A DNA stretch of 59,823 nucleotides from an uncultured Gemmiger sp. (GTDB taxonomy: Bacteria > Bacillota > Clostridia > Oscillospirales > Ruminococcaceae), in assembly GCA_944388135.1 (NCBI GenBank), contig CALXHP010000058.1, positions 1 to 59,823 on the forward strand, written 5' to 3'. Below are positions 1 to 59,823 of this stretch, piece after piece (positions within the stretch are counted from its first letter, which is position 1; every line of letters starts with the position of its first letter). The notes beneath the pieces are model-generated. The model did not search any database, was not told the origin of the DNA, and saw nothing but the letters and a program-made list of their open reading frames with translations. Position numbers and translations under genes: made by a program.

Positions 1-186
1 TTAAATCACTTTATAAGTGTTTAATCTTGTAAATCACTCAGACACAATCGCTTGCGTCCTGTTTGAATTACTTGTAAATTTGGAATTGATTTTCGTGGGT
101 TTCCAAACCCACGTTCAAGGTTCCACAAGTTTCAGTTTTGTTCAATTTTCAAGGTCCTGCTTCGCTGTCCGCGTCTCCGTGACAGC
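1..186 (-). other. Probable rRNA operon leader
   Basis: This stretch lies downstream of two strong leftward promoters and has no convincing reading frame. Read leftward it contains CCTTGAAAATTGAACAA, a phrase typical of 16S rRNA leaders in Bacillota, and a near-perfect hairpin at 94-113 with CGTGGGT arms. The mature 16S gene would begin beyond the left edge. That it is an rRNA leader rather than a tRNA-cluster leader is inferred. Confidence 0.65.
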
Positions 187-192
187 CTATTT

Positions 193-221
193 ATTATATC
201 TCGTGAAGTTCCGTTTGTCAA
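193..221 (-). promoter_or_regulatory. Strong sigma-A promoter P2 for the leftward rRNA-type unit
   Basis: On the minus strand a consensus -35 TTGACA (216-221) and a consensus -10 TATAAT (193-198) are separated by exactly 17 bases. Perfect hexamers with ideal spacing are typical of stable-RNA promoters. No gene starts between it and the window edge. Confidence 0.85.
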
Positions 222-344
222 GAACTTTTTTGAGATTTTTTGAAGTTTTTTTCGAGGAGCGAAGCTCCCGAAAAGCCTCCAAAGGCTGTTGTTATGCGGT
301 TTTCAGCGGCTGTCGCGGTCGCTCTCACGCCGGACAATTTAATT

Positions 345-373
345 ATAATACCACCGGGGAACCGGTTTGTCAA
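345..373 (-). promoter_or_regulatory. Strong sigma-A promoter P1, upstream partner of P2
   Basis: On the minus strand TTGACA (368-373) and TATTAT (345-350) are 17 bases apart, about 150 bases upstream of P2 and pointing the same way. Tandem P1/P2 promoters are the usual arrangement for rRNA operons. From 374 to 648 no gene is seen, only AT-rich spacer and one palindrome. Confidence 0.8.
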
Positions 374-542
374 CACCTTTTTTTCTCCAACGCTTTACAA
401 ATACGTGATACTCTCGACAGGAATATTCCAGCAATGAGAAAACAAATTACATGGTAAAGAAAGTCACTCCAAGGAAACGCACTCAATGGAATGCACAAGG
501 CACTACTAAAAAGCCCCCATAACTCGTCTCATATATAACACA

Positions 543-558
543 TGCGTGAATTCACGCA
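543..558. repeat. Perfect 16-bp palindrome
   Basis: TGCGTGAATTCACGCA is fully self-complementary. It lies in the gene-free stretch between the rRNA-type promoters and the IS21 remnant. It could be an operator, but no adjacent gene start supports that. Confidence 0.5.
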
Positions 559-648
559 CTACACACTTTCGCCACGTCTGCGCCATTTTGTTTACAGTAA
601 ATACCTATGATGCAGAAACAGCCATTTCAAAACCGGGCTGTTTTGCGT

Positions 649-710
649 TGTTGGCGTCGGGAGATCGCGACCATATTTTGTCGGGAGTATTTAACCAATT
701 TTTGTCGGAA
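649..710. repeat. IS21-type terminal repeats
   Basis: Three spaced copies of the motif TGTCGG/CGTCGG occur at about 655-660, 678-684 and 702-709, two of them in an ATTTTGTCGG context. IS21-family ends carry multiple short subterminal transposase-binding repeats, which this resembles. The exact terminus is inferred because the opposite end is missing. Confidence 0.55.
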
Positions 711-726
711 AAGTCAGAGCCAGCAG

Positions 727-760
727 AATAAATAAAAAGAGTGCCAACAACCCAGCACTC
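727..760 (-). terminator. Terminator after istB
   Basis: On the minus strand a GAGTGC/GCACTC stem (755-760 with 739-744) is followed by a T-rich run. It lies just past the istB stop. The stem is short, so strength is uncertain. Confidence 0.55.
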
Positions 761-769
761 ATAAATTGG

Positions 770-1579
770 TTACTCCTGCGCCACTACCGGCTCAACCGCA
801 GGTATCTTGCCTGTTTGCAAAGAAACGGTCTCCAGTTTCTTTCCCCGGAAACTTTCACCACGCAGCTTAAACACAGTAGCATCGTCAAAGATGCGGTCCA
901 GCGTACACAGCAAGGTAGCGTCTTCCTCAAAATCCTCGCGCCAGAGAGCCGGGTTCTTGTTGCTGGTGAAGATCATATTGAAACTGCCTTCTTTGTTGTA
1001 TCGCCGGTCAATCAGGTCGAAAAACAGCCGGGTATTCTCTTTGTCAAAGGCACAGTGGCCAATCTCGTCAATAATCAGGCAAGAGGGGCGCACAAGACCG
1101 TTAAGGCAGGAATCGGTCTTTCCGGAACGTCTGGCTGCCGTGAATCGGTCCCGGAGTTCAGATGCCTTAATGAAATAGGTTTTCAATCCGTGCTGGCAGC
1201 AGGCGTAGCCGAAAGCCTGTGCCAGATGTGTTTTACCTGTACCTGCCGGACCAATAAAGGCTAGGTTTCGGTGAGAGTAGATGGCATTCAAGGACGCCAA
1301 AACCTTCAGACGCTCCACATCTTTCCCCTTGAGCAGTGAGAAATCAAAGTTCTCAAAGGTTTTAGGCACCTTTGTAGGAAGGCGGCTCAGTTTCAACAAA
1401 GTCTGGATAGTGGTCTGCTGCTTCTTTTCGCTGAGATAGGAAAAGAGCATTTGCACGGCTTCTAATCCAGTCTCTGAGAATTCCTGGTCTTCCGCGAACA
1501 GCGCAAATTCCTCTGCGGAAAGATCCAGCTTTAAAACAGAGGCAGCGGTTGCCACCTGCTCAAAGATTGTTTCCTTCAT
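770..1579 (-). CDS. istB: IS21-family helper ATPase IstB
   Basis: This 269-residue AAA+ ATPase assists the IS21 transposase IstA by organising target DNA. Walker A is visible as GPAGTGKT (about residues 109-116), with a Walker B-like CLIIDEIG and a sensor TSNKN. Length matches the family (about 250-270). The ATG overlaps the stop of the istA remnant as ATGA, the usual istAB coupling. The frame is intact but its partner is truncated, so it is probably a stranded gene. Confidence 0.93.
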   Translation of the reverse strand: MKETIFEQVATAASVLKLDLSAEEFALFAEDQEFSETGLEAVQMLFSYLSEKKQQTTIQTLLKLSRLPTKVPKTFENFDFSLLKGKDVERLKVLASLNAIYSHRNLAFIGPAGTGKTHLAQAFGYACCQHGLKTYFIKASELRDRFTAARRSGKTDSCLNGLVRPSCLIIDEIGHCAFDKENTRLFFDLIDRRYNKEGSFNMIFTSNKNPALWREDFEEDATLLCTLDRIFDDATVFKLRGESFRGKKLETVSLQTGKIPAVEPVVAQE

Positions 1580-1821
1580 ACCTGGTCCTCCTTGTCAAAA
1601 TCAAATTTGGCAAAGGAAAGATCCTGCGAGGATTTTGGAAGCTGTAAAATCTGTGTTTGCACGGGTGCTGTAGGAAACTCTTCAGGCTGTGCCAAGGGTT
1701 CGTACTGTCCGTTGCAGAAACTGTCCGTTCGGCTCCAGGTAACGGTATGTGTAACCAGCAACACTTTCAGATCGGCAGAATAATTGATTCGTTTTTTAGA
1801 TAAAGAAAAGGCTATTGCCAT
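1576..1821 (-). pseudogene. istA: Truncated istA transposase, C-terminal remnant
   Basis: The open frame encodes 81 residues. From about residue 14 on it resembles the extreme C-terminus of IS21 transposases (VLLVTHTVTWSR, then EEFPTAPVQT), while the first dozen residues are read from the adjoining terminator hairpin and are not IstA. The helix-turn-helix and the DDE catalytic core are absent, so it cannot catalyse transposition. It is translationally coupled to istB by an ATGA overlap. The fusion point lies near 1795-1800. Confidence 0.85.
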
Positions 1822-1852
1822 ACGATTCTAACACGTCGGCAATAGCCTTTTC
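1805..1852 (-). terminator. Terminator of the SHOCT gene (15-bp perfect stem)
   Basis: GAAAAGGCTATTGCC (1805-1819) pairs perfectly with 1838-1852 around an 18-base loop. On the minus strand it is followed by CTTTAT and begins 8 bases past the stop of the SHOCT gene. The IS21 remnant starts at its far side. Confidence 0.75.
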
Positions 1853-1859
1853 GATACAT

Positions 1860-2633
1860 TTATACTTTTTTGAGAAGTTCTGCCTTTTTCTCTGTGAATT
1901 CTTCTTCAGTAAGTATTCCCTGCTCTTTTAGTTTCGCCAAGTTTTCAATTTGTGCCAGGGGACTTTCAGTTGGTGCAGAAATTTTGACGGGCTGAACTGA
2001 AGAAGATGTTTTTATAATACTTACAATAATTGCATGGGCGTTTTGTGCCGTACTCCAGGCCTTTTTATATTTTTCACTGTCCCGTTTTGTAGCGGTTTCT
2101 AAGATAGGTATTACAATAAGGGAATTGTTGATGTCAGATGTGATGATTTTAAGTGACATATTGTTAGTAACTGATTTGCTTTTCCGTGTTGCTGCTCCTA
2201 CAATAGCGCCAGCTCCACCAGCGATTACTCCCCCAACAACAGCGCGGCCAACGCCGCCAGACAATACAGTTTCATTATCCTCTATAACTTGACATTCTAT
2301 CAGGTTCTGAAAAGGGATAATATCTAATTTGTCTTTATAGTAGTCAAGCACCGCAACTCTCTTACTTTTGGTATCAATTTTCATTTTTGGCGAAATACTA
2401 TCAAGAGTTAAATATATCTCTTTACTCGAGTTAAAATTTGCTTGATCGAGTTCCTTGGCAACCCTTTTTCGGCTCGCGTCCACTTTAATTTTTATTTCTT
2501 CATCTTTTTTTGCACTATCCTGCACAGACACGATTATTCCGACAACAAATATTATAACTACTGCGACAGCAAAGGCGGGATTCATGGTATATAACCCCCA
2601 AATCAAAAGCAAAAGCAATAAAACATAAATCAT
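1860..2633 (-). CDS. Membrane-anchored SHOCT-domain protein with glycine zipper
   Basis: The 257-residue protein has an N-terminal hydrophobic region (about residues 2-38, probably two membrane passes), a soluble middle, a glycine-rich zipper-like stretch (GGVGRAVVGGVIAGGAGAIVGA), and a C-terminal SHOCT motif ending EQGILTEEEFTEKKAELL. SHOCT domains are short C-terminal modules thought to mediate oligomerisation. No enzymatic motif is visible and function is unknown. The start at 2633 is chosen because GAAGGGGC precedes it; a longer frame would overlap the divergent regulator. Its promoter contains an operator for the neighbouring XRE protein, so it is probably the repressed target. Confidence 0.75.
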   Translation of the reverse strand: MIYVLLLLLLIWGLYTMNPAFAVAVVIIFVVGIIVSVQDSAKKDEEIKIKVDASRKRVAKELDQANFNSSKEIYLTLDSISPKMKIDTKSKRVAVLDYYKDKLDIIPFQNLIECQVIEDNETVLSGGVGRAVVGGVIAGGAGAIVGAATRKSKSVTNNMSLKIITSDINNSLIVIPILETATKRDSEKYKKAWSTAQNAHAIIVSIIKTSSSVQPVKISAPTESPLAQIENLAKLKEQGILTEEEFTEKKAELLKKV

Positions 2634-2677
2634 GTATTTACGCCCCTTCTTGTTTATTTCACATCGCTCGTACGGCT

Positions 2678-2695
2678 TGCTACCAAATAGTAGCA
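2678..2695. promoter_or_regulatory. Operator O1 (perfect inverted repeat)
   Basis: TGCTAC-N6-GTAGCA is a perfect dyad. It shares the core TGYTACCAAATRGTRGCA with O2, 33 bp away centre to centre (about three helical turns). It lies just downstream of the predicted start of the SHOCT transcript and over a possible weak rightward promoter (TTGCTA, 17 bases, TAATTT) for the regulator gene. Confidence 0.7.
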
Positions 2696-2706
2696 TTTTT
2701 AATTTG

Positions 2707-2735
2707 ATTATGCCACCATTTGGTAACATTGTCAA
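2707..2735 (-). promoter_or_regulatory. Promoter of the SHOCT gene
   Basis: On the minus strand TTGACA (2730-2735) and CATAAT (2707-2712) are 17 bases apart. The spacer is almost entirely occupied by operator O2, so repressor binding would exclude RNA polymerase. Confidence 0.8.
2711..2728. promoter_or_regulatory. Operator O2 within the promoter spacer
   Basis: On the minus strand the site reads TGTTACCAAATGGTGGCA, matching O1 at 15 of 18 positions. It is an imperfect dyad sitting between the -35 and -10 hexamers of the SHOCT promoter. The likely ligand is the adjacent XRE protein (inference from position). Confidence 0.7.
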
Positions 2736-2750
2736 CAAGGATGTGATACT

Positions 2751-2957
2751 GTGCGTTGGCAACGGGTAGAAGATTTGCGAATAGATCATGATCTGACACA
2801 ACAGCAAGTTGCTGACATTCTGCATTGCTCACGCGAAGTCTACCGGCGGTACGAAAAAGGAATAAGAGAACTACCGCTTTCTTACGCTATTACCCTTGCG
2901 AAATATTATAATGTCTCGTTAGATTACCTAACCGGGCTATCAGATAAAGAAAGCTAA
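2751..2957 (+). CDS. Small XRE-family repressor
   Basis: A 68-residue single-domain helix-turn-helix protein of the Cro/C1 type: LTQQQVADILHCSREVYRRYEKGIRELPLSYAITLAKYYNVSLDYLTG follows the classic XRE pattern and covers nearly the whole protein. The start is GTG, supported by AAGGA about nine bases upstream. It is divergent from the SHOCT gene across an intergenic region with two matching 18-bp operators, so it most likely represses that gene and perhaps itself. No effector domain is present, so the inducing signal is unknown. It ends before a good terminator. Confidence 0.85.
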   Translation: MRWQRVEDLRIDHDLTQQQVADILHCSREVYRRYEKGIRELPLSYAITLAKYYNVSLDYLTGLSDKES

Positions 2958-2960
2958 AAG

Positions 2961-2996
2961 AAACAGGCCGCAGCTTAACCGCTACGGCCTGTTTTG
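2961..2996 (+). terminator. Terminator of the XRE gene
   Basis: AACAGGCCG and CGGCCTGTT form a stem with an inner AGC/GCT pairing, followed by TTTTG. It begins a few bases after the XRE stop codon. Confidence 0.85.
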
Positions 2997-3006
2997 TATG
3001 TACCTA

Positions 3007-3042
3007 TTCGACAAAAGTATTTTTCGACAATTTTTTCGACAA
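3007..3042 (-). repeat. Three perfect Spo0A-box-like octamers
   Basis: TTGTCGAA occurs three times on the minus strand (3007-3014, 3023-3030, 3035-3042), at 16- and 12-base steps in an AT-rich setting. The octamer equals the Spo0A-box consensus known from Bacillus and Clostridia. The site lies between two convergent terminators rather than at a promoter, so its function is unclear. Confidence 0.6.
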
Positions 3043-3066
3043 AAAAATTCTTTTGGAAATGACAGA

Positions 3067-3115
3067 CAAAAAGAAAGACCGCGTAGCGGTCAAAGAATTG
3101 ACTACGCTACGCGGT
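3067..3115 (-). terminator. Terminator of tRNA-Pro
   Basis: ACCGCGTAGCG (3078-3088) pairs with 3105-3115. On the minus strand it is followed by CTTTCTTTTTG. It begins 27 bases beyond the tRNA 3' end. Confidence 0.85.
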
Positions 3116-3142
3116 TTTCTGCTGACTCAACCAGCCCTTGTT

Positions 3143-3219
3143 TGGTCCGAGTGGCGAGAGTCGAACTCACGGCCTCTTGAACCCCATTCAAGCGCGCTAC
3201 CAAACTGCGCTACACCCGG
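3143..3219 (-). tRNA. tRNA-Pro (anticodon GGG)
   Basis: Read on the minus strand, all four arms fold: acceptor CCGGGTG/CACTCGG (with one G-T pair), D stem GCGC/GCGC, anticodon stem CTTGA/TCAAG with loop ATGGGGT (anticodon GGG), and T stem GTGAG/CTCGC with loop TTCGACT. The discriminator is A and the CCA end is encoded. It has its own consensus promoter and terminator, and follows the ATP synthase operon. Confidence 0.96.
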
Positions 3220-3251
3220 TCGGAACTAGGCTGTCTCGAATCAGCTTGTTT

Positions 3252-3280
3252 ATTATATGCCCTTTTGCAAGAAAAGTCAA
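3252..3280 (-). promoter_or_regulatory. Promoter of tRNA-Pro
   Basis: On the minus strand TTGACT (3275-3280) and TATAAT (3252-3257) are separated by 17 bases, about 30 bases upstream of the tRNA 5' end. Confidence 0.88.
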
Positions 3281-3322
3281 CACCTTTTTTCAATTTTTTT
3301 AAACTTTTTTCAGAGCCTATAA

Positions 3323-3736
3323 TCAGAGGTTTTGGCGGCTTGCTACACTGCTGCGGACCAGGGCGCGCTTGAGTCTTGCTTCGGCCAGTTCGATCTCATG
3401 CGCGTCCATCCCCTTTTGAGAAAGTACAGCTTCTGCACGCGCCTTGCTGCGTGCAGCGCGTTCCTTGTCAATGGAATCAGCCCATTCAAAAGTGGTAGCC
3501 AGTAACCGGCATTTACCGCCGATCATGCTGAGCATGCCACCCATGCAGGCAGCACGCCGTATCGTTCCATCCTCCGATATGATGTGTGCTTCTCCCATCC
3601 CCACGGCAGTGCAATAATCAATATGACGCGCCATAAGTTCTACCTGCCCACAGATAGTACGACAGGACAGTGATTTTACCTCACCATCGAAGGCAACACC
3701 ATCAGGTGTCACGATTTTTAGTGGGAAACTTGCCAT
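3323..3736 (-). CDS. atpC: F-type ATP synthase epsilon subunit
   Basis: The 137-residue epsilon subunit is part of the F1 central stalk, binding gamma and regulating ATP hydrolysis. The N-terminal beta-sandwich begins FPLKIVTPDGVAFDGEVKSLS, and the C-terminal helical hairpin (from about residue 88) is rich in Ala, Arg and Glu. Length fits the family. It is the last gene of the atp operon, 12 bases after atpD. No clear rho-independent terminator follows; the tRNA-Pro promoter lies about 40 bases downstream. Confidence 0.95.
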   Translation of the reverse strand: MASFPLKIVTPDGVAFDGEVKSLSCRTICGQVELMARHIDYCTAVGMGEAHIISEDGTIRRAACMGGMLSMIGGKCRLLATTFEWADSIDKERAARSKARAEAVLSQKGMDAHEIELAEARLKRALVRSSVASRQNL

Positions 3737-3748
3737 TGGCTCGCCTCC

Positions 3749-5167
<1,419 letters not shown>

Positions 5168-6016
5168 TTAAGATTCTGCGTCGGCACCGGCCACGATCTC
5201 GGTGATTTCCTGGGTGATCGCTGCCTGGCGGGCGCGGTTGTAATAGAGATTCAGATGTTCAATCATTTCTCCGGCGTTTTTGGTCGCGGCATCCATCGCC
5301 GTACGGCGAGCTCCCTGCTCGCTGGCCACACTTTCACACAATGCGCCATAGATCATACCCGCCAGATATTCAGGAATAATGTTATCAAATACTGTGGTGG
5401 GGTCCGGCTCATAGAGTATAAAGCTGTGCCGCCGTTTTACATCTTTGGGCGCCTCAAATGGCAAGACCTGCAAAATCGTTGCTGTCTGCGTGAGCATCGA
5501 AACAAACTGCGTAAAGCAAAGACGGATTTCATCATAAGCGCCCGCCAGGAATTTCTGACAGACGATACGAGAAATCTCGAAACTGTCACTCACCGACAGG
5601 TCTCCTGCCCCAGCAAAAGACTGGGTAAGGATGGGAACCTGGTGACGGGTAAAATACTCCACCGCTTTTTTGCCAATGGGGAGTACCGAATATTCCTGGC
5701 CATCAGCGTCGGATTGTACCGCTTTCAGGATATTGGCATTATAACCGCCGGCGAGGCCGCGATCACCGGCAATCACAATATACAATCGCCGATGGGTATC
5801 CCGTTTGGCAAGATACGGACTGTCGAAGTGATCCTGGGGCGCAGCAATATCAAACAACGTTGTATAGAGTGTCTCAAAATACGGCCGGCTATGTTCAACC
5901 CGCTCCTTGGCTCGCCGCAGCTTACTGGACGCCACCAATTCCATGGCTTTGGTAATCTGCATCGTGCTCTCCACACTTTTGATTCGCAGTTTGATTTCTT
6001 TCATGGAGCCTGCCAC
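5168..6016 (-). CDS. atpG: F-type ATP synthase gamma subunit
   Basis: The 282-residue gamma subunit is the rotating coiled-coil shaft of F1. The N-terminal helix contains KEIKLRIKSVESTMQITKAMELVASSKLRRA, a family hallmark (residues about 6-36, given in outline), and the C-terminal helix includes ATKNAGEMIEHLNLYYNRAR. The GTG start at 6016 is preferred over an internal ATG four codons later because AAAGGGGGTGA sits seven bases before it. It lies between atpA and atpD. Confidence 0.96.
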   Translation of the reverse strand: MAGSMKEIKLRIKSVESTMQITKAMELVASSKLRRAKERVEHSRPYFETLYTTLFDIAAPQDHFDSPYLAKRDTHRRLYIVIAGDRGLAGGYNANILKAVQSDADGQEYSVLPIGKKAVEYFTRHQVPILTQSFAGAGDLSVSDSFEISRIVCQKFLAGAYDEIRLCFTQFVSMLTQTATILQVLPFEAPKDVKRRHSFILYEPDPTTVFDNIIPEYLAGMIYGALCESVASEQGARRTAMDAATKNAGEMIEHLNLYYNRARQAAITQEITEIVAGADAES

Positions 6017-6038
6017 CAGGATTCACCCCCTTTACAGC

Positions 6039-7574
6039 TTAATTTTCTTTGCGGAATTTTGTGGTAAAAGTCTCCAAAACGGCTTTGAGTTTTTCTTCCG
6101 TTTCGGTCTTTAAATCGCCTGTGGTCCGAATCGCTTCCATGACATCCACTGCATCAGCATTGTCATCCAAGTACTTGTACAATTCCTTTTCATAAGAAGC
6201 GATCGAGGAAACCGCAATTTCTTTTAAATAGCCATGCACGGTTGCATAAAGAATGGCCACTTGCTTTTCCACGGAGACCGGGCTGTTGCGATCCTGTTTC
6301 AGCACCTCCACAATGCGCTCACCTTGGGCAAGGCGAGCTTTTGTGTCGGCATCCAAATCAGAGCCAAACTGTGCAAATCCCTGCAGCTCACGGTACTGAG
6401 AATAAATCAGCTTCAACGTACCGGCCACTTTTTTCATTGCTTTAATTTGCGCGTTGCCGCCCACACGGGATACCGAAATACCCGGGTTCACGGCCGGGCG
6501 AATACCGGCATGGAACAATTCTGTCTCCAGGAAAATTTGCCCGTCGGTAATGGAAATCACATTGGTGGGGATATACGCTGCCACGTCGCCTGCCTGGGTT
6601 TCGATGATAGGCAACGCGGTCAGCGAACCGCCTCCCTTTGCATCACTGAGCTTGGCGGCTCGTTCCAGCAGACGACTGTGCAGATAAAAAACGTCACCAG
6701 GATACGCTTCGCGTCCGGGCGGACGCCGGATGAGCAAAGAAAGAGCTCGATAAGCCACCGCATGTTTGGACAGATCATCATAGATAATCAGCACGTGCCG
6801 GCCTTGATGCATAAAGTATTCGCCCATGGCGCAGCCCGCATAGGGTGCAATATATTGCAGAGGAGAAAGTTCCGAAGCGGTAGCGCAAACCACCGTGGTA
6901 TAGGCCATCGCACCGTTCTTTTCCAAGTTTTCTACCAGCGAGGCAACCGTAGAGCGCTTCTGCCCAATGGCAACATAGATGCAAAGAACATCTTTACCTT
7001 TTTGGTTGATGATCGTGTCGGTGGCAATAACCGTTTTGCCGGTCTGACGGTCGCCAATAATCAGCTCGCGCTGACCGCGGCCGATGGGAATCATCGAGTC
7101 GATGGCCTTGATACCGGTCTGCAACGGCTGTTTGACCGGCTGCCGGTCAATGATCCCAGGGGCCGGAGATTCGATGGCGCGGTAATCCGCCGCCTCGATG
7201 GGGCCTTTGCCGTCAATAGGCTGGCCCAGAGCATTGACCACACGGCCAATCATGCCTTCCCCCACGGGAACAGAAACAACTTTGCCTGTTCGGCGGATAC
7301 TTCCGCCTTCTTTGATACCGCTGTCATCACCCAACAGAACGATGGAAACACTGTTCTCTTCCAGGTTCTGGGCCATGCCATAGGTGCCGCTGTCAAACTG
7401 CACCAATTCGCCAGCCATACAGTTGTCCAGTCCAGAGGCTCTGGCAATACCATCACCCACCATTGTGACAGTACCCGTTTCAGACTGTTCAATGGCATTT
7501 TGGTAATACTTGATCTGCGAGCGAATGATGCGGGAGATTTGTTCGGGTTTCAATTGCACGGTTTGATTCACCAC
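6039..7574 (-). CDS. atpA: F-type ATP synthase alpha subunit
   Basis: The 511-residue alpha subunit carries the non-catalytic nucleotide sites of F1. Walker A is GDRQTGKT at residues 174-181. The signature [14 protein letters not shown] and the arginine-finger region are present. It starts at the first of two consecutive GTG codons; the second would remove only one residue. It follows atpH by 27 bases. Confidence 0.97.
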
Positions 7575-7601
7575 TCAATCTATAAAATGAAGCGCCTGGT
7601 A

Positions 7602-8138
7602 CTACAGAACTACATTGACGATATCGTCGCGCAGAAGTTCCAGCCGACGAAGTACGGTACCATCCAGTCGCTCCCCTGCCAAATCCAGGCGCAGACCGCC
7701 CAATATAGATGGATCGATTTTTTCCGTCAAGCGGATAACTTTTCCGGTTTTTTCCTGCAATTTATCCAGCAGCTTTCTGCGTTCCGCATCTGACAAAGGA
7801 ATTGCAGAAACAACAGTTGCTTCCAAAATACCATGGTCTGCGTTATATCTTTCTCTGTAGGCATCCAGGCAGCCGGAAAGCTCTCCCAACAGATCTTCTT
7901 CGCACAGTATCTTGAGGAAATTGATCACATAGGGGTGCATTCCTTCAAAGGCCTTGTCCAACAGCCCACAGCGTTCCTTCTTAGGGATGCTGGGCGTTTG
8001 TAACAGACGTAGATATTTTGGTTCCTGTTTGCAGCTGGCTTCCGCCAGGGTCAGTTCTTGCAGAATGGGTTCAGTCAAAGATTCTTCAGCCGCCAATTCA
8101 TACAGGCTACCACCATAACGCTTGGCAAGTTCGGTCAT
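7602..8138 (-). CDS. atpH: F-type ATP synthase delta subunit
   Basis: The 178-residue delta (OSCP-type) subunit links the peripheral stalk to the top of F1. The helical N-domain begins ELAKRYGGSLYELA, and the C-terminal region includes GILEATVVSAIPLSDAERR and LGGLRLDLAGERLDGTV, typical of the family. The start overlaps the atpF stop by four bases (ATGA), indicating translational coupling. Confidence 0.95.
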   Translation of the reverse strand: MTELAKRYGGSLYELAAEESLTEPILQELTLAEASCKQEPKYLRLLQTPSIPKKERCGLLDKAFEGMHPYVINFLKILCEEDLLGELSGCLDAYRERYNADHGILEATVVSAIPLSDAERRKLLDKLQEKTGKVIRLTEKIDPSILGGLRLDLAGERLDGTVLRRLELLRDDIVNVVL

Positions 8139-8641
8139 GAGGCATCCCCCACATTCCGGATAAATTCGTCAATCAAAGCCTGGTGGTCGCTCTTGTTGAT
8201 TTCCCGTTCCACAACCTTACTGGCGATTTCCACGGCAATACCACCGATCTCGTTTTTCAGATCATTGACGGCCTTCTTGCGTTCCTGCGCCATTTCAGCT
8301 TCGGCCGCAGTTCGGATTGCCTGCGCTTCACTACGGGCAGCGTCAAGAATCTCCTCTTCCCGTTTCTGCGCACGAATGGTAGCATCCCGCAGCATGGCAT
8401 CCTGTTCGGCCTTTATGCTTTTCAGATGCTCCTGGTATTCTTCTTCCAGGGCGGCAGCTTTTTGCTTGGCCTGTGCTGCGTCTGCATACATCGTATCAAT
8501 TTCCTGTTGACGGTCATCGATCATCTGCTTGACCGGCTTGAAGAGAAAATGTTTCAGCACCGCGAAGGTGATGAGCATATTGCAGAAGGTAAAAAGCGCC
8601 GTCCACGGATTTACGCCGACAAAGCTTTCAAACCCTGTCAT
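8135..8641 (-). CDS. atpF: F-type ATP synthase b subunit
   Basis: The 168-residue b subunit forms the peripheral stalk. One N-terminal membrane helix (about residues 13-33, PWTALFTFCNMLITFAVLKH) is followed by a long charged coiled coil rich in Ala, Glu, Lys and Gln. A single b gene is present, so the stalk would be a homodimer. It lies between atpE and atpH. Confidence 0.95.
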   Translation of the reverse strand: MTGFESFVGVNPWTALFTFCNMLITFAVLKHFLFKPVKQMIDDRQQEIDTMYADAAQAKQKAAALEEEYQEHLKSIKAEQDAMLRDATIRAQKREEEILDAARSEAQAIRTAAEAEMAQERKKAVNDLKNEIGGIAVEIASKVVEREINKSDHQALIDEFIRNVGDAS

Positions 8642-8675
8642 AAGTCATCCCTCCTTTCGTTTCTCTCACGTTTCA

Positions 8676-8915
8676 TCAGAAGACGAACAGCAGAAGCAGA
8701 GAAATAACCAGCGAATAGATACCGGTAGATTCCGTGATGGCGCAGCCCAGAATCATATTGGTACGAAGTACATTGGTCATTTCAGGCTGGCGGGACATGC
8801 CCTCCAACGCTTTGCCCACAGCATTACCTTCACCGATAGCCGGGCCAATGGCTCCAAATCCGATTGCGATACCGGCGCCGATGGCACAGGCGGCTTTTAC
8901 GATTGCAGCTTCCAT
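8676..8915 (-). CDS. atpE: F-type ATP synthase c subunit, Na+-type ion site
   Basis: The 79-residue hairpin proteolipid forms the membrane rotor ring. The start at 8915 has AGGAGG directly upstream; a longer frame is not supported. The polar loop is RQPE (42-45). Helix 1 has Glu29 in the position occupied by Gln32 in the Ilyobacter Na+ ring, and helix 2 has Glu62-Ser63-Thr64 with Tyr67 (ESTGIY). Glu32 plus Glu65 with Ser/Thr/Tyr is the two-carboxylate Na+ motif described for the Fusobacterium c-ring. Na+ coupling is therefore likely but not proven. Confidence 0.96.
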   Translation of the reverse strand: MEAAIVKAACAIGAGIAIGFGAIGPAIGEGNAVGKALEGMSRQPEMTNVLRTNMILGCAITESTGIYSLVISLLLLFVF

Positions 8916-8944
8916 AGGGGTTCCTCCTATAATAAAATACAAAG

Positions 8945-9808
8945 TCAGGCTTCTTCCGGCGCCGGGCAAGCATTGCCCACATAAACCGTCGTCAGCAAAC
9001 TAAAGACGAGGGCCTGTACCCCGCCGGAAAAAACATCAAAATAAAGACTCAGAATTCCAGGAATACCGACTTCCAGATAAGGTACACCGCCGAGTCCCAA
9101 CAAGGTCAATACACCCGTTGCGATAAAAACGATACCCAAGATTTTGCGGGGCATTTTCTTTTTTTGCAGACCACTGACCAGCAAAGCAACGCCTGCCGCC
9201 AGAACAACAACAGAGACGGGAATACTTTTTCCCAAAAGTCCCAGCAAGGCTGCCGAAGCAGTTGCCAGCGCAGTATAAAGAAGGCTGGTCAGCACGCCGC
9301 CGCCCGCTATGTTTCCGAAATGACGGAACGCCATAGAGATGGGCTGTGCGATTTCCGACACAAGATTCATGGGCGTCATAACCACAATGGGCTCTGTAAA
9401 TCCTTTCAGCCATCCCACAAAACCATTGGCTCTGATAGAGCATCCCCAACAGAGAAAACTGGTCATCAGCGCCCACGTCAGCGTCGTGGAGAGATCTGCC
9501 GTTGCAGATCGAAAGATTCCCGTCATCCCGATATAGGAGCCACACATGGACGACAAAAACAGTGCGCCGATGTAGGGTGTCCAATAGGCATTATGTTTGC
9601 CCATCGTATCTTCTACCATGCCATATAGCATGGATACGCCTTTTTCTACAAGAACCTGGCGCCGGGATGGTCTTTTTTCCAGATGGCGTCCCAGCAGAAT
9701 GCCTGCGATACATAGACAAACCATGACCACAAAAGAGGACACGATCGTCTGCGTAATGGGGATTCCACCAAACAAAGGGATCGTATAATAAATTTTGGGG
9801 CCATTCAT
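8945..9808 (-). CDS. atpB: F-type ATP synthase a subunit with extra membrane hairpin
   Basis: The 287-residue a subunit forms the stator ion channel. The essential arginine is Arg162 in EIAQPISMAFRHFGN, and the last helix has GGVQALVFSLLTTVYV. Between them, residues about 194-241 form an added block of two hydrophobic segments joined by a basic turn (QKKKMPRK), which ordinary a subunits lack at this place. The frame stays open and family sequence resumes after it, so it is an insertion rather than a frameshift. It overlaps atpI by four bases. Confidence 0.95.
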   Translation of the reverse strand: MNGPKIYYTIPLFGGIPITQTIVSSFVVMVCLCIAGILLGRHLEKRPSRRQVLVEKGVSMLYGMVEDTMGKHNAYWTPYIGALFLSSMCGSYIGMTGIFRSATADLSTTLTWALMTSFLCWGCSIRANGFVGWLKGFTEPIVVMTPMNLVSEIAQPISMAFRHFGNIAGGGVLTSLLYTALATASAALLGLLGKSIPVSVVVLAAGVALLVSGLQKKKMPRKILGIVFIATGVLTLLGLGGVPYLEVGIPGILSLYFDVFSGGVQALVFSLLTTVYVGNACPAPEEA

Positions 9809-10221
9809 AAGCCTGTGTCACCGCCCTTGTCGTCCTTACGGAAAAATTCCACCAGTTTTAACGCAACTTGCGCCAGCAGTAACGGCAGTAATGCCGCAAC
9901 GGGATCACAAATCCGGGAGCGAAACAGCAAAATATAAATGACCGCCAGCGCCAAAAGACGAACCACACCGGAGGCCTGAATGGATAGCTGTGCACCTTGC
10001 GGATTGTTATCACGTGCGGCACGATCCAAAGCATTGGATACCGTAATACTTAAAGATATAAAGTTTCCCACTGCCAGCAGCAGACCGATGACTGCGCCAA
10101 TCAAGACCGAATAGGTAAAAGCTCCAAGCAGTGCATACCCCACCAGCATGATTCCAACACAGACAACCAAAGCTCCGGTCAAGCGCGCCACCTGATGCAG
10201 GATGTCTTTATGCTTTTGCAT
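9805..10221 (-). CDS. atpI: AtpI-like membrane protein of the ATP synthase operon
   Basis: The 138-residue protein has four predicted membrane helices (about 14-32, 35-58, 84-102 and 105-125) and a charged tail. Its place before atpB and its size fit AtpI, implicated in c-ring assembly or Mg2+ uptake. Sequence conservation in this family is low, so the call leans on context. The ATG at 10221 is preferred over an upstream TTG because AAAGGAG lies nine bases before it. Confidence 0.78.
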   Translation of the reverse strand: MQKHKDILHQVARLTGALVVCVGIMLVGYALLGAFTYSVLIGAVIGLLLAVGNFISLSITVSNALDRAARDNNPQGAQLSIQASGVVRLLALAVIYILLFRSRICDPVAALLPLLLAQVALKLVEFFRKDDKGGDTGL

Positions 10222-10239
10222 AAACAAAGGCTCCTTTCG

Positions 10240-10509
10240 CTATCTATGGCGATTAAAAGATACCGGTGGCGGTGTCTTGGGGGGATTTTCCTTTCCCTGG
10301 CGTTCAATAGCTTTCAGGGAAGAACGCAAGCTGCCCGCCGCGCTCAGTATTCCTAAAATCACGCCGGCAACAACAATCCAACCACCCAGTGAAAAACGCT
10401 TTTGCAACCATACGGCAGCTCCCACAAACAAGATGGGCGGGACACAAATGGAAAGCCCAAATTGCGTAAGCCAGACAAGATGGCGAGAGATATCGTATAA
10501 ATCCTTCAT
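10240..10509 (-). CDS. atpZ: AtpZ/AtpI-family small membrane protein
   Basis: The 89-residue protein has two membrane helices with a short turn (about residues 12-33 and 42-62) followed by a basic, proline-rich tail. AtpZ proteins encoded first in atp operons form a small membrane complex with AtpI and are linked to ion supply or synthase assembly. The start at 10509 is placed after GGGAGGATCT. It is the first gene after the operon promoter. Confidence 0.75.
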   Translation of the reverse strand: MKDLYDISRHLVWLTQFGLSICVPPILFVGAAVWLQKRFSLGGWIVVAGVILGILSAAGSLRSSLKAIERQGKENPPKTPPPVSFNRHR

Positions 10510-10547
10510 AGATCCTCCCTGCACGTTCCGTTGCCGCCAATGGCTAT

Positions 10548-10576
10548 AGTATACACCAGAGAGGCTAATTTTTCAA
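10548..10576 (-). promoter_or_regulatory. Promoter of the ATP synthase operon
   Basis: On the minus strand TTGAAA (10571-10576) and TATACT (10548-10553) are 17 bases apart, about 40 bases upstream of atpZ. No attenuator-like structure is visible in the leader. Confidence 0.8.
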
Positions 10577-10809
10577 CAATTTCTTTTTACTGTGTACTAT
10601 AATTTTTGTTTATTTTTCTTGTTGTGGGCCGTTTTCTCAAAGACTTGATCATTGTTTTGCGCAGAGTTTATGTTACATTTCTTCGTGTAGTATTACGCGA
10701 AATAACCGAAATAAAACCGGAAACCCAATACAGGAATTGACTTTTATTTATAGGAAGGTGTCCTTTTAAATATCCATATTTTCCAATATTTGGTTTTCCC
10801 AAAAAGATT
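10577..10809. other. AT-rich intergenic region without recognised features
   Basis: Together with the flanking promoter and terminator this makes a 354-base gap between atpZ and plsY. It is AT-rich, with no start codon having a ribosome site and no stable hairpin. I see nothing functional in it. Confidence 0.6.
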
Positions 10810-10846
10810 GTATAAAAATAGCGGCGTGGCTTTCGAGCCACGCCGC
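10810..10846 (-). terminator. Terminator of the plsY operon
   Basis: GCGGCGTGGCT (10821-10831) pairs perfectly with 10836-10846 around a TTCG-type loop. On the minus strand TATTTTTATAC follows. It lies 17 bases past the plsY stop. Confidence 0.92.
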
Positions 10847-10863
10847 CATGGTAAAACATGTAT

Positions 10864-11526
10864 TTACTTTTTGGTTCCAAAGCGATATTCTGTTCCGTTG
10901 CGCAGACGCTCAATGTTTGCGCGGTGCAGCCAGATCACCATTGTCGCCATTATGGCACAGCACAGTGTGTTGAAAATGATGGTAGGGACATTGGCGCCAA
11001 GGATGATCCAGTAAATCAAGGTGACTACAGGGAAAAGTCCCGCCACCATAATACTGCCCAAAGAAACGATCCTGGTAAATGCGAACTGAATCAAAAACAC
11101 AAGCAGCAAAATTCCGCAAACCACAGGACTTATGGAAAGCGCCGCCCCGGCACCAACCAAGACGCACTTTCCGCCTTTAAATCCAAAATACAGGGGTCGG
11201 CTATGGCCGATCATGCAGAAAATAGCCGCCAGGTAGGCGCCACACACCGGCGCCAGCAAGGCGTCCGTTCCAATCAAAGAAGCAAACAGCACCCGTCCGA
11301 TGTTGGCAGCCGCAACACTTTTGCCAACATCCCCAATAATGGTAAGAACGGCCGGAAACTTTCCGTATGTCCGCAGGACATTGGTCATTCCAGCGTTGCC
11401 GCTCCCATGCGTACGTACATCCTCGTTGAACATAGCCTTGGAAATCAACACACTAAACAAAATGCTGCCAAGGAGATAACCCGCCAAAGCTGCCAGAACA
11501 CAAGCCGCAATAACATGAAGAACCAT
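10864..11526 (-). CDS. plsY: Acyl-phosphate:glycerol-3-phosphate acyltransferase
   Basis: The 220-residue integral membrane enzyme transfers the acyl group from acyl-phosphate to sn-glycerol-3-phosphate, the first step of phospholipid synthesis. Family motifs are visible: GYLLGSI near the N-terminus, HGSGNAGMTNVLRTYGK (about 40-56), and HSRPLYFGFKGGK (about 108-120). Several hydrophobic helices span the rest. It follows der by six bases and ends the operon at a strong terminator. Confidence 0.94.
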   Translation of the reverse strand: MVLHVIAACVLAALAGYLLGSILFSVLISKAMFNEDVRTHGSGNAGMTNVLRTYGKFPAVLTIIGDVGKSVAAANIGRVLFASLIGTDALLAPVCGAYLAAIFCMIGHSRPLYFGFKGGKCVLVGAGAALSISPVVCGILLLVFLIQFAFTRIVSLGSIMVAGLFPVVTLIYWIILGANVPTIIFNTLCCAIMATMVIWLHRANIERLRNGTEYRFGTKK

Positions 11527-11532
11527 GATACC

Positions 11533-12876
11533 TTACACCTTTCCTGCTTTTACCGCACCGTCGCCGTGTTCCCGTGTAATCATACGGATCGGCGTTCCCG
11601 TCAATCCGAACGTTTCACGGATCTGATTTTCCAGATAACGTTGATACGAAAAATGGAACAACGCTTTCTGATTGACAAAACAGACAAACGTAGGGGGGCG
11701 CGTGGAAGTTTGTGTAATATAAAATACCTTCAGTCGCTTTCCCTTATCCGAAGGCGGCTGTACTTTGGCCGTCGCACGGGCCAGCATCTCATTGAGCGCG
11801 CCGGTGGGAATGCGGGTGCCATTCTGGATATCGACAAAATGAATCGTCTCAAACAGCTTGTCCACACGCTGGCCGGTTTTGGCACTGATAAACACAATGG
11901 GGGCATAGGACATGAAGCTGAAGTCTTCCTCCAGCTGCTTGCGCATCGTGTCCATCGTGTAGCTGTCTTTTTCAACGGCATCCCATTTGTTCACCGCGAT
12001 AATGCAGGCCTTTCCCTGCTCATGGGCATAGCCGGCCACCTTGGAATCCTGTTCCGTAAAGCCGACCGTGGCATCGATCATAATGACGCATACACGACTG
12101 CGCTCAACTGCCGCCAGGCTGCGCAGCACACTGTATCGTTCGACGCCGCTTTCCACCTTCCCCTTTTTGCGCAGACCGGCGGTATCCGTAAAAACGAATT
12201 TTCCGTATTTATTCTCCACCAGTGTGTCAATGGCATCGCGGGTAGTTCCCGCCTCGTTGGCGACAATCAGACGGTTTTCGCCCAGAATGTGGTTGATCAG
12301 GCTGGACTTGCCCACATTGGGACGCCCGATCACCGCCACGGTAATGCGGTCGTCGCTGTCTTCGTCCTCCTGGGCAAAATTCAGGTGCGCACAAACGGCA
12401 TCCAGCAAATCACCGGTTCCATGACCGTGAACGCCGGAAACCGGAATGATCTCTCCCAACCCCAAAGAATAGAAGTCATAAAGCTCCATGGGAGGTTCGC
12501 CGATCTTGTCGCATTTATTGACGGCAAGAACTACCGGCTTTCCGCTGCGCATCAGCATACCGGCAATATCCTGGTCCTGCGGTGTAACACCATTGGTCAG
12601 TTCCGTAACCATGATAATGCAGTCCGCTGAATCAATCGCAATTTGAGCCTGTTCCCGCATGTGGGCCAGCAGGCCATCGTCGATGCGCGGCTCGATGCCG
12701 CCGGTGTCCACCAGCAGGAATTTATTCCCGCACCACTCGCAGTCGCAAAAAATACGGTCACGGGTCACACCGGGGGTGTCCTCCACGATGGCAAGGCGCT
12801 GTCCGGTCAGCTTGTTAAAGATCGTAGACTTACCCACATTGGGCCGGCCTACGATGGCAACGATCGGTTTTGCCAT
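11533..12876 (-). CDS. der: Ribosome-assembly GTPase Der (EngA)
   Basis: The 447-residue protein has two tandem G domains and a C-terminal KH-like domain, the Der signature; it acts in 50S subunit maturation. P-loops GRPNVGKS appear twice (about residues 8-15 and 185-192), with DTPG/DTAG switch II motifs and NKCD/NKWD specificity motifs. Length is normal. The start follows GGAGGGGAGGAC. It lies between the radical-SAM/PDZ gene and plsY. Confidence 0.97.
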   Translation of the reverse strand: MAKPIVAIVGRPNVGKSTIFNKLTGQRLAIVEDTPGVTRDRIFCDCEWCGNKFLLVDTGGIEPRIDDGLLAHMREQAQIAIDSADCIIMVTELTNGVTPQDQDIAGMLMRSGKPVVLAVNKCDKIGEPPMELYDFYSLGLGEIIPVSGVHGHGTGDLLDAVCAHLNFAQEDEDSDDRITVAVIGRPNVGKSSLINHILGENRLIVANEAGTTRDAIDTLVENKYGKFVFTDTAGLRKKGKVESGVERYSVLRSLAAVERSRVCVIMIDATVGFTEQDSKVAGYAHEQGKACIIAVNKWDAVEKDSYTMDTMRKQLEEDFSFMSYAPIVFISAKTGQRVDKLFETIHFVDIQNGTRIPTGALNEMLARATAKVQPPSDKGKRLKVFYITQTSTRPPTFVCFVNQKALFHFSYQRYLENQIRETFGLTGTPIRMITREHGDGAVKAGKV

Positions 12877-12888
12877 GTCCTCCCCTCC

Positions 12889-14226
12889 TTATTCGGGTCT
12901 TTTTTTGATTCTTCGTATACGCTTATGTGTACTCAGCAATGCTTTGCAGCACCCTTGGCCGTCCGTGGGAATTGTCATCGTCCGGCATTCCAAGGCCTCG
13001 GCAAGCTGCGGCAAAGTGATATCATCAAGAAAACGATCTTTTTCATCGCGCAGCATCACTTCCGGTACCGCAAGCAGCCCACTTTGAATTTTGCCTTTGC
13101 ATTGCTTGATGATATCGGTTCCTGTTACCAGTCCCGCCACGCTGACATTGCCGCCAAAATAGTCGTTTCGGATCTGATGGACCGTAACTCTGACCTGTGG
13201 ATATTTTTCCATCAAAGCCCGTGCGGACTGCTCAATCAACGGGCCGGCCAAAGTGCCGGTAACCACATCTATACCATGAGGCAGAACCAACCCGCAGTAA
13301 TCTTCCAGTTCTTCCAGGAACGTATCGTGGTAAAGCCGCCACATGCCGACGCCATCTTCCAGCTGTGCAAATTCATCATAGAACTGCGCACCGGGAATAT
13401 CTTTCCCGGAAGTGAGATACCACTCATCACTGGGGTATACAATGCTCCGGCCAAATTGTTCGCGGCAGCGGCAACTGTATTCTTCCAGAATGGCAAGCGT
13501 CTCTGCCGCAGATTCTTTGTCATAGGGCTGTAATTTATACAGCCCTTTCCGGTAGTCGGTAACCCCAGCCGGGACCACCGCTATGCTTCCAACCTGCGGA
13601 CGCAAGGCCAACAGATCATCCAGTGTACGCCGCAGTTCTTCCCCGTCATTGATGCCCCGGCAAAGTACCAGCTGGCAGTTCAATTCAATACCGCCGGCAG
13701 CCAACTTGGGCAGATATTGCAAAACTTCCCCGCCCCGTTTGTTGGCCAGCATCCGAATACGAAGCTGCGGATTTGTGGTGTGCACCGAAACAAAAATCGG
13801 GCTGATGTGCATCTCGATGATGCGGTCAATTTCCCGCTCGGTAAGATTTGTCAGGGTAATATAGTTGCCAAACAGGAAGGAAAGGCGCTCGTCGTCATCT
13901 TTGAAATAGAGCGGTTCCCGCATCCCGGGCGGCAGCTGATCAATGAAACAGAACATGCAATGATTGGCACAACTGTGCTTTTCATCCCCGAGATAGGTTT
14001 TAAAATTACAGCCCAGGGGCTCATACTCGCCTTTTTCCACTGTCAGCGTCCGACGCTCTTCCTTCTGGCATACTTCCAGGGAAAAATGTGCCGGCGTTGT
14101 GTAAAACTGATAATCCAAAGCATCTCCAAGGGGATGCCCGTCTACAGCCAGCAGGGCGCAGCCTTCTGTAATCCCGGCTTTTTGGGCCGGGGAGTCTGCA
14201 TCGACTGAAGTCACATACAAGGCCAT
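12889..14226 (-). CDS. DUF512-type radical SAM protein with PDZ domain
   Basis: This 445-residue protein has an N-terminal PDZ-like domain (VDADSPAQKAGITEGCALLAVDG), a radical SAM cluster motif CANHCMFC, then DUF512. The family is common in anaerobic Clostridia, often next to der, and its substrate is unknown. The start at 14226 follows AAAGGAGAG; an upstream ATG would run through the terminator of rpmF. Twelve bases separate it from der. An [4Fe-4S] enzyme is predicted from the motif; any specific reaction would be a guess. Confidence 0.88.
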   Translation of the reverse strand: MALYVTSVDADSPAQKAGITEGCALLAVDGHPLGDALDYQFYTTPAHFSLEVCQKEERRTLTVEKGEYEPLGCNFKTYLGDEKHSCANHCMFCFIDQLPPGMREPLYFKDDDERLSFLFGNYITLTNLTEREIDRIIEMHISPIFVSVHTTNPQLRIRMLANKRGGEVLQYLPKLAAGGIELNCQLVLCRGINDGEELRRTLDDLLALRPQVGSIAVVPAGVTDYRKGLYKLQPYDKESAAETLAILEEYSCRCREQFGRSIVYPSDEWYLTSGKDIPGAQFYDEFAQLEDGVGMWRLYHDTFLEELEDYCGLVLPHGIDVVTGTLAGPLIEQSARALMEKYPQVRVTVHQIRNDYFGGNVSVAGLVTGTDIIKQCKGKIQSGLLAVPEVMLRDEKDRFLDDITLPQLAEALECRTMTIPTDGQGCCKALLSTHKRIRRIKKRPE

Positions 14227-14261
14227 GATTCCGGCTCTCCTTTCCGTGAAAACAGACAGTA

Positions 14262-14290
14262 ACAAAAATGGGGAAGGCATTGCCCTCCCC
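14262..14290 (-). terminator. Terminator after rpmF
   Basis: GGGGAGGGCA pairs with TGCCTTCCCC (one mismatch), followed on the minus strand by ATTTTTGTT. It would separate yceD-rpmF from the radical-SAM/der/plsY genes, possibly as a partial terminator. Confidence 0.75.
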
Positions 14291-14301
14291 TAGCAAGAAA
14301 C

Positions 14302-14487
14302 TTACGCTTCCTTCTTGATGACTTCCTGGCCTTTGTAGTAGCCACACTTGCCGCAAACCTTATGGGGAACCTTCAGTTCGCCACACTGCGGGCACTTCAC
14401 CAGCGTCGGCGCCTCCAGTTTCCAGACATTAGAGCGACGTTTGTCGCGGCGGGCTTGAGAATGCTTTCTCTTGGGTACGATAGCCAT
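14302..14487 (-). CDS. rpmF: Ribosomal protein bL32
   Basis: The 61-residue protein starts AIVPKRKHSQARRDKRRS, the bL32 hallmark, and has two CxxC-type pairs (CPQC and CGKC) that should bind zinc, making it the zinc-containing form. It follows yceD by 24 bases, the conserved yceD-rpmF order. Confidence 0.97.
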   Translation of the reverse strand: MAIVPKRKHSQARRDKRRSNVWKLEAPTLVKCPQCGELKVPHKVCGKCGYYKGQEVIKKEA

Positions 14488-14511
14488 AATCGGACACCTC
14501 CTTGGTGAAAT

Positions 14512-15012
14512 TCAACTGAGCAGTTGTTTTAATATGCTAAGCCTTGCATCTGCAGGGGCAGCATTGTCTGCCGGTTGGCAGGTACATCCTGCCGCCTTCT
14601 TTTTGCCGCAGATGGGGCATAGACCTTGGCAATCGGTGTTGCAGAGCAATACCGTGGGCACCTCGAATATCAATTCCTGAAATACCAATTCATCGAGGTC
14701 AAGGCAGCCTTTTTCCTGACAAGGCAACTCAAAATCAGGATCTTCCACATCACGCATTCTTACCAGATATTCTCTCTCAAATGCATATTCCCTGTGAATC
14801 GGCTCCAAGCAACGTGCACACTCGGCATCCACTTTTGCGTTTACACACAACAGCAACGCCGCGCCATCAGTGGTGGGCGTTGCCGAAAAGTCACATTCTG
14901 CCGGAGCGGACAAGGTATAATCGCCAAAGTTTGCCTGGGAAAGGTCTGCCAGAAAATGCACTTTATAAGGCACTCTGGCATTTTCCAGAAAAGATCGCAG
15001 ATCAAATTGCAT
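14512..15012 (-). CDS. yceD: YceD-family (DUF177) protein
   Basis: The 166-residue protein has the DUF177 core: AECARCLEPIHREYAFEREYLV, then LDLDELVFQELIFEVPTVLLC and a C-terminal Cys-rich segment (CQGLCPICGKKKAAGCTC). YceD is encoded before rpmF in many bacteria and has been linked to 23S rRNA processing; the biochemical role here is inferred from family. The start at 15012 follows GAGGTG by six bases. It has its own promoter. Confidence 0.92.
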   Translation of the reverse strand: MQFDLRSFLENARVPYKVHFLADLSQANFGDYTLSAPAECDFSATPTTDGAALLLCVNAKVDAECARCLEPIHREYAFEREYLVRMRDVEDPDFELPCQEKGCLDLDELVFQELIFEVPTVLLCNTDCQGLCPICGKKKAAGCTCQPADNAAPADARLSILKQLLS

Positions 15013-15038
15013 AGTACACCTCAAAAGGTTGCTTAAAT

Positions 15039-15067
15039 AGTATACACAAGTGACAGGGGCTTGTCAA
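15039..15067 (-). promoter_or_regulatory. Promoter of yceD-rpmF
   Basis: On the minus strand TTGACA (15062-15067) and TATACT (15039-15044) are 17 bases apart, about 27 bases before the yceD start. Confidence 0.88.
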
Positions 15068-15107
15068 CAAGAAAACCGCAAAAAGTTGCGATTTTTTTCT
15101 GGTTTTT

Positions 15108-15146
15108 CGTAAAAAACAGGGCGGGAAAGCCTCTTTCCCGCCCTGT
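15108..15146 (-). terminator. Terminator of the P-loop gene
   Basis: ACAGGGCGGGAAAG (15116-15129) pairs perfectly with 15133-15146, a 14-bp stem with a three-base loop. On the minus strand TTTTTTACG follows. Confidence 0.93.
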
Positions 15147-15173
15147 CGTCTTCTTCAAAGGGTCGTTTATGCT

Positions 15174-15578
15174 TCAGATCACATACTTCTTCAGATCTTC
15201 GGGCAGCTCGTCCGCATTCGCAGAGACCGTAACCACAACCTCGATGTTCTTGGTGATCTTATCGATGGCTTTCAGGACCTTGTCTGCAGCATTCAGATCG
15301 TGATCGATGATGCGCAGAATGCCGTCAATGAACAGCTCCGTGATATCATAGTTGCCTGCCAGAACGCCGGCCACAAAACCGTACAGCATATCCGCTCCGG
15401 TGACGCCATATTCATCCACGTCCACCAGACGAGCGGCATGATTGATTTCGGTGGTGAGCTTCATGCACTTCTCGATAACAACAATGTTGCCGGAAGTGGT
15501 TTTGGTCGCCTTGTCGATCATCTCAATCATGGTCTTGGTCTTGCCAGAGCCCTTGGTTCCAACAATCAATTTCAGCAT
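15174..15578 (-). CDS. Small P-loop protein of unknown function
   Basis: This 134-residue protein opens with a Walker A loop GTKGSGKT (residues 7-14), then helix KTMIEMIDKATKTT, and has a later ITELFIDGILRI segment that could serve as Walker B. No transmembrane or recognised partner domain is seen. Similar short P-loop proteins are widespread in Clostridia and are often labelled only as hypothetical. It is preceded by AAAGGAGG, sits 48 bases after pgi without an obvious promoter of its own, and ends at a strong terminator, so it is probably co-transcribed with pgi. Confidence 0.85.
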   Translation of the reverse strand: MLKLIVGTKGSGKTKTMIEMIDKATKTTSGNIVVIEKCMKLTTEINHAARLVDVDEYGVTGADMLYGFVAGVLAGNYDITELFIDGILRIIDHDLNAADKVLKAIDKITKNIEVVVTVSANADELPEDLKKYVI

Positions 15579-15626
15579 AAGGGGGTACCTCCTTTATTCG
15601 TGAGCGCCTCACGGCGCAAGTTTCCG

Positions 15627-16961
15627 TCAGTCCTGCAGCTTTGCTTCCAGTTCCGCCTTGCGGTCCTCATAGCCGGGCTTGCCGAGCAACGCAAACATAT
15701 TCTTCTTATAACTTTCAACGCCGGGCTGATCAAAGGGGTTGACAGAGAGCAGATAGCCAGACACCGCGCAAGCCTTCCAGAAGAAGTAAATCAACTCACC
15801 GATATCATGGGCGCTGAGGCTGTCCACTTCAATGATACCCAGCGGAACGCCGCCGTCGGTGTGGGCCAGAATGGTGCCCTCCATAGCTTTGCGGTTGACA
15901 ACGCTCATATTCTGGTCGGCCAGGAAGTTCAGACCGTCAAAGTTGCCTTCCAGCGGCTCGATATAGAAGTCCTCACGGGTGTTTTTCACATCCACATAAG
16001 TTTCAAACATCACGCGGCTGCCGTCCTGCAGGAACTGTCCCATAGAGTGCAGATCGGTGGAGAAAATGCAGGAAGTAGGCATCAAGCCCTTCTGGTCCTT
16101 GCCCTCGCTCTCTCCGAAGAGCTGCTTATACCACTCATTCATCATGGTAAAGTCAGGCTCAAAGCAGGCAAGCGTTTCCACGCTCTTGCCCTTGCGATAG
16201 AGAATGTTGCGGGTCATGGCATAGCGATAGGCATCGTTGTCCATGCTGCACTTTCCGAACTTCTCGCGGCCATCGGCAGCGCCCTGCATCAGCTCATCAA
16301 TGTCGATGCCGGCGCACGCGATAGGCAGCAAGCCCACTGCGGTGAGCACGGAGTAGCGGCCACCCACGTCATCGGGAACCACGAAGGTCGGCCAGCCCTG
16401 TTCATTGGCCAGCTGTTTGAGAGTTCCTTTGGCGCGGTCCGTCGTAGCGTAAATGCGCTTGTTGGCCTCTTCGGGGCCGACGGAGTCTTCCAAGAGCTTA
16501 CGCAGCACACGGAATGCCAGCGCGGTTTCGGTGGTGGTGCCGGACTTGGAAATAACGTTGATGGAGAACCGCTTACCCTTGGTCAGCTTGATGATATCGT
16601 TGAGCGCTGTGGGCGAAATGGTATTGCCGCAGAAGTAAATCTTCAGGCCGTCGTCCAGTTCGTTGTGATACAGACCACGGACGGCCTCCACCACAGCGCG
16701 TGCGCCCAAGTAGGAGCCACCGATGCCGGCGACCAGCAGCACATCGGAATCCGAACGGATCTTTTGGGCAGCTTCCTTGATGCGGGCGAATTCTTCCTTA
16801 TCGTAAGTAACAGGCAGGTCAAGCCAGCCCAGGAAATCATTGCCGAAACCGGTCTTGGTTTCCAGTTGCTTGTGGGCCAACTCGACCTGCGGGTAAATTG
16901 CCTCATATTCTTCAGGACGGATAAATTTTGCCAGATGCTTGCCGTTAAATTTAACAGCCAT
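15627..16961 (-). CDS. pgi: Glucose-6-phosphate isomerase
   Basis: The 444-residue enzyme interconverts glucose-6-phosphate and fructose-6-phosphate in glycolysis. It is the short bacterial form. Motifs include [11 protein letters not shown] (about 80-90), the sugar-phosphate loop [10 protein letters not shown] near residue 140, and the C-terminal [15 protein letters not shown] consensus promoter lies directly upstream and the start has AAAGGAGTG before it. Confidence 0.97.
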
Positions 16962-16995
16962 CTTTATGCCACTCCTTTATGTTTTGATTGTCTTC

Positions 16996-17024
16996 ATGAT
17001 ACCGTTTTGCGTCGGTATTGTCAA
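16996..17024 (-). promoter_or_regulatory. Promoter of pgi
   Basis: On the minus strand TTGACA (17019-17024) and TATCAT (16996-17001) are separated by 17 bases. Confidence 0.88.
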
Positions 17025-17071
17025 GCAAATGTCCAGTATTTTTTTCGACTTTTTCATGAACATTGCACAAA

Positions 17072-18289
17072 TTACGTGTCGCATAAAGCGAGACTCTGCG
17101 CTAAAAGTCCGAAGCAATATCCAAAACTCAACGCCTCTACGTCCTGCGAAACCGTGATGGAAAATGTTTGCAATTCAGCTTTCCCATTCCGCAGGTGTAC
17201 CGTGCCTACCGGAGTGCCTGCCGTTACAGGAGCTTCTATTTCCTGCGGCAGTTCGATGGTTACATCCAGAGCTTCCCCCTGCCCTTTGGGCATCAGGAAT
17301 TTTTGCGGCGCATCATACTGAAGGGGTACCGTTTCGGAAGTTCCCCGCTTTACCGGCAGAGTCTGCGGTGCATCCGCCGGAAGCTCCGCCGTGATATTTT
17401 CATAATTGGCAAACCCATAATCCAGCAGCGAGGTGGCGGCGGCAAACCGCTCCTTGCCGGAAGCCGCTCCCAGTACGACGGCAATCAGCCGCAAACCGTT
17501 TCGCTCTGCGCTGGCAGAAATACAGACACCTGCTTTGCTGGTGGTTCCTGTTTTCAAGCCAGTGATACCGCTGTAACTTTTCAGCAATTTGTTCGTGTTG
17601 ACCAGCTGTGTGGCGCCATCTCGCAGTGTGTCCGTCCAGATGGAACAGTAATCGCGTACCTCTGTGTGATTCAACAGCATTTCCCGGCTCATGACAGCCA
17701 CGTCCCGTGCACTGGAAAGGTGTCCCTCTTGATCCAGCCCGCACGCATTTTCAAAATGCGTGGCAGTCATTCCGAGCTGTGCGGCGGTTTCGTTCATCAA
17801 CTGCACAAAGGCCGGCTCGCTTCCCCCCACGAATTCGGCTACGGCTACGGCGGCATCGTTGGCACTGGAAACACAAATGGCCTTCAACATATCATTCAAC
17901 GTCATCTGCTCCCCGGGCTCCAGCCAGATTTGACTTCCCCCCATACTGTAGGCGTGCTCACTGACAGGGACGTAATCTTCCAGGGATATTTTTCCCGCTT
18001 CCAACGCCTCAAATGTCAGCAAAAGAGTCATTACCTTGGTAATCGAAGCGATGGGACGCTGCTCGTCGGCGTTTTTTTCATACAAAACGGTACCGGAGTC
18101 CTCATCCATCAAAATGGCTGCCGCGCAGGGCACATCAAATTCCTCTACGCCTGCGGGTGTGAATTCTGCAACCTGGCCTGTCTGAGGTGCAGCCTTCTCC
18201 AAGGGTGTTTCTGCCTCGGCATAGGCGCGTAGAACCGAAAACAGAACCAGCGCCAGGCATAGCAGAATCGTTACGGTACGTTTTTTCAT
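17072..18289 (-). CDS. D-alanyl-D-alanine carboxypeptidase (DacF/PBP5 type)
   Basis: This 405-residue serine peptidase trims the terminal D-Ala of peptidoglycan stem peptides outside the membrane. A signal peptide is visible (MKKR, hydrophobic core, cleavage near AYAEA). The catalytic triad motifs are SITK (nucleophile Ser with Lys), SAN, and KTGTT. A C-terminal beta-rich domain of about 100 residues follows. The start at 18289 is placed at the signal peptide, with GGGGGTG upstream. DacF versus DacB cannot be decided from sequence alone. Confidence 0.93.
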   Translation of the reverse strand: MKKRTVTILLCLALVLFSVLRAYAEAETPLEKAAPQTGQVAEFTPAGVEEFDVPCAAAILMDEDSGTVLYEKNADEQRPIASITKVMTLLLTFEALEAGKISLEDYVPVSEHAYSMGGSQIWLEPGEQMTLNDMLKAICVSSANDAAVAVAEFVGGSEPAFVQLMNETAAQLGMTATHFENACGLDQEGHLSSARDVAVMSREMLLNHTEVRDYCSIWTDTLRDGATQLVNTNKLLKSYSGITGLKTGTTSKAGVCISASAERNGLRLIAVVLGAASGKERFAAATSLLDYGFANYENITAELPADAPQTLPVKRGTSETVPLQYDAPQKFLMPKGQGEALDVTIELPQEIEAPVTAGTPVGTVHLRNGKAELQTFSITVSQDVEALSFGYCFGLLAQSLALCDT

Positions 18290-18353
18290 CGCAACAACAC
18301 CCCCACTGCAATTGACTTCGTTTAAGCCTATGCGTTGGCATCGTGATTTAGTA

Positions 18354-18382
18354 TTGCGCTCCGGGCAGGTTTCCATTATAAT
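18354..18382 (+). promoter_or_regulatory. Promoter of mtaB
   Basis: TTGCGC (18354-18359) and TATAAT (18377-18382) are 17 bases apart, in the gap between divergent dac and mtaB. Confidence 0.75.
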
Positions 18383-18426
18383 AAAGAACACCTGTGAACA
18401 CTATTTTTTGTAAAGGAATCATCACC

Positions 18427-19728
18427 ATGCGGGTAACATTTTATACCTTAGGCTGCAAGGTCAATCAGAACGAAACCGGTGCACTGGCACAATTGTTTGA
18501 AGAAAACGGCTATACAGTGGTCCCCAACGAGGAAGCTGCCGATGTATATGTGGTAAACAGCTGCACCGTGACAAATTTCGGCGATCAGAAAAGCCGTAAG
18601 TGGCTGCGCCGCGCCAAGCGGGAACACCCGGGTGCTGTGACCGTACTGACGGGGTGTTATCCTCAGGCTTTTCCCGAGGAAGCTGCTTCTATTGCGGAAG
18701 CCGATGTGGTAACGGGCTCCGGCAATCGCCGTTCCATCCTGGCGGATGTACAGAAAGTCCTGAACGGGGAATCGGATCGGGTCATAGATATCCGCCCCCA
18801 CGAAAAAGGCGAGCGTTTCGAAGAACTCCCCATGGACAAATTTGCCGAGCATACCCGGGCATTCGTGAAGGTAGAGGACGGCTGCAATCGCCGGTGTGCC
18901 TACTGTGTAATTCCCCGTGCCCGGGGGCCGGTGCGCAGCCGCGATGAAGCCAGCATCCTGCAGGAGCTGCACCGCCTTGTGGAGGCGGGTTACCGGGAAA
19001 TTGTATTGACGGCCATCAGCCTGCCCAGCTATGGTACAGATTGTGGAACCAGCCTGGTGGAACTTGTGGAAAAAGCTGCAGCCGTTCCCGGGGTAGAACG
19101 ATTGCGCTTGGGCAGTCTTGACCCCGACATGCTTCACGATGAGGACATTTTACGGATGTCGCAGGTAGAAAAACTGTGTCCACAGTTCCATCTCAGCCTG
19201 CAAAGTGGCTGCGACAAAACCCTGCGCGCTATGCGGCGCCCTTATACCACTGCACAATTTGCCGAAATCGCAGACAAACTGCGCTATGCTTTCGGCGAAG
19301 AAAATGTCAGCTTCACCACGGATGTGATCGTTGGTTTTCCGGGCGAGACCGAAGAAGATTTCCAGGACAGTATATCCTTTGTCACCGGGCAGCGCTTCCT
19401 TAAAGTACATGTATTCCCCTACTCCCGCCGTGAAGGTACCGCGGCTTACGACTTTCCGGATCAGATACCGGAACACGAGAAGGAGGATCGTAGCCGCCGC
19501 ATGACGGCAGCCGTTGAAGCGGTTCGAGCAGAAGAAGCCGCACGGATGAAGGGACGTATTGCGGAAGTACTTTTGGAGACGCCCCTTTCGGCGACAATGT
19601 TTACCGGATATACCAGGCAGTATCTGCCGGTGCTGGTCACGGCACCCGGCTGCAAAACCGGGGACATTGTAAAGATCACTCTGGGAGATTGGGATGGAAA
19701 AAGAAGTCACGCGGCACTAAATCGCTAA
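18427..19728 (+). CDS. mtaB: tRNA t6A37 methylthiotransferase MtaB
   Basis: The 433-residue radical SAM enzyme converts t6A37 to ms2t6A37 in ANN-decoding tRNAs. The N-terminal UPF0004 domain has cysteines 10, 46 and 77 for one [4Fe-4S] cluster; the radical SAM motif CNRRCAYC places the second at Cys153, 157 and 160. The C-terminal TRAM-like domain runs from about 370. YTLGCKVNQNE and CYPQAFPEE favour MtaB over MiaB. The ATG at 18427 follows AAAGGA and gives the usual MRVTFYTLGCK start. Confidence 0.93.
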   Translation: MRVTFYTLGCKVNQNETGALAQLFEENGYTVVPNEEAADVYVVNSCTVTNFGDQKSRKWLRRAKREHPGAVTVLTGCYPQAFPEEAASIAEADVVTGSGNRRSILADVQKVLNGESDRVIDIRPHEKGERFEELPMDKFAEHTRAFVKVEDGCNRRCAYCVIPRARGPVRSRDEASILQELHRLVEAGYREIVLTAISLPSYGTDCGTSLVELVEKAAAVPGVERLRLGSLDPDMLHDEDILRMSQVEKLCPQFHLSLQSGCDKTLRAMRRPYTTAQFAEIADKLRYAFGEENVSFTTDVIVGFPGETEEDFQDSISFVTGQRFLKVHVFPYSRREGTAAYDFPDQIPEHEKEDRSRRMTAAVEAVRAEEAARMKGRIAEVLLETPLSATMFTGYTRQYLPVLVTAPGCKTGDIVKITLGDWDGKRSHAALNR

Positions 19729-19753
19729 AGAGTCCAACAATATAGGTTGTACA

Positions 19754-19787
19754 CCGGGAAAATAATTTTTATTTTCCCGGTTTTTTG
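19754..19787 (+). terminator. Terminator of mtaB
   Basis: CCGGGAAAAT pairs with ATTTTCCCGG around a short T-rich loop, followed by TTTTTTG. Confidence 0.92.
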
Positions 19788-19799
19788 TTGCCCGCCCTC

Positions 19800-19828
19800 T
19801 TGCCAAACTTAAGGCTTTTTGGTAAAAT
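19800..19828 (+). promoter_or_regulatory. Promoter of the [FeFe] hydrogenase
   Basis: TTGCCA (19800-19805) and TAAAAT (19823-19828) are 17 bases apart. The -10 lies inside a Rex-like inverted repeat. The predicted leader is about 70 bases. Confidence 0.72.
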
Positions 19829-19836
19829 TTTAACAG
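19819..19836. promoter_or_regulatory. Rex-like operator on the hydrogenase promoter
   Basis: TTGGTAA-AATT-TTAACAG matches the Rex consensus TTGTTAA-N4-TTAACAA at 12 of 14 arm positions. It covers the -10 element. Rex is a repressor that leaves DNA when NADH/NAD+ rises, and hydrogenases are known Rex targets in Clostridia. Binding here is inferred. Confidence 0.65.
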
Positions 19837-19905
19837 GAACGGCTGTGTCCCGTTCATATCGTGTTATTGGAGAAATCGGAGCAATTTTGAGAAGGAGCAA
19901 TCACA

Positions 19906-21429
19906 ATGAGAGGTATTTACACCCCCGTTACGGATATCCGTCGTAAGGTGTTCACCGAAGTTGCGCGCATGGCGTACGACGTCAACGAAATGTCTGACTA
20001 TGCATACCTGATGCGTGAACTGCCCTACAAGATCATTCCCGGAGAGGAAGGCTCTTTGCGCAGCAGCATTTTCCTGGAGAGAGCGATCATCTCGGAACGT
20101 ATTCGTCTGGCCATGGGCCTTTCGCTGCGTCCTTTGGACGAGAGCGTTCCTGCCAGTGAAGGTTTGGAGCACAGCGTCATTGCAGACAAGTACTACGAGC
20201 CCCCGCTGATCAACGTAATCAAGTTTGCCTGCAACCGCTGCCCGGAAAAGATCATCAAGGTCACCGCTATGTGTCAGGGCTGTCTGGCACATCCCTGCCA
20301 GGAAGTTTGCCCGAAGCACGCCATCAGTTTCCGCAATGGCAAGAGCCATATTGACCAGAGCCTTTGCGTCAAATGTGGCCGCTGCGTAAACAGCTGCCCT
20401 TACAGCGCCATCGTTAAGACAGAGCGTCCTTGCGCCGCCGCCTGTGGCATGGGGGCAATTCATTCTGACCAGTATGGACGTGCTGACATCGATTATGACA
20501 AGTGCGTTTCCTGCGGCATGTGCCTTGTCAACTGCCCCTTCGGTGCCATCGTGGATAAAGGTCAGATCTTCCAGCTGGTTCAGTCTATTAAACGGGGTGA
20601 CAAGGTCATTGCCATTGTGGCACCGGCCTTTATCAATCAGTTCCCCGGCATGACGCCTTCCAAGCTGAAGGAAGGCATGCGGATGCTGGGCTTTGCAGAT
20701 GTGGAGGAAGTCGCTATCGGCGCCGACCTTTGCACAATTGATGAAGCCAAAGACTTCATGGAGGAAGTTCCTTCCAAGCATCCCTTTATGGGTACCTCCT
20801 GCTGCCCTGCATGGAGCGTCATGGCCAAAAAGCTCTTCCCCCAGTATGCCGACTGCATCAGCATGACCATGACGCCCATGGTGTTGACGGCTCGCCTGAT
20901 CAAGAAAGATCATCCCGATTATCGCATCTGCTTTGTTGGCCCCTGCTCCGCAAAGAAACTGGAAGCCAGCCGTCGTTCTGTCCGCAGTGAAGTGGATTTT
21001 GTACTGACTTTTGAGGAACTGATGGGCCTGTTTGAAGCCAAAGAAGTGGATTTCAATTCCTTGCCGGACAGTCCCGAAGATGCCTTTGAGAGCGCCAGTG
21101 CAGACGGCCGCGGTTTTGCCGCTTCCGGTGGTGTTGCCCAGGCCGTTGTAAACGCCATCAAGAAAATCGACCCCACCCGCGAGGTCAAGGTTGCCAGTGC
21201 TCAAGGCTTGGCAGATTGCCGCAAGATGATGACGATGGCCAAGGCCGGTAAATACAACGGCTACCTGCTGGAAGGCATGGCGTGCCCCGGCGGCTGTATT
21301 GCCGGTGCCGGCACGCTGGCGGACCCCGCAAAGAGTGCCGCCATGTTGACGAAGTACAAGAACGAAGCCAAAATGAAAAACGCGACGGAGACCCCGTATA
21401 AAGATTCTATCGGCTTGCTCAAATACTGA
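19906..21429 (+). CDS. Monomeric [FeFe] hydrogenase, group B-like
   Basis: The 507-residue protein has several N-terminal ferredoxin-type Cys clusters (including CVKCGRCVNSC and CVSCGMCLVNC, about residues 145-215) and a C-terminal H-cluster domain. H-cluster motifs are TSCCPAW, VGPCSAKKLE and EGMACPGGCIAG. The second begins GPC rather than the MPC of group A enzymes, and the gene stands alone, as in group B. It should reduce protons or oxidise H2 with ferredoxin in the cytoplasm. The maturases HydE, HydF and HydG are not in this window. The start follows GAAGGAGC. Confidence 0.88.
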   Translation: MRGIYTPVTDIRRKVFTEVARMAYDVNEMSDYAYLMRELPYKIIPGEEGSLRSSIFLERAIISERIRLAMGLSLRPLDESVPASEGLEHSVIADKYYEPPLINVIKFACNRCPEKIIKVTAMCQGCLAHPCQEVCPKHAISFRNGKSHIDQSLCVKCGRCVNSCPYSAIVKTERPCAAACGMGAIHSDQYGRADIDYDKCVSCGMCLVNCPFGAIVDKGQIFQLVQSIKRGDKVIAIVAPAFINQFPGMTPSKLKEGMRMLGFADVEEVAIGADLCTIDEAKDFMEEVPSKHPFMGTSCCPAWSVMAKKLFPQYADCISMTMTPMVLTARLIKKDHPDYRICFVGPCSAKKLEASRRSVRSEVDFVLTFEELMGLFEAKEVDFNSLPDSPEDAFESASADGRGFAASGGVAQAVVNAIKKIDPTREVKVASAQGLADCRKMMTMAKAGKYNGYLLEGMACPGGCIAGAGTLADPAKSAAMLTKYKNEAKMKNATETPYKDSIGLLKY

Positions 21430-21445
21430 TTTCCTTATTAACATG

Positions 21446-21480
21446 AATTGCCCCGCACATCGCGTGCGGGGCAATTTTTT
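21446..21480 (+). terminator. Hydrogenase terminator, shared with convergent rlmH
   Basis: AATTGCCCCGCAC and GTGCGGGGCAATT form a strong stem followed by TTTT. Because the stem has A and T runs at both sides it could also end leftward rlmH transcription, whose stop codon touches it. Confidence 0.9.
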
Positions 21481-21964
21481 ATTTATGATATTTCATACCG
21501 AAATTGATGGTACATGCCCGATACAGTTGCTCTGTCAAAACAAGCCGTGCCAATTGGTGCGGCAGTGTAATTCGTCCCAGACTGATGCGGGCCTGTGAAG
21601 CGTTCTTTACGCGCTGATCCAACCCGTGTGAGGAACCAATCACAAAGGCCATATCTCCAGCTCCGCTTCCGGCACGTTCCGCCAACATGGAGGCCAGCTC
21701 TTCGCTGGAGATCTGTTTTCCCTCCACACAAAGGGAAACCAGGTAGGCCCCCTTGCGCACCGCATGAAGAATGGCTTCCCCTTCTTTTTGCAAAGCCTTT
21801 TCAATCTGTTTATCGCTGGCATTTTTGTCTGCAATGGTAGCTTCCGGCAGTTCAATGATCCGGAAATTACAAAAGCCTCCCAACCGTTTTTGGTACTCCG
21901 CCACACCAGCCGCAAAATAGTTTGCATTCATTTTGCCAATGCAAATCAAGTCAATATTCTGCAT
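21479..21964 (-). CDS. rlmH: 23S rRNA pseudouridine-1915 N3-methyltransferase
   Basis: The 161-residue SPOUT methyltransferase modifies pseudouridine 1915 in helix 69 of 23S rRNA. The trefoil-knot SAM site is visible as FVIGSSHGLDQRVK (about 106-119), and the C-terminal end ISLGRITLPHQLARLVLTEQLYRA is diagnostic. Length is standard (about 155-160). It lies 16 bases after the WalJ-like gene, a common pairing in Bacillota. Confidence 0.96.
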   Translation of the reverse strand: MQNIDLICIGKMNANYFAAGVAEYQKRLGGFCNFRIIELPEATIADKNASDKQIEKALQKEGEAILHAVRKGAYLVSLCVEGKQISSEELASMLAERAGSGAGDMAFVIGSSHGLDQRVKNASQARISLGRITLPHQLARLVLTEQLYRACTINFGMKYHK

Positions 21965-21980
21965 TGCCTCACCCCCTGCT

Positions 21981-22772
21981 TCAGAACTCCAGGAACGGAC
22001 TGATATCGTTTCGGGTTTGTGCCTGGACGATCACATCTCTGCCCGGTTGAATGCCTGCCGCAAGCAGCACATTATACACGGTGGTCAACGCCAGCTCAGG
22101 TGAATTATTGGTCTGACTGAGATGACACAGTGCAAATTTTTTACAGCCCTCCTGGATCAGATCCAGAATCGCGGCGGCGCATGCTTTGTTGTCCAGATGT
22201 CCTCGGTCACTGGCAATACGCTTTTTCAGGTAATACGGATAAGGTCCCCCGTGCAGGCTAAAGGCGTCGTAGTTGGCCTCCAATGCCACCAGATCACACC
22301 CCATAAGGTTATCCGCCACGACCGGTGTCAGGACGCCCAAGTCCGTGGCAATTGCCATACGGTGCTCATCCGGCGTCACAATGCGATACCCACAGCAGGG
22401 TACATCGTGACTGGTCGGAAATGCCGTCACCCGAAAAGATCCCACGTCCAGCGTTTGCCCGCCGTCCACAGCGACTGCTTCCACTGCCGGCGGCAACGTG
22501 CCACGGGATTCCAAGGCATCCAGTGTGTCGGCACGGGCAAAAACAGGCACCGGATATTTTTTCAGGAAGGTATCCAATCCGGCCACATGATCGGAGTGCT
22601 CATGGGTGATCAGTATTCCCGAGCAATCACTGATAGCAAGATTCAACTTTCGCAGCGCCGCCAAAGTGGTACGGCAGCTTTTTCCCATGTCAACCAGAAG
22701 ATATTCCCGCTCTTGCAGAACAAGGCCGCAATTGCCGGACGACCCTGAATACAGGGTAGTAAATAGTGCCAT
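21981..22772 (-). CDS. walJ: WalJ/YycJ-type metallo-beta-lactamase-fold hydrolase
   Basis: The 263-residue MBL-fold enzyme has the metal motif THEHSDH (about 56-62), a later SHD and the DRGHLDNKAC segment. It starts YSGSSGNCGLVL, typical of YycJ/WalJ, which is implicated in DNA exonuclease activity and in linking the cell wall with division in Bacillus-group bacteria. The WalRK two-component genes usually near it are not here. It lies upstream of rlmH. Confidence 0.88.
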   Translation of the reverse strand: MALFTTLYSGSSGNCGLVLQEREYLLVDMGKSCRTTLAALRKLNLAISDCSGILITHEHSDHVAGLDTFLKKYPVPVFARADTLDALESRGTLPPAVEAVAVDGGQTLDVGSFRVTAFPTSHDVPCCGYRIVTPDEHRMAIATDLGVLTPVVADNLMGCDLVALEANYDAFSLHGGPYPYYLKKRIASDRGHLDNKACAAAILDLIQEGCKKFALCHLSQTNNSPELALTTVYNVLLAAGIQPGRDVIVQAQTRNDISPFLEF

Positions 22773-22800
22773 AGCTTCTATCCTTTGTATCTAAAATGCC

Positions 22801-22832
22801 ATAAAAAATGGACCGCCGTTGGGCGGCCCATT
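22801..22832 (-). terminator. Terminator of murA
   Basis: On the minus strand ATGGGCCGCC pairs with GGCGGTCCAT (one mismatch) around AAC, followed by TTTTTTAT. It lies eight bases after the murA stop. Confidence 0.88.
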
Positions 22833-22839
22833 GACCTTT

Positions 22840-24123
22840 TTAAATTGCCCGGGTAATTGCATTGGCCGGTATTTCTACGCGGCGAATATCCGCACCCAAC
22901 AGCTGCAGCTTCTCCACAATGTTTTCATACCCACGCTCAATATGAATGGTCTCATCAATTTCGCTGACCCCGTTGGCCGACAAAGCAGCAACTACCATAG
23001 CCGCTCCGGCCCGCAAGTCTGTTGCACGTAACGGAGCAGGACGCAGTTCTTTTACGCCCTCAATAACGGCAACCTGACCATCCACCTGAATATTCGCGCC
23101 CATATGAATGAGTTCATCCACATAGCGGAACCGATTTTCCCAAATTCCTTCCGTAACAATGGAAGTTCCCTCGGCCAGGGTCAGGAGTGCAGTCATCAAA
23201 GGCTGCATATCTGTGGGAAATCCTGGATGGGGCATCGTCTTGACTTTCAAAGGTTTCAGCGGACCGGTACGTGTGATCCGCAGCACATCATCGTACTCCT
23301 GAATCGTGCACCCCGCGGCACGCAGCTTGGCGGTGATAGGTTCCAGATGTTTGGGAATGATGTTATGCAGCGTCACGTCCCCTTTGGTGATAGCAGCCGC
23401 TACCATATAACTGCCCGCTTCGATCTGATCCGGGATGATGGCATAATTACAGCCGTGCAGTTTTTGCACCCCGTGGATTTTAATGACGTCTGTGCCTGCA
23501 CCATGCACATCGGCACCCATCATGTTCAGAAAATTCGCCAGGTCTACAATATGGGGTTCCCGGGCGACGTTTTCCAAAACGGTAGTTCCCTCAGCCAACA
23601 CGGCAGCCAACATGGCGTTCATGGTAGCGCCCACGGAAACCGTGTCAAAAAACACATGCGCACCTACAAGCTTATCTGCTTTTACGTGGATCTGGCCGTA
23701 TTCTACAGAATCTTCTGCGCCAAAGGCCGTAAATGCCTTCAGGTGCTGATCGATGGGCCGCGGGCCAAGATTGCACCCACCGGGCATTGCCACTTGACCG
23801 GAACCAAAGCGTCCCAGCAAGGCCCCCAGGAAATAATAGCTGGCACGCATCTGACGAGACAGCTCGTTAGATACCTCCGTGCAATCAATGTGGGTCGTAT
23901 CAATTTCGTAAGTGCTGCGGCTGACCATACGAATGCTGGCGCCCAATTCGCTGAGGATTTGAAGCGAGGCCATCACATCGCTGATGCAGGGCAAGTTTTC
24001 AATCAGACATTTATCAGCAGCTAAAATCGTGGCAGGCAAAATGGCCACGGCTGCGTTTTTTGCGCCGCCGATGTTCACATCGCCATGCAGCGGGGTTCCC
24101 CCGCGGATCACAAATTTTTCCAA
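22840..24123 (-). CDS. murA: UDP-N-acetylglucosamine 1-carboxyvinyltransferase
   Basis: The 427-residue enzyme transfers enolpyruvate from PEP to UDP-GlcNAc, the committed step of peptidoglycan synthesis. The N-terminal GGAKNAAVAILPA and the catalytic cysteine in MPGGCNLGPRPIDQH are present; Cys at this place makes it sensitive in principle to fosfomycin. The start is a TTG at 24123 because AAAGGAGAG lies seven bases before it and translation then gives LEKFVIRGG. An ATG further up has no ribosome site. Confidence 0.95.
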   Translation of the reverse strand: MEKFVIRGGTPLHGDVNIGGAKNAAVAILPATILAADKCLIENLPCISDVMASLQILSELGASIRMVSRSTYEIDTTHIDCTEVSNELSRQMRASYYFLGALLGRFGSGQVAMPGGCNLGPRPIDQHLKAFTAFGAEDSVEYGQIHVKADKLVGAHVFFDTVSVGATMNAMLAAVLAEGTTVLENVAREPHIVDLANFLNMMGADVHGAGTDVIKIHGVQKLHGCNYAIIPDQIEAGSYMVAAAITKGDVTLHNIIPKHLEPITAKLRAAGCTIQEYDDVLRITRTGPLKPLKVKTMPHPGFPTDMQPLMTALLTLAEGTSIVTEGIWENRFRYVDELIHMGANIQVDGQVAVIEGVKELRPAPLRATDLRAGAAMVVAALSANGVSEIDETIHIERGYENIVEKLQLLGADIRRVEIPANAITRAI

Positions 24124-24197
24124 ATGTAGCTCTCCTTTGCGCGGTGCCCTGTACAAAGTCCTTCACTTTGGCAATGCACCTTTGCGCACTTTGCTTA

Positions 24198-24226
24198 ATT
24201 ATACACCATTCCCCTGTGTTTGAAAA
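24198..24226 (-). promoter_or_regulatory. Probable promoter of murA
   Basis: On the minus strand a consensus TATAAT (24198-24203) lies 17 bases from a weak TTTTCA (24221-24226), about 75 bases before the TTG start. Confidence 0.6.
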
Positions 24227-24305
24227 GTCTTACACATCATAAATGCAAAAACTTTGTGAAAAAGCACCAGAGTTTGACGGTGTACAGCCACTTTTTTAAG
24301 CGGGC

Positions 24306-26156
24306 TTACATGTTGGGGAACAAAGTCTGGGCGCTGAACAGGCTGCCGTTATAGAACATTTCGAAGTGGCAATGGTTACCGGTGGAGTTACCGGTGGAGC
24401 CGACCTCGCCAATCTTATCCCCTTGCGCCACCGCCTGGCCTTGCGTAACTGCAATAGCCGACATGTGTGCGTACAACGTCTTGTAGCCGTTGCCATGGTC
24501 GATTTCCACATAGTTACCATAGGAATAATGCCAACCGGCAGCAATCACCGTGCCGGAATCCGACGCAATGATTGTGGTTCCATAGGCCGCACAAATATCC
24601 GCTCCGCGGTGTCCGCTGCTCATCCAGCGGCTCACATAGTTGTAATTGGGTACAGGCCAGATAAAGCTGCCGGAACCGATCTGTGCAACCATGCCGCTCT
24701 TCAGCTTTGTGCCCGTGACTGTGATTTCCGGGACGGCGGCCTTGGTCACATTGTACGAAATCGCCTGACGATCGGTAACCACGCCGTCGATCATTGTGAT
24801 TTCATAGGTAACGTCCTCGGAGCCATCCTGGCCCTCCTGTAAGGTGATCACCTTGCCGAAGTCGTATTCAGAGGACTCGGAATTCTGCGTTTCAAATGGA
24901 ATGGCTACCGTTTCGGTTTCCCGGCGAACCACTTTCACCTTCAAAAGTTCGGCGGAAGCGGCTCCGGTAATGATTTCAGTACCGGCATCCACCTCCTGGT
25001 CAAGGCTCAACAATTCAGGATTCATCTGTGCCAACGAATCAAAAGAAACGCCGGTAGTATCTACGATGCTCTGTACGGTATCTCCGTCCACCGCCGTATA
25101 GGTCTGAATCCCGGCGCCTGCATTCAAATCGCTGATGATATCGTTGTAGGAACTGATGGACTCATTCAAATACACACCATCCAGCAAGCGTATCTCATGA
25201 GCAAATGCCGTGTAGACCGAAGGGTCTGTGGTGTCTTCATAGGGTTCTTTGACGCTTTCCAGATAAGTACGCAGATGGTCTCCCTCGGTTGTTACATACC
25301 GCAGTTCACCATCAATGTATACAGCCGTTGCATCGATGATTTCATCGCTGGCGGTACGCAGGATCGCATTGGCGATCTCGCTTTCCGTCATTGTCTGGCC
25401 GGAAATGGCAAGGGTATAGGTGGGAGACACATCCCACTGGGTATCCGGCACACTGGCACCACTTTCGACAAGCATGCTCTTGGCTGTGTTGATACGCGAT
25501 TGCACATCATCACGCGCATTCTCGAAAACCTGTTCGTTGGCCACGTAGCCGACGCTCTCGCCGTTTACCTGCACGTTCAGCACGAACTGAAAGTTCAATC
25601 CGTTGCGCACAATAACAATCAGCGCTGCCGCCGCAAAGGCAGGCAAGAAGTAGGTAATGGCATTCCAGACAATGGGATAGTACTTCTTGACGCCGCGACG
25701 GAAATATTGCAGCTTGGCTGCCCGTATCTGCCCGGCATCTTCTTCTTCCAGTTCTTCGGACAATTGCCGAATATGGCGGATGCCCGATGCCATACGTGTG
25801 AACGGGCTGGTAAGATCTTCAATAAAGGTGAGAATCCCCAAAACAAAGGGACGCACGATCATTAATAGAAGATTCCCTACTGTGGCCGCGATTGCACGCA
25901 CAACAACGCGAAGCTTACGCCAGGCACAAACACCTGCGTATTCGACCCAAAAGCCGACCAAATACAGGAAATTGCCAATTACATAGCTGTAGGGAATTTT
26001 GTCAAACAGTCCGGAAACATGGCGGCGCCGTTTTGCACGCTTCTTCTTGCGATGCCAGGCCCGAACCGTGCGCTTGCAGCGCCAGTCATCCAGCCGCTGT
26101 GATAATCTGTTGCGTTTTTTCTTTTGAGGTTGTTTATCTGTTCGGGTAGAATTCAA
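24306..26156 (-). CDS. Membrane-anchored M23 endopeptidase with LysM and G5 domains
   Basis: The 616-residue protein has a strongly basic cytoplasmic N-terminus, hydrophobic segments up to about residue 190, then an extracellular part: LysM (about 350-400), G5 (about 405-485) and an M23/LytM peptidase at the C-terminus. Zinc ligands are visible in GHRGADI and HCHFE, so it should be an active peptidoglycan hydrolase. The start is TTG at 26156, since AAAGGAGACC lies upstream. Sixty-six bases separate it from the pseudouridine synthase, with which it may be co-transcribed. Confidence 0.9.
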   Translation of the reverse strand: MNSTRTDKQPQKKKRNRLSQRLDDWRCKRTVRAWHRKKKRAKRRRHVSGLFDKIPYSYVIGNFLYLVGFWVEYAGVCAWRKLRVVVRAIAATVGNLLLMIVRPFVLGILTFIEDLTSPFTRMASGIRHIRQLSEELEEEDAGQIRAAKLQYFRRGVKKYYPIVWNAITYFLPAFAAAALIVIVRNGLNFQFVLNVQVNGESVGYVANEQVFENARDDVQSRINTAKSMLVESGASVPDTQWDVSPTYTLAISGQTMTESEIANAILRTASDEIIDATAVYIDGELRYVTTEGDHLRTYLESVKEPYEDTTDPSVYTAFAHEIRLLDGVYLNESISSYNDIISDLNAGAGIQTYTAVDGDTVQSIVDTTGVSFDSLAQMNPELLSLDQEVDAGTEIITGAASAELLKVKVVRRETETVAIPFETQNSESSEYDFGKVITLQEGQDGSEDVTYEITMIDGVVTDRQAISYNVTKAAVPEITVTGTKLKSGMVAQIGSGSFIWPVPNYNYVSRWMSSGHRGADICAAYGTTIIASDSGTVIAAGWHYSYGNYVEIDHGNGYKTLYAHMSAIAVTQGQAVAQGDKIGEVGSTGNSTGNHCHFEMFYNGSLFSAQTLFPNM

Positions 26157-26222
26157 GGTACGGGGTCTCCTTTCCGCGTAACAACGTGGCAAAGACAAGG
26201 CATGGTTTCACAGGATACAAAA

Positions 26223-27122
26223 TCAAAGATCGTCAAACCGCCAGCCATCCAGAAGATGCTCATCTTTCGCAAGCTGTCGCATGTCAAATGGCAAAGGGCT
26301 GACAATCCTGCGCAGTTCCCTGGTAAAAGGGTGCTGAAAGCGCAGTACACCGCAGTGCAATGCATGACGTCCTATCCTGGCATCGGATCCTCCATAAAGC
26401 GTGTCGCCTGCCAGAGGATGCCCGATATAGGACATATGTACCCGAATCTGGTGGGTACGTCCCGTACGCGGTGTACATGCCAACAGGCTGTGATGCGGTC
26501 CGACTGCCAGTACTGTGTATTCCGTCAGACTGTATTTGCCCTGTTGTGTGACACAGCGCCCTATGATAGAATCGCCTCGTCTGCCTATGGGTTCTTCAAC
26601 TCGACCGAAGCCCAGCGGCAGGGACCCTTGTACAATTGCCAGATAACATTTTTGAACGTAGGCTGTAAGCAGCGGAGCCGAAAATGCATTCTGTGCGCAT
26701 AGTACAAGGCCACTGGTATTTTTATCAATTCGATTGATCGGTCTGAAAACACCGGTTTTTCCTTGGCATTGCAAATGAAAGATCCATCCGTTTGCCAGGG
26801 TATGGTCCGGATAATTTAGTGTGGGGTGAACAGCTAAGCCTGCCGGCTTGTCCAACACGGCAACAAAGTCATCCTCGTATGCAATGGACAAAGGAATGGG
26901 TTGTGGAATAACACTGGTGGGCTGTTCCGGCGGCAAAGCAAAAGAAATGCATTGCCCCGTGTGTACCAATTGGTTGGTATGAATGGGAATTCCGTCGGCA
27001 AAAAAGCCATTTCCAAGATGTTTGACCGACTTGATCAGTCCTGCCGTTATGCCGCAGGTACGCAAAAAAACGCCAAGGCGTTGCCCCTCGGCTTCAGGCG
27101 GCACGAGATAGCGCAGTTCCAT
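26223..27122 (-). CDS. RluA-family RNA pseudouridine synthase
   Basis: The 299-residue enzyme isomerises uridine in rRNA or tRNA. The catalytic aspartate lies in NRIDKNTSGLVL (about 127-138), followed by RTGRTHQIRVHM, both diagnostic for the RluA/RsuA superfamily. The N-terminal region resembles a weak S4 domain. The specific target (RluA, RluC, RluD or other) cannot be read from sequence. The ATG at 27122 is 13 bases after AAAAGGAGG, slightly long spacing. Confidence 0.9.
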   Translation of the reverse strand: MELRYLVPPEAEGQRLGVFLRTCGITAGLIKSVKHLGNGFFADGIPIHTNQLVHTGQCISFALPPEQPTSVIPQPIPLSIAYEDDFVAVLDKPAGLAVHPTLNYPDHTLANGWIFHLQCQGKTGVFRPINRIDKNTSGLVLCAQNAFSAPLLTAYVQKCYLAIVQGSLPLGFGRVEEPIGRRGDSIIGRCVTQQGKYSLTEYTVLAVGPHHSLLACTPRTGRTHQIRVHMSYIGHPLAGDTLYGGSDARIGRHALHCGVLRFQHPFTRELRRIVSPLPFDMRQLAKDEHLLDGWRFDDL

Positions 27123-27160
27123 GGCAACGTGCCACCCTCCTTTTGCACCCATATGGCAGT

Positions 27161-27189
27161 ATTATAGCACAAAGGCAGTATAGATGCAA
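27161..27189 (-). promoter_or_regulatory. Promoter of the pseudouridine synthase gene
   Basis: On the minus strand TTGCAT (27184-27189) and TATAAT (27161-27166) are 17 bases apart. Confidence 0.85.
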
Positions 27190-27206
27190 ATCCAATGTTT
27201 GTCAGG

Positions 27207-27254
27207 ATAAAAAACAAAACGGCACATCCGCGCAGTGACGCTGCGGACGTGCCG
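27207..27254 (-). terminator. Terminator of rnpB
   Basis: On the minus strand CGGCACGTCCGC pairs with GCGGATGTGCCG (one G-T) around an AGCGTCACTGC loop region, followed by TTTTGTTTTTT. It begins about ten bases past the RNase P RNA. Confidence 0.9.
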
Positions 27255-27264
27255 GAACGCTCAT

Positions 27265-27613
27265 AAAAACGACTGGACCGTAAGCCGGGTTCTGTATCAA
27301 ACGACGATCTATCTTGGCCTTGCGTCGCCGCAAGGCTCACGCCATCACCGGGACGCGCGAGGCTCCGCATCATGTCCCATACGGATGTTGCTTCAAGCAG
27401 GGTTTACATAGCCGCAAAGTCGCCAGTGCGCTGGTGAGCTCTTACCTCGCCTTTCCATCCTTACCGTGCCGAAACACGGCGGTTTCTTTCTGTTGCACTA
27501 TCCCTGGGGTCACCCCCGGCTGCCGTTAGCAGTTGCCATGCCTCTGTGAAGCCCGGACTTTCCTCAGGCGGTTCTTGCGAACCGTCCCGCCGCCGTATGT
27601 TCCACTCGTTTTC
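27265..27613 (-). ncRNA. rnpB: RNase P RNA, class A
   Basis: This catalytic RNA removes 5' leaders from pre-tRNAs. Conserved blocks on the minus strand are GAGGAAAGTCCGGGC, GGTAAGAGCTCACC, and the 3' CAGAACCCGGCTTA. The ends are set by helix P1: AAAACGA with TCGTTTT continuing TGGA with TCCA across one G-G mismatch. The 5' end falls about six bases after the -10 of its own promoter. At 349 nucleotides it fits class A. Confidence 0.96.
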
Positions 27614-27618
27614 GGCTT

Positions 27619-27647
27619 AGTATAGCATAAATTTTCTCTGTTGGCAA
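27619..27647 (-). promoter_or_regulatory. Promoter of rnpB
   Basis: On the minus strand TTGCCA (27642-27647) and TATACT (27619-27624) are 17 bases apart. The -35 lies just beyond the bofA stop codon. Confidence 0.85.
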
Positions 27648-27650
27648 GTA

Positions 27651-27905
27651 TTACAGCAGTAACTGGAGAAGCAGCAGCAGAATTACCCCCGGCATTCCCA
27701 GCAACACCGAGATACCCCCGGTAAAGCGATTCAAAGGGAGCGTGACCCCCGTGACAGGTGCCAAAAGCCCCAACAAAGCCAACGTTCCCAATCCGCAGAC
27801 GGCGCTGCCCAGGATGGTCAGAATCGGGTGCCGCTGATGTGCGGCACACCGCCCGATGATCAACAGACAGACGGCAAGACCTCCCCAAAGCCATCTGTTC
27901 ATCAT
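27651..27905 (-). CDS. bofA: BofA-family sporulation membrane protein
   Basis: The 84-residue protein has about three hydrophobic segments and the conserved BofA C-terminus TGVTLPLNRFTGGISVLLGMPGV. In Bacillus, BofA holds the SpoIVFB protease inactive in the forespore outer membrane until pro-sigma-K processing is triggered. The start at 27905 overlaps the yaaL stop (ATGA), with GGGAGGTG upstream. Whether a SpoIVFB partner exists is not known from this window; an M50 protease is encoded at 50354-51019. Confidence 0.88.
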   Translation of the reverse strand: MMNRWLWGGLAVCLLIIGRCAAHQRHPILTILGSAVCGLGTLALLGLLAPVTGVTLPLNRFTGGISVLLGMPGVILLLLLQLLL

Positions 27906-28114
27906 GGGTCGGCACCTCCCGAACGCAACATCCGCAGCAGTGCACGGCAACGGCACATCAGTGCTGCATGTTGGTAGGTCAGCTGTTCGATATAAAATGG
28001 GTCCTGTGCTTCTTCAAAAGCCATTTCATTGGCGCGCAATGCCTGCATGGCATGCTGCAGTTCCGCCTGTAGGGCTCGATGTTCTTTCTCTTGGCGGGTC
28101 AATCGTTTAAACAC
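27902..28114 (-). CDS. yaaL: DUF2508 (YaaL-like) small protein
   Basis: The 70-residue, mostly helical, charged protein has a heptad-like pattern suggesting a coiled coil (EKEHRALQAELQHAMQAL). DUF2508 genes sit immediately before bofA in Bacillus (yaaL-bofA), and this gene does the same with a four-base overlap. Function is unknown. A GTG at 28114 is chosen because GGGGGAG precedes it by six bases, and translation then begins with FKRL as in the family; an ATG five codons earlier is possible. Confidence 0.8.
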   Translation of the reverse strand: MFKRLTRQEKEHRALQAELQHAMQALRANEMAFEEAQDPFYIEQLTYQHAALMCRCRALLRMLRSGGADP

Positions 28115-28130
28115 AGGCTTCTCCCCCATC

Positions 28131-29606
28131 TCACAGCAAGATACAGATCAAACCGTCGCAGCCTTCGTTGATGATTCTTTCTAAGGTGGTCTGCAATCGG
28201 TTGCGGGCTTCCTGCGGCATATGCAAAAGCTTCGCCTGTACTCCTTCGCTGACAAGCTCATTGAGACTTTTCCCAAAAATATTTGTGTTCCACAGCTTTC
28301 CGGGGTCTGTTTCAAAATCGGCCAAAAGACTTTTGATCAGTTCTTCTCCCTGCTGCTCGCTTCCCACCGTGGGGGACAATTCCGTATGGATATTGGCCCG
28401 CATAATATGCAGGCTGGGGGCACTGGCGGAAAGTCGAACCCCGTATTGCCCGCCCTGGCGTACGATTTCCGGTTCTTCCAGCGTCAGTTCATCGATTCCC
28501 GGCATGACGATGCCATATCCCGTTGCCTCGACCTGATCCAGCGCCGCCTTGATTTTGTCATAGGCTCGCTTGGCTCTGGCCAGACTGACTACACAGGGCA
28601 ACAGACTCGCTTCATCCACAATTTCAAGTCCTGTCTGCTCTCCCAGAATTTTATAAAAGATATCCGGGCTAATATTGGCGCTCATCCGCACGGTGCCGGT
28701 GGAAAGATCCATCCCCGTCAACGCCGCACTGACGATGTATTCACAATTTAACTGCGGACGTTTTCCTGCCACATCGGCCATCTTTTGTACGCTTTCTGCA
28801 TACGCAAGCATGGCTGTATAGACAGAACTTTGCAGCCAATGGCCCGCTTCCAGCATTGTCACCCAGGAGGGCATCGAAACCGCAATTTCCCGGATAGGAA
28901 ATTCGTACAGCAATGTCTGCAGCAGCCGGTCCAACGTTTCTGCCGTCATTGTTACACAATTGATGGGAAATACGGCATGGTGATAAATGTCTGACAGCTG
29001 GGCTGCCAGCTGTTGGGCGTCGTCGCTCTCAGGGTCTGCGCAATTCAACAGGATGATGTACGGTTTGCCGATAGCATCCAATTCTTCCACTATACGTCGT
29101 TCGGCTTCCTCGTATCCTTCCCGCGGCAAGTCCGCCACCGAACCATCGGTAGTAACTACCACACCGACTGTTGCATGCTCCCGGATCACGCGGCGGGTAC
29201 CGGTTTCGGCAGCCAGGTCGAAGGGAACTTCATGATCGAACCATGGGCTTTTTACCAGGCGGGGCGAATCGTTTTCTTCATGGCCCAGCGCACCTTCCAC
29301 CATATACCCGACACAATCGATCAAACGGGCGCGAAAGCTGCCTCCCCCGGAAAGTTCAATGGTAACGGCCTTCTCCGGGATGAATTTCGGCTCCGTGGTC
29401 ATAATGGTCCGCCCCGCCGCCGATTGAGGCATCTCATCTTTAGCCCGCGCCCGAAGTGCCTCATTCTGAATATGCGGCAGTAACATCAACTCAGTAAAAC
29501 GTTTGATGAAGGTACTCTTTCCGCTGCGTACCGGCCCTACAACACCCAGGTAGATATCGCCGCCTGTGCGCTGTGCAATGTTCTGGTAAATCTGTTCCTG
29601 CGTCAC
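28131..29606 (-). CDS. spoIVA: Stage IV sporulation protein A, coat scaffold ATPase
   Basis: The 491-residue protein polymerises with ATP hydrolysis into the basement layer of the spore coat on the forespore surface. Walker A is GPVRSGKST with Lys30, the same residue number as in Bacillus SpoIVA. RTGGDIYLGVVG, MPQSAAGRTIMTTEPKF and the C-terminal ERIINEGCDGLICILL are family hallmarks. The GTG at 29606 is preferred over ATG six bases earlier since it has proper spacing from AAAGGGGG and reproduces the Bacillus N-terminus length. It follows sipL by 14 bases. Confidence 0.96.
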   Translation of the reverse strand: MTQEQIYQNIAQRTGGDIYLGVVGPVRSGKSTFIKRFTELMLLPHIQNEALRARAKDEMPQSAAGRTIMTTEPKFIPEKAVTIELSGGGSFRARLIDCVGYMVEGALGHEENDSPRLVKSPWFDHEVPFDLAAETGTRRVIREHATVGVVVTTDGSVADLPREGYEEAERRIVEELDAIGKPYIILLNCADPESDDAQQLAAQLSDIYHHAVFPINCVTMTAETLDRLLQTLLYEFPIREIAVSMPSWVTMLEAGHWLQSSVYTAMLAYAESVQKMADVAGKRPQLNCEYIVSAALTGMDLSTGTVRMSANISPDIFYKILGEQTGLEIVDEASLLPCVVSLARAKRAYDKIKAALDQVEATGYGIVMPGIDELTLEEPEIVRQGGQYGVRLSASAPSLHIMRANIHTELSPTVGSEQQGEELIKSLLADFETDPGKLWNTNIFGKSLNELVSEGVQAKLLHMPQEARNRLQTTLERIINEGCDGLICILL

Positions 29607-29620
29607 TCTCATTTCCCCCT

Positions 29621-31168
29621 TTACAACGCTGCCGGAATCAGCAGGCAAGTCGTTTCTGTTGTAAGGTCCTGCGGCAGCTTCCCTTCACATTCCATATGGT
29701 TGGCTGCCACAAGATCTTTTGCCCGCGCGTGATAACGTTTGGCTATATCGAATACCCGTTCACCATCCTGCGCGTAATAGAGGTACAACGCCGGGCCATC
29801 CCCTTTTTCTGCATATTCTTCGCCCAGCTCCACCTCGCAGAGTGCCTCTCCGGAAACAGCTTGCAGCAGCACCCCTGTCGTAGCGATATCCACTTCTACC
29901 CGAAGCTGTGCCCCATTCTTATTGGTGGCGATTCTGGTAATGCAAGCTTCCATGCAGGGGCAGGCATCTGCGGAAGTCCCGCGCCATGCGCCATCCACCT
30001 TCCAGGTGAAAGTTTTGTCATAGCATGTCAACTCCCCCCGCGGGTCAGCACAGAATACATGCGCAGTTCCTTTGCCCACAAGGCAAACGCTTTTTTCCGG
30101 TTCATTGGTCTCCAACTCGGTGGGTGTTGCACTGCCCAGCGTAACAAAACATCCTTTGACATCCACTTCCGGATCGGGCAGATCATCCGCCAAATTCACA
30201 CTGACATGGCCATTCAAATCTGCGGTCGCATTGAATAGTTTGCAGGCAGTTTGTACCGTTTGAGTCTGGCAAACCGTTGAATACGCGTCGGCCACCACGG
30301 TAAGGCTGGAGGTCCGCCATACTTCCAGGTGCAGTTTCCAGGTCACCGAAAGTTCTGCCTCCCCGCTTTCGGAAGCCGCCATGCTGGCAGCTATCACCTT
30401 TCCCCAGGCGATGCAGGTATCGCCTTCTGTCACTCCGGGAAGGTCCACCGTTTGCTGAACAGGGAGTTCTTTCTGGTGAACAGCCATTTCATCTGAGGAT
30501 CTGGACTGGCAGCATACTTGGAGCTGCAAGGTGCCCTGCACACTGGCCTGGCCGGTTTGCAGCGAGACACTGCCCACAGCAAAATTGCCGTCAATATCCA
30601 GCACAGTGTCGCCCGCATCCTGCAGCAACATGGAAGTCTCTGCCGTGAATGTCTTTTCTTCTGCCGCAATACGCTGCTGCCCCCGGAGTTCTTTGGTCCG
30701 CTGCTCTACGCCACAGTCCGCAAGGGAGGTCAACACCTCGCACTCCCTGCCGGAGAGAACGGCACCGCATAAAATATAGGCTCCACGCAGGTCTATGCGA
30801 TGTTCGCTGACCGCATGGCAGTTGCAGTACTCCGTTTCCCCCCAGATTTGTGCAGGCCCCTCCAAATAGTTGCCGGCGGGAAGCTCGACCGATTTTTCGA
30901 AGGCAAATTTTTGTTCGGTGCGGTACAGACGGCACCCCGGTTCATCGCTTTGGTAATACACGGTACAGCGCAGATAGCCCTCGCTTTGCCACCGCAGGCC
31001 TGCCACGCGGTTTTGCAGGACTACCGGTTCGATTAGGCATTTCACGATTTTAAACACGGCTGGAAGATAATCCGGAATCAGAATTTCGGTTTCCACCGGA
31101 AGCTCCAGCCGGGTTTCCCATCTGCCCGCATACGATGCTATGGTGTCTTTGAACACCTTGAGTTCCAT
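29621..31168 (-). CDS. sipL: SipL-like coat morphogenetic protein (DUF3794 and LysM)
   Basis: The 515-residue protein contains repeated DUF3794 beta domains and a C-terminal LysM domain (LYYAQDGERVFDIAKRYHA, then KDLVAANHM). In Clostridioides, SipL binds SpoIVA through its LysM domain and replaces SpoVID of Bacillus. Direct adjacency to spoIVA supports the call. The start at 31168 follows AAAGGGGC. A sigma-E-like promoter lies upstream. DUF3794 also occurs in other spore proteins, but the architecture plus context make SipL most likely. Confidence 0.9.
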   Translation of the reverse strand: MELKVFKDTIASYAGRWETRLELPVETEILIPDYLPAVFKIVKCLIEPVVLQNRVAGLRWQSEGYLRCTVYYQSDEPGCRLYRTEQKFAFEKSVELPAGNYLEGPAQIWGETEYCNCHAVSEHRIDLRGAYILCGAVLSGRECEVLTSLADCGVEQRTKELRGQQRIAAEEKTFTAETSMLLQDAGDTVLDIDGNFAVGSVSLQTGQASVQGTLQLQVCCQSRSSDEMAVHQKELPVQQTVDLPGVTEGDTCIAWGKVIAASMAASESGEAELSVTWKLHLEVWRTSSLTVVADAYSTVCQTQTVQTACKLFNATADLNGHVSVNLADDLPDPEVDVKGCFVTLGSATPTELETNEPEKSVCLVGKGTAHVFCADPRGELTCYDKTFTWKVDGAWRGTSADACPCMEACITRIATNKNGAQLRVEVDIATTGVLLQAVSGEALCEVELGEEYAEKGDGPALYLYYAQDGERVFDIAKRYHARAKDLVAANHMECEGKLPQDLTTETTCLLIPAAL

Positions 31169-31215
31169 GTTTGATTGCCCCTTTCCATCTGTCGCTTGGT
31201 TGACTGTCTGGTGCA

Positions 31216-31244
31216 TGTATATGCGGCAGGGCAAAAAAATAATC
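31216..31244 (-). promoter_or_regulatory. Candidate sigma-E promoter of sipL-spoIVA
   Basis: On the minus strand GATTATT (31238-31244) and CATATACA (31216-31223) are 14 bases apart. Mother-cell sigma-E promoters in Bacillus have KMATATT, 14-15 bases, CATACAMT; the match is 6 of 7 and 6 of 8. The -35 overlaps the end of the spoVM terminator. Identification rests on resemblance plus the target genes. Confidence 0.45.
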
Positions 31245-31266
31245 CCTGCCTTGCGGCAGGGATTTC
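31232..31266 (-). terminator. Terminator after thiN-spoVM
   Basis: On the minus strand AAATCCCTGCC pairs with GGCAGGGATT around GCAA, followed by ATTTTTTT. It lies ten bases after the spoVM stop. Confidence 0.92.
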
Positions 31267-31275
31267 AAGAGACTA

Positions 31276-31344
31276 TCAAACTTTAAAGGCCGCACGGAGA
31301 ATCCAGCGCAACGCGCGCGGGCAACGGACCACAACCACATGCAT
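31276..31344 (-). CDS. spoVM: SpoVM, tiny coat-localising amphipathic peptide
   Basis: A 22-codon gene. Against the 26-residue Bacillus SpoVM it shares Pro9, Leu12, Ile15, Arg17 and Ala18 in register, with basic residues at 7 and 10 and a hydrophobic stretch at 3-6; Pro9 is important for function in Bacillus. SpoVM is an amphipathic helix that recognises forespore membrane curvature and recruits SpoIVA. GAGGTG lies seven bases before the ATG. Placement directly after thiN is the conserved Bacillus position (thiN-spoVM-rpmB), and a terminator follows. It is shorter at the C-terminus than Bacillus SpoVM. Confidence 0.85.
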   Translation of the reverse strand: MHVVVVRCPRALRWILRAAFKV

Positions 31345-31406
31345 GGACTGCACCTCACTTTCCTTGTGTGATGTAAGCCATACTATGCGATAATCTGTAC
31401 AGTGTG

Positions 31407-32042
31407 TTACCCGTCGGCACGGGTCAGCACAACCAGGCCATGCCCCGTGCGGCACATCAGATGGGCCGCCGGCGCAGTGAATTCATTGCTGGTGCCAAGG
31501 GGATAATCCAGCTCTGACAAGGTGGCATCCTGCAAAGGATAGTATACCCCCTGCAGCGTAACCCCTGTCATCGGGCTTCCCAACGCAAAAACAGAAAGAT
31601 ACATCCAATCTTTGCGTTCCAGATCCAACGGCTGCCCCGGCAGCAAATAGTGCATTTCACTTCGGGAGTCCGCCAGCACGACATCTACTCCGTGTAACGC
31701 CAGGAAAAGCCCTGTGGAAATATTCGCGAACATATGCTCGATGCGTGCGCCGCCCAGCGCGCCTAACAGGACAACTTCCGTGTATCCGTGCTCTACCAGC
31801 CAGCGGGCAGCAAATTGTGTGTCGGTATCGTCTTTTACATGGGGCAATACGATGGTTTCACGATCCGTTTCCGGCTGGGGGGCAGAATCAAAATCGCCTA
31901 CAATGAGATCCGGGCGTACGCCCAGCCTAGCCGCATTACGATATCCGGCATCGCAGGCAACCAGGAAATCCCCCGGCTGCAAATAAGAAGCCATATCCAT
32001 TCCAACCGGTACCGCTGAAAACACTACCGCACGTTTGCTCAT
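31407..32042 (-). CDS. thiN: Thiamine pyrophosphokinase
   Basis: The 211-residue enzyme makes thiamine pyrophosphate from thiamine and ATP. Motifs ACDAGYRNAARLGVRPDLIVGDFDS (in outline, residues about 30-54), KDDTDTQFA and LGALGGARIEHMFANI are diagnostic. It overlaps rsgA by four bases (ATGA). It is the last gene of the yicC-to-thiN block before spoVM. The pentose-phosphate epimerase gene often found between rsgA and thiN is absent. Confidence 0.94.
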   Translation of the reverse strand: MSKRAVVFSAVPVGMDMASYLQPGDFLVACDAGYRNAARLGVRPDLIVGDFDSAPQPETDRETIVLPHVKDDTDTQFAARWLVEHGYTEVVLLGALGGARIEHMFANISTGLFLALHGVDVVLADSRSEMHYLLPGQPLDLERKDWMYLSVFALGSPMTGVTLQGVYYPLQDATLSELDYPLGTSNEFTAPAAHLMCRTGHGLVVLTRADG

Positions 32043-32911
32043 CGCTCCCACTCTTTCCGGGCACTTGCTTCTTCATACATGGCAAGGTAACTTGCATAGC
32101 GAGTCTTGCTGATTTTTCCCTCATCCACTGCGTTCCGGATCGCACAGCCGGTTTCGCTGCGATGGGAACAGCCGGTAAAGCGGCACTGGCCAAAATAGGG
32201 CTCAAATTCCGGGAAGGTATGCTGCAATTCTTCTTTGGGAATACGGCACAGCTTTTGGGCTTCCAGGCTGGCAAAGCCCGGCGTATCCGCCAAGCGCCCG
32301 CCGCAAACCTCAAAAATTTCGACTTCACGGGTCGTATGACGTCCGCGCCCAAGTTTCTGGCTGATCTGGCCCGTTTCACGTCTGAGTTCCGGTGCCAGAG
32401 CGTTCAACAGCGTGGACTTTCCCACGCCGGAATTCCCGCAGAAGGCACACAAGTGGCCCTCTATATAATGACGTATCGTATCCAGGCCCTCTCCGGTTTC
32501 ATAATGCAGTGCCACCAATGGGATGCCGCTTCCTTCATAGGCCTGCGCAAGCCTATCTGCCGCTACCAGATCCGCTTTTGTTACAACCAGTACCGGCTGC
32601 ACATCCTTGTAGACGGCCGCTGCAATAAGCTCATCCAGAATCAAAGTGCTGGGAACCGGCTGTGTGGTGCTGGCAACGATAAACAGGACATCCAGGTTGG
32701 CCACCGGAGGACGGATAAAAACATTCTTGCGCGGGAGGATTTCATCAATGGTCATCTTGTCAGCAGAAAGCACCACATTGTCCCCAGCTACCGGCACAAT
32801 ACCCCGTTTACGAAAGATGCCGCGCGCTTTGCATTCCACAATGCCCTGCGCTGTGCGGACATAATAAAAACCGCCGATTCCCTTTGTAATATAATCCATA
32901 GATTCGCTCAT
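32039..32911 (-). CDS. rsgA: Ribosome small-subunit GTPase RsgA
   Basis: The 290-residue circularly permuted GTPase acts in late 30S assembly. An OB-fold N-domain is followed by motifs in the permuted order G4 (TKAD), G1 (GNSGVGKST), G3 (DTPG), then a zinc motif with CRFTGCSHRSETGC. The start is one of two consecutive ATG codons overlapping the prkC stop; the second is used here. It lies between prkC and thiN as in Bacillus. Confidence 0.95.
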   Translation of the reverse strand: MSESMDYITKGIGGFYYVRTAQGIVECKARGIFRKRGIVPVAGDNVVLSADKMTIDEILPRKNVFIRPPVANLDVLFIVASTTQPVPSTLILDELIAAAVYKDVQPVLVVTKADLVAADRLAQAYEGSGIPLVALHYETGEGLDTIRHYIEGHLCAFCGNSGVGKSTLLNALAPELRRETGQISQKLGRGRHTTREVEIFEVCGGRLADTPGFASLEAQKLCRIPKEELQHTFPEFEPYFGQCRFTGCSHRSETGCAIRNAVDEGKISKTRYASYLAMYEEASARKEWER

Positions 32912-34815
32912 CATGCAATCGGGTTGCCTTCTGCGTCGCACTGCACACCGTCTTCGTTCCACATTGTGCCGTCCGGCAGCTGGTGGATCTCGTGGCTGCC
33001 ATCGCTGCTGGACCACCAGCTCTCCGGGATACTGCCATCGCTGGTGCTGGGCGCAGGCGTCTCCACAGGTACCTCGGGCACACCGGTAGAGACTACCAGT
33101 GTAATGATCGAGCTGACACGTGCCTTGGTGCCGGCGGTCGGCGTCTGGCTTAAAACCGTTCCGGCAGGTTCAGAACTGGCTTGTTCGATCACCCGAACAG
33201 AGAAGTTGAGGACCTTCAGGTCGTTTTTGGCATCATCCAGCGTTTTGCCTGTCACGCTGGGCACGCCGTTGGTGTTGTTGATCACCGCACGGCTCACATA
33301 CAGAATGACGGTAGAATCCCCTTCTACCGTTTCACCGGCGGCGGGGCTTGTATAAATCACCGCTCCGTTTGCCACCGTATTGTCCTGCATGGGTTTTTGC
33401 AGAACATTCAACCCCATATCCTTCAGGGTCTGTTCTGCATCTTCCGCCACCATGTTTTTGGTCTCCGGAATGGTCACATACTGTGTACCCAGGCTTACCG
33501 TCAGGGTAATCTTTTGTCCTTCTTTTACAGTGCGCCCCGCCTTGGGATTCTGCCGTATAATGGTCCCTGCTGGATACGTGGAGTTGTACTCCTCTGCCTC
33601 CTGCAGTTTCAAAAGTGTATTATAGTCGGATGCACGGTACTCATCCAACGTCATCCCCACAAAATTGATGATCGTTACATCGTCTCGATTGGAGAACAGC
33701 AGGTTGCTCGAATTGGTAAAAATCAGATAAATCAGAATGGCCGCACCGATTACAAACGCCACCGCCATACCAAAGAAAATCGGCAAAACGGAAAACGGCT
33801 TCTTTTCTTTACGGCTCTTTTTGCCGGATTTACTCCGCGCAGAATTCGAAGTGCTCAAACGTCGTGCCTCTCCTGTCCGGATGTTGCTGCTTTTCGCGCC
33901 TGGTTTTGTATTATTCACAACACGATTGATGTTTTTTTCAGGATTATCCTGCGCGTTTCTGTATTCATACTCAAAACGCGCCGAAGGATTGCGTTTAAAT
34001 TCCTCGATCGCTTCCAACATTTCTTGGGCGCTTTGATACCGCTTGGCCGGGTCTTTCTCCATTGCTTTTTCGGTGATCTGACGCAAGCCTTCCGGTACGT
34101 TGGGTGCAACCTGCGCCAGCGGCTTTGCCTTATCGGAAATCTGCATAATGGCAATGGATACAGCTCCATCTCCATCAAAAGGCAGACGACCGGAAAGCAT
34201 TTCATACAACATAACACCCACAGAATAAATATCGGTTCGGGCATCTGTTTTATCGCCTTTCGCCTGCTCGGGGCTGATATAGTGTACGGAGCCGATCGCC
34301 TTATCACTTACGGTCTGGCTCTGTGCCCGGGAGAAACGTGCAATGCCAAAGTCCATCATCTTGATGGAACCGTCTGCCAGCAGCATGATGTTCTGCGGCT
34401 TGACATCCCGATGGATGATTCCTTTGGAATGCGCATGCTGCAGCGCTGCAAGCACCTGGGTTGCAAAATGCACCGTTTCTTTCCAGGTCAGTGCACCGCC
34501 GCGCTGCTTAAGATATTCCTTCAGCGTAATGCCGTCCACATACTCCATCACGATATACTGCAGACGATCCGTAACCGAGACATCATACACCTTTACAATA
34601 TTGGGATGATTCAGAATCGAAATTGCCTTGGATTCGTTTTTAAAACGACGGACCAGTTCTTCGTTATCCAGGAACTCTTCTTTCAGTACCTTTACGGCGA
34701 TTGCATTGCCGGTTTTTTCATCGATGCCGCGATACACATTGGCCATACCGCCAACGCCGACCAGGCTTTGAATCAAATAACGGCCATCCAGTCGTCTCCC
34801 AATCAGATTATCCAT
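32911..34815 (-). CDS. prkC: PASTA-domain Ser/Thr protein kinase
   Basis: The 634-residue membrane kinase has a cytoplasmic catalytic domain (glycine loop 20-28, Lys42, HRDVKPQN with Asp137, DFG 155-157), a basic linker, one membrane helix near residue 350-370, and three extracellular PASTA repeats that bind peptidoglycan fragments. A Ser/Pro-rich tail ends with an acidic segment. In Bacillus PrkC senses muropeptides and promotes spore germination and cell-wall control. The start overlaps the prpC stop by eight bases. Confidence 0.95.
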   Translation of the reverse strand: MDNLIGRRLDGRYLIQSLVGVGGMANVYRGIDEKTGNAIAVKVLKEEFLDNEELVRRFKNESKAISILNHPNIVKVYDVSVTDRLQYIVMEYVDGITLKEYLKQRGGALTWKETVHFATQVLAALQHAHSKGIIHRDVKPQNIMLLADGSIKMMDFGIARFSRAQSQTVSDKAIGSVHYISPEQAKGDKTDARTDIYSVGVMLYEMLSGRLPFDGDGAVSIAIMQISDKAKPLAQVAPNVPEGLRQITEKAMEKDPAKRYQSAQEMLEAIEEFKRNPSARFEYEYRNAQDNPEKNINRVVNNTKPGAKSSNIRTGEARRLSTSNSARSKSGKKSRKEKKPFSVLPIFFGMAVAFVIGAAILIYLIFTNSSNLLFSNRDDVTIINFVGMTLDEYRASDYNTLLKLQEAEEYNSTYPAGTIIRQNPKAGRTVKEGQKITLTVSLGTQYVTIPETKNMVAEDAEQTLKDMGLNVLQKPMQDNTVANGAVIYTSPAAGETVEGDSTVILYVSRAVINNTNGVPSVTGKTLDDAKNDLKVLNFSVRVIEQASSEPAGTVLSQTPTAGTKARVSSIITLVVSTGVPEVPVETPAPSTSDGSIPESWWSSSDGSHEIHQLPDGTMWNEDGVQCDAEGNPIA

Positions 34816-35557
34816 TGTTGACCTCCGTTGTTTCCACGCCCATAAGCAAAACCGTAATATTATCCTGACCGCCGGCCTGTAATGCGCGGTCTACCAAAAT
34901 GCTGGTCGCATCAAAGAAAGGAACTTCTTTTAAAATCCGTGCAATCTCACTGTCCGGAATCATGTTCGTCAAACCATCTGTACACAGAAGCAGAATGTCT
35001 CCGGCCTCAATTTCACAGCGGTTGTATTCCGGCACGATATTCGCGGCAACACCAAGAGCCCGGGTGATCAGGTTTTTCTGTGGGTGCAGCGATGCTTGCT
35101 CCCTTGTGATCTGGCCGCTGTCCACCAGCTGCTGTACCATAGAGTGATCCCTTGTGATTTGGCGCAGAGTGCCTTCGTGGTACAAATACGCCCGGGAATC
35201 CCCTGCATGAACGATATGGGCATATCCATTGCCGGCGTACGCGCACACACCGGTGGTTCCCATTCCCAGCATTTCAGGATCCGATGTAGCCTTATCGTAC
35301 ACTGCTCGATTGGTTACATCGAACCCGCGCATGATAAAGCTTTTCTCTCCGCCCGGCTGTAATGCACGCATCTGCCGTGCAAAGTACTGCTGCATGGTAT
35401 CTGTAGCGATGCGCGCTGCTATGCGTCCACCGTTAACGCCTCCCATACCATCACATACAATGCCCCAGGCCGTGCCGCCCGCCAGTTGCTGCGCACAGTA
35501 ATTATCCTGGTTTTCCTGGCGGCAACTACCTATATCGGTGATTGCGGCAATTTTCAT
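34808..35557 (-). CDS. prpC: PP2C-type protein phosphatase, partner of PrkC
   Basis: The 249-residue metal-dependent phosphatase reverses PrkC phosphorylation. PP2C motifs are present in order: ENQDNY, CDGMGGVNGG, HAGDSRAYL, LCTDGLTNM and QDNITVLLM, giving the aspartates of the two-metal centre. It overlaps prkC, the conserved kinase-phosphatase pair, and lies after rlmN. Confidence 0.95.
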   Translation of the reverse strand: MKIAAITDIGSCRQENQDNYCAQQLAGGTAWGIVCDGMGGVNGGRIAARIATDTMQQYFARQMRALQPGGEKSFIMRGFDVTNRAVYDKATSDPEMLGMGTTGVCAYAGNGYAHIVHAGDSRAYLYHEGTLRQITRDHSMVQQLVDSGQITREQASLHPQKNLITRALGVAANIVPEYNRCEIEAGDILLLCTDGLTNMIPDSEIARILKEVPFFDATSILVDRALQAGGQDNITVLLMGVETTEVNNG

Positions 35558-35602
35558 TCGGGATGTTCCTTTCCATGGTTTTTACTCTTAACACTCGGTG
35601 TC

Positions 35603-36649
35603 TCACGTTGCAGCCTGGGCATCTTCACGCCGCAACTGGCCGCAGGCCGCACTGATATCCGTGCCCAGGCGGCGACGCACTGTGGCATTTACCCCCAAAC
35701 GCTCCAGCTCTTGCTGAAAACGCCGTACATTGGCTTCGTCGGTGGCAGAATAAGGGCTGCCATCCACCGGATTGATGGGAATAAGATTGACATGAGCTCC
35801 CATTCCCTGAATCAGATGGGCTAATTTGTGTGCCATTTCCGAACTGTCGTTGACACCGCGTACCATCGAATATTCAAAACTGATACGCCGCCCTGTCTCC
35901 TTTTGATACCGCCGGCAGGCCGGAATGAGTTCTTCCAGAGGATAAGCATCATTCACAGGCATCATACCGGAACGGGTCACATTGTCCGGCGCATGCAGCG
36001 AAACGGAAAGTGTCAGCTGCAGATGACGTTTGGCCAACTCATCAATTTTGGGCACAAGCCCGCAAGTCGACAGACTGATATTGCGCATGCCAATATTGAC
36101 ACCTTCCGGGCAGGAAATGATTTCCAGAAAATCCATCACATTGTCGAAGTTGTGCAGCGGTTCCCCAATGCCCATCAATACAATGTGAGAAACGCGTTCC
36201 CCCGAATCTTTCTGCGCAGTATAGATTTCTGCCGCAATTTCCCCTGGTGTCAAGTCCCGCACGCGTCCCGCCTGGGTGGAAGCGCAAAACCGGCATCCCA
36301 TGGCGCATCCCACCTGGGTGGAAACACAAACGGTGTTCCCGTATTTATATCGCATCAGCACGGTTTCAATGCAGTTTCCATCTGCCAACTGCAAAAGATA
36401 CTTTACTGTACCATCCTTGGATTGCTGACGGCGCCGGATCTGCGGCACAGCAATGGTACACTGTTCCTCCAAAAGAGCCAGCAGTGCTTTTGGCTGATCC
36501 GTCATCTGGGCGAACTCCGTCACCATCTTTTGGTGCAGCCATTTGAAAATCTGCCTGGCCCGGAATTTAGGCTGGCCCATCCCCACTATATAGGCAGTCA
36601 AATGATCCAGCGTAAAGTCTGACAAACAGATTTTTTCTGTTTCCCTCAC
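35603..36649 (-). CDS. rlmN: Dual 23S rRNA/tRNA adenine C2-methyltransferase
   Basis: The 348-residue radical SAM enzyme methylates A2503 of 23S rRNA and A37 of some tRNAs. The cluster motif is CAMGCRFC, and the two catalytic cysteines fall in LSTCGLVP and near the C-terminus (AACGQLR). GIGEPLHNFDNV is also diagnostic. Length is normal. Confidence 0.96.
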   Translation of the reverse strand: MRETEKICLSDFTLDHLTAYIVGMGQPKFRARQIFKWLHQKMVTEFAQMTDQPKALLALLEEQCTIAVPQIRRRQQSKDGTVKYLLQLADGNCIETVLMRYKYGNTVCVSTQVGCAMGCRFCASTQAGRVRDLTPGEIAAEIYTAQKDSGERVSHIVLMGIGEPLHNFDNVMDFLEIISCPEGVNIGMRNISLSTCGLVPKIDELAKRHLQLTLSVSLHAPDNVTRSGMMPVNDAYPLEELIPACRRYQKETGRRISFEYSMVRGVNDSSEMAHKLAHLIQGMGAHVNLIPINPVDGSPYSATDEANVRRFQQELERLGVNATVRRRLGTDISAACGQLRREDAQAAT

Positions 36650-36688
36650 AGGAGTCCCCCCTTTCCCTTCATATAGTATAAACCAAAA

Positions 36689-38002
36689 TTATGTCGAAAG
36701 TTTTTCCAAAATAGCTACAAAAAATCCATCCGTACCGGTCTTCTGCGGCAAAAACAAAGTCCCGTATGGTCCCGTTTCCATGCCTGGCAGGGTAATGTCC
36801 GGCAGAACCAGATGAAATTCCGGATTTTTACGAAGAAATGTGTCAATCTGAGCTTGATTTTCCTCGCAATTGATTGTACAGGTAGAATACACCAAACGGC
36901 CGTTTTCGGCAAGAGAATCTGCACCATTTTGCAATATTTTTTGCTGTATGGCGCACAAATTCTCCATCCCATCCAAATCTTTATAGCGGATATCCGGCTT
37001 TTTGGCAATGACGCCCAACCCGGAGCAAGGCACATCACAGAGCACCCGGTCAAATTTTCCGAGATTCCGGTTTGGTACTGACGCATCATTCTGGATGGCC
37101 CGCGCACAAGTTATGCCGCAGCGTTGGAACGCCTTTTCAATCAGGTGCACACGAGCCGGAACCATCTCACCACTGATCAGTTCCCCGCAGTTCTGCATTT
37201 CCTGTGCGAGGGTCAGGCTTTTTCCTCCCGGGGCTGCGCACAGGTCCAGCACTCTTTGGTGAGGTTTTGCCTGTACACATAATGCAGCAAATTGGCTTGC
37301 CAGTCCTTGTACATGATAATCGCCACGCGCAAATGCCGTGCCAGCTGCCGGTGATCCCTGAAAGTCTACAAGCAATGCATGAGGCCACGGTCCTTTTTGA
37401 ACCCGATGCCCCTCTTCTTGCAAAAACGCTGTCAAGGCTTCGTCTGTTGTCTGCAACAAATTGACGCGCACAGCAGATGCCGGGCGTTGGCGGAAAGCCG
37501 CCGCAATGGAAAAAGCCTCCTCCTTATATTGTGCATAGAGGAGCTTTGCTACAGCCTCGGAGAGGCACCCGTAAATTTGCAAACGCTCAAGCGGGTCTGT
37601 GAAGTCCGTTTCCTGTACCGGAGTAACGGCGGCCCGGCGCAGCACTGCATTGACCATTCCCGCAGCGCTGGTCTTGCCCATCGCCTTTGTCAGCTTTACC
37701 GATTCATTGACTGCCGCCGGTAAAGGGACCTCCATAAACCGGGATTGTGCAAGGCCTGCCCGTAAAATCGCACGTACCGGACCATCCATTTTGGCAACCG
37801 GCTTTTTGCTGAAGCGGTTCAAAAGATAATCCAGCAGGGGTTGGTATTCCAGTACGGTATAAAAGATGCGCGCCGCAAAGGCCGCATCTCTTGGCTCTAA
37901 AGGAGGAACACATTTTTTCAGTTCGGCATCCAGGACCAGATTTGCATACCCGGCCTGCTCCTGGTGCATCAAGGCCTTTACAGCCAGACGGCGGGGCGTC
38001 AC
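36689..38002 (-). CDS. rsmB: 16S rRNA m5C967 methyltransferase
   Basis: The 437-residue enzyme has an N-terminal NusB-like RNA-binding domain (about 1-130) and a C-terminal SAM domain. Motifs include DLCAAPGGKSLTLAQ for SAM binding, and the two cysteines in DVPCSGLG and TCTINCEENQ used for catalysis. It overlaps fmt by four bases, the conserved fmt-rsmB pairing. Confidence 0.95.
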   Translation of the reverse strand: MTPRRLAVKALMHQEQAGYANLVLDAELKKCVPPLEPRDAAFAARIFYTVLEYQPLLDYLLNRFSKKPVAKMDGPVRAILRAGLAQSRFMEVPLPAAVNESVKLTKAMGKTSAAGMVNAVLRRAAVTPVQETDFTDPLERLQIYGCLSEAVAKLLYAQYKEEAFSIAAAFRQRPASAVRVNLLQTTDEALTAFLQEEGHRVQKGPWPHALLVDFQGSPAAGTAFARGDYHVQGLASQFAALCVQAKPHQRVLDLCAAPGGKSLTLAQEMQNCGELISGEMVPARVHLIEKAFQRCGITCARAIQNDASVPNRNLGKFDRVLCDVPCSGLGVIAKKPDIRYKDLDGMENLCAIQQKILQNGADSLAENGRLVYSTCTINCEENQAQIDTFLRKNPEFHLVLPDITLPGMETGPYGTLFLPQKTGTDGFFVAILEKLST

Positions 38003-38919
38003 AGGTGATCACCCACGCGCAACCGGCGGCCTGCCGCCCACGCGGTGCCTGCCATGGGTTTTCCGCCCTCCGGCGTCACCGTCAGCAGTTCTACGGCATC
38101 CTCCCCTGCCGAAATGGTCAACGGCTTAAGCGCCACCACCGTTCCCGGTGCAGCATGGGAAGCTTCTTTTGCAATACGGCACTCCAACACTTTGATACGC
38201 TTGCCGTCCTGTTCAAACCAGGCAACCGGCCAGGGGTTCATTCCCCGTACCCAGTTGTGAATATGGGCAGCGCTCTCGTCAAAAGTGAAGCGGGCCATAT
38301 CTTTTGTGAGAGGAGGTGCAACCGTTGCCAGATCATGCTGCTGCGGTTCCGGCTGAAGCTCCCCCTCCTGCAATTTTTCCAATGCGGTAACCAGTGTTTT
38401 GGCACCTACGGCACTTACCCGATCAAACAGCTGGCCGCTGGTTTCCTCCGGATCAATGGAAACAGGTTCCACCATGAGAACATCCCCCGTATCCAGTCCT
38501 TCATCCAATTGCATAATGGACACACCGGTACGAAGATCACCGTTAAGCACGGCCCACTGGATCGGTGCCGAACCACGGTACTTGGGCAAGAGAGAAACAT
38601 GCAGGTTGATACAGCCATACGGAGCCACATGGAGCAGCTGCGGAGGAATAATGCAGCCATATGCAACCACAACAATGATATCCGGGGCTAAATTCCGGAT
38701 CAGATCATCGGAGGTTCCGTCCCGCAGCGTTCTCGGCTGGTAAACAGGAATCCCATGTTGTTCGGCCAATTTTTTTACCGGAGGCGCTGTCATGATCTGT
38801 TTACGGCCAACCGGCTTATCTCGCCGGGTAAACACACCGCAAATCTCATGCCCGGCTTCTATCAGCGCGGACAGGCTTTCGGCTGCAATATCAGGGGTCC
38901 CCATGAACAGGATTTTCAT
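37999..38919 (-). CDS. fmt: Methionyl-tRNA formyltransferase
   Basis: The 306-residue enzyme formylates initiator Met-tRNA using 10-formyl-tetrahydrofolate. The formyl-transfer core LHVSLLPKYRGSAPIQWA and LDEGLDTGDVL are clear, and a C-terminal OB-like domain follows from about 205. It starts three bases after the def stop, so initiation formylation and removal are encoded side by side. Confidence 0.97.
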   Translation of the reverse strand: MKILFMGTPDIAAESLSALIEAGHEICGVFTRRDKPVGRKQIMTAPPVKKLAEQHGIPVYQPRTLRDGTSDDLIRNLAPDIIVVVAYGCIIPPQLLHVAPYGCINLHVSLLPKYRGSAPIQWAVLNGDLRTGVSIMQLDEGLDTGDVLMVEPVSIDPEETSGQLFDRVSAVGAKTLVTALEKLQEGELQPEPQQHDLATVAPPLTKDMARFTFDESAAHIHNWVRGMNPWPVAWFEQDGKRIKVLECRIAKEASHAAPGTVVALKPLTISAGEDAVELLTVTPEGGKPMAGTAWAAGRRLRVGDHL

Positions 38920-38922
38920 GTG

Positions 38923-39438
38923 TTATTCCTCGTTTTCTTCGGGGTAATCATCTTCATAAAAATGAGTGGCAAGGTCCATAATGGTAATGCCGTCCAGATG
39001 GTTGTTTTCATGCTGAATGCATCTTGCCAGCATATCATCGGCTTCCATCTCAAACCATTCGCCATGGCGGTCCTGAGCCTTCACCTTCACATGCTTGGCG
39101 CGAGAAATGGCACCATTATGCCCGGGGAAAGACAGGCAGCCCTCATACATTTCCACCTTTTCATCGCTGAGCTCCAGGATCTCCGGGTTGATGAACTCAA
39201 TGAATTTGTATTCATAATTTTCAGGGACCTCTTCCGGCATGTCGCGTTCATCCAGACAGATAAACAGGCGACGCATCATGCCTACCTGGGGTCCTGCCAG
39301 TCCAAGGCCGTTCGCGGCCAGCAAGGTTTCTTTCATATCATCCAGCAGAACACCAAGCCGATCATCAAACTTGGTCACGGGACGACAAACTTTCTTCAGG
39401 ATGGGATCTCCATCCTGTACGATGGTACGGAGTGCCAT
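38923..39438 (-). CDS. def: Peptide deformylase
   Basis: The 171-residue metalloenzyme removes the formyl group from nascent proteins. The three motifs are GLGLAGPQ (usual form GxGxAAxQ), EGCLSFPG with the Cys ligand, and HENNH (usual form HExDH) with the two His ligands and catalytic Glu. Two positions deviate from consensus but all metal and catalytic residues are kept. It lies 23 bases after priA. Confidence 0.95.
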   Translation of the reverse strand: MALRTIVQDGDPILKKVCRPVTKFDDRLGVLLDDMKETLLAANGLGLAGPQVGMMRRLFICLDERDMPEEVPENYEYKFIEFINPEILELSDEKVEMYEGCLSFPGHNGAISRAKHVKVKAQDRHGEWFEMEADDMLARCIQHENNHLDGITIMDLATHFYEDDYPEENEE

Positions 39439-39461
39439 AAGGGAATTACCTCCTAATAATA

Positions 39462-41729
39462 TTATAAGTCTCCATCAGAGTTAAAATCGAGGATAACAGA
39501 AGCTTTTTGCGGCAACTTTTCTTGGGCATACACATCCAATGTTTCCCGCAAAAGCTCTCGAAACGCCGAATCGTTACGGCATTTCAATGTGAGTTTATAT
39601 CGGTATTTTCCATTGAGCATGGCAATGCCCATCGGAGCAGGGCCAAGCAGGCGCAGCGGCATTTTCGGTCGCTGCGCGGCACGCTCTGCCAGCAGAACGC
39701 CAAAACGGTGGGCAGCCAGTGCAACAGCTCCTTCTTGGGTGCCCACAAAGGCGACAATACAAAAGGAACAAAAGGGCGGATACAGGCCAAATTTACGGAA
39801 CGCGATTTCTTCGCGGTAGAACGCCTCATAGTCCTGTGCGGCCGCCAACTGCAAAACAGGATGATTGGGGACTGTTGTCTGAATCAGTGCCCTTCCGGGT
39901 AACGCAGCGCGACCTCCACGGCCGATGACCTGGGTCACCAGACTGAAAACGTTTTCATACGCACGGAACCCCTGGCCAAAAAGCAAAGAGTCAATGCCCA
40001 GAACCCCAACCAGCGTAACCTTTTCAAAATCAAGGCCTTTTGCAACCATTTGGGTTCCCAGGAGGATATCGTACTCCTGTTTTCCAAACTGTGCCAGCAT
40101 CTTTTCGTGGGCATTTTTTTGTCCGGTCGAGTCCTGATCCATTCGTAAGATCCGTGCATCCGGCAACAGTTCGGCCAGTTCTTCCTCCACACGCTGTGTA
40201 CCGAACCCGCTATAGTTCAGCTTTCCTCCGCATTCGGGGCAAGTAAACGGAAGTGGACGTACGGTATGACCGCAATGATGGCACATCAACGCCTGCTGCG
40301 GCTTGTGATAAACCAGCGGCACGCTGCAATTGGGACATTTGAGTACATATCCGCAGGCGGTACACATGCCTACTGTATGGTAGCCACGGCGGTTCAACAG
40401 CAAAATACTTTGTTCCCCATGCTCCAGATTCTGCCTCAGCTCCCGGACCATCCGGTTGCTGACTTCCCGGGGATTTCCTGCTGCCAATTCTGCACGCATA
40501 TCAATAAAATCCACCCGGGGCAATGGCCGCCCGCCATACCGCTGGGTCAGTGTCAGCAATTGGTATTTGCCGCTTTCGGCGGCATGGTAGGTCTCTGTCA
40601 ACGGTGTAGCCGATGCAAACACCAGCAAAGCATTTTCCATCGCCGCACGTTTTTTGGCCACATCATGGGCATCATAGCGCGGAGCCGATTCGCTCTGATA
40701 GGCATGCTCCTGCTCCTCATCCATGATAATCAGCCCGATATTTTGCAGCGGCGAGAAGATCGCGCTGCGGGTACCCACCACGATATCCGCATTTCCCTGC
40801 TGGATCATACGCCACTGCAACAGGCGCTCTGTATTGTTAAGTGCGGAATGCTGTACCGCAAGCCTGCTGCCGAAGGTGGACTTTAATCTACGGATCATCT
40901 GTGGCGTCAGGCTGATTTCCGGCACCAGCACCAGGGCTTTCCGCCCCAGTTTCAGCGTGTGCTCGATCAGCTTGAGAAACACAACCGTCTTACCGCTCCC
41001 CGTAACGCCATGCAAAAGTGCCGCATGGGGCTTTTCCTCTTCAAGACTTGGCAAAAGGCCCTCATAGGCACGCTGCTGTTCTTCTGCCAATGTGATGGGC
41101 TGGGGATCATAGGGAATATCGGCAAAAAGATCCAGCGCCTTGTCCTGCTCAGCGACCGACAAGATTCCTTTTGCACACAAGCTATCCAGCGTCGGCTTGG
41201 AGATCCCGACCTCGTCCAGTTGGTGTGCGGTCAGCGGACCTTTCCGTAATGCCTCTACCGCGGCTTGTTGACGGGGCCCGGGTTTAGGCTTTTGGGGAAG
41301 CTCCCCGGATAGCATATAGACTCGCTCAGTGGAACGACTCAGACGATTTTGCATCACGGGTTTGCCATCCACCACAGCTGCACGATACTGCGCACCATAG
41401 GGAATAATCGCCTTGACCGCCTCAAACCAGGTACAAAAGGTGCGATCCTTCAGAAATCGCACCAGTTCAAGAAGATCCGGCGTCAGCTTTGCCTGCTCAG
41501 GGGCCACATCATACAGGGTCTTAAGCCGCTTGGGGGCGGATTCCTCATCGGCATACTCCACTTTCAGAACCACAGCCATGCGGGGTTTATCTCCCCGGCC
41601 AAAAGGTACCAAAACCATACTGCCCGGCCACACCTGCTCCGACAAGTGCGGTGGAATCCGATAAGAGTACAGTTTGTCAAAGTGTATGGTTGCGTTATCT
41701 ACTGCAACCTGTGCGATCGGAAAACTCAT
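39462..41729 (-). CDS. priA: Primosomal replication-restart helicase
   Basis: The 755-residue DEAH-type 3'-5' helicase reloads the replisome at stalled forks. The N-terminal DNA-binding domain, Walker A GVTGSGKT, Walker B MDEEQEH (DEEQ instead of the more common DEEH), and two zinc-binding Cys clusters between CTACGYVLKCPNC and CPECGG are visible. It overlaps gmk by four bases. Confidence 0.96.
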   Translation of the reverse strand: MSFPIAQVAVDNATIHFDKLYSYRIPPHLSEQVWPGSMVLVPFGRGDKPRMAVVLKVEYADEESAPKRLKTLYDVAPEQAKLTPDLLELVRFLKDRTFCTWFEAVKAIIPYGAQYRAAVVDGKPVMQNRLSRSTERVYMLSGELPQKPKPGPRQQAAVEALRKGPLTAHQLDEVGISKPTLDSLCAKGILSVAEQDKALDLFADIPYDPQPITLAEEQQRAYEGLLPSLEEEKPHAALLHGVTGSGKTVVFLKLIEHTLKLGRKALVLVPEISLTPQMIRRLKSTFGSRLAVQHSALNNTERLLQWRMIQQGNADIVVGTRSAIFSPLQNIGLIIMDEEQEHAYQSESAPRYDAHDVAKKRAAMENALLVFASATPLTETYHAAESGKYQLLTLTQRYGGRPLPRVDFIDMRAELAAGNPREVSNRMVRELRQNLEHGEQSILLLNRRGYHTVGMCTACGYVLKCPNCSVPLVYHKPQQALMCHHCGHTVRPLPFTCPECGGKLNYSGFGTQRVEEELAELLPDARILRMDQDSTGQKNAHEKMLAQFGKQEYDILLGTQMVAKGLDFEKVTLVGVLGIDSLLFGQGFRAYENVFSLVTQVIGRGGRAALPGRALIQTTVPNHPVLQLAAAQDYEAFYREEIAFRKFGLYPPFCSFCIVAFVGTQEGAVALAAHRFGVLLAERAAQRPKMPLRLLGPAPMGIAMLNGKYRYKLTLKCRNDSAFRELLRETLDVYAQEKLPQKASVILDFNSDGDL

Positions 41730-42304
41730 TCGTCTTTGCCGTGCTTTAACCGAAACTGAATGACGGCATACAGACTCTCTGCGCAGGTTTCTACCTGCAG
41801 GTTTACGATATGTTCGTCATAATCCACCGAATTGGCAATCTCCGCTTCGGCGCGCTTCAGACGGCGTTGAATGGTTTCTTCATCCTCGGTCCCGCGGTTC
41901 CGCAAGCGGCGTTCCAGTTCCTCCATATCCGGAGGCAGCACAAAAATTGTGGTAGCGCCGGGATACATTTTTTTGATATTTCCTGCCCCTTCCACTTCGA
42001 TCACAAGAATAACAGGAATTCCCCGCTCCATACGCGTTTCGATCTCGCTGCGGAGCGTACCATAGTAGTTGCCGCAGTACTGGGTGTGCTCCACAATCTG
42101 GTCATGGGCAAGATGATCCTCAAAATCCGCGACGGTCATAAAATGGTAATTGATGCCATCTTTCTCCCCTTCCCGCGGTGCACGGGTCGTGGCTGAAACG
42201 GTATGCTGAATTTCCGGGTGTTTTTTCAGCAGATTGGCTACCACAGTATCCTTGCCGGTTCCGGACGGTCCCGACACAACAAACAGATATTTTTCGCCTT
42301 TCAT
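41726..42304 (-). CDS. gmk: Guanylate kinase
   Basis: The 192-residue enzyme phosphorylates GMP to GDP. The P-loop is SGPSGTGKDT (about residues 10-19), followed by TTRAPREGEKDGINYHF, the GMP-binding region. The start at 42304 follows GAGGAAG; a longer upstream frame would overlap remA. It lies between remA and priA. rpoZ and coaBC, often found here, are absent. Confidence 0.96.
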   Translation of the reverse strand: MKGEKYLFVVSGPSGTGKDTVVANLLKKHPEIQHTVSATTRAPREGEKDGINYHFMTVADFEDHLAHDQIVEHTQYCGNYYGTLRSEIETRMERGIPVILVIEVEGAGNIKKMYPGATTIFVLPPDMEELERRLRNRGTEDEETIQRRLKRAEAEIANSVDYDEHIVNLQVETCAESLYAVIQFRLKHGKDE

Positions 42305-42317
42305 CTTTACTTCCTCT

Positions 42318-42560
42318 TTAATTTTCCTCTTGCATAAAGCGGCCTGTGAGGCTGTCCAGTGCAATACCGGACAGGATCACATGGTCCGAATCCATAATCA
42401 GTACCGCTTGTGTACGGCGACCATAGGAGGCGTCAATCAATGCGCCCTTTTCACGTGCGTCCTGCACCAAACGTTTGATAGGAGCTGAATCCGGACTGAC
42501 AACCGCGATAACACGGTCACCATTGACCATATTGCCAAACCCAATATTGATCAGTTTCAT
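42318..42560 (-). CDS. remA: RemA-family regulatory protein (DUF370)
   Basis: The 80-residue protein has the RemA pattern: [28 protein letters not shown] (about 4-31) and [24 protein letters not shown]. RemA forms DNA-binding rings and activates matrix genes in Bacillus. In Clostridia it is usually encoded between yicC and gmk, as here, and its target genes are unknown. Confidence 0.94.
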
Positions 42561-42569
42561 AGCAAATCC

Positions 42570-43448
42570 TTATTCAATATTCTGAATCTGTTCACGGATT
42601 TTCTCGATTTCCGATTTGAGCTCCACAACCAGACGTGTAATTGCTACATCCTGACATTTGGAGCCGATCGTGTTGGATTCCCGATTGAGTTCCTGTGTCA
42701 AAAAGTCCAGCTTTCGACCAATCGGTTCATTAAGCTCCAAAATCTCACGATACTGCGCCACATGACTGTGCAAGCGCACCGTTTCTTCATCAATAGCCGT
42801 TTTATCGGCAAAAATCGCGGCCTCTGTGACAAGACGTGCTTCGTCGATATTGCGGTCCCCCAGCAACTCCTGAAGACGCGCATATAACTTATCGCTATAC
42901 GCCTGCACACGCCCTGCACTGTCCTGTTCGATTCGTGCCACTAACGTTTCGATTGTGTTTAGGCGGCCGGCAACATCCTCTTTAAGCTTTTCGCCTTCTG
43001 TTGCCCGCATGGCCACAAAGGCGTCGATCGCCTGTTGTGCCACCGATTGTACATCCTGCCAAAGTTCATCTTCATCGGTGGGGGCCGCTGTCTGAATCAG
43101 TACATCCGGGAAACGTGCCAGCATCCCTGCAGTTACGTCATTTTTCAAATCCATGCGTTCCGACATGGCGTTGAGTGCTGCGCGGTATCCCTGGGCTAAC
43201 TGCCAATTCACCGAGACAACGGTATCTGCCGCCGTAACGTTCTGAATGGAAAGGTTCAGCTCCACCTTGCCACGGCTGACTTTGGCAGCCACCAGCTTCT
43301 TCAGCTTATCCTCGAGAAATGCGCAGGCACGGGGCAAGCGGGAGGAATATTCAAAAAAGCGGGAGTTTACGCTCCGCAACTCCACCTTAATATCTCTCCC
43401 GTGCAGTAAAGCCCCTGCACGGCCATAGCCCGTCATGCTTAAAACCAT
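42570..43448 (-). CDS. YicC/YloC-family endoribonuclease
   Basis: The 292-residue protein begins SMTGYGRA and contains ELRSVNSRFFEYSSRLPR, both YicC hallmarks; the C-terminal half ends ETVGSKCQD-like (SNTIGSKCQDVAITRLVVELKSEIEKIREQIQNIE, in outline). YicC proteins were recently shown to be endoribonucleases in enteric bacteria and Bacillus. It is the first gene of the operon leading to thiN. The upstream AT-rich region (43449-43560) probably holds the promoter, but I could not settle on hexamers. Confidence 0.93.
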   Translation of the reverse strand: MVLSMTGYGRAGALLHGRDIKVELRSVNSRFFEYSSRLPRACAFLEDKLKKLVAAKVSRGKVELNLSIQNVTAADTVVSVNWQLAQGYRAALNAMSERMDLKNDVTAGMLARFPDVLIQTAAPTDEDELWQDVQSVAQQAIDAFVAMRATEGEKLKEDVAGRLNTIETLVARIEQDSAGRVQAYSDKLYARLQELLGDRNIDEARLVTEAAIFADKTAIDEETVRLHSHVAQYREILELNEPIGRKLDFLTQELNRESNTIGSKCQDVAITRLVVELKSEIEKIREQIQNIE

Positions 43449-43583
43449 ATCCTACACCTCACGACTGTGTTTGCTCATCCGGTCGTATATACATATATTG
43501 TTTATTGTACTATTTTTACAATCAAGATGCAAGGCAAGGAACAGGCTTTCCCTCGTTTTTCCATGATTTTTTACACCAATAAC

Positions 43584-43617
43584 ACAAAACCGCCCCCGCA
43601 TAAAGCGGGAGCGGCTT
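43584..43617 (-). terminator. Terminator of the carboxyltransferase operon
   Basis: On the minus strand GCCGCTCCCGC pairs with GCGGGGGCGG (with a wobble) around TTTAT, followed by TTTTGTG. It lies six bases after the OadA-type gene. Confidence 0.9.
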
Positions 43618-43623
43618 CCTCAA

Positions 43624-45033
43624 TCAAACGGGATGGGACTTGTTTTCGTAATCAGCATGCATTGCATCAACACCCTGCAGACGAGCATTGCGCTTTTCAA
43701 AGAACTTGGGCGCAACCTGCGGGAACATGGCATACGTCAGAACGTCCTCTTCCTGAATAGCGTACTTGGCTGCTTCGGCCTTCAGCTTGTCCATTTCAGG
43801 CTCCAAGGTATCGGCAAAGCGGCAAGTGATGGGTTCTTCGCCCTTCAGGATGAAATCGCTGAATTCCTTCTTGATGGGTGCAGGCGTCTTACCATAATCG
43901 CCATGGACCAAGCCCTTGAACTCCTTGGTAACCATCTTATAGCGCTCACCCAAAATGACATTGAAAACGGCCTGGGTGCCTACAATCTGGCTGGTAGGTG
44001 TGACCAGCGGCGGATAGCCGGCGTCCTCGCGAACACGCGGAATCTCAGCAAGCACATCGTCTAGTTTGTCCTCTTTTCCGGCATCCTTCAACTGCTTGAG
44101 CATGTTGGAGAACATACCACCGGGGACCTGATAAAGCAACGTATTGGCATCAACACCCAAGGATTTCGGGCTGATCTGACCGTTGGCAATGTATTTCTCA
44201 CGCAGCTTGGCAAAATAAGCGCGAACCACATTGAGCTGGTTCAGATCCAGACCGGTGTCATAATCGGTTCCCTGCAGGGCCGCGACCAGACTTTCGGTAG
44301 GCATATGGGATGTGCCCAAGGCCAAGGGGCTCATCGCGGTATCCACGATATCGGCACCGGCCTCGATTCCCTTCAGGATCGACATGGAAGCCAGACCTGC
44401 CGTGTAATGGCTGTGGATATCCACCGGAATCTTGATGGTGGACTTCAGCTCTTTGACCAGGTCATAGCAGGTATAGGGCTTGAGCAAACCGGCCATATCC
44501 TTGATGCAGATAGAATCGGCGCCCATTTCTTCCAGGGTCTTGGCATACTTGGCGAAGTACTCATTGTTATGTACCGGACTCAAGGTGTAGCTGATGCAGG
44601 CCTGAACATGTGCGCCTTCTTTGTTGGCTGCCTTGATGGCGGTCTGCAGGTTGCGCGGGTCATTCAATGCATCAAAAATACGGATCACATCAATGCCGTT
44701 GGCAACCGACTTCTGAACAAAGTACTCGACAGCATCATCTGCATAAGGACGATAGCCCAGCATGTTCTGGCCGCGGAACAGCATCTGCAGTTTCTGGTGA
44801 GGCAGTTCCTTGCGCAGGATACGCAGGCGTTCCCACGGGTCCTCATCCAGGAAACGGATGCAGGAGTCAAATGTGGCGCCGCCCCAGCACTCCACGGAGA
44901 AATAGGGAATTTTGTCCATTTCAGGCAGGATGGGACGCATCTCATCCATGGTCATACGAGTAGCGAGCAAAGATTGGTGTGCATCGCGCAGAACGACCTC
45001 GGTAATTTGAATCGGTTTCTTAGCCAATGTCAT
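43624..45033 (-). CDS. oadA: OadA/5S-type carboxyltransferase subunit
   Basis: The 469-residue TIM-barrel enzyme moves CO2 between oxaloacetate (or pyruvate) and biotin. Motifs are TEVVLRDAHQSLLATR near the N-terminus, the carbamylated lysine region ICIKDMAGLL, and metal-binding DIHSHYTAGLA. Unlike many OadA proteins it has no fused biotin domain; a separate biotin carrier lies 16 bases upstream. The membrane beta subunit of Na+-pumping oxaloacetate decarboxylase is not nearby. It fits the 5S subunit of a transcarboxylase or a pyruvate carboxylase B subunit. Confidence 0.92.
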   Translation of the reverse strand: MTLAKKPIQITEVVLRDAHQSLLATRMTMDEMRPILPEMDKIPYFSVECWGGATFDSCIRFLDEDPWERLRILRKELPHQKLQMLFRGQNMLGYRPYADDAVEYFVQKSVANGIDVIRIFDALNDPRNLQTAIKAANKEGAHVQACISYTLSPVHNNEYFAKYAKTLEEMGADSICIKDMAGLLKPYTCYDLVKELKSTIKIPVDIHSHYTAGLASMSILKGIEAGADIVDTAMSPLALGTSHMPTESLVAALQGTDYDTGLDLNQLNVVRAYFAKLREKYIANGQISPKSLGVDANTLLYQVPGGMFSNMLKQLKDAGKEDKLDDVLAEIPRVREDAGYPPLVTPTSQIVGTQAVFNVILGERYKMVTKEFKGLVHGDYGKTPAPIKKEFSDFILKGEEPITCRFADTLEPEMDKLKAEAAKYAIQEEDVLTYAMFPQVAPKFFEKRNARLQGVDAMHADYENKSHPV

Positions 45034-45049
45034 TCACCTCGTCTTTCGA

Positions 45050-45427
45050 TCAATTCATGGTGCACAGCAGCGCGCCGGAATCCACGACGTCGCCTTTGCG
45101 CACATCAATGCTGGCGATGGTACCATCCTGGGGAGCGCTGATTTCATTTTCCATCTTCATGGCTTCCAGGATCAGCAGCGTATCGCCGGCCTTAACGGAA
45201 TCACCGGGTTTGACCTTCACATCCAAGATGTTGCCCGGCATGGGAGCATTCACCACAACGGAACCGGCGGCGCCGGCCGGTGCAGCAGGCGCTGCGGGGG
45301 CCGCAGGAGCGGCGGCAGGAGCGGCAGCCGGTGCAGCAGGAGCGGCAGCGGCGACCGGTGCTCCGGTTCCCTCTTCCACAGTAACATTGTAAGCAACACC
45401 GTTAACGGTAACAATCAGGTTTTTCAT
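45050..45427 (-). CDS. Biotin carboxyl carrier protein
   Basis: The 125-residue protein has an N-terminal beta segment, a flexible Ala/Pro-rich linker (about residues 24-55) and a C-terminal biotinyl domain with the target lysine in EAMKMEN. The domain begins NAPMPGNILDVKV. It should shuttle carboxyl groups between the two flanking carboxyltransferase subunits. The GC-rich repetitive linker is typical of such carriers. Confidence 0.95.
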   Translation of the reverse strand: MKNLIVTVNGVAYNVTVEEGTGAPVAAAAPAAPAAAPAAAPAAPAAPAAPAGAAGSVVVNAPMPGNILDVKVKPGDSVKAGDTLLILEAMKMENEISAPQDGTIASIDVRKGDVVDSGALLCTMN

Positions 45428-45481
45428 AGGAAGTTCCTCCTTAAAATCAAGGTTGATGATTTTATTCTGTGAGCGAGTTGC

Positions 45482-46804
45482 TTACAGCGTAATATTGCCA
45501 TGCTTCTTCGCCAAACGCACAGCACGCTTGCTGGCAAGCATATCCAAAGCCTGACCCACGGCGCCACGGATACCTGCAACATCGCAAACGGTATCGGCAG
45601 CTCCACTCTGAACAGAGGCCTCGGCACCGCAAACTTCCTTGGCATAAGCAGCGGCCTTTGCCTTGGTTGCATTTGCGATATTATCGGAGGCGTAAATCTC
45701 GTCCTTGTACAGAACACTGACAGCGGTCTCGGGCGCCAGCGGTGCAATGGTGCATCCCTTCGCCGCGACACGCCAGTCGGCACAAGCCGCAAAGACCGTG
45801 TAGACCGGGCCAACCGCCTCACCGAGCAGAATAGCAACTTTTGCGGTGGTGGCTTCGGCGTAGACGCCCGCCATACGGGCAGCCTGGCGGATACCGCCAG
45901 CCTGATCATCGCCCTCGCTCTTTACAAAGCCATCGCTGTTCACGACAGTAACCACAGGAATGCTGTAGGCATCACACAGGCGGACAAAACGAGCCGCCTT
46001 GGCAGTGCACTTGTGGCAGATGGCCGCCTTCTCCGTGGCGACGATACCCACAGCGCTGCCATTGATAGTTGCCAGCGCCGTGACGATGTTTTTGCCGTAA
46101 CCGCTGTAGAGTTCCACAGCGCTATCGGCATCGGCCAGTGCAGCCACAGCGTCCGAAGCCGAATACTTTGCCATATTCAGCGTCTTGACGGACGCGTCAA
46201 AGTCAAACAACGCCGGACCTGCCAGGTTGTTAGCCGGCAGCAAAGCCACGATGCCGGCCGCCTGCTTGGCGGCAGCCACGGCGTCGGGAGCGGTCACTGC
46301 CGCAACACCGGCCTTCGCTGCGAAGGCCGCGGAGCCGGCACCGCCCACCGTGTCATCCGCCGTAAACGGCGCATTCAGGAAGAGCTCAGCGTCTTCCGCC
46401 ATAACACATACATCCGCAGCAGCGGCATTGATTGCATTGGTACCCGCACAGGTGCCAGTGATCACCGCCACCTGGGGAACCACGCCAGATACCCGTGCAA
46501 TCTCCGCCGTCAACGCGGCGGTTGCATTCAACAGCTCCAAGCCGCTATCCAGCTTTGCACCGATGGAATTGTAGAAGGTGACAACCGGAGCGCCGGTCTC
46601 AGCCGCCATTTCCAACACGCGGATATTCTTTTTGATATCCTGCACGTCAACGGGCTCACCGTTTTCGAACACAACATACACGCTTTGCCCATTGGCACAA
46701 CCGTATGCCGCGCTGACGGCGCCTTCCGTATACAACGGCGAGAACGTGCCGTCATCAAAAAATGCTGCAAGGATTTCTGCCTTGCCGGGTTTGTTTGCTG
46801 CCAT
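45482..46804 (-). CDS. Divergent acyl-CoA carboxyltransferase-type subunit
   Basis: The 440-residue protein has two crotonase-fold halves like methylmalonyl-CoA decarboxylase alpha or propionyl-CoA carboxylase beta, but is shorter than the usual 500 or more residues. The oxyanion-hole segments are altered: NSIGAKLDSG and GTCAGTNA replace the usual DSGGARIQEG and GPCAGGA types. Composition is very Ala-rich. It should hand a carboxyl group between a thioester and the biotin carrier, but the acyl substrate is unknown. The ATG at 46804 follows GGGAGG. A promoter and a Rex-like site precede it. Confidence 0.85.
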   Translation of the reverse strand: MAANKPGKAEILAAFFDDGTFSPLYTEGAVSAAYGCANGQSVYVVFENGEPVDVQDIKKNIRVLEMAAETGAPVVTFYNSIGAKLDSGLELLNATAALTAEIARVSGVVPQVAVITGTCAGTNAINAAAADVCVMAEDAELFLNAPFTADDTVGGAGSAAFAAKAGVAAVTAPDAVAAAKQAAGIVALLPANNLAGPALFDFDASVKTLNMAKYSASDAVAALADADSAVELYSGYGKNIVTALATINGSAVGIVATEKAAICHKCTAKAARFVRLCDAYSIPVVTVVNSDGFVKSEGDDQAGGIRQAARMAGVYAEATTAKVAILLGEAVGPVYTVFAACADWRVAAKGCTIAPLAPETAVSVLYKDEIYASDNIANATKAKAAAYAKEVCGAEASVQSGAADTVCDVAGIRGAVGQALDMLASKRAVRLAKKHGNITL

Positions 46805-46837
46805 ACAGTGACCTCCCATGATAAGACTGACTGTTTT

Positions 46838-46855
46838 TTGTGAAAATGTTCATAA
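46838..46855. promoter_or_regulatory. Rex-like operator in the carboxyltransferase leader
   Basis: TTGTGAA-AATG-TTCATAA matches the Rex consensus TTGTGAA-N4-TTCACAA at 13 of 14 arm positions. It lies just downstream of the predicted transcription start, where a bound repressor could block polymerase. Binding is inferred. Confidence 0.6.
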
Positions 46856-46875
46856 AAAATATGTCATTTGGCGCA

Positions 46876-46904
46876 ATTATACTACTTTGTGTAAAATTCC
46901 ACAA
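46876..46904 (-). promoter_or_regulatory. Promoter of the carboxyltransferase operon
   Basis: On the minus strand TTGTGG (46899-46904) and TATAAT (46876-46881) are 17 bases apart. Direct repeats TTTGGCGCAA flank it at 46867-46876 and 46951-46960. Confidence 0.75.
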
Positions 46905-46972
46905 GTAGAAACTCTTTAGTTTTTCTGGATTTTTTACTCTTTTCAGGGTTTTGGCGCAACTTTTTTGTGCAT

Positions 46973-47776
46973 TCAGCCCTTCTTGGACGCTAAGGGACCC
47001 GGACGACGCGGAGTTTCATCCTTTCTGGAGGGGTCCGAGCGGGTGTTCTTTTGAGCTGCATTGCGCAACGCATTGATTTCGGATTTTTTCAGTTCCCGAT
47101 ATTCGCCAGGCTGCAACATTCCCAGTTTTACAGGGCCTTCTGCACTGCGCTTCAAGCGTACGACCTGCAATCCAACCGCTGAACACATACGGCGGATCTG
47201 CCGGTTACGCCCTTCATGCAGGGTGATTTCCAGAACGGTACGCCCGGGCTCATCCGTGACCACATGGATCACACAAGGTTGGGTGCGCACACCGTCATCA
47301 AGAACCACACCGGATGCCATCTGGACGATCTGTTCTTCGGTAGCCCGTGGATTTACCGTTACACGATACAGCTTTCCTACTCCACCGGACGGGTGGGTAA
47401 GCAGATTGATAAAGGCACCGTCATCCGTCATCAACAGCAGGCCTTCACTGTCTTTGTCCAGCCGTCCGACCGGGCGCAGCATGGCAGGCACATCCGATAC
47501 CAGATCCATGACCGTCTTTCTTCCGCGGTCATCGGAACGCGTGGTCAAATATCCGCGGGGTTTGTGCAGCATAATATAGGTATACTGACGTTTGCGCACA
47601 ATGCGGACATTTTTTCCATCAATGGAAACCTTATCGTAGTCCGGGTCCATTTTATCTCCCAGGCCTACCGGACGGCCATTGACTTTTACTTTTCCGGCTG
47701 CAATCAGCCGCTCGGCTTCACGGCGGGAACAAATTCCCTGATCCGCCAGAACCTTTTGAATTCGTTGTTCTGCCAT
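46973..47776 (-). CDS. rluB: RluB-type 23S rRNA pseudouridine synthase
   Basis: The 267-residue enzyme modifies helix 89 uridines of 23S rRNA if it follows its Bacillus and E. coli relatives. An N-terminal S4 RNA-binding domain (QGICSRREAERLIAAGKVKVNG) is followed by the catalytic aspartate in VGRLDKDSEGLLLMTDDG, and HEGRNRQIRRMC. A basic tail ends the protein. It is the last gene of the scp operon, nine bases after ytfJ, a conserved order. Confidence 0.92.
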   Translation of the reverse strand: MAEQRIQKVLADQGICSRREAERLIAAGKVKVNGRPVGLGDKMDPDYDKVSIDGKNVRIVRKRQYTYIMLHKPRGYLTTRSDDRGRKTVMDLVSDVPAMLRPVGRLDKDSEGLLLMTDDGAFINLLTHPSGGVGKLYRVTVNPRATEEQIVQMASGVVLDDGVRTQPCVIHVVTDEPGRTVLEITLHEGRNRQIRRMCSAVGLQVVRLKRSAEGPVKLGMLQPGEYRELKKSEINALRNAAQKNTRSDPSRKDETPRRPGPLASKKG

Positions 47777-47785
47777 GCTTACTCC

Positions 47786-48178
47786 TTACACTCCGGATGC
47801 CGATTCGTCGGCCTTATCCTTTTTTATCATTGCTGTGATTTTTTCCACAAGATCCGGCAAAGCGGCAATCGCGTTGTCAACCGCAGTCACCTTTTCAATC
47901 AACTGTACGGTGCGAACATTTCCGCCGGAAATCACCAAAAATGCCACCGGCGTCACAGAAACCCCTGCGCCCGTACCGCCGCCAAACATCTGTTTGTCGG
48001 ATTTCGGAGCCACGTCGGAACCGCCCGACGCAAACCCGAAGGTTACACGAGATACCGGAATAATGGTGGTCGCCGCATCCACATGAATCGGATCACCGAT
48101 GATGGTGCTGGTATCCACCATTTCGCGGATTTTGTCGATAGTGACTCCCATCAAACCTTGAATCGGATGTTCTGCCAT
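47786..48178 (-). CDS. ytfJ: GerW/YtfJ-family sporulation protein
   Basis: The 130-residue protein has the GerW pattern: glycine-rich GGTGAGVSVTPVAFLVISGG after a segment ending VTFGFASGGSD. In Bacillus the family is needed for normal spore germination, and it is widespread in spore-formers. It lies between the DUF2953 gene and rluB, as in many Clostridia. No signal peptide is seen. Confidence 0.92.
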   Translation of the reverse strand: MAEHPIQGLMGVTIDKIREMVDTSTIIGDPIHVDAATTIIPVSRVTFGFASGGSDVAPKSDKQMFGGGTGAGVSVTPVAFLVISGGNVRTVQLIEKVTAVDNAIAALPDLVEKITAMIKKDKADESASGV

Positions 48179-48206
48179 AAATTACTCCTCCCTATCCATG
48201 AAAAAT

Positions 48207-49034
48207 TCAAATGTTTTGCGTTTGCTCTGCTGTGGGTTGCAGCAAGGGGTCCTTCCAAATTCGGTATAGCAGGTGAAACATCAGAATGGCGGAAGCGGAA
48301 ACAGTACAGGAAATACGGCGTTCTGTACGGCGCATGCCGGTAAAATCCGGTTCCAACCACAGGCAGTCACTTTGCAGATGGATTGTCTGCTGTACCAAAG
48401 CCAGCACCGTATTGAACGCGGCCATTTCTGCGCCGAACAGAATCGCCGTTTCCGCAGCATCTTCCCCTGTAGCGGTCCAGAAGACATTCAAATGGCGTAC
48501 ATGAATTTTAAAAATCGAATGCCGCTGCAGCCATCGCAGGTGCTGCAAAATGCAGTTGCCCAATGTTTTGGGATCCTCCGACGCCAACTCGGCCATTCGC
48601 TCCAATCGCCCAACAACGGTGCCCGACTCCCATTCCTCTTCTTCCGGTACGGATTGTCCCGGCGGACCGGCCTCTTCATCTGGTATTGTTTTTTCTTCCG
48701 GCAGCCTGACCACCGGTTCTTTTTTTTCAGGCTTTTCAGGGCGAACGCCGGCCGCTTCACCCGCCTCCCCCTGTTCGCCAGCCTTGAAGGCTGAAGACAA
48801 GGATGAAAAATCTGCTTTTGGGGGCGATGATTCTCTCCGGTGCACAGCAGCCCGACGGAGGCGATGCGACCAGACCGTACGGCGCAACGGCCCATAGATC
48901 GCCACCACACGAAGTCGGTCCGGACGGTATTCCACAGAAAAGCCAAGATGCATCAATAGCGCTATTGCCAGCAAAATGAGCAGGATTCCTGCCAGAATCG
49001 CCAGAACTTTGATGATCGTGAACAGTATCGGCAT
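48207..49034 (-). CDS. DUF2953 membrane-anchored protein
   Basis: The 275-residue protein has one N-terminal membrane helix (about residues 5-27), a beta-rich segment SVEYRPDRLRVVAIYGPLRR, an acidic low-complexity middle (about 75-135), and a C-terminal part ending near LLYRIWKDP. DUF2953 (YtfI in Bacillus) lies before ytfJ in spore-formers; function is unknown. The start at 49034 follows GGAAGTG and overlaps the end of scpB slightly less than alternative starts. Confidence 0.85.
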   Translation of the reverse strand: MPILFTIIKVLAILAGILLILLAIALLMHLGFSVEYRPDRLRVVAIYGPLRRTVWSHRLRRAAVHRRESSPPKADFSSLSSAFKAGEQGEAGEAAGVRPEKPEKKEPVVRLPEEKTIPDEEAGPPGQSVPEEEEWESGTVVGRLERMAELASEDPKTLGNCILQHLRWLQRHSIFKIHVRHLNVFWTATGEDAAETAILFGAEMAAFNTVLALVQQTIHLQSDCLWLEPDFTGMRRTERRISCTVSASAILMFHLLYRIWKDPLLQPTAEQTQNI

Positions 49035-49042
49035 TGTGCAGA

Positions 49043-49627
49043 TCACTTCCATTCCAACTGTTCGGTTGTTTCCTCCTGCGGTGTCTCAGCGGCAGAAAGC
49101 GGCTCAGCTCCGCCTTCATCATGAAGGGGCGGCAAGTCCTGCAGGCCCCCCAATCCAAAGACCCGCAAAAAGTTGTCCGTCACCTGAAAGGCCACCGGTT
49201 TTCCCGGCAGATCCAGACGCCCGGCTTCCTCAATCAGGCCTTTTTCCAACAGTTTGGTGACCGTGGAAGAAGAGTCCACACCCCGTACCTGTTCAATAAA
49301 GCTGCGGGAAACAGGCTGATTGTACGCAATAACAGCCAGTACCTCAAGCGCCGCAGGAGACAAAGGCGCATTGCGGCGGGTGTCCAAAATCCGTTTGACC
49401 ATTTCCCCGTAATAGGGACGCGTCGTCATCTGCCAGCGGTCTGTTCCGAAGCGCATCAAAGCGAATCCGCTTTCTTTTTCATCATATTGCTTCTGCAAAT
49501 TCTTCAGCAACTCTTCGGTTTCCTGGGGGGAGATCCGAAGCGCATCCGCCAAGCGAGCCACCTCTACCGGCTCGGCATGCGCGAACAGCATCGCTTCCAA
49601 TGCACCGATGCGCTGTGCTTCATTCAT
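49043..49627 (-). CDS. scpB: Segregation and condensation protein B
   Basis: The 194-residue winged-helix protein forms the SMC-ScpA-ScpB condensin. ALEAMLFAHAEPVEVARLADAL and LEVLAVIAYNQPVSRSFIEQVRGVDSS are hallmarks. The ATG at 49627 is preceded by GAGGAAAG and overlaps scpA by eight bases. The C-terminal tail is acidic. Confidence 0.95.
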   Translation of the reverse strand: MNEAQRIGALEAMLFAHAEPVEVARLADALRISPQETEELLKNLQKQYDEKESGFALMRFGTDRWQMTTRPYYGEMVKRILDTRRNAPLSPAALEVLAVIAYNQPVSRSFIEQVRGVDSSSTVTKLLEKGLIEEAGRLDLPGKPVAFQVTDNFLRVFGLGGLQDLPPLHDEGGAEPLSAAETPQEETTEQLEWK

Positions 49628-50351
49628 GAGTGCTTTCCTCCTTTCTTCTGTTGTGGTTACGGTCAAGATCCAACGTTCCGTTATCCTCTACCCGAATGCG
49701 TCCGGCACGGATCAATTCCAGCAACGCCAAAAAAGTGGCAACATTGGTACTTCGGCTTTCCTCTTTGCTGAAAAGCTGGCTCATTTTCTTCAAGCTTCCC
49801 CGCAAAAGTCCCTTGAGCATGTGGGACACACGACTGGCTACAGAAACAAACGGAGCGGTCACCAAGGGTTCAAAACGTTCCTGCGTCGGTTTTCTTTTTC
49901 GCAGGCTGCGTCCCATAAGGTTAAACCAGGCTTGTACCAAGAGATTTGGATCATGGCGGCGGGTATATTCAGCCGCACCAACCAGCGGCATGGGCTCGCG
50001 AACGGCCGTAAAGATATCACGAGCGCGACTCCCCAACTGTGCAGCGACCTCTTTGCAGGCGCTGTATTCAATCAACCGGCCTGTCAATTCCGCCTTCATA
50101 CGTTCAGCTTCCGGGCTGCGGGGCAAAAGCAAGGCACTTTTCATCTGCACCAAATGAGCGGCCATATCAATGAACTCACTGGAAACATCCATCCGGTTGG
50201 ATTGCATGGTACGAATGGCTGCTGTATATTGGTCAATCAATTCCATGATATTTACATCATAGAGATTCATTTTATTTTTGCCGATCAGATACAGCAGCAG
50301 ATCCAGCGGGCCTTCAAAATCTTCCAGTTTAAAAGTAAGTGATTCCTGCAA
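49620..50351 (-). CDS. scpA: Segregation and condensation protein A
   Basis: The 243-residue kleisin bridges SMC heads. FEGPLDLLLYLIGKNKMNLYDVNI near the N-terminus and the C-terminal FLALLELIRAGRIRVED are diagnostic. The TTG at 50351 is chosen, with GGGGGTAAC upstream; another TTG four codons earlier lies over the preceding stop region. It overlaps the M50 protease gene's end closely, implying coupling. Confidence 0.94.
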   Translation of the reverse strand: MQESLTFKLEDFEGPLDLLLYLIGKNKMNLYDVNIMELIDQYTAAIRTMQSNRMDVSSEFIDMAAHLVQMKSALLLPRSPEAERMKAELTGRLIEYSACKEVAAQLGSRARDIFTAVREPMPLVGAAEYTRRHDPNLLVQAWFNLMGRSLRKRKPTQERFEPLVTAPFVSVASRVSHMLKGLLRGSLKKMSQLFSKEESRSTNVATFLALLELIRAGRIRVEDNGTLDLDRNHNRRKEESTHE

Positions 50352-50353
50352 AG

Positions 50354-51019
50354 TTACCCCCAAAGTATTTCAACAAATCCGGTCGCCCGCATGAGAAGAT
50401 CCCACATCCAGTTGACTGCCACCGAAAGCGGCCAGTTAAGAAAGCCCAGAAACACCAAAAACAGCACCCCCAGCATGATATACCGTTCATATCGCATAGC
50501 CTTGAAATATAGGCGCGGCGGCAAGAACAGCAATACAATCCTGCTGCCGTCAAAAGGTGGGATAGGAAGCAAGTTGAAAACAGCCAGGCTCAGGTTCATG
50601 GACACCATATAGTAAAAAAACAAGAAAAACGCCGGAACCTTCTGGGCCAGACCGCTGTAGAAAGCACATTTATAAAGGATCATGGATATCCACGCCAGCA
50701 AAAGGTTGCTCACCGGTCCGGCTGCCGCCGATACTGCCATACCTACTTTGGGATTTTTATAATTGCGGGGATTTACACCCACGGGTTTTGCCCAACCAAC
50801 GCCGCCTATCAGCATACACAGCGCACCTAACGGGTCAAAATGGCGCAATGGATTGAGTGACAAACGCCCCGCACGTAAGGCAGTATCATCCCCCAGCCAA
50901 TGGCTGACCAATGCATGCGCAGCCTCATGAAACGGAATGGCGATCAATACCACAACGGCTCGTAGAACATACTGTACGATCTGGTACGGCGAAAGCAAGC
51001 CGTTCAAAAGAAACACCAC
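50354..51019 (-). CDS. Site-2-type M50 zinc metalloprotease
   Basis: The 221-residue membrane protease has the zinc motif HEAAH (about residues 31-35) and the second motif [13 protein letters not shown], within five or six hydrophobic segments. It belongs to the short YwhC/Rip-like group that precedes scpA in many Clostridia. Substrates are unknown. The start is one of two adjacent GTG codons. It has no PDZ domain. A role as SpoIVFB cannot be excluded but the context does not indicate it. Confidence 0.92.
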
Positions 51020-51038
51020 CCCATTTAAATATCATCTA

Positions 51039-51067
51039 ATTATATCGTACAAAATGGCGCAAAACAA
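51039..51067 (-). promoter_or_regulatory. Promoter of the M50-scpAB operon
   Basis: On the minus strand TTGTTT (51062-51067) and TATAAT (51039-51044) are 17 bases apart. Confidence 0.7.
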
Positions 51068-51159
51068 GCCCCTTCAGGTTGCTTCTCCGCTCTCTTTTCC
51101 CGGGATTTTCCGCAAAAAAAGCCTCTGCGAAAAAAAATCAATTTTTTTGTGCAAAAGGC

Positions 51160-51188
51160 TTGCATTTTCGAAAAATATTCGCTATAAT
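51160..51188 (+). promoter_or_regulatory. Promoter of rpmB
   Basis: TTGCAT (51160-51165) and TATAAT (51183-51188) are 17 bases apart, about 35 bases before the rpmB start. Confidence 0.88.
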
Positions 51189-51221
51189 GGTACAGCTATT
51201 GAAAAGGAGGTGCAAGCAATT

Positions 51222-51410
51222 ATGGCCAAATGTTCTTGCTGTGGCAAGGGTGTCACGTTCGGTATCAAGGTTTCCCACTCTCATCGTCGGAGCAACCGTA
51301 CCTGGAACCCCAATGTCAAGCGCGTGAAGGCGATCGTGGACGGTTCCCCGAAGTATATCTACGCCTGCACCCGCTGCCTGCGCTCTGGTAAAGTTACCCG
51401 CGCGGTCTGA
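51222..51410 (+). CDS. rpmB: Ribosomal protein bL28
   Basis: The 62-residue protein begins AKCSCCGKGVTFGIKVSHSHRRSNRTW, outline of the bL28 pattern, with two CxxC pairs (CSCC and CTRC) that make it the zinc-binding form. The start has AAAGGAGG upstream. It stands alone with its own promoter and terminator; in Bacillus it lies next to spoVM, here it is about 20 kb away. Confidence 0.97.
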   Translation: MAKCSCCGKGVTFGIKVSHSHRRSNRTWNPNVKRVKAIVDGSPKYIYACTRCLRSGKVTRAV

Positions 51411-51425
51411 TTGGAAAGAAAAATT

Positions 51426-51456
51426 GCCGGTCACTTCGCGTGACCGGCTTTTTCTC
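51426..51456 (+). terminator. Terminator of rpmB
   Basis: GCCGGTCAC pairs with GTGACCGGC around TTCGC, followed by TTTTTC. Confidence 0.93.
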
Positions 51457-51487
51457 TTTTCCGAAACTTGTGCCAAAGGAGTATGCC

Positions 51488-51661
51488 ATGCTGCCCCGTG
51501 ATCCCGTTATCTTGTTAAGCTACGTCAACACCAAATTGCGTGACCGTGATGCCAGTCTGGCTATTTTCTGCGAGGAGGAAGACGCCGACGAGTCGGCTCT
51601 TTGTGCGGCCCTTGCAGAGATAGGATATCGATACGATGCTGAGCAGAATCGGTTTGTATAA
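51488..51661 (+). CDS. DUF4250 small protein
   Basis: The 57-residue protein carries the DUF4250 pattern LPRDPVILLSYVNTKLRD and ends AEIGYRYDAEQNRF. The family is common in Clostridia and of unknown function; it is acidic in the middle and has no membrane segment. The ATG follows AAAGGAG by six bases. It lies 33 bases before the ATP-grasp gene in the same direction. Confidence 0.9.
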   Translation: MLPRDPVILLSYVNTKLRDRDASLAIFCEEEDADESALCAALAEIGYRYDAEQNRFV

Positions 51662-51694
51662 GTTTTTTATGTGAGAGAGGAAGTAGAACCATTC

Positions 51695-52888
51695 ATGAAT
51701 TTCGTCTTTGTGAGCCCGCATTTTCCCAAAACATACTGGAATTTTTGTGATCGACTGCGTCGGAACGGCGTTAACGTGTTGGGCATTGGTGATGCTCCCT
51801 TCGACGAGATTCCCCTTGAACTGAAGGACTGTCTGACCGAGTATTATCGGGTGGGTAATTTGGGAAATTACGACGAAATGGTACGCGCTGTGGGATATTT
51901 CACATTCCATTACGGGAAGATTGATTGGTTGGAATCCAACAACGAATACTGGCTGGAAATGGACGCCCAGCTGCGCACCGATTTCAATATCACCACCGGC
52001 GCACAAAACGATTTTATCCAGCGCATCAAATTCAAGAGCAAGATGAAGGAAAGCTACCGTGCCGCCGGCGTACCGGTTGCACGGCACCATATGGTTTGCA
52101 CCATCGATGCAGCGCGGGATTTCATCCGCACCGTCGGGTATCCGGTCATCGTCAAGCCTGATAACGGCTGCGGCGCTGAGGCCACCTACAAGCTGAAGAA
52201 CGAGGAAGATCTGCAGCGCTTTTTTGCAAAATTGCCGACGGTCCCCTATATCATGGAAGAATACATCAGCGGCACCATTGTCAGCTTTGATGGTGTAGCA
52301 GATTCGCACTGTGTACCGTTGTTTTACACTTCCAATGTGTTCCCCACACCTCTACTGGATATCGTCAGCCAAAACGGCGACCTGGCCTATTGGACACAAA
52401 AAACCGTTCCGCCGGCTTTGAAAGATGTGGGCTTCCGCACAATCAAAGCGTTCGGAGCCAAAAGCCGCTTCTTCCACTGCGAGTTTTTCCAGCTGAATGA
52501 GGATAAACCCGGTCTTGGCAAAAAAGGCGATTATGTTGCTTTGGAAGTCAACATGCGCCCCGCCGGCGGTTACACCCCGGACATGATCAATTTTGCCAAT
52601 TCGGTGGATTGTTACCAGATTTGGGCAGACATGGTGTGCTATGACGAAGTTCGGAATCTGGATCTGGACGGGCCCAAATTTTACTGTGTGTATGCCTCCC
52701 GGCGGGACTGCCACACATACAAACATTCTCATGAACAGATCATGGCGCGGTACGGCAGTCGCATGAAAATGTGTGATGAACTCCCCCCTGCCCTTCGCCT
52801 GGATATGGGCGATCGAATGTACACCGCCAATTTGCGTACAAATGCCGAGCGGGATGCTTTCATTCGCTACGTTCAGGAACGCGCCTGA
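51695..52888 (+). CDS. ATP-grasp family enzyme of unknown substrate
   Basis: The 397-residue protein has an N-terminal Rossmann-like domain (FVFVSPHFPKTYWNFC), then the ATP-grasp fold: PVIVKPDNGCGAEATYKL (about 150-167), MEEYISGTIVSFDG, and the metal-binding EVNMRPAGGYTPDMIN. ATP-grasp enzymes join a carboxylate to an amine or similar nucleophile through an acyl-phosphate. The substrate is not identifiable. The start at 51695 has AGGAAG at a somewhat long distance. It ends at a shared bidirectional terminator. Confidence 0.88.
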   Translation: MNFVFVSPHFPKTYWNFCDRLRRNGVNVLGIGDAPFDEIPLELKDCLTEYYRVGNLGNYDEMVRAVGYFTFHYGKIDWLESNNEYWLEMDAQLRTDFNITTGAQNDFIQRIKFKSKMKESYRAAGVPVARHHMVCTIDAARDFIRTVGYPVIVKPDNGCGAEATYKLKNEEDLQRFFAKLPTVPYIMEEYISGTIVSFDGVADSHCVPLFYTSNVFPTPLLDIVSQNGDLAYWTQKTVPPALKDVGFRTIKAFGAKSRFFHCEFFQLNEDKPGLGKKGDYVALEVNMRPAGGYTPDMINFANSVDCYQIWADMVCYDEVRNLDLDGPKFYCVYASRRDCHTYKHSHEQIMARYGSRMKMCDELPPALRLDMGDRMYTANLRTNAERDAFIRYVQERA

Positions 52889-52913
52889 TATGCCACTTTG
52901 ATTTGATACAAAG

Positions 52914-52955
52914 AAGAACCGGCAAGGAGGAGAATCCTCGCCGGTTCTTTTTATT
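52914..52955. terminator. Bidirectional terminator between convergent genes
   Basis: AAGAACCGGC (52914-52923) pairs perfectly with 52940-52949, followed rightward by TTTTAT. The complementary A run on the left side makes it usable by the leftward DUF6056 gene whose stop lies beside it. Confidence 0.85.
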
Positions 52956-54456
52956 TCTCTGCAACAACTGTCACGGAGTTTTTCTGATAGTATGGCGTAA
53001 ATCCCCATAAATCAGGCCCTACGGAGATATCGGTGTAGTACAACAGCCAGGGACGTTCCTCCTCCGACAAGGGTGTGATCTTTACGTCAGCCTGCGAAGG
53101 ATCGCTTAGATCCGCTTCTCTGCGGTCCAGCGCGTCGGCAAATGCCGCCGCCTGTCCGTCCGCTATTTCGTACACGGCCTCCAGACTGGTGGCAAAGTAA
53201 TTATCCTGGCCTGCTTTCACGGTGTGGCTGCCAATGCAGGCCATGCAAACAAGCATCCCTGCTGCCAGCCCGGGCAGCATTCTTTTATAATGGCCAAAGA
53301 CCCGTTCTGCGGCGGCAAAAGATCTTCCCGAAATTCGTTCTGACCATCCCAGAAGGAGAAACTCGGATACTGCAAGGCCCAATATGAATGTCATCCAGAC
53401 AACATTCAGCAACCGTCCTGCACCGATGCCGCCCATTGTATAGGAGGGCAGGAAAATCATGGCCCACATCAGCACAAAAGTCCCTGCCGGGCCTACCCAG
53501 GGATGGCGGAACAACCGGTCTGAAACCTGCCTGCTCTGAGACAAACGGCGCAGAGGCAAAACCAGCAGGACAAGCAGGCAAACAAGCGGAACGTCCAGCC
53601 ATCGTATCCACTGCATCGCAGCCAAGGCAAAGCTCTTGACCACCGCTTCCAAAAATCCGGCCTGAGCGAACCCCTCCGTCCGTACCCGTGTTCCCGGTGC
53701 CGTAACGTTGACGACCAGGCCGGTTACCGCAGCAGCAAACGCAGGACAAAGCCAAAAATTACGGCGGCGAACAGTCAGCGAAACGGCAAACAGAAGGAGC
53801 AGCAGATTCAGTTCCCCTACCACCTGATGCCCGCCACCGATCACCAGGCCGATCACCAGGCCTGTTCCAGCCAGAACAACTCGGCGCCTTGCAGACAGTC
53901 GACGCGGTGTACATAGTGCCACCGTGATCCCCATATTCAGCACAGTAAGAGAAAAATAGGGCAAATAGTTCATGGCGCCGTTAAACCAATACAGCCCTTC
54001 CACGGGGGACGGCATTCCCTCTACAAAAGCAAATAAAAAGAGGACCGAAAGAGCCAACGGCAGATATTTTTGCCCTGGTTCCAGCCGATTGACCAGCAGT
54101 TTTGCACATCCGTACAGACACAAAAACAAGGGCAAAAGCACGCAGACAAAAGTCAGCCCATACCACTGGTTACCCAAGATGGCAGGTTGCAACGCCAGAA
54201 TAAAACCCGAAACGTACAGCCCCTGCCAATTTTCAAAAAAGTACACCGTGGTTTCCCAGGCAGCTGCCAATAAACGCGGCAGATCAAACCCGTACTGCTG
54301 TATCACCGCATGCGTCCGAACTGCATAGACATAGTCATCCGCGGACGGACGTGCATAAACAGCCAGCATCGCCGCCGGAAGCAAAAGTACCAGAACAAAC
54401 AGCACAAAACGACGCAGCCAGCGTTTTTGCGCCGCCGTGTCACGCCAGAAATCCAT
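52951..54456 (-). CDS. Polytopic membrane protein, DUF6056 type
   Basis: The 501-residue protein has about ten to twelve hydrophobic helices and an early ARPSADDYVYAVRTH segment. An acidic pair just after the first membrane helix is the pattern of GT-C-type glycosyltransferases, and DUF6056 proteins are usually grouped there. The donor and acceptor are unknown. A soluble C-terminal tail of about 80 residues follows the last helix. It shares direction with the esterase and YdcF-like genes, all possibly linked to the envelope. Confidence 0.8.
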   Translation of the reverse strand: MDFWRDTAAQKRWLRRFVLFVLVLLLPAAMLAVYARPSADDYVYAVRTHAVIQQYGFDLPRLLAAAWETTVYFFENWQGLYVSGFILALQPAILGNQWYGLTFVCVLLPLFLCLYGCAKLLVNRLEPGQKYLPLALSVLFLFAFVEGMPSPVEGLYWFNGAMNYLPYFSLTVLNMGITVALCTPRRLSARRRVVLAGTGLVIGLVIGGGHQVVGELNLLLLLFAVSLTVRRRNFWLCPAFAAAVTGLVVNVTAPGTRVRTEGFAQAGFLEAVVKSFALAAMQWIRWLDVPLVCLLVLLVLPLRRLSQSRQVSDRLFRHPWVGPAGTFVLMWAMIFLPSYTMGGIGAGRLLNVVWMTFILGLAVSEFLLLGWSERISGRSFAAAERVFGHYKRMLPGLAAGMLVCMACIGSHTVKAGQDNYFATSLEAVYEIADGQAAAFADALDRREADLSDPSQADVKITPLSEEERPWLLYYTDISVGPDLWGFTPYYQKNSVTVVAEK

Positions 54457-54486
54457 AGATTGTGTTTCCTTTGTTTTGTAAAGCCG

Positions 54487-55248
54487 TTACGGGTTGCCCA
54501 GGGTCATCTGCAGAAAATAGGTCCACTGTTTTTCCCACCAAGGCCAGTCATGGGAAACATCCGGCCCCCAAATATCCACAATAGGATGAATATCTTTACT
54601 TTCCAGAATACCCTGAAGCTCTTTCGTAGACGCCAGCAGTTCCCCTTCCCAGGCTCCCTGACCGCAGCACATAATAAACTTATCCGCCTGTGCAAACAGC
54701 TTTTTGTAGGGGTGATTTTCCGGGAAATTACGCATGTAATCGCAGGGAGAATTGCGATAAACCAAATCGTCCATGTAATTACCGAAGAACATGCCGGAGG
54801 AATACAAACCACTGAGGGCAATGGTTCCGTTGAACAGATCCGGACGGCGCAGGAAAAAATTCACCGCATGCCCTGCACCCATACTGGCGCCACCAACCAG
54901 GACTCTGCCTGTATGGTCTTCCCCCTGCTCCCGGTTGATTTCCAAAATGCGGGGCGTCAATTCTTCGCAGATATAATTGTACCAACGCTCCTGCATTTCA
55001 ATGCGGGGACGTTCCGGGCCGTGATTGTCCCAACTTTCCGGGTCAATGCTGTCGGCCGTAAAAATCTGCAACTTGCCGCTGTCGATCCAGGGGGCGGCAA
55101 GATTACACATATTGCGGTCTTCCCAATCATAAAAGCGGCCGCTTTGGCACGGGAAAATAATAATCGGCCGTCCGGCATGGCCATAGGCTTTGAATTCCAT
55201 AAAGCGGTCCAGATAACGACTGTACTCCTTATAATAGCGGATCTGCAT
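54487..55248 (-). CDS. Esterase-family alpha/beta hydrolase
   Basis: The 253-residue protein has the nucleophile elbow GGASMGAGHA (Ser about 118), an upstream PCQSGRFYDWEDRNM segment and a C-terminal His in VSHDWPWW. It resembles the putative esterase (EstD-like) family acting on acyl esters. No signal peptide is visible, so it is cytoplasmic. The substrate is unknown. It lies 13 bases after the YdcF-like gene and before the membrane protein gene. Confidence 0.88.
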   Translation of the reverse strand: MQIRYYKEYSRYLDRFMEFKAYGHAGRPIIIFPCQSGRFYDWEDRNMCNLAAPWIDSGKLQIFTADSIDPESWDNHGPERPRIEMQERWYNYICEELTPRILEINREQGEDHTGRVLVGGASMGAGHAVNFFLRRPDLFNGTIALSGLYSSGMFFGNYMDDLVYRNSPCDYMRNFPENHPYKKLFAQADKFIMCCGQGAWEGELLASTKELQGILESKDIHPIVDIWGPDVSHDWPWWEKQWTYFLQMTLGNP

Positions 55249-55260
55249 GGCAGTTCCCTC

Positions 55261-56097
55261 CTACTTATAAAAAAATCGTTTATTTAAATCCAAAAATCCT
55301 ACCAGCATGTGCATCGGTCCGCTGGAAGAGGTTTTGAATACCCAATAATAAGCCAGTGCAAGAGCTTCCCGCAAATAGCAAGGAAGAATGCTGCGTAATG
55401 GTGTGGCTGCCGCCAGCGAGGTACAATGGGTAAAACCGGCACGCTCGGCATACCGTCCCGCGCGATAGCAGTGGAATGCATTGGATACATATACAATGGC
55501 AGTATCTTTGCTGTAGCCGTATTGCTGCATCAGCTCCAAAGAAAATGCAAAATTTTCTTCGGTGGATGTCGACGCATTCTCAGCCACGATACGTTCCGGA
55601 TCCAGGCCTTTCTCTATCAGGTAGGTACGCATGGCCTGCCCCTCCGGCACCCATTCATCCCTGCCCTGACCCCCACTTGTAACTATCAGCACATCCGGAT
55701 GTTCTACGGCATACGCATAAGCTTTGTCCAGGCGAAAGCGCAGCAAGGTGCTGGGCTTGTCCCGACGCAAACCGGCTCCCAGCACGATCATGACTTTTTC
55801 TTGGCCTGTCGGCGGATTGGCATACCCGCTTATTGAAACAAAAACAATCAACGCCGCGTATATTCCGCCTGCAATCAGAAACAACCACCCGGTCATTCTG
55901 CCCAGCCCGGATGTGCGAAACCAGATGTGCAAAGATTTATGCCCTATGGCATAGATGGCCACGGCTGCAGAAAGCAGCCAAACCATCAGGTTTCCCATAT
56001 TAAAGTTGGAAGTGAATGCCAGGCCAACGGAATAAACGACCAGCCCCGCCGCCAAGATATATAAAAACGCCTGCAGCATTTTACTTCCGAATTTCAT
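55261..56097 (-). CDS. YdcF-like (DUF218) membrane protein
   Basis: The 278-residue protein has four N-terminal membrane helices (to about residue 105) and a DUF218 domain: VMIVLGAGLRRDKPSTLLRFRLDKAYAYA, then VTSGGQG and AENASTSTEENFAFS. Related proteins such as SanA act in envelope integrity or vancomycin-related phenotypes. The start at 56097 overlaps deoB by 17 bases; an ATG at 56079 with GGAAG before it is also possible. Confidence 0.85.
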   Translation of the reverse strand: MKFGSKMLQAFLYILAAGLVVYSVGLAFTSNFNMGNLMVWLLSAAVAIYAIGHKSLHIWFRTSGLGRMTGWLFLIAGGIYAALIVFVSISGYANPPTGQEKVMIVLGAGLRRDKPSTLLRFRLDKAYAYAVEHPDVLIVTSGGQGRDEWVPEGQAMRTYLIEKGLDPERIVAENASTSTEENFAFSLELMQQYGYSKDTAIVYVSNAFHCYRAGRYAERAGFTHCTSLAAATPLRSILPCYLREALALAYYWVFKTSSSGPMHMLVGFLDLNKRFFYK

Positions 56098-57256
56098 GGT
56101 ATACACCACAGCCGGCCGGGCAATAAGGGACATTCAGACACTGACATACTGTATCTGCAATCGTAGCAAAACTGTAGCGTGTGTGCAGATTGATCCCTTC
56201 CTGAATCTCATCCCCATAGAGCAGGAACGGCACATATTCTCGGGTATGATCGGTGGTTTTTGTGTAACTGGGATCACAGCCATGATCGGCTGTGATCATC
56301 AGCACATCGCCGGGGCGCATTTTAGCCTGGAATGCGGGCAGCCAGTCATTGAATTCCGCCGCCGCTTCCGCATACCCGGCCACATCACGGCGGTGGCCAT
56401 AGAGCATATCAAAGTCCACAAGATTCACAAAGGCAAGCCCTTCAAAATCGCGTTCCGCAAGCTGCAGAGTCACCTGTAATCCCTCGGTATTGCCGCCGGT
56501 CCGGATGGTCTCCCCGACTCCCTTGCCGGCAAAAATATCATGGATCTTACCCACACCGATGGTTTCTTTTCCGGCGTGCTGCAACGCATCCAGCATCGTG
56601 TCCCGTGGCGGGACAAGGCTGTAATCGTGACGCCGCGAAGTGCGGGTAAAGTTTGCGGCACAATCCCCTACAAAGGGGCGCGCAATTACGCGGCCTACAC
56701 CATATTTACCCACAAGAATTTCCCGGGCTTGTTCACAAATATGGTACAGTTCTTCCACCGGGACGATGGCTTCATTGGCCGCAATCTGAAACACACTGTC
56801 CGCCGATGTATAAACAATAAGCGCCCCCGTTTTGGCATGTTCTTCTCCGTAATCGCGGATCACCTCCGTGCCGGAATAGGGCCTGTTGCACAGCACCTTA
56901 TATCCGGTCTTGGCAGTAAACTGATCCAGCAACTCCTGGGGAAAGCCATCCGGGAAAGTCGGCAAGGGTTCCGCACTCAACAACCCAGCGATTTCCCAAT
57001 GGCCGATTGTGGTATCTTTACCGGCACTGGCTTCTCTCAGTCTTGCAAAACATCCCATCGGATGCGCCACAGGCATGCCACAGGTTACTCCATCCACGTT
57101 AAAAAGTCCCAACGCAGCAAGATAGTCCCCTTTGAACTTCGGATGTGCGGCGATTGCCGCCAAAGTATTGGTTCCGGCATCACCGAACTGTGCCGCATCC
57201 GGCTCCGCTCCAATGCCAAAACTATCCAAAACAATAAGAAATACTCTTTTTGCCAT
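56081..57256 (-). CDS. deoB: Phosphopentomutase
   Basis: The 391-residue metalloenzyme interconverts ribose-1- (or deoxyribose-1-) phosphate and the 5-phosphate in nucleoside salvage. FLIVLDSFGIGAEPDAAQFGDAG at the N-terminus and ITADHGCDPSYTKTTDHTREYVP near the C-terminus carry the metal ligands. The start follows AGGAG. It has its own promoter; no nucleoside phosphorylase gene is adjacent. Confidence 0.96.
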   Translation of the reverse strand: MAKRVFLIVLDSFGIGAEPDAAQFGDAGTNTLAAIAAHPKFKGDYLAALGLFNVDGVTCGMPVAHPMGCFARLREASAGKDTTIGHWEIAGLLSAEPLPTFPDGFPQELLDQFTAKTGYKVLCNRPYSGTEVIRDYGEEHAKTGALIVYTSADSVFQIAANEAIVPVEELYHICEQAREILVGKYGVGRVIARPFVGDCAANFTRTSRRHDYSLVPPRDTMLDALQHAGKETIGVGKIHDIFAGKGVGETIRTGGNTEGLQVTLQLAERDFEGLAFVNLVDFDMLYGHRRDVAGYAEAAAEFNDWLPAFQAKMRPGDVLMITADHGCDPSYTKTTDHTREYVPFLLYGDEIQEGINLHTRYSFATIADTVCQCLNVPYCPAGCGVYHEIRK

Positions 57257-57312
57257 AATCGAAACTCCTGTCGAAATATAGGAATGGTTACAGTACACCA
57301 GTATTGTTTTAC

Positions 57313-57341
57313 ATTATACCTGAAAACTTTCAAAATGTAAA
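57313..57341 (-). promoter_or_regulatory. Promoter of deoB
   Basis: On the minus strand TTTACA (57336-57341) and TATAAT (57313-57318) are 17 bases apart. Confidence 0.8.
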
Positions 57342-57419
57342 ATGTTTCATCGTTTTTTCCTACGAATCACACCTTTAAGGGGCAAGTCAGTAAAATATAC
57401 GTAAATCATCAAGAAGGTC

Positions 57420-57449
57420 TTGTCTATTCATCGGCAATTGTAGTATAAT
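57420..57449 (+). promoter_or_regulatory. Promoter of pyk-luxS
   Basis: TTGTCT (57420-57425) and TATAAT (57444-57449) are 18 bases apart, about 50 bases before the pyk start. Confidence 0.75.
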
Positions 57450-57497
57450 GACACCGTATAGTGTTTATGAAATGAGAATCCTTGGAGGGGTAAGTAT

Positions 57498-59243
57498 ATG
57501 CGAAAAACAAAGATTGTTTGTACTATGGGACCGTCCACCGATAAACCCGGCATTCTGCGACAACTGCTGGAAAACGGCATGGACGTTGCCCGTTTTAATT
57601 TTTCACATGGCGATTATGAAGAACATAAAGGCCGTCTGGATGCGCTGCGCGCTTTGACCGCCGAAATGGATTTGCCTGTTGCCGCCATGCTGGACACCAA
57701 AGGGCCCGAGATTCGTTTGGGCGTTTTCGCCAATGGATCCGAAACATTGACTGCCGGCCAGAAGTTCACTTTGACTACCCGTGAACTGGAAGGTACAAAC
57801 GAGATCTGCTCTGTTACCTATAAGGAATTGCCGCGGGATGTTCAGCCAGGCGGACGTATCATGTTGGATGACGGTCTGATCGGGCTTACGATCGACGAAG
57901 TTTCCGATACGGATATCCTCTGCACCGTACAGAATGACGGTGTCATTAAAACCAAAAAGGGCGTCAATGTTCCCGGTGTACATCTCTCCATGCCGTATAT
58001 GAGCCAGCGTGACCGGAATGATATCCTTTTTGGCATTGAGCAGGGATTTGATCTGATTTCCGCCAGCTTTACCCGCAACGCGCAGGATATCATGGAAATC
58101 CGCCATCTGCTGGACGAACACGACTGCACGATGCGCATCATTGCCAAAATTGAAAACCAGGAAGGCATCGACAACATCGACGAAATCCTTACCGTTGCCG
58201 ACGGCATCATGGTCGCCCGCGGCGATATGGGTGTCGAGATCGACTTTGCCGAGATTCCTGCCATCCAGAAGCACCTGATTGACCGTGCCATGAGCGCCGG
58301 TAAAATCTGCATTACCGCCACACAGATGCTGGATTCCATGATGGTCAATCCCCGTCCTACCCGTGCTGAGATTACCGACGTCGCCAACGCTATCTACGAT
58401 GGTACCGGAGCGGTTATGCTTTCCGGCGAGACCGCTGCCGGCAAATACCCTGTGGAAGCTCTGAAAGCGATGGCCGCCATTGCCGAAACCACTGAGGCAG
58501 ATTCCAGTTTTGACTCGCTGGTCCATCACGCCGGTACGCACGACTCTCACCTGACCATCAGCGCCGCAGTGGGTCATGCCGCCTGCACCACTGCGGCCGA
58601 TATTGGGGCCTCTGCCATTATCTCGGCCTCCAAAACCGGCGAAACCGCTCGCTTGCTCAGCCGCTTCCGCCCCGATACGCCGATTATTGCCTGCGTTTTG
58701 GACGAGCGCACTCGCCGCCAGATGAACATCTACCGCGGCGTAACCCCCTTGTTGATGGACTACGCCAAGTCTACCGACGAACTGATTTCTATGTCTGTTG
58801 AAGCTGCCGAAAAGGCAGGTATGATTCACTCCGGGGATCTTGTGGTCGTGACTGCAGGTGTTCCCGTTGGTGTTTCCGGCACCACCAACATGCTCAAGAT
58901 TCACATGGTTGGCGATACCCTTCTGGCGGGTGTTGGCATTGGCCAGCACAATGCCAAAGGTGAGGTCTGTATTTGCCGCAGCGCTGCCGAAGCCGCCAAG
59001 AAGTTCAAGGCTGGTCAGATTCTGGTCGTGCCTTTCACTACCAACGCAGCACTCCCCTTCATGCGCGATGCCGCCGGCATCATTACCGAAGAAGCCGGCA
59101 CCAACAGCCATTCCGCTATTGTGGGTCTGACCCTGGACAAAGCGGTCATTGTCGGCGCTACCAACGCCACCCGCACCCTGAAGGATGGCATGATCATCTC
59201 GATGGATTGTTCTCGCGGTGTTGTTCAGGCTATGCCGGACTGA
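57498..59243 (+). CDS. pyk: Pyruvate kinase, long form with PEP-utilising domain
   Basis: The 581-residue enzyme makes pyruvate and ATP from PEP and ADP. The core has KTKIVCTMGPSTDKP, NFSHGDYEEH, KIENQEGIDNIDEIL and MVARGDMGVE. Beyond about residue 470 it carries the extra phosphohistidine-swivel-like domain with TEEAGTNSHSAIVGL, as in Bacillus pyruvate kinase. The start has GGAGGGG upstream. luxS follows 11 bases later and is probably co-transcribed. Confidence 0.97.
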   Translation: MRKTKIVCTMGPSTDKPGILRQLLENGMDVARFNFSHGDYEEHKGRLDALRALTAEMDLPVAAMLDTKGPEIRLGVFANGSETLTAGQKFTLTTRELEGTNEICSVTYKELPRDVQPGGRIMLDDGLIGLTIDEVSDTDILCTVQNDGVIKTKKGVNVPGVHLSMPYMSQRDRNDILFGIEQGFDLISASFTRNAQDIMEIRHLLDEHDCTMRIIAKIENQEGIDNIDEILTVADGIMVARGDMGVEIDFAEIPAIQKHLIDRAMSAGKICITATQMLDSMMVNPRPTRAEITDVANAIYDGTGAVMLSGETAAGKYPVEALKAMAAIAETTEADSSFDSLVHHAGTHDSHLTISAAVGHAACTTAADIGASAIISASKTGETARLLSRFRPDTPIIACVLDERTRRQMNIYRGVTPLLMDYAKSTDELISMSVEAAEKAGMIHSGDLVVVTAGVPVGVSGTTNMLKIHMVGDTLLAGVGIGQHNAKGEVCICRSAAEAAKKFKAGQILVVPFTTNAALPFMRDAAGIITEEAGTNSHSAIVGLTLDKAVIVGATNATRTLKDGMIISMDCSRGVVQAMPD

Positions 59244-59254
59244 GGTTGAATTCT

Positions 59255-59716
59255 ATGGAACGAATTGCCAGTTTTTGCGTTGATCATACCAAACTGAATC
59301 CGGGGATGTATCTTTCCCGTCAGGATGGGCCCAACGGTGAGATATTGACCTGGGATATTCGCATGAAACGCCCCAATCAAGGGCAATATCTCTCCCCTGC
59401 TGCGGCGCATACTTTGGAGCACTTGTTTGCAACCTATGCACGCAATAGCAGATATAGCCATGGTGTAGTTTATGTAGGTCCCATGGGATGCCTCACAGGC
59501 TTCTACTTGGTGACCATCGGTTTGTCCGACGCCGAAGCATTGGAACTGGTATGCAGTGCATTTGCGTGGATGGCGCAATATTCCGGTGAAATTCCCGGCG
59601 CTTCCGCGGTGGAATGCGGTAACTACTTGATGATGGATCCCGTTGCCGCACGTTTGGAGGCCTCGCTGATGTTGCCGGTGTTGAACGCACTGGACGCAAA
59701 TCACCTCCGCTACTGA
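59255..59716 (+). CDS. luxS: S-ribosylhomocysteine lyase
   Basis: The 153-residue metalloenzyme splits S-ribosylhomocysteine into homocysteine and DPD, the precursor of autoinducer-2. Metal ligands lie in HTLEH and in ECGNY, and the catalytic Cys in GPMGCLTGFYL. GAGGTTGA precedes the ATG. It follows pyk directly; the nucleosidase that usually acts one step earlier is not in this window. Confidence 0.96.
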   Translation: MERIASFCVDHTKLNPGMYLSRQDGPNGEILTWDIRMKRPNQGQYLSPAAAHTLEHLFATYARNSRYSHGVVYVGPMGCLTGFYLVTIGLSDAEALELVCSAFAWMAQYSGEIPGASAVECGNYLMMDPVAARLEASLMLPVLNALDANHLRY

Positions 59717-59753
59717 TTGTCTTTACCCGAAAAAATACCCGGATCAATGAACT

Positions 59754-59802
59754 GCACCCCATTTGTTAGACAGTATGGTATACTGAATAACAAGTGGGGT
59801 GC
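59754..59802 (+). promoter_or_regulatory. IS-end hairpin covering the orfA ribosome site, with internal promoter
   Basis: GCACCCCATTTG (59754-59765) pairs with CAAGTGGGGTGC (59791-59802), 12 bp with one G-U. The right arm contains the ribosome site for orfA. An extended -10, TGGTATACT with TATACT at 59779-59784, sits between the arms, so transcripts starting inside would lack the left arm. Confidence 0.6.
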
Positions 59803-59808
59803 TTTGCT

Positions 59809-59823
59809 ATGCCAAAAGGAATA
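59809..59823 (+). CDS. IS3-family OrfA, first five codons
   Basis: ATG at 59809 begins MPKGI, seven bases after GGGGTGC, and runs off the window. The identification depends on the IS3-like terminus immediately upstream and on the sequence start being frequent in IS3 OrfA proteins. Too little is present for more. Confidence 0.55.

Follow-up and report, generated by a model that had tools for sequence, protein, structure and literature searches.

The spacer between the genes thiN and sipL of an uncultured Gemmiger species raises the question of whether it holds a gene for SpoVM, the textbook tiny membrane-curvature-sensing protein, and, if so, what kind of SpoVM the gene encodes. The window analysed here, i.e. 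the whole stretch of 59,823 nucleotides of contig CALXHP010000058.1, belongs to a genome that is 83% complete. In it, the original prediction had placed a 22-codon spoVM gene at positions 31276 to 31344, with no strand given. The frame exists and lies on the minus strand, with an ATG start at 31344 and a TGA stop at 31278-31276, and it encodes the 22-residue peptide MHVVVVRCPRALRWILRAAFKV. A plus-strand reading of the same positions was rejected, frame 1 having neither an initial start codon nor a stop. The neighbouring genes also lie on the minus strand. Upstream are rsgA (32039..33016; PF03193, E 3.2e-48) and then thiN, encoding thiamine diphosphokinase (31407..32051; TIGR01378, E 2.1e-35, 122 bits for a cut-off of 76.4), whose end is 62 nt from the spoVM start. 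Downstream, sipL, for a SPOCS-domain coat morphogenetic protein (29621..31168; PF12673, E 4.8e-12), starts 107 nt past spoVM and is followed by the coat ATPase gene spoIVA (28131..29648; PF09547, E 5.4e-106, with PF20438 and PF20439). Based on orthologues in related genomes, a match to an independent profile and dN below dS, the frame is very probably the genuine spoVM of this Gemmiger species, in a lineage-specific form that lacks the C-terminal tail.

One alternative is that the frame between thiN and sipL is open by chance and resembles SpoVM by accident: 22 codons is within the random range, and 140 frames of at least 20 residues overlap positions 27000-36000 of the window. We rejected this reading, whose probability we regard as practically negligible, on the strength of conservation, codon-level selection and an independent profile. 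Searching 35 Gemmiger genomes (including that of the window) with the peptide gave a positive result in every one (E 1.7e-10 to 2.1e-5), and the frame is intact in all 35, as the check proposed with the original prediction had asked. No two of the 35 coding sequences are identical, mean dN (0.174) is far below mean dS (1.26; NG86), and dN was lower than dS in each of the 513 evaluable pairs out of 595, dS being saturated in the remaining 82; the Gemmiger spoVM frame is under purifying selection. Mean divergence at codon positions 1, 2 and 3 was 19%, 11% and 50%, respectively, across a set of 34 sequences whose selection pattern required ATG, Pro9 and Trp14, so that residue counts in that set would be circular and one genome with a GTG start (L045) was left out. 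Residue counts given here come instead from 35 profile-picked peptides in which no residue was required. Among these, C8, P9, W14, F20 and K21 are invariant, while 33 peptides have Arg17 and two have Lys17. Conservation of Pro9 and Arg17, named beforehand as decisive, was thus found strictly for the former and nearly so for the latter.

The independent profile was derived entirely from outside the genus. A single-sequence search of the family had returned numerous hits at E 0.1-1, partly due to chance, and was replaced by an alignment-based profile search, in which 245 of 297 family genomes matched at E ≤ 1e-4 and 52 did not. The 159 loci outside Gemmiger were reduced to 149 genomes by leaving out eight without a usable SpoVM start (L007, L022, L023, L025, L026, L080, L084 and L110), the low-scoring L096, and L063, which is the same genome as L006. 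A profile of these 149 SpoVMs (137 distinct), containing no Gemmiger sequence, was then run against all stop-to-stop frames of at least 12 residues in the window. Across the 2,110 frames, the spoVM frame was matched at E 5.2e-8 (29.3 bits), and the next frame at E 0.8. The same profile recovered all 35 Gemmiger peptides with 24.2-45.5 bits. The highest score among 5,000 shuffled versions of the window peptide was 11.5 bits, so that its homology to other SpoVMs exceeds what chance would give.

Comparison with B. subtilis SpoVM (26 residues, PDB 2mvh) revealed both clear likenesses and specific differences. The register with Bacillus SpoVM originally proposed was confirmed by the profile match and by Pro9, Leu12, Ile15, Arg17 and Ala18, which align with the 2mvh chain behind a similarly hydrophobic N-terminal segment. 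Both genes follow thiN, as is the rule in Bacillus, and both products have an amphipathic basic helix past Pro9. In the Gemmiger peptide this cationic helix is predicted from sequence: residues 10-22 have a hydrophobic moment of 0.86, compared to a mean of 0.39 for shuffled versions, 1% of which were as high. The SpoVM literature describes a peptide of <30 residues with a kink at Pro9 (PMC3533761, PMC5607322), and the window peptide has 22 residues and Pro9, with a predicted kink. In B. subtilis, SpoVM is an amphipathic helix lying on the membrane, and the P9A change mislocalises it (PMC4307972). Unlike B. subtilis SpoVM, the Gemmiger peptide is four residues shorter, lacks the charged C-terminal tail and is encoded next to sipL and spoIVA, and the window peptide has His2 for Lys2, Val6 for Ile6 and Trp14 for Gly14. 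As reported in PMC5607322, residues 2, 6 and 15 matter functionally in B. subtilis, where cortex formation is blocked by the K2A or I15A change and SpoIVA binding by I6A. The same paper reports that C. difficile can largely do without SpoVM. In the window peptide, Lys2 is lost to His2, Ile6 is conservatively replaced by Val6 and Ile15 is kept; across the genus, none of the 35 peptides has Lys2, its place being taken by Gln, His or Arg.

The original prediction also held that gene callers would pass over such a gene, and the reference models agree: the window peptide had no match at E 10 in either NCBIfam, which includes the standard SpoVM model, or Pfam, and a phmmer search of the PDB found nothing. 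The NCBIfam model NF033436 (SpoVM_broad) spans 26 positions and has a curated cut-off of 31 bits, an annotation threshold rather than a biological criterion, which the window peptide does not reach. Of 10 further Gemmiger variants, three matched this model, all below the cut-off (13.2, 18.1 and 26.6 bits), and seven did not match. The best of these, from a congener 68% identical to the window peptide (L003), aligns over model positions 1-23 of 26, whereas the window peptide itself is unmatched. The same model matched 19 of the 22 members of our family alignment, and the profile of that alignment had a single, weak match in the PDB (E 0.19), to SpoVM 2mvh, with residues 1-18 aligned in register. 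SpoVM genes missed in this way are an annotation problem already known: SpoVM is very short (<30 aa) and rarely recognised in annotation, and 70 omitted spoVM genes were newly identified by Galperin et al. 2012 (PMC3533761). Our search of the open-licence literature found no paper mentioning both SpoVM and Gemmiger. Since the NCBI model is blind to the Gemmiger form, surveys relying on it would score this coat gene as absent.

The frame is accompanied by expression signals that are likewise conserved. The good ribosome site noted originally is a Shine-Dalgarno GAGGTG at 31351..31356 (minus strand), 6 nt 5' of the ATG, and an SD-like motif lies within the last 20 nt 5' of the start in all 35 Gemmiger genomes. 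Further upstream, GCATAGTATGGC (31377..31388, minus strand) is the probable -10 element of a sporulation promoter of sigma-E/K type; the core CATAnnATGG occurs no more than 90 nt 5' of the spoVM start in 35 of 35 genomes, at distances of 36-76 nt. The -10 boxes of sigma-E and sigma-K are typically of the CATA type. A regulon search of the whole window genome with the exact 12-mer found the spoVM site alone, against two occurrences of the reversed control pattern; accordingly, we claim no shared regulon box, and which sigma factor reads this promoter is a putative assignment. Sigma-E controls all three of spoVM, spoIVA and sipL in C. difficile (PMC5607322).

At the other end of the gene, a terminator had been predicted right after the stop, and a terminator-like feature does begin 11 nt past it: a 10-pair hairpin (31264-31241) followed by a T-rich tail, together forming a candidate intrinsic terminator at 31231..31264 on the minus strand. 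By itself the hairpin is weak proof, since a scan of 5 kb found six such sites where shuffles gave 5.0. Within the genus, a hairpin with a T tail was detected no more than 100 nt 3' of spoVM in 31 of 35 genomes (a count made without a shuffle control; the misses are L042, L043, L050 and L051), and its sequence varies between species. With a promoter box, a Shine-Dalgarno motif, 22 codons and a hairpin, spoVM is equipped as a transcription unit of a single gene. Beyond the hairpin, 5' of sipL, we observed a CGCATATACATGCACC stretch (31210-31225, minus strand) that recurs in many Gemmiger loci, uncounted here, and may be the -10 element of a promoter belonging to sipL itself.

As originally stated, spoVM lies directly after thiN, which is identified in the window by TIGR01378 and directly precedes spoVM in all 35 Gemmiger genomes. 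At least 34 of these have rsgA farther 5' and at least 31 have sipL 3', the examined loci being short and the counts therefore lower bounds. The order rsgA-thiN-spoVM-sipL-spoIVA was complete in 14 of 80 spoIVA loci from named genomes, 13 of them titled Gemmiger and one Subdoligranulum. Gemmiger is assigned by NCBI to the Oscillospiraceae, in agreement with the original prediction, which had spoken of relatives in that family. In three genomes (L127, L135 and L143), sipL-spoIVA has neither thiN nor spoVM nearby and spoVM is found elsewhere, so in Gemmiger spoVM and sipL are usually neighbours, but their linkage is not universal. Among the 149 other family genomes, thiN was found 5' of spoVM in at least 94 and sipL 3' in at least 34, both minimum values because neighbours outside Gemmiger were detected with the window's proteins as queries. 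Two genomes of Faecalibacterium, a genus described as non-spore-forming, also have an intact SpoVM (26 residues in F. prausnitzii CNCM I 4541 and 25 in Faecalibacterium sp. I4-3-84) and spoIVA, their spoVM lying beyond the flanks examined around spoIVA.

Within this conserved setting, the Gemmiger peptide stands out by its end and by a single residue. SpoVM has 22 residues in 27 and 23 in eight of the 35 Gemmiger genomes, and past position 20 none has an acidic residue and each has one or two basic ones. The 149 other family SpoVMs have 23-30 residues (25-30 in 146 and 23 in three), usually with a charged tail. The original prediction had called 22 residues shorter than the known 26-residue forms; the short length is a genus-wide feature of 22-23 residues, and the upper end of this range is also reached in three other family genomes. 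SpoVMs of other genera, including Faecalibacterium, share Pro9 (149 of 149, as in 35 of 35 Gemmiger) and differ in length, in the charged tail and at position 14: Trp14 is present in all 35 Gemmiger SpoVMs and in none of the 149 others among the matches listed, a set drawn from search matches and so biased towards well-scoring SpoVMs. Outside Gemmiger, Gly is the commonest residue at position 14 (115 of 150 loci, one duplicate genome included), followed by Pro (30), with other residues in the remaining five. The Gemmiger peptide is short through a derived condition in which the acidic/basic C-terminal tail was lost, and this genus-wide shortened, tail-less, Trp14 form of SpoVM is new here.

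We placed these changes on a FastTree phylogeny of RsgA plus ThiN, which comprises 119 rows with both proteins (34 of the 35 Gemmiger genomes), carries local support values and has long-branch warnings that include the grouping of L027 with L075. Gemmiger forms one clade (99), and Trp14 requires one change. Both the loss of the charged tail and the gain of Trp14 fall on the Gemmiger stem. Short length requires three changes, which the drawn tree puts at Gemmiger, at L027 and at L009/L011; tail loss thus seems to have occurred more than once, and is coupled with Trp14 only in Gemmiger among the genomes read. The other short forms, from L009 and L011 (genus g76) and L027 (g32), are 23-residue SpoVMs without the usual charged tail, placed away from Gemmiger on the tree; those of g76 have a GTG start and Lys17.

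Because the hydrophobic start, Pro9 and the amphipathic basic helix are all kept, we infer that the Gemmiger peptide does the same job as other SpoVMs: marking the convex forespore membrane and docking SpoIVA, with SipL as partner. In the proposed sequence of events, a sigma-E type promoter would drive, in the mother cell, a short spoVM-only transcript ending at the terminator. Residues 10-22 of the product would form an amphipathic helix, kinked at Pro9 from the N-terminal segment, that would insert into the convex outer forespore membrane. The membrane-bound peptide would then serve as a landing mark for SpoIVA, in line with the recruitment of SpoIVA by SpoVM in B. subtilis (PMC3533761). SipL, the product of the adjoining downstream gene, would join SpoIVA to build the coat basement layer. 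By this reasoning, 22 residues would be enough for SpoVM function. On a helical wheel reckoned by hand at 100 degrees per residue, Trp14 falls close to where the basic face ends, and our guess is that it strengthens interfacial anchoring in place of the tail.

Whether such a pathway operates in Gemmiger depends on the rest of the spore programme, which we examined at the level of genes. The window's genome has Spo0A (155 bits) and a sigma-E-like gene that scores 311 bits, below the model cut-off of 348.6. The sigma-K model had its highest score (245.6 bits, cut-off 298.65) with this same gene; a second gene, C71:9137, reached 208.9 bits with the sigma-K model against 170.6 with the sigma-E model and could, judging from these scores, be sigma-K, the B. 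subtilis control likewise falling below the sigma-K cut-off of 298.65. SpoVAC/SpoVAEB were found in all 35 Gemmiger genomes. PF00269, the family of alpha/beta small acid-soluble proteins (SASPs), was detected in none of the 35 (none of the 19 of good quality), compared to 206 of 297 family genomes. In Gemmiger, genes for the coat and for SpoVA are thus present, and the DNA-protecting proteins usual in spores were not found. In the 149 family genomes, residue 2 of SpoVM is divided along similar lines: all 27 genomes with Gln2 lack SASP, and 113 of the 122 with Lys2 have one. Since non-Lys2 is a single change on the RsgA+ThiN tree, this pattern represents one evolutionary event and is no independent evidence of a functional link, for which reason we place no weight on a Fisher test of it.

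Two further readings were weighed. One is that spoVM is a decaying relic in a genus past spore-making, its short tail and odd residues reflecting degeneration. The missing SASPs, the lost C-terminal tail and the consistent lack of Lys2 all fit this, yet decay is at odds with an intact gene in every genome, with strong purifying selection and five invariant residues, and with the retention of the promoter box, the ribosome site and SpoVAC/SpoVAEB throughout the genus, and we consider a relic very unlikely. The other is that a SpoVM-derived curvature peptide has taken on a non-spore role, e.g. envelope work in a budding-like division. Gemmiger is described as budding, and it retains the coat basement genes spoVM, sipL and spoIVA although SASPs were not found. 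However, SpoVAC/SpoVAEB in all 35 genomes and Spo0A with the sigma-E-like gene in that of the window point to a spore programme, and across the family SpoVM accompanies the spore gene set, as the counts for SpoVM (245) and SASP (206) in the same 297 genomes indicate; a non-spore role is, in our assessment, extremely improbable. The preferred reading, a genuine SpoVM maintained for coat assembly, leaves Gemmiger sporulation itself putative, known here from genes, but selection on spoVM argues that the genus continues to use its coat genes, whatever that use may be. A broader hypothesis, speculative and in our estimate unlikely, is that the endospore of Gemmiger, and of its sister genera without SASPs, is a reduced one, in which the coat basement (SpoVM, SpoIVA and SipL) and the SpoVA channel are kept and alpha/beta SASPs are gone, with the Gemmiger SpoVM as a minimal 22-residue curvature sensor and Trp14 replacing the tail as membrane anchor.

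A natural, genus-wide 22-residue SpoVM shows which part of the protein may suffice, and allows a direct test of the role of the tail. Besides this natural minimal SpoVM, the finding is of use for annotation and provides a pointer to SASP-free gut commensals with coat-building genes. Both Gemmiger and Faecalibacterium belong to the common commensals of the gut, and the way in which they spread is tied to the question of spore formation; that Gemmiger maintains spoVM is an argument for its using part of the sporulation programme.
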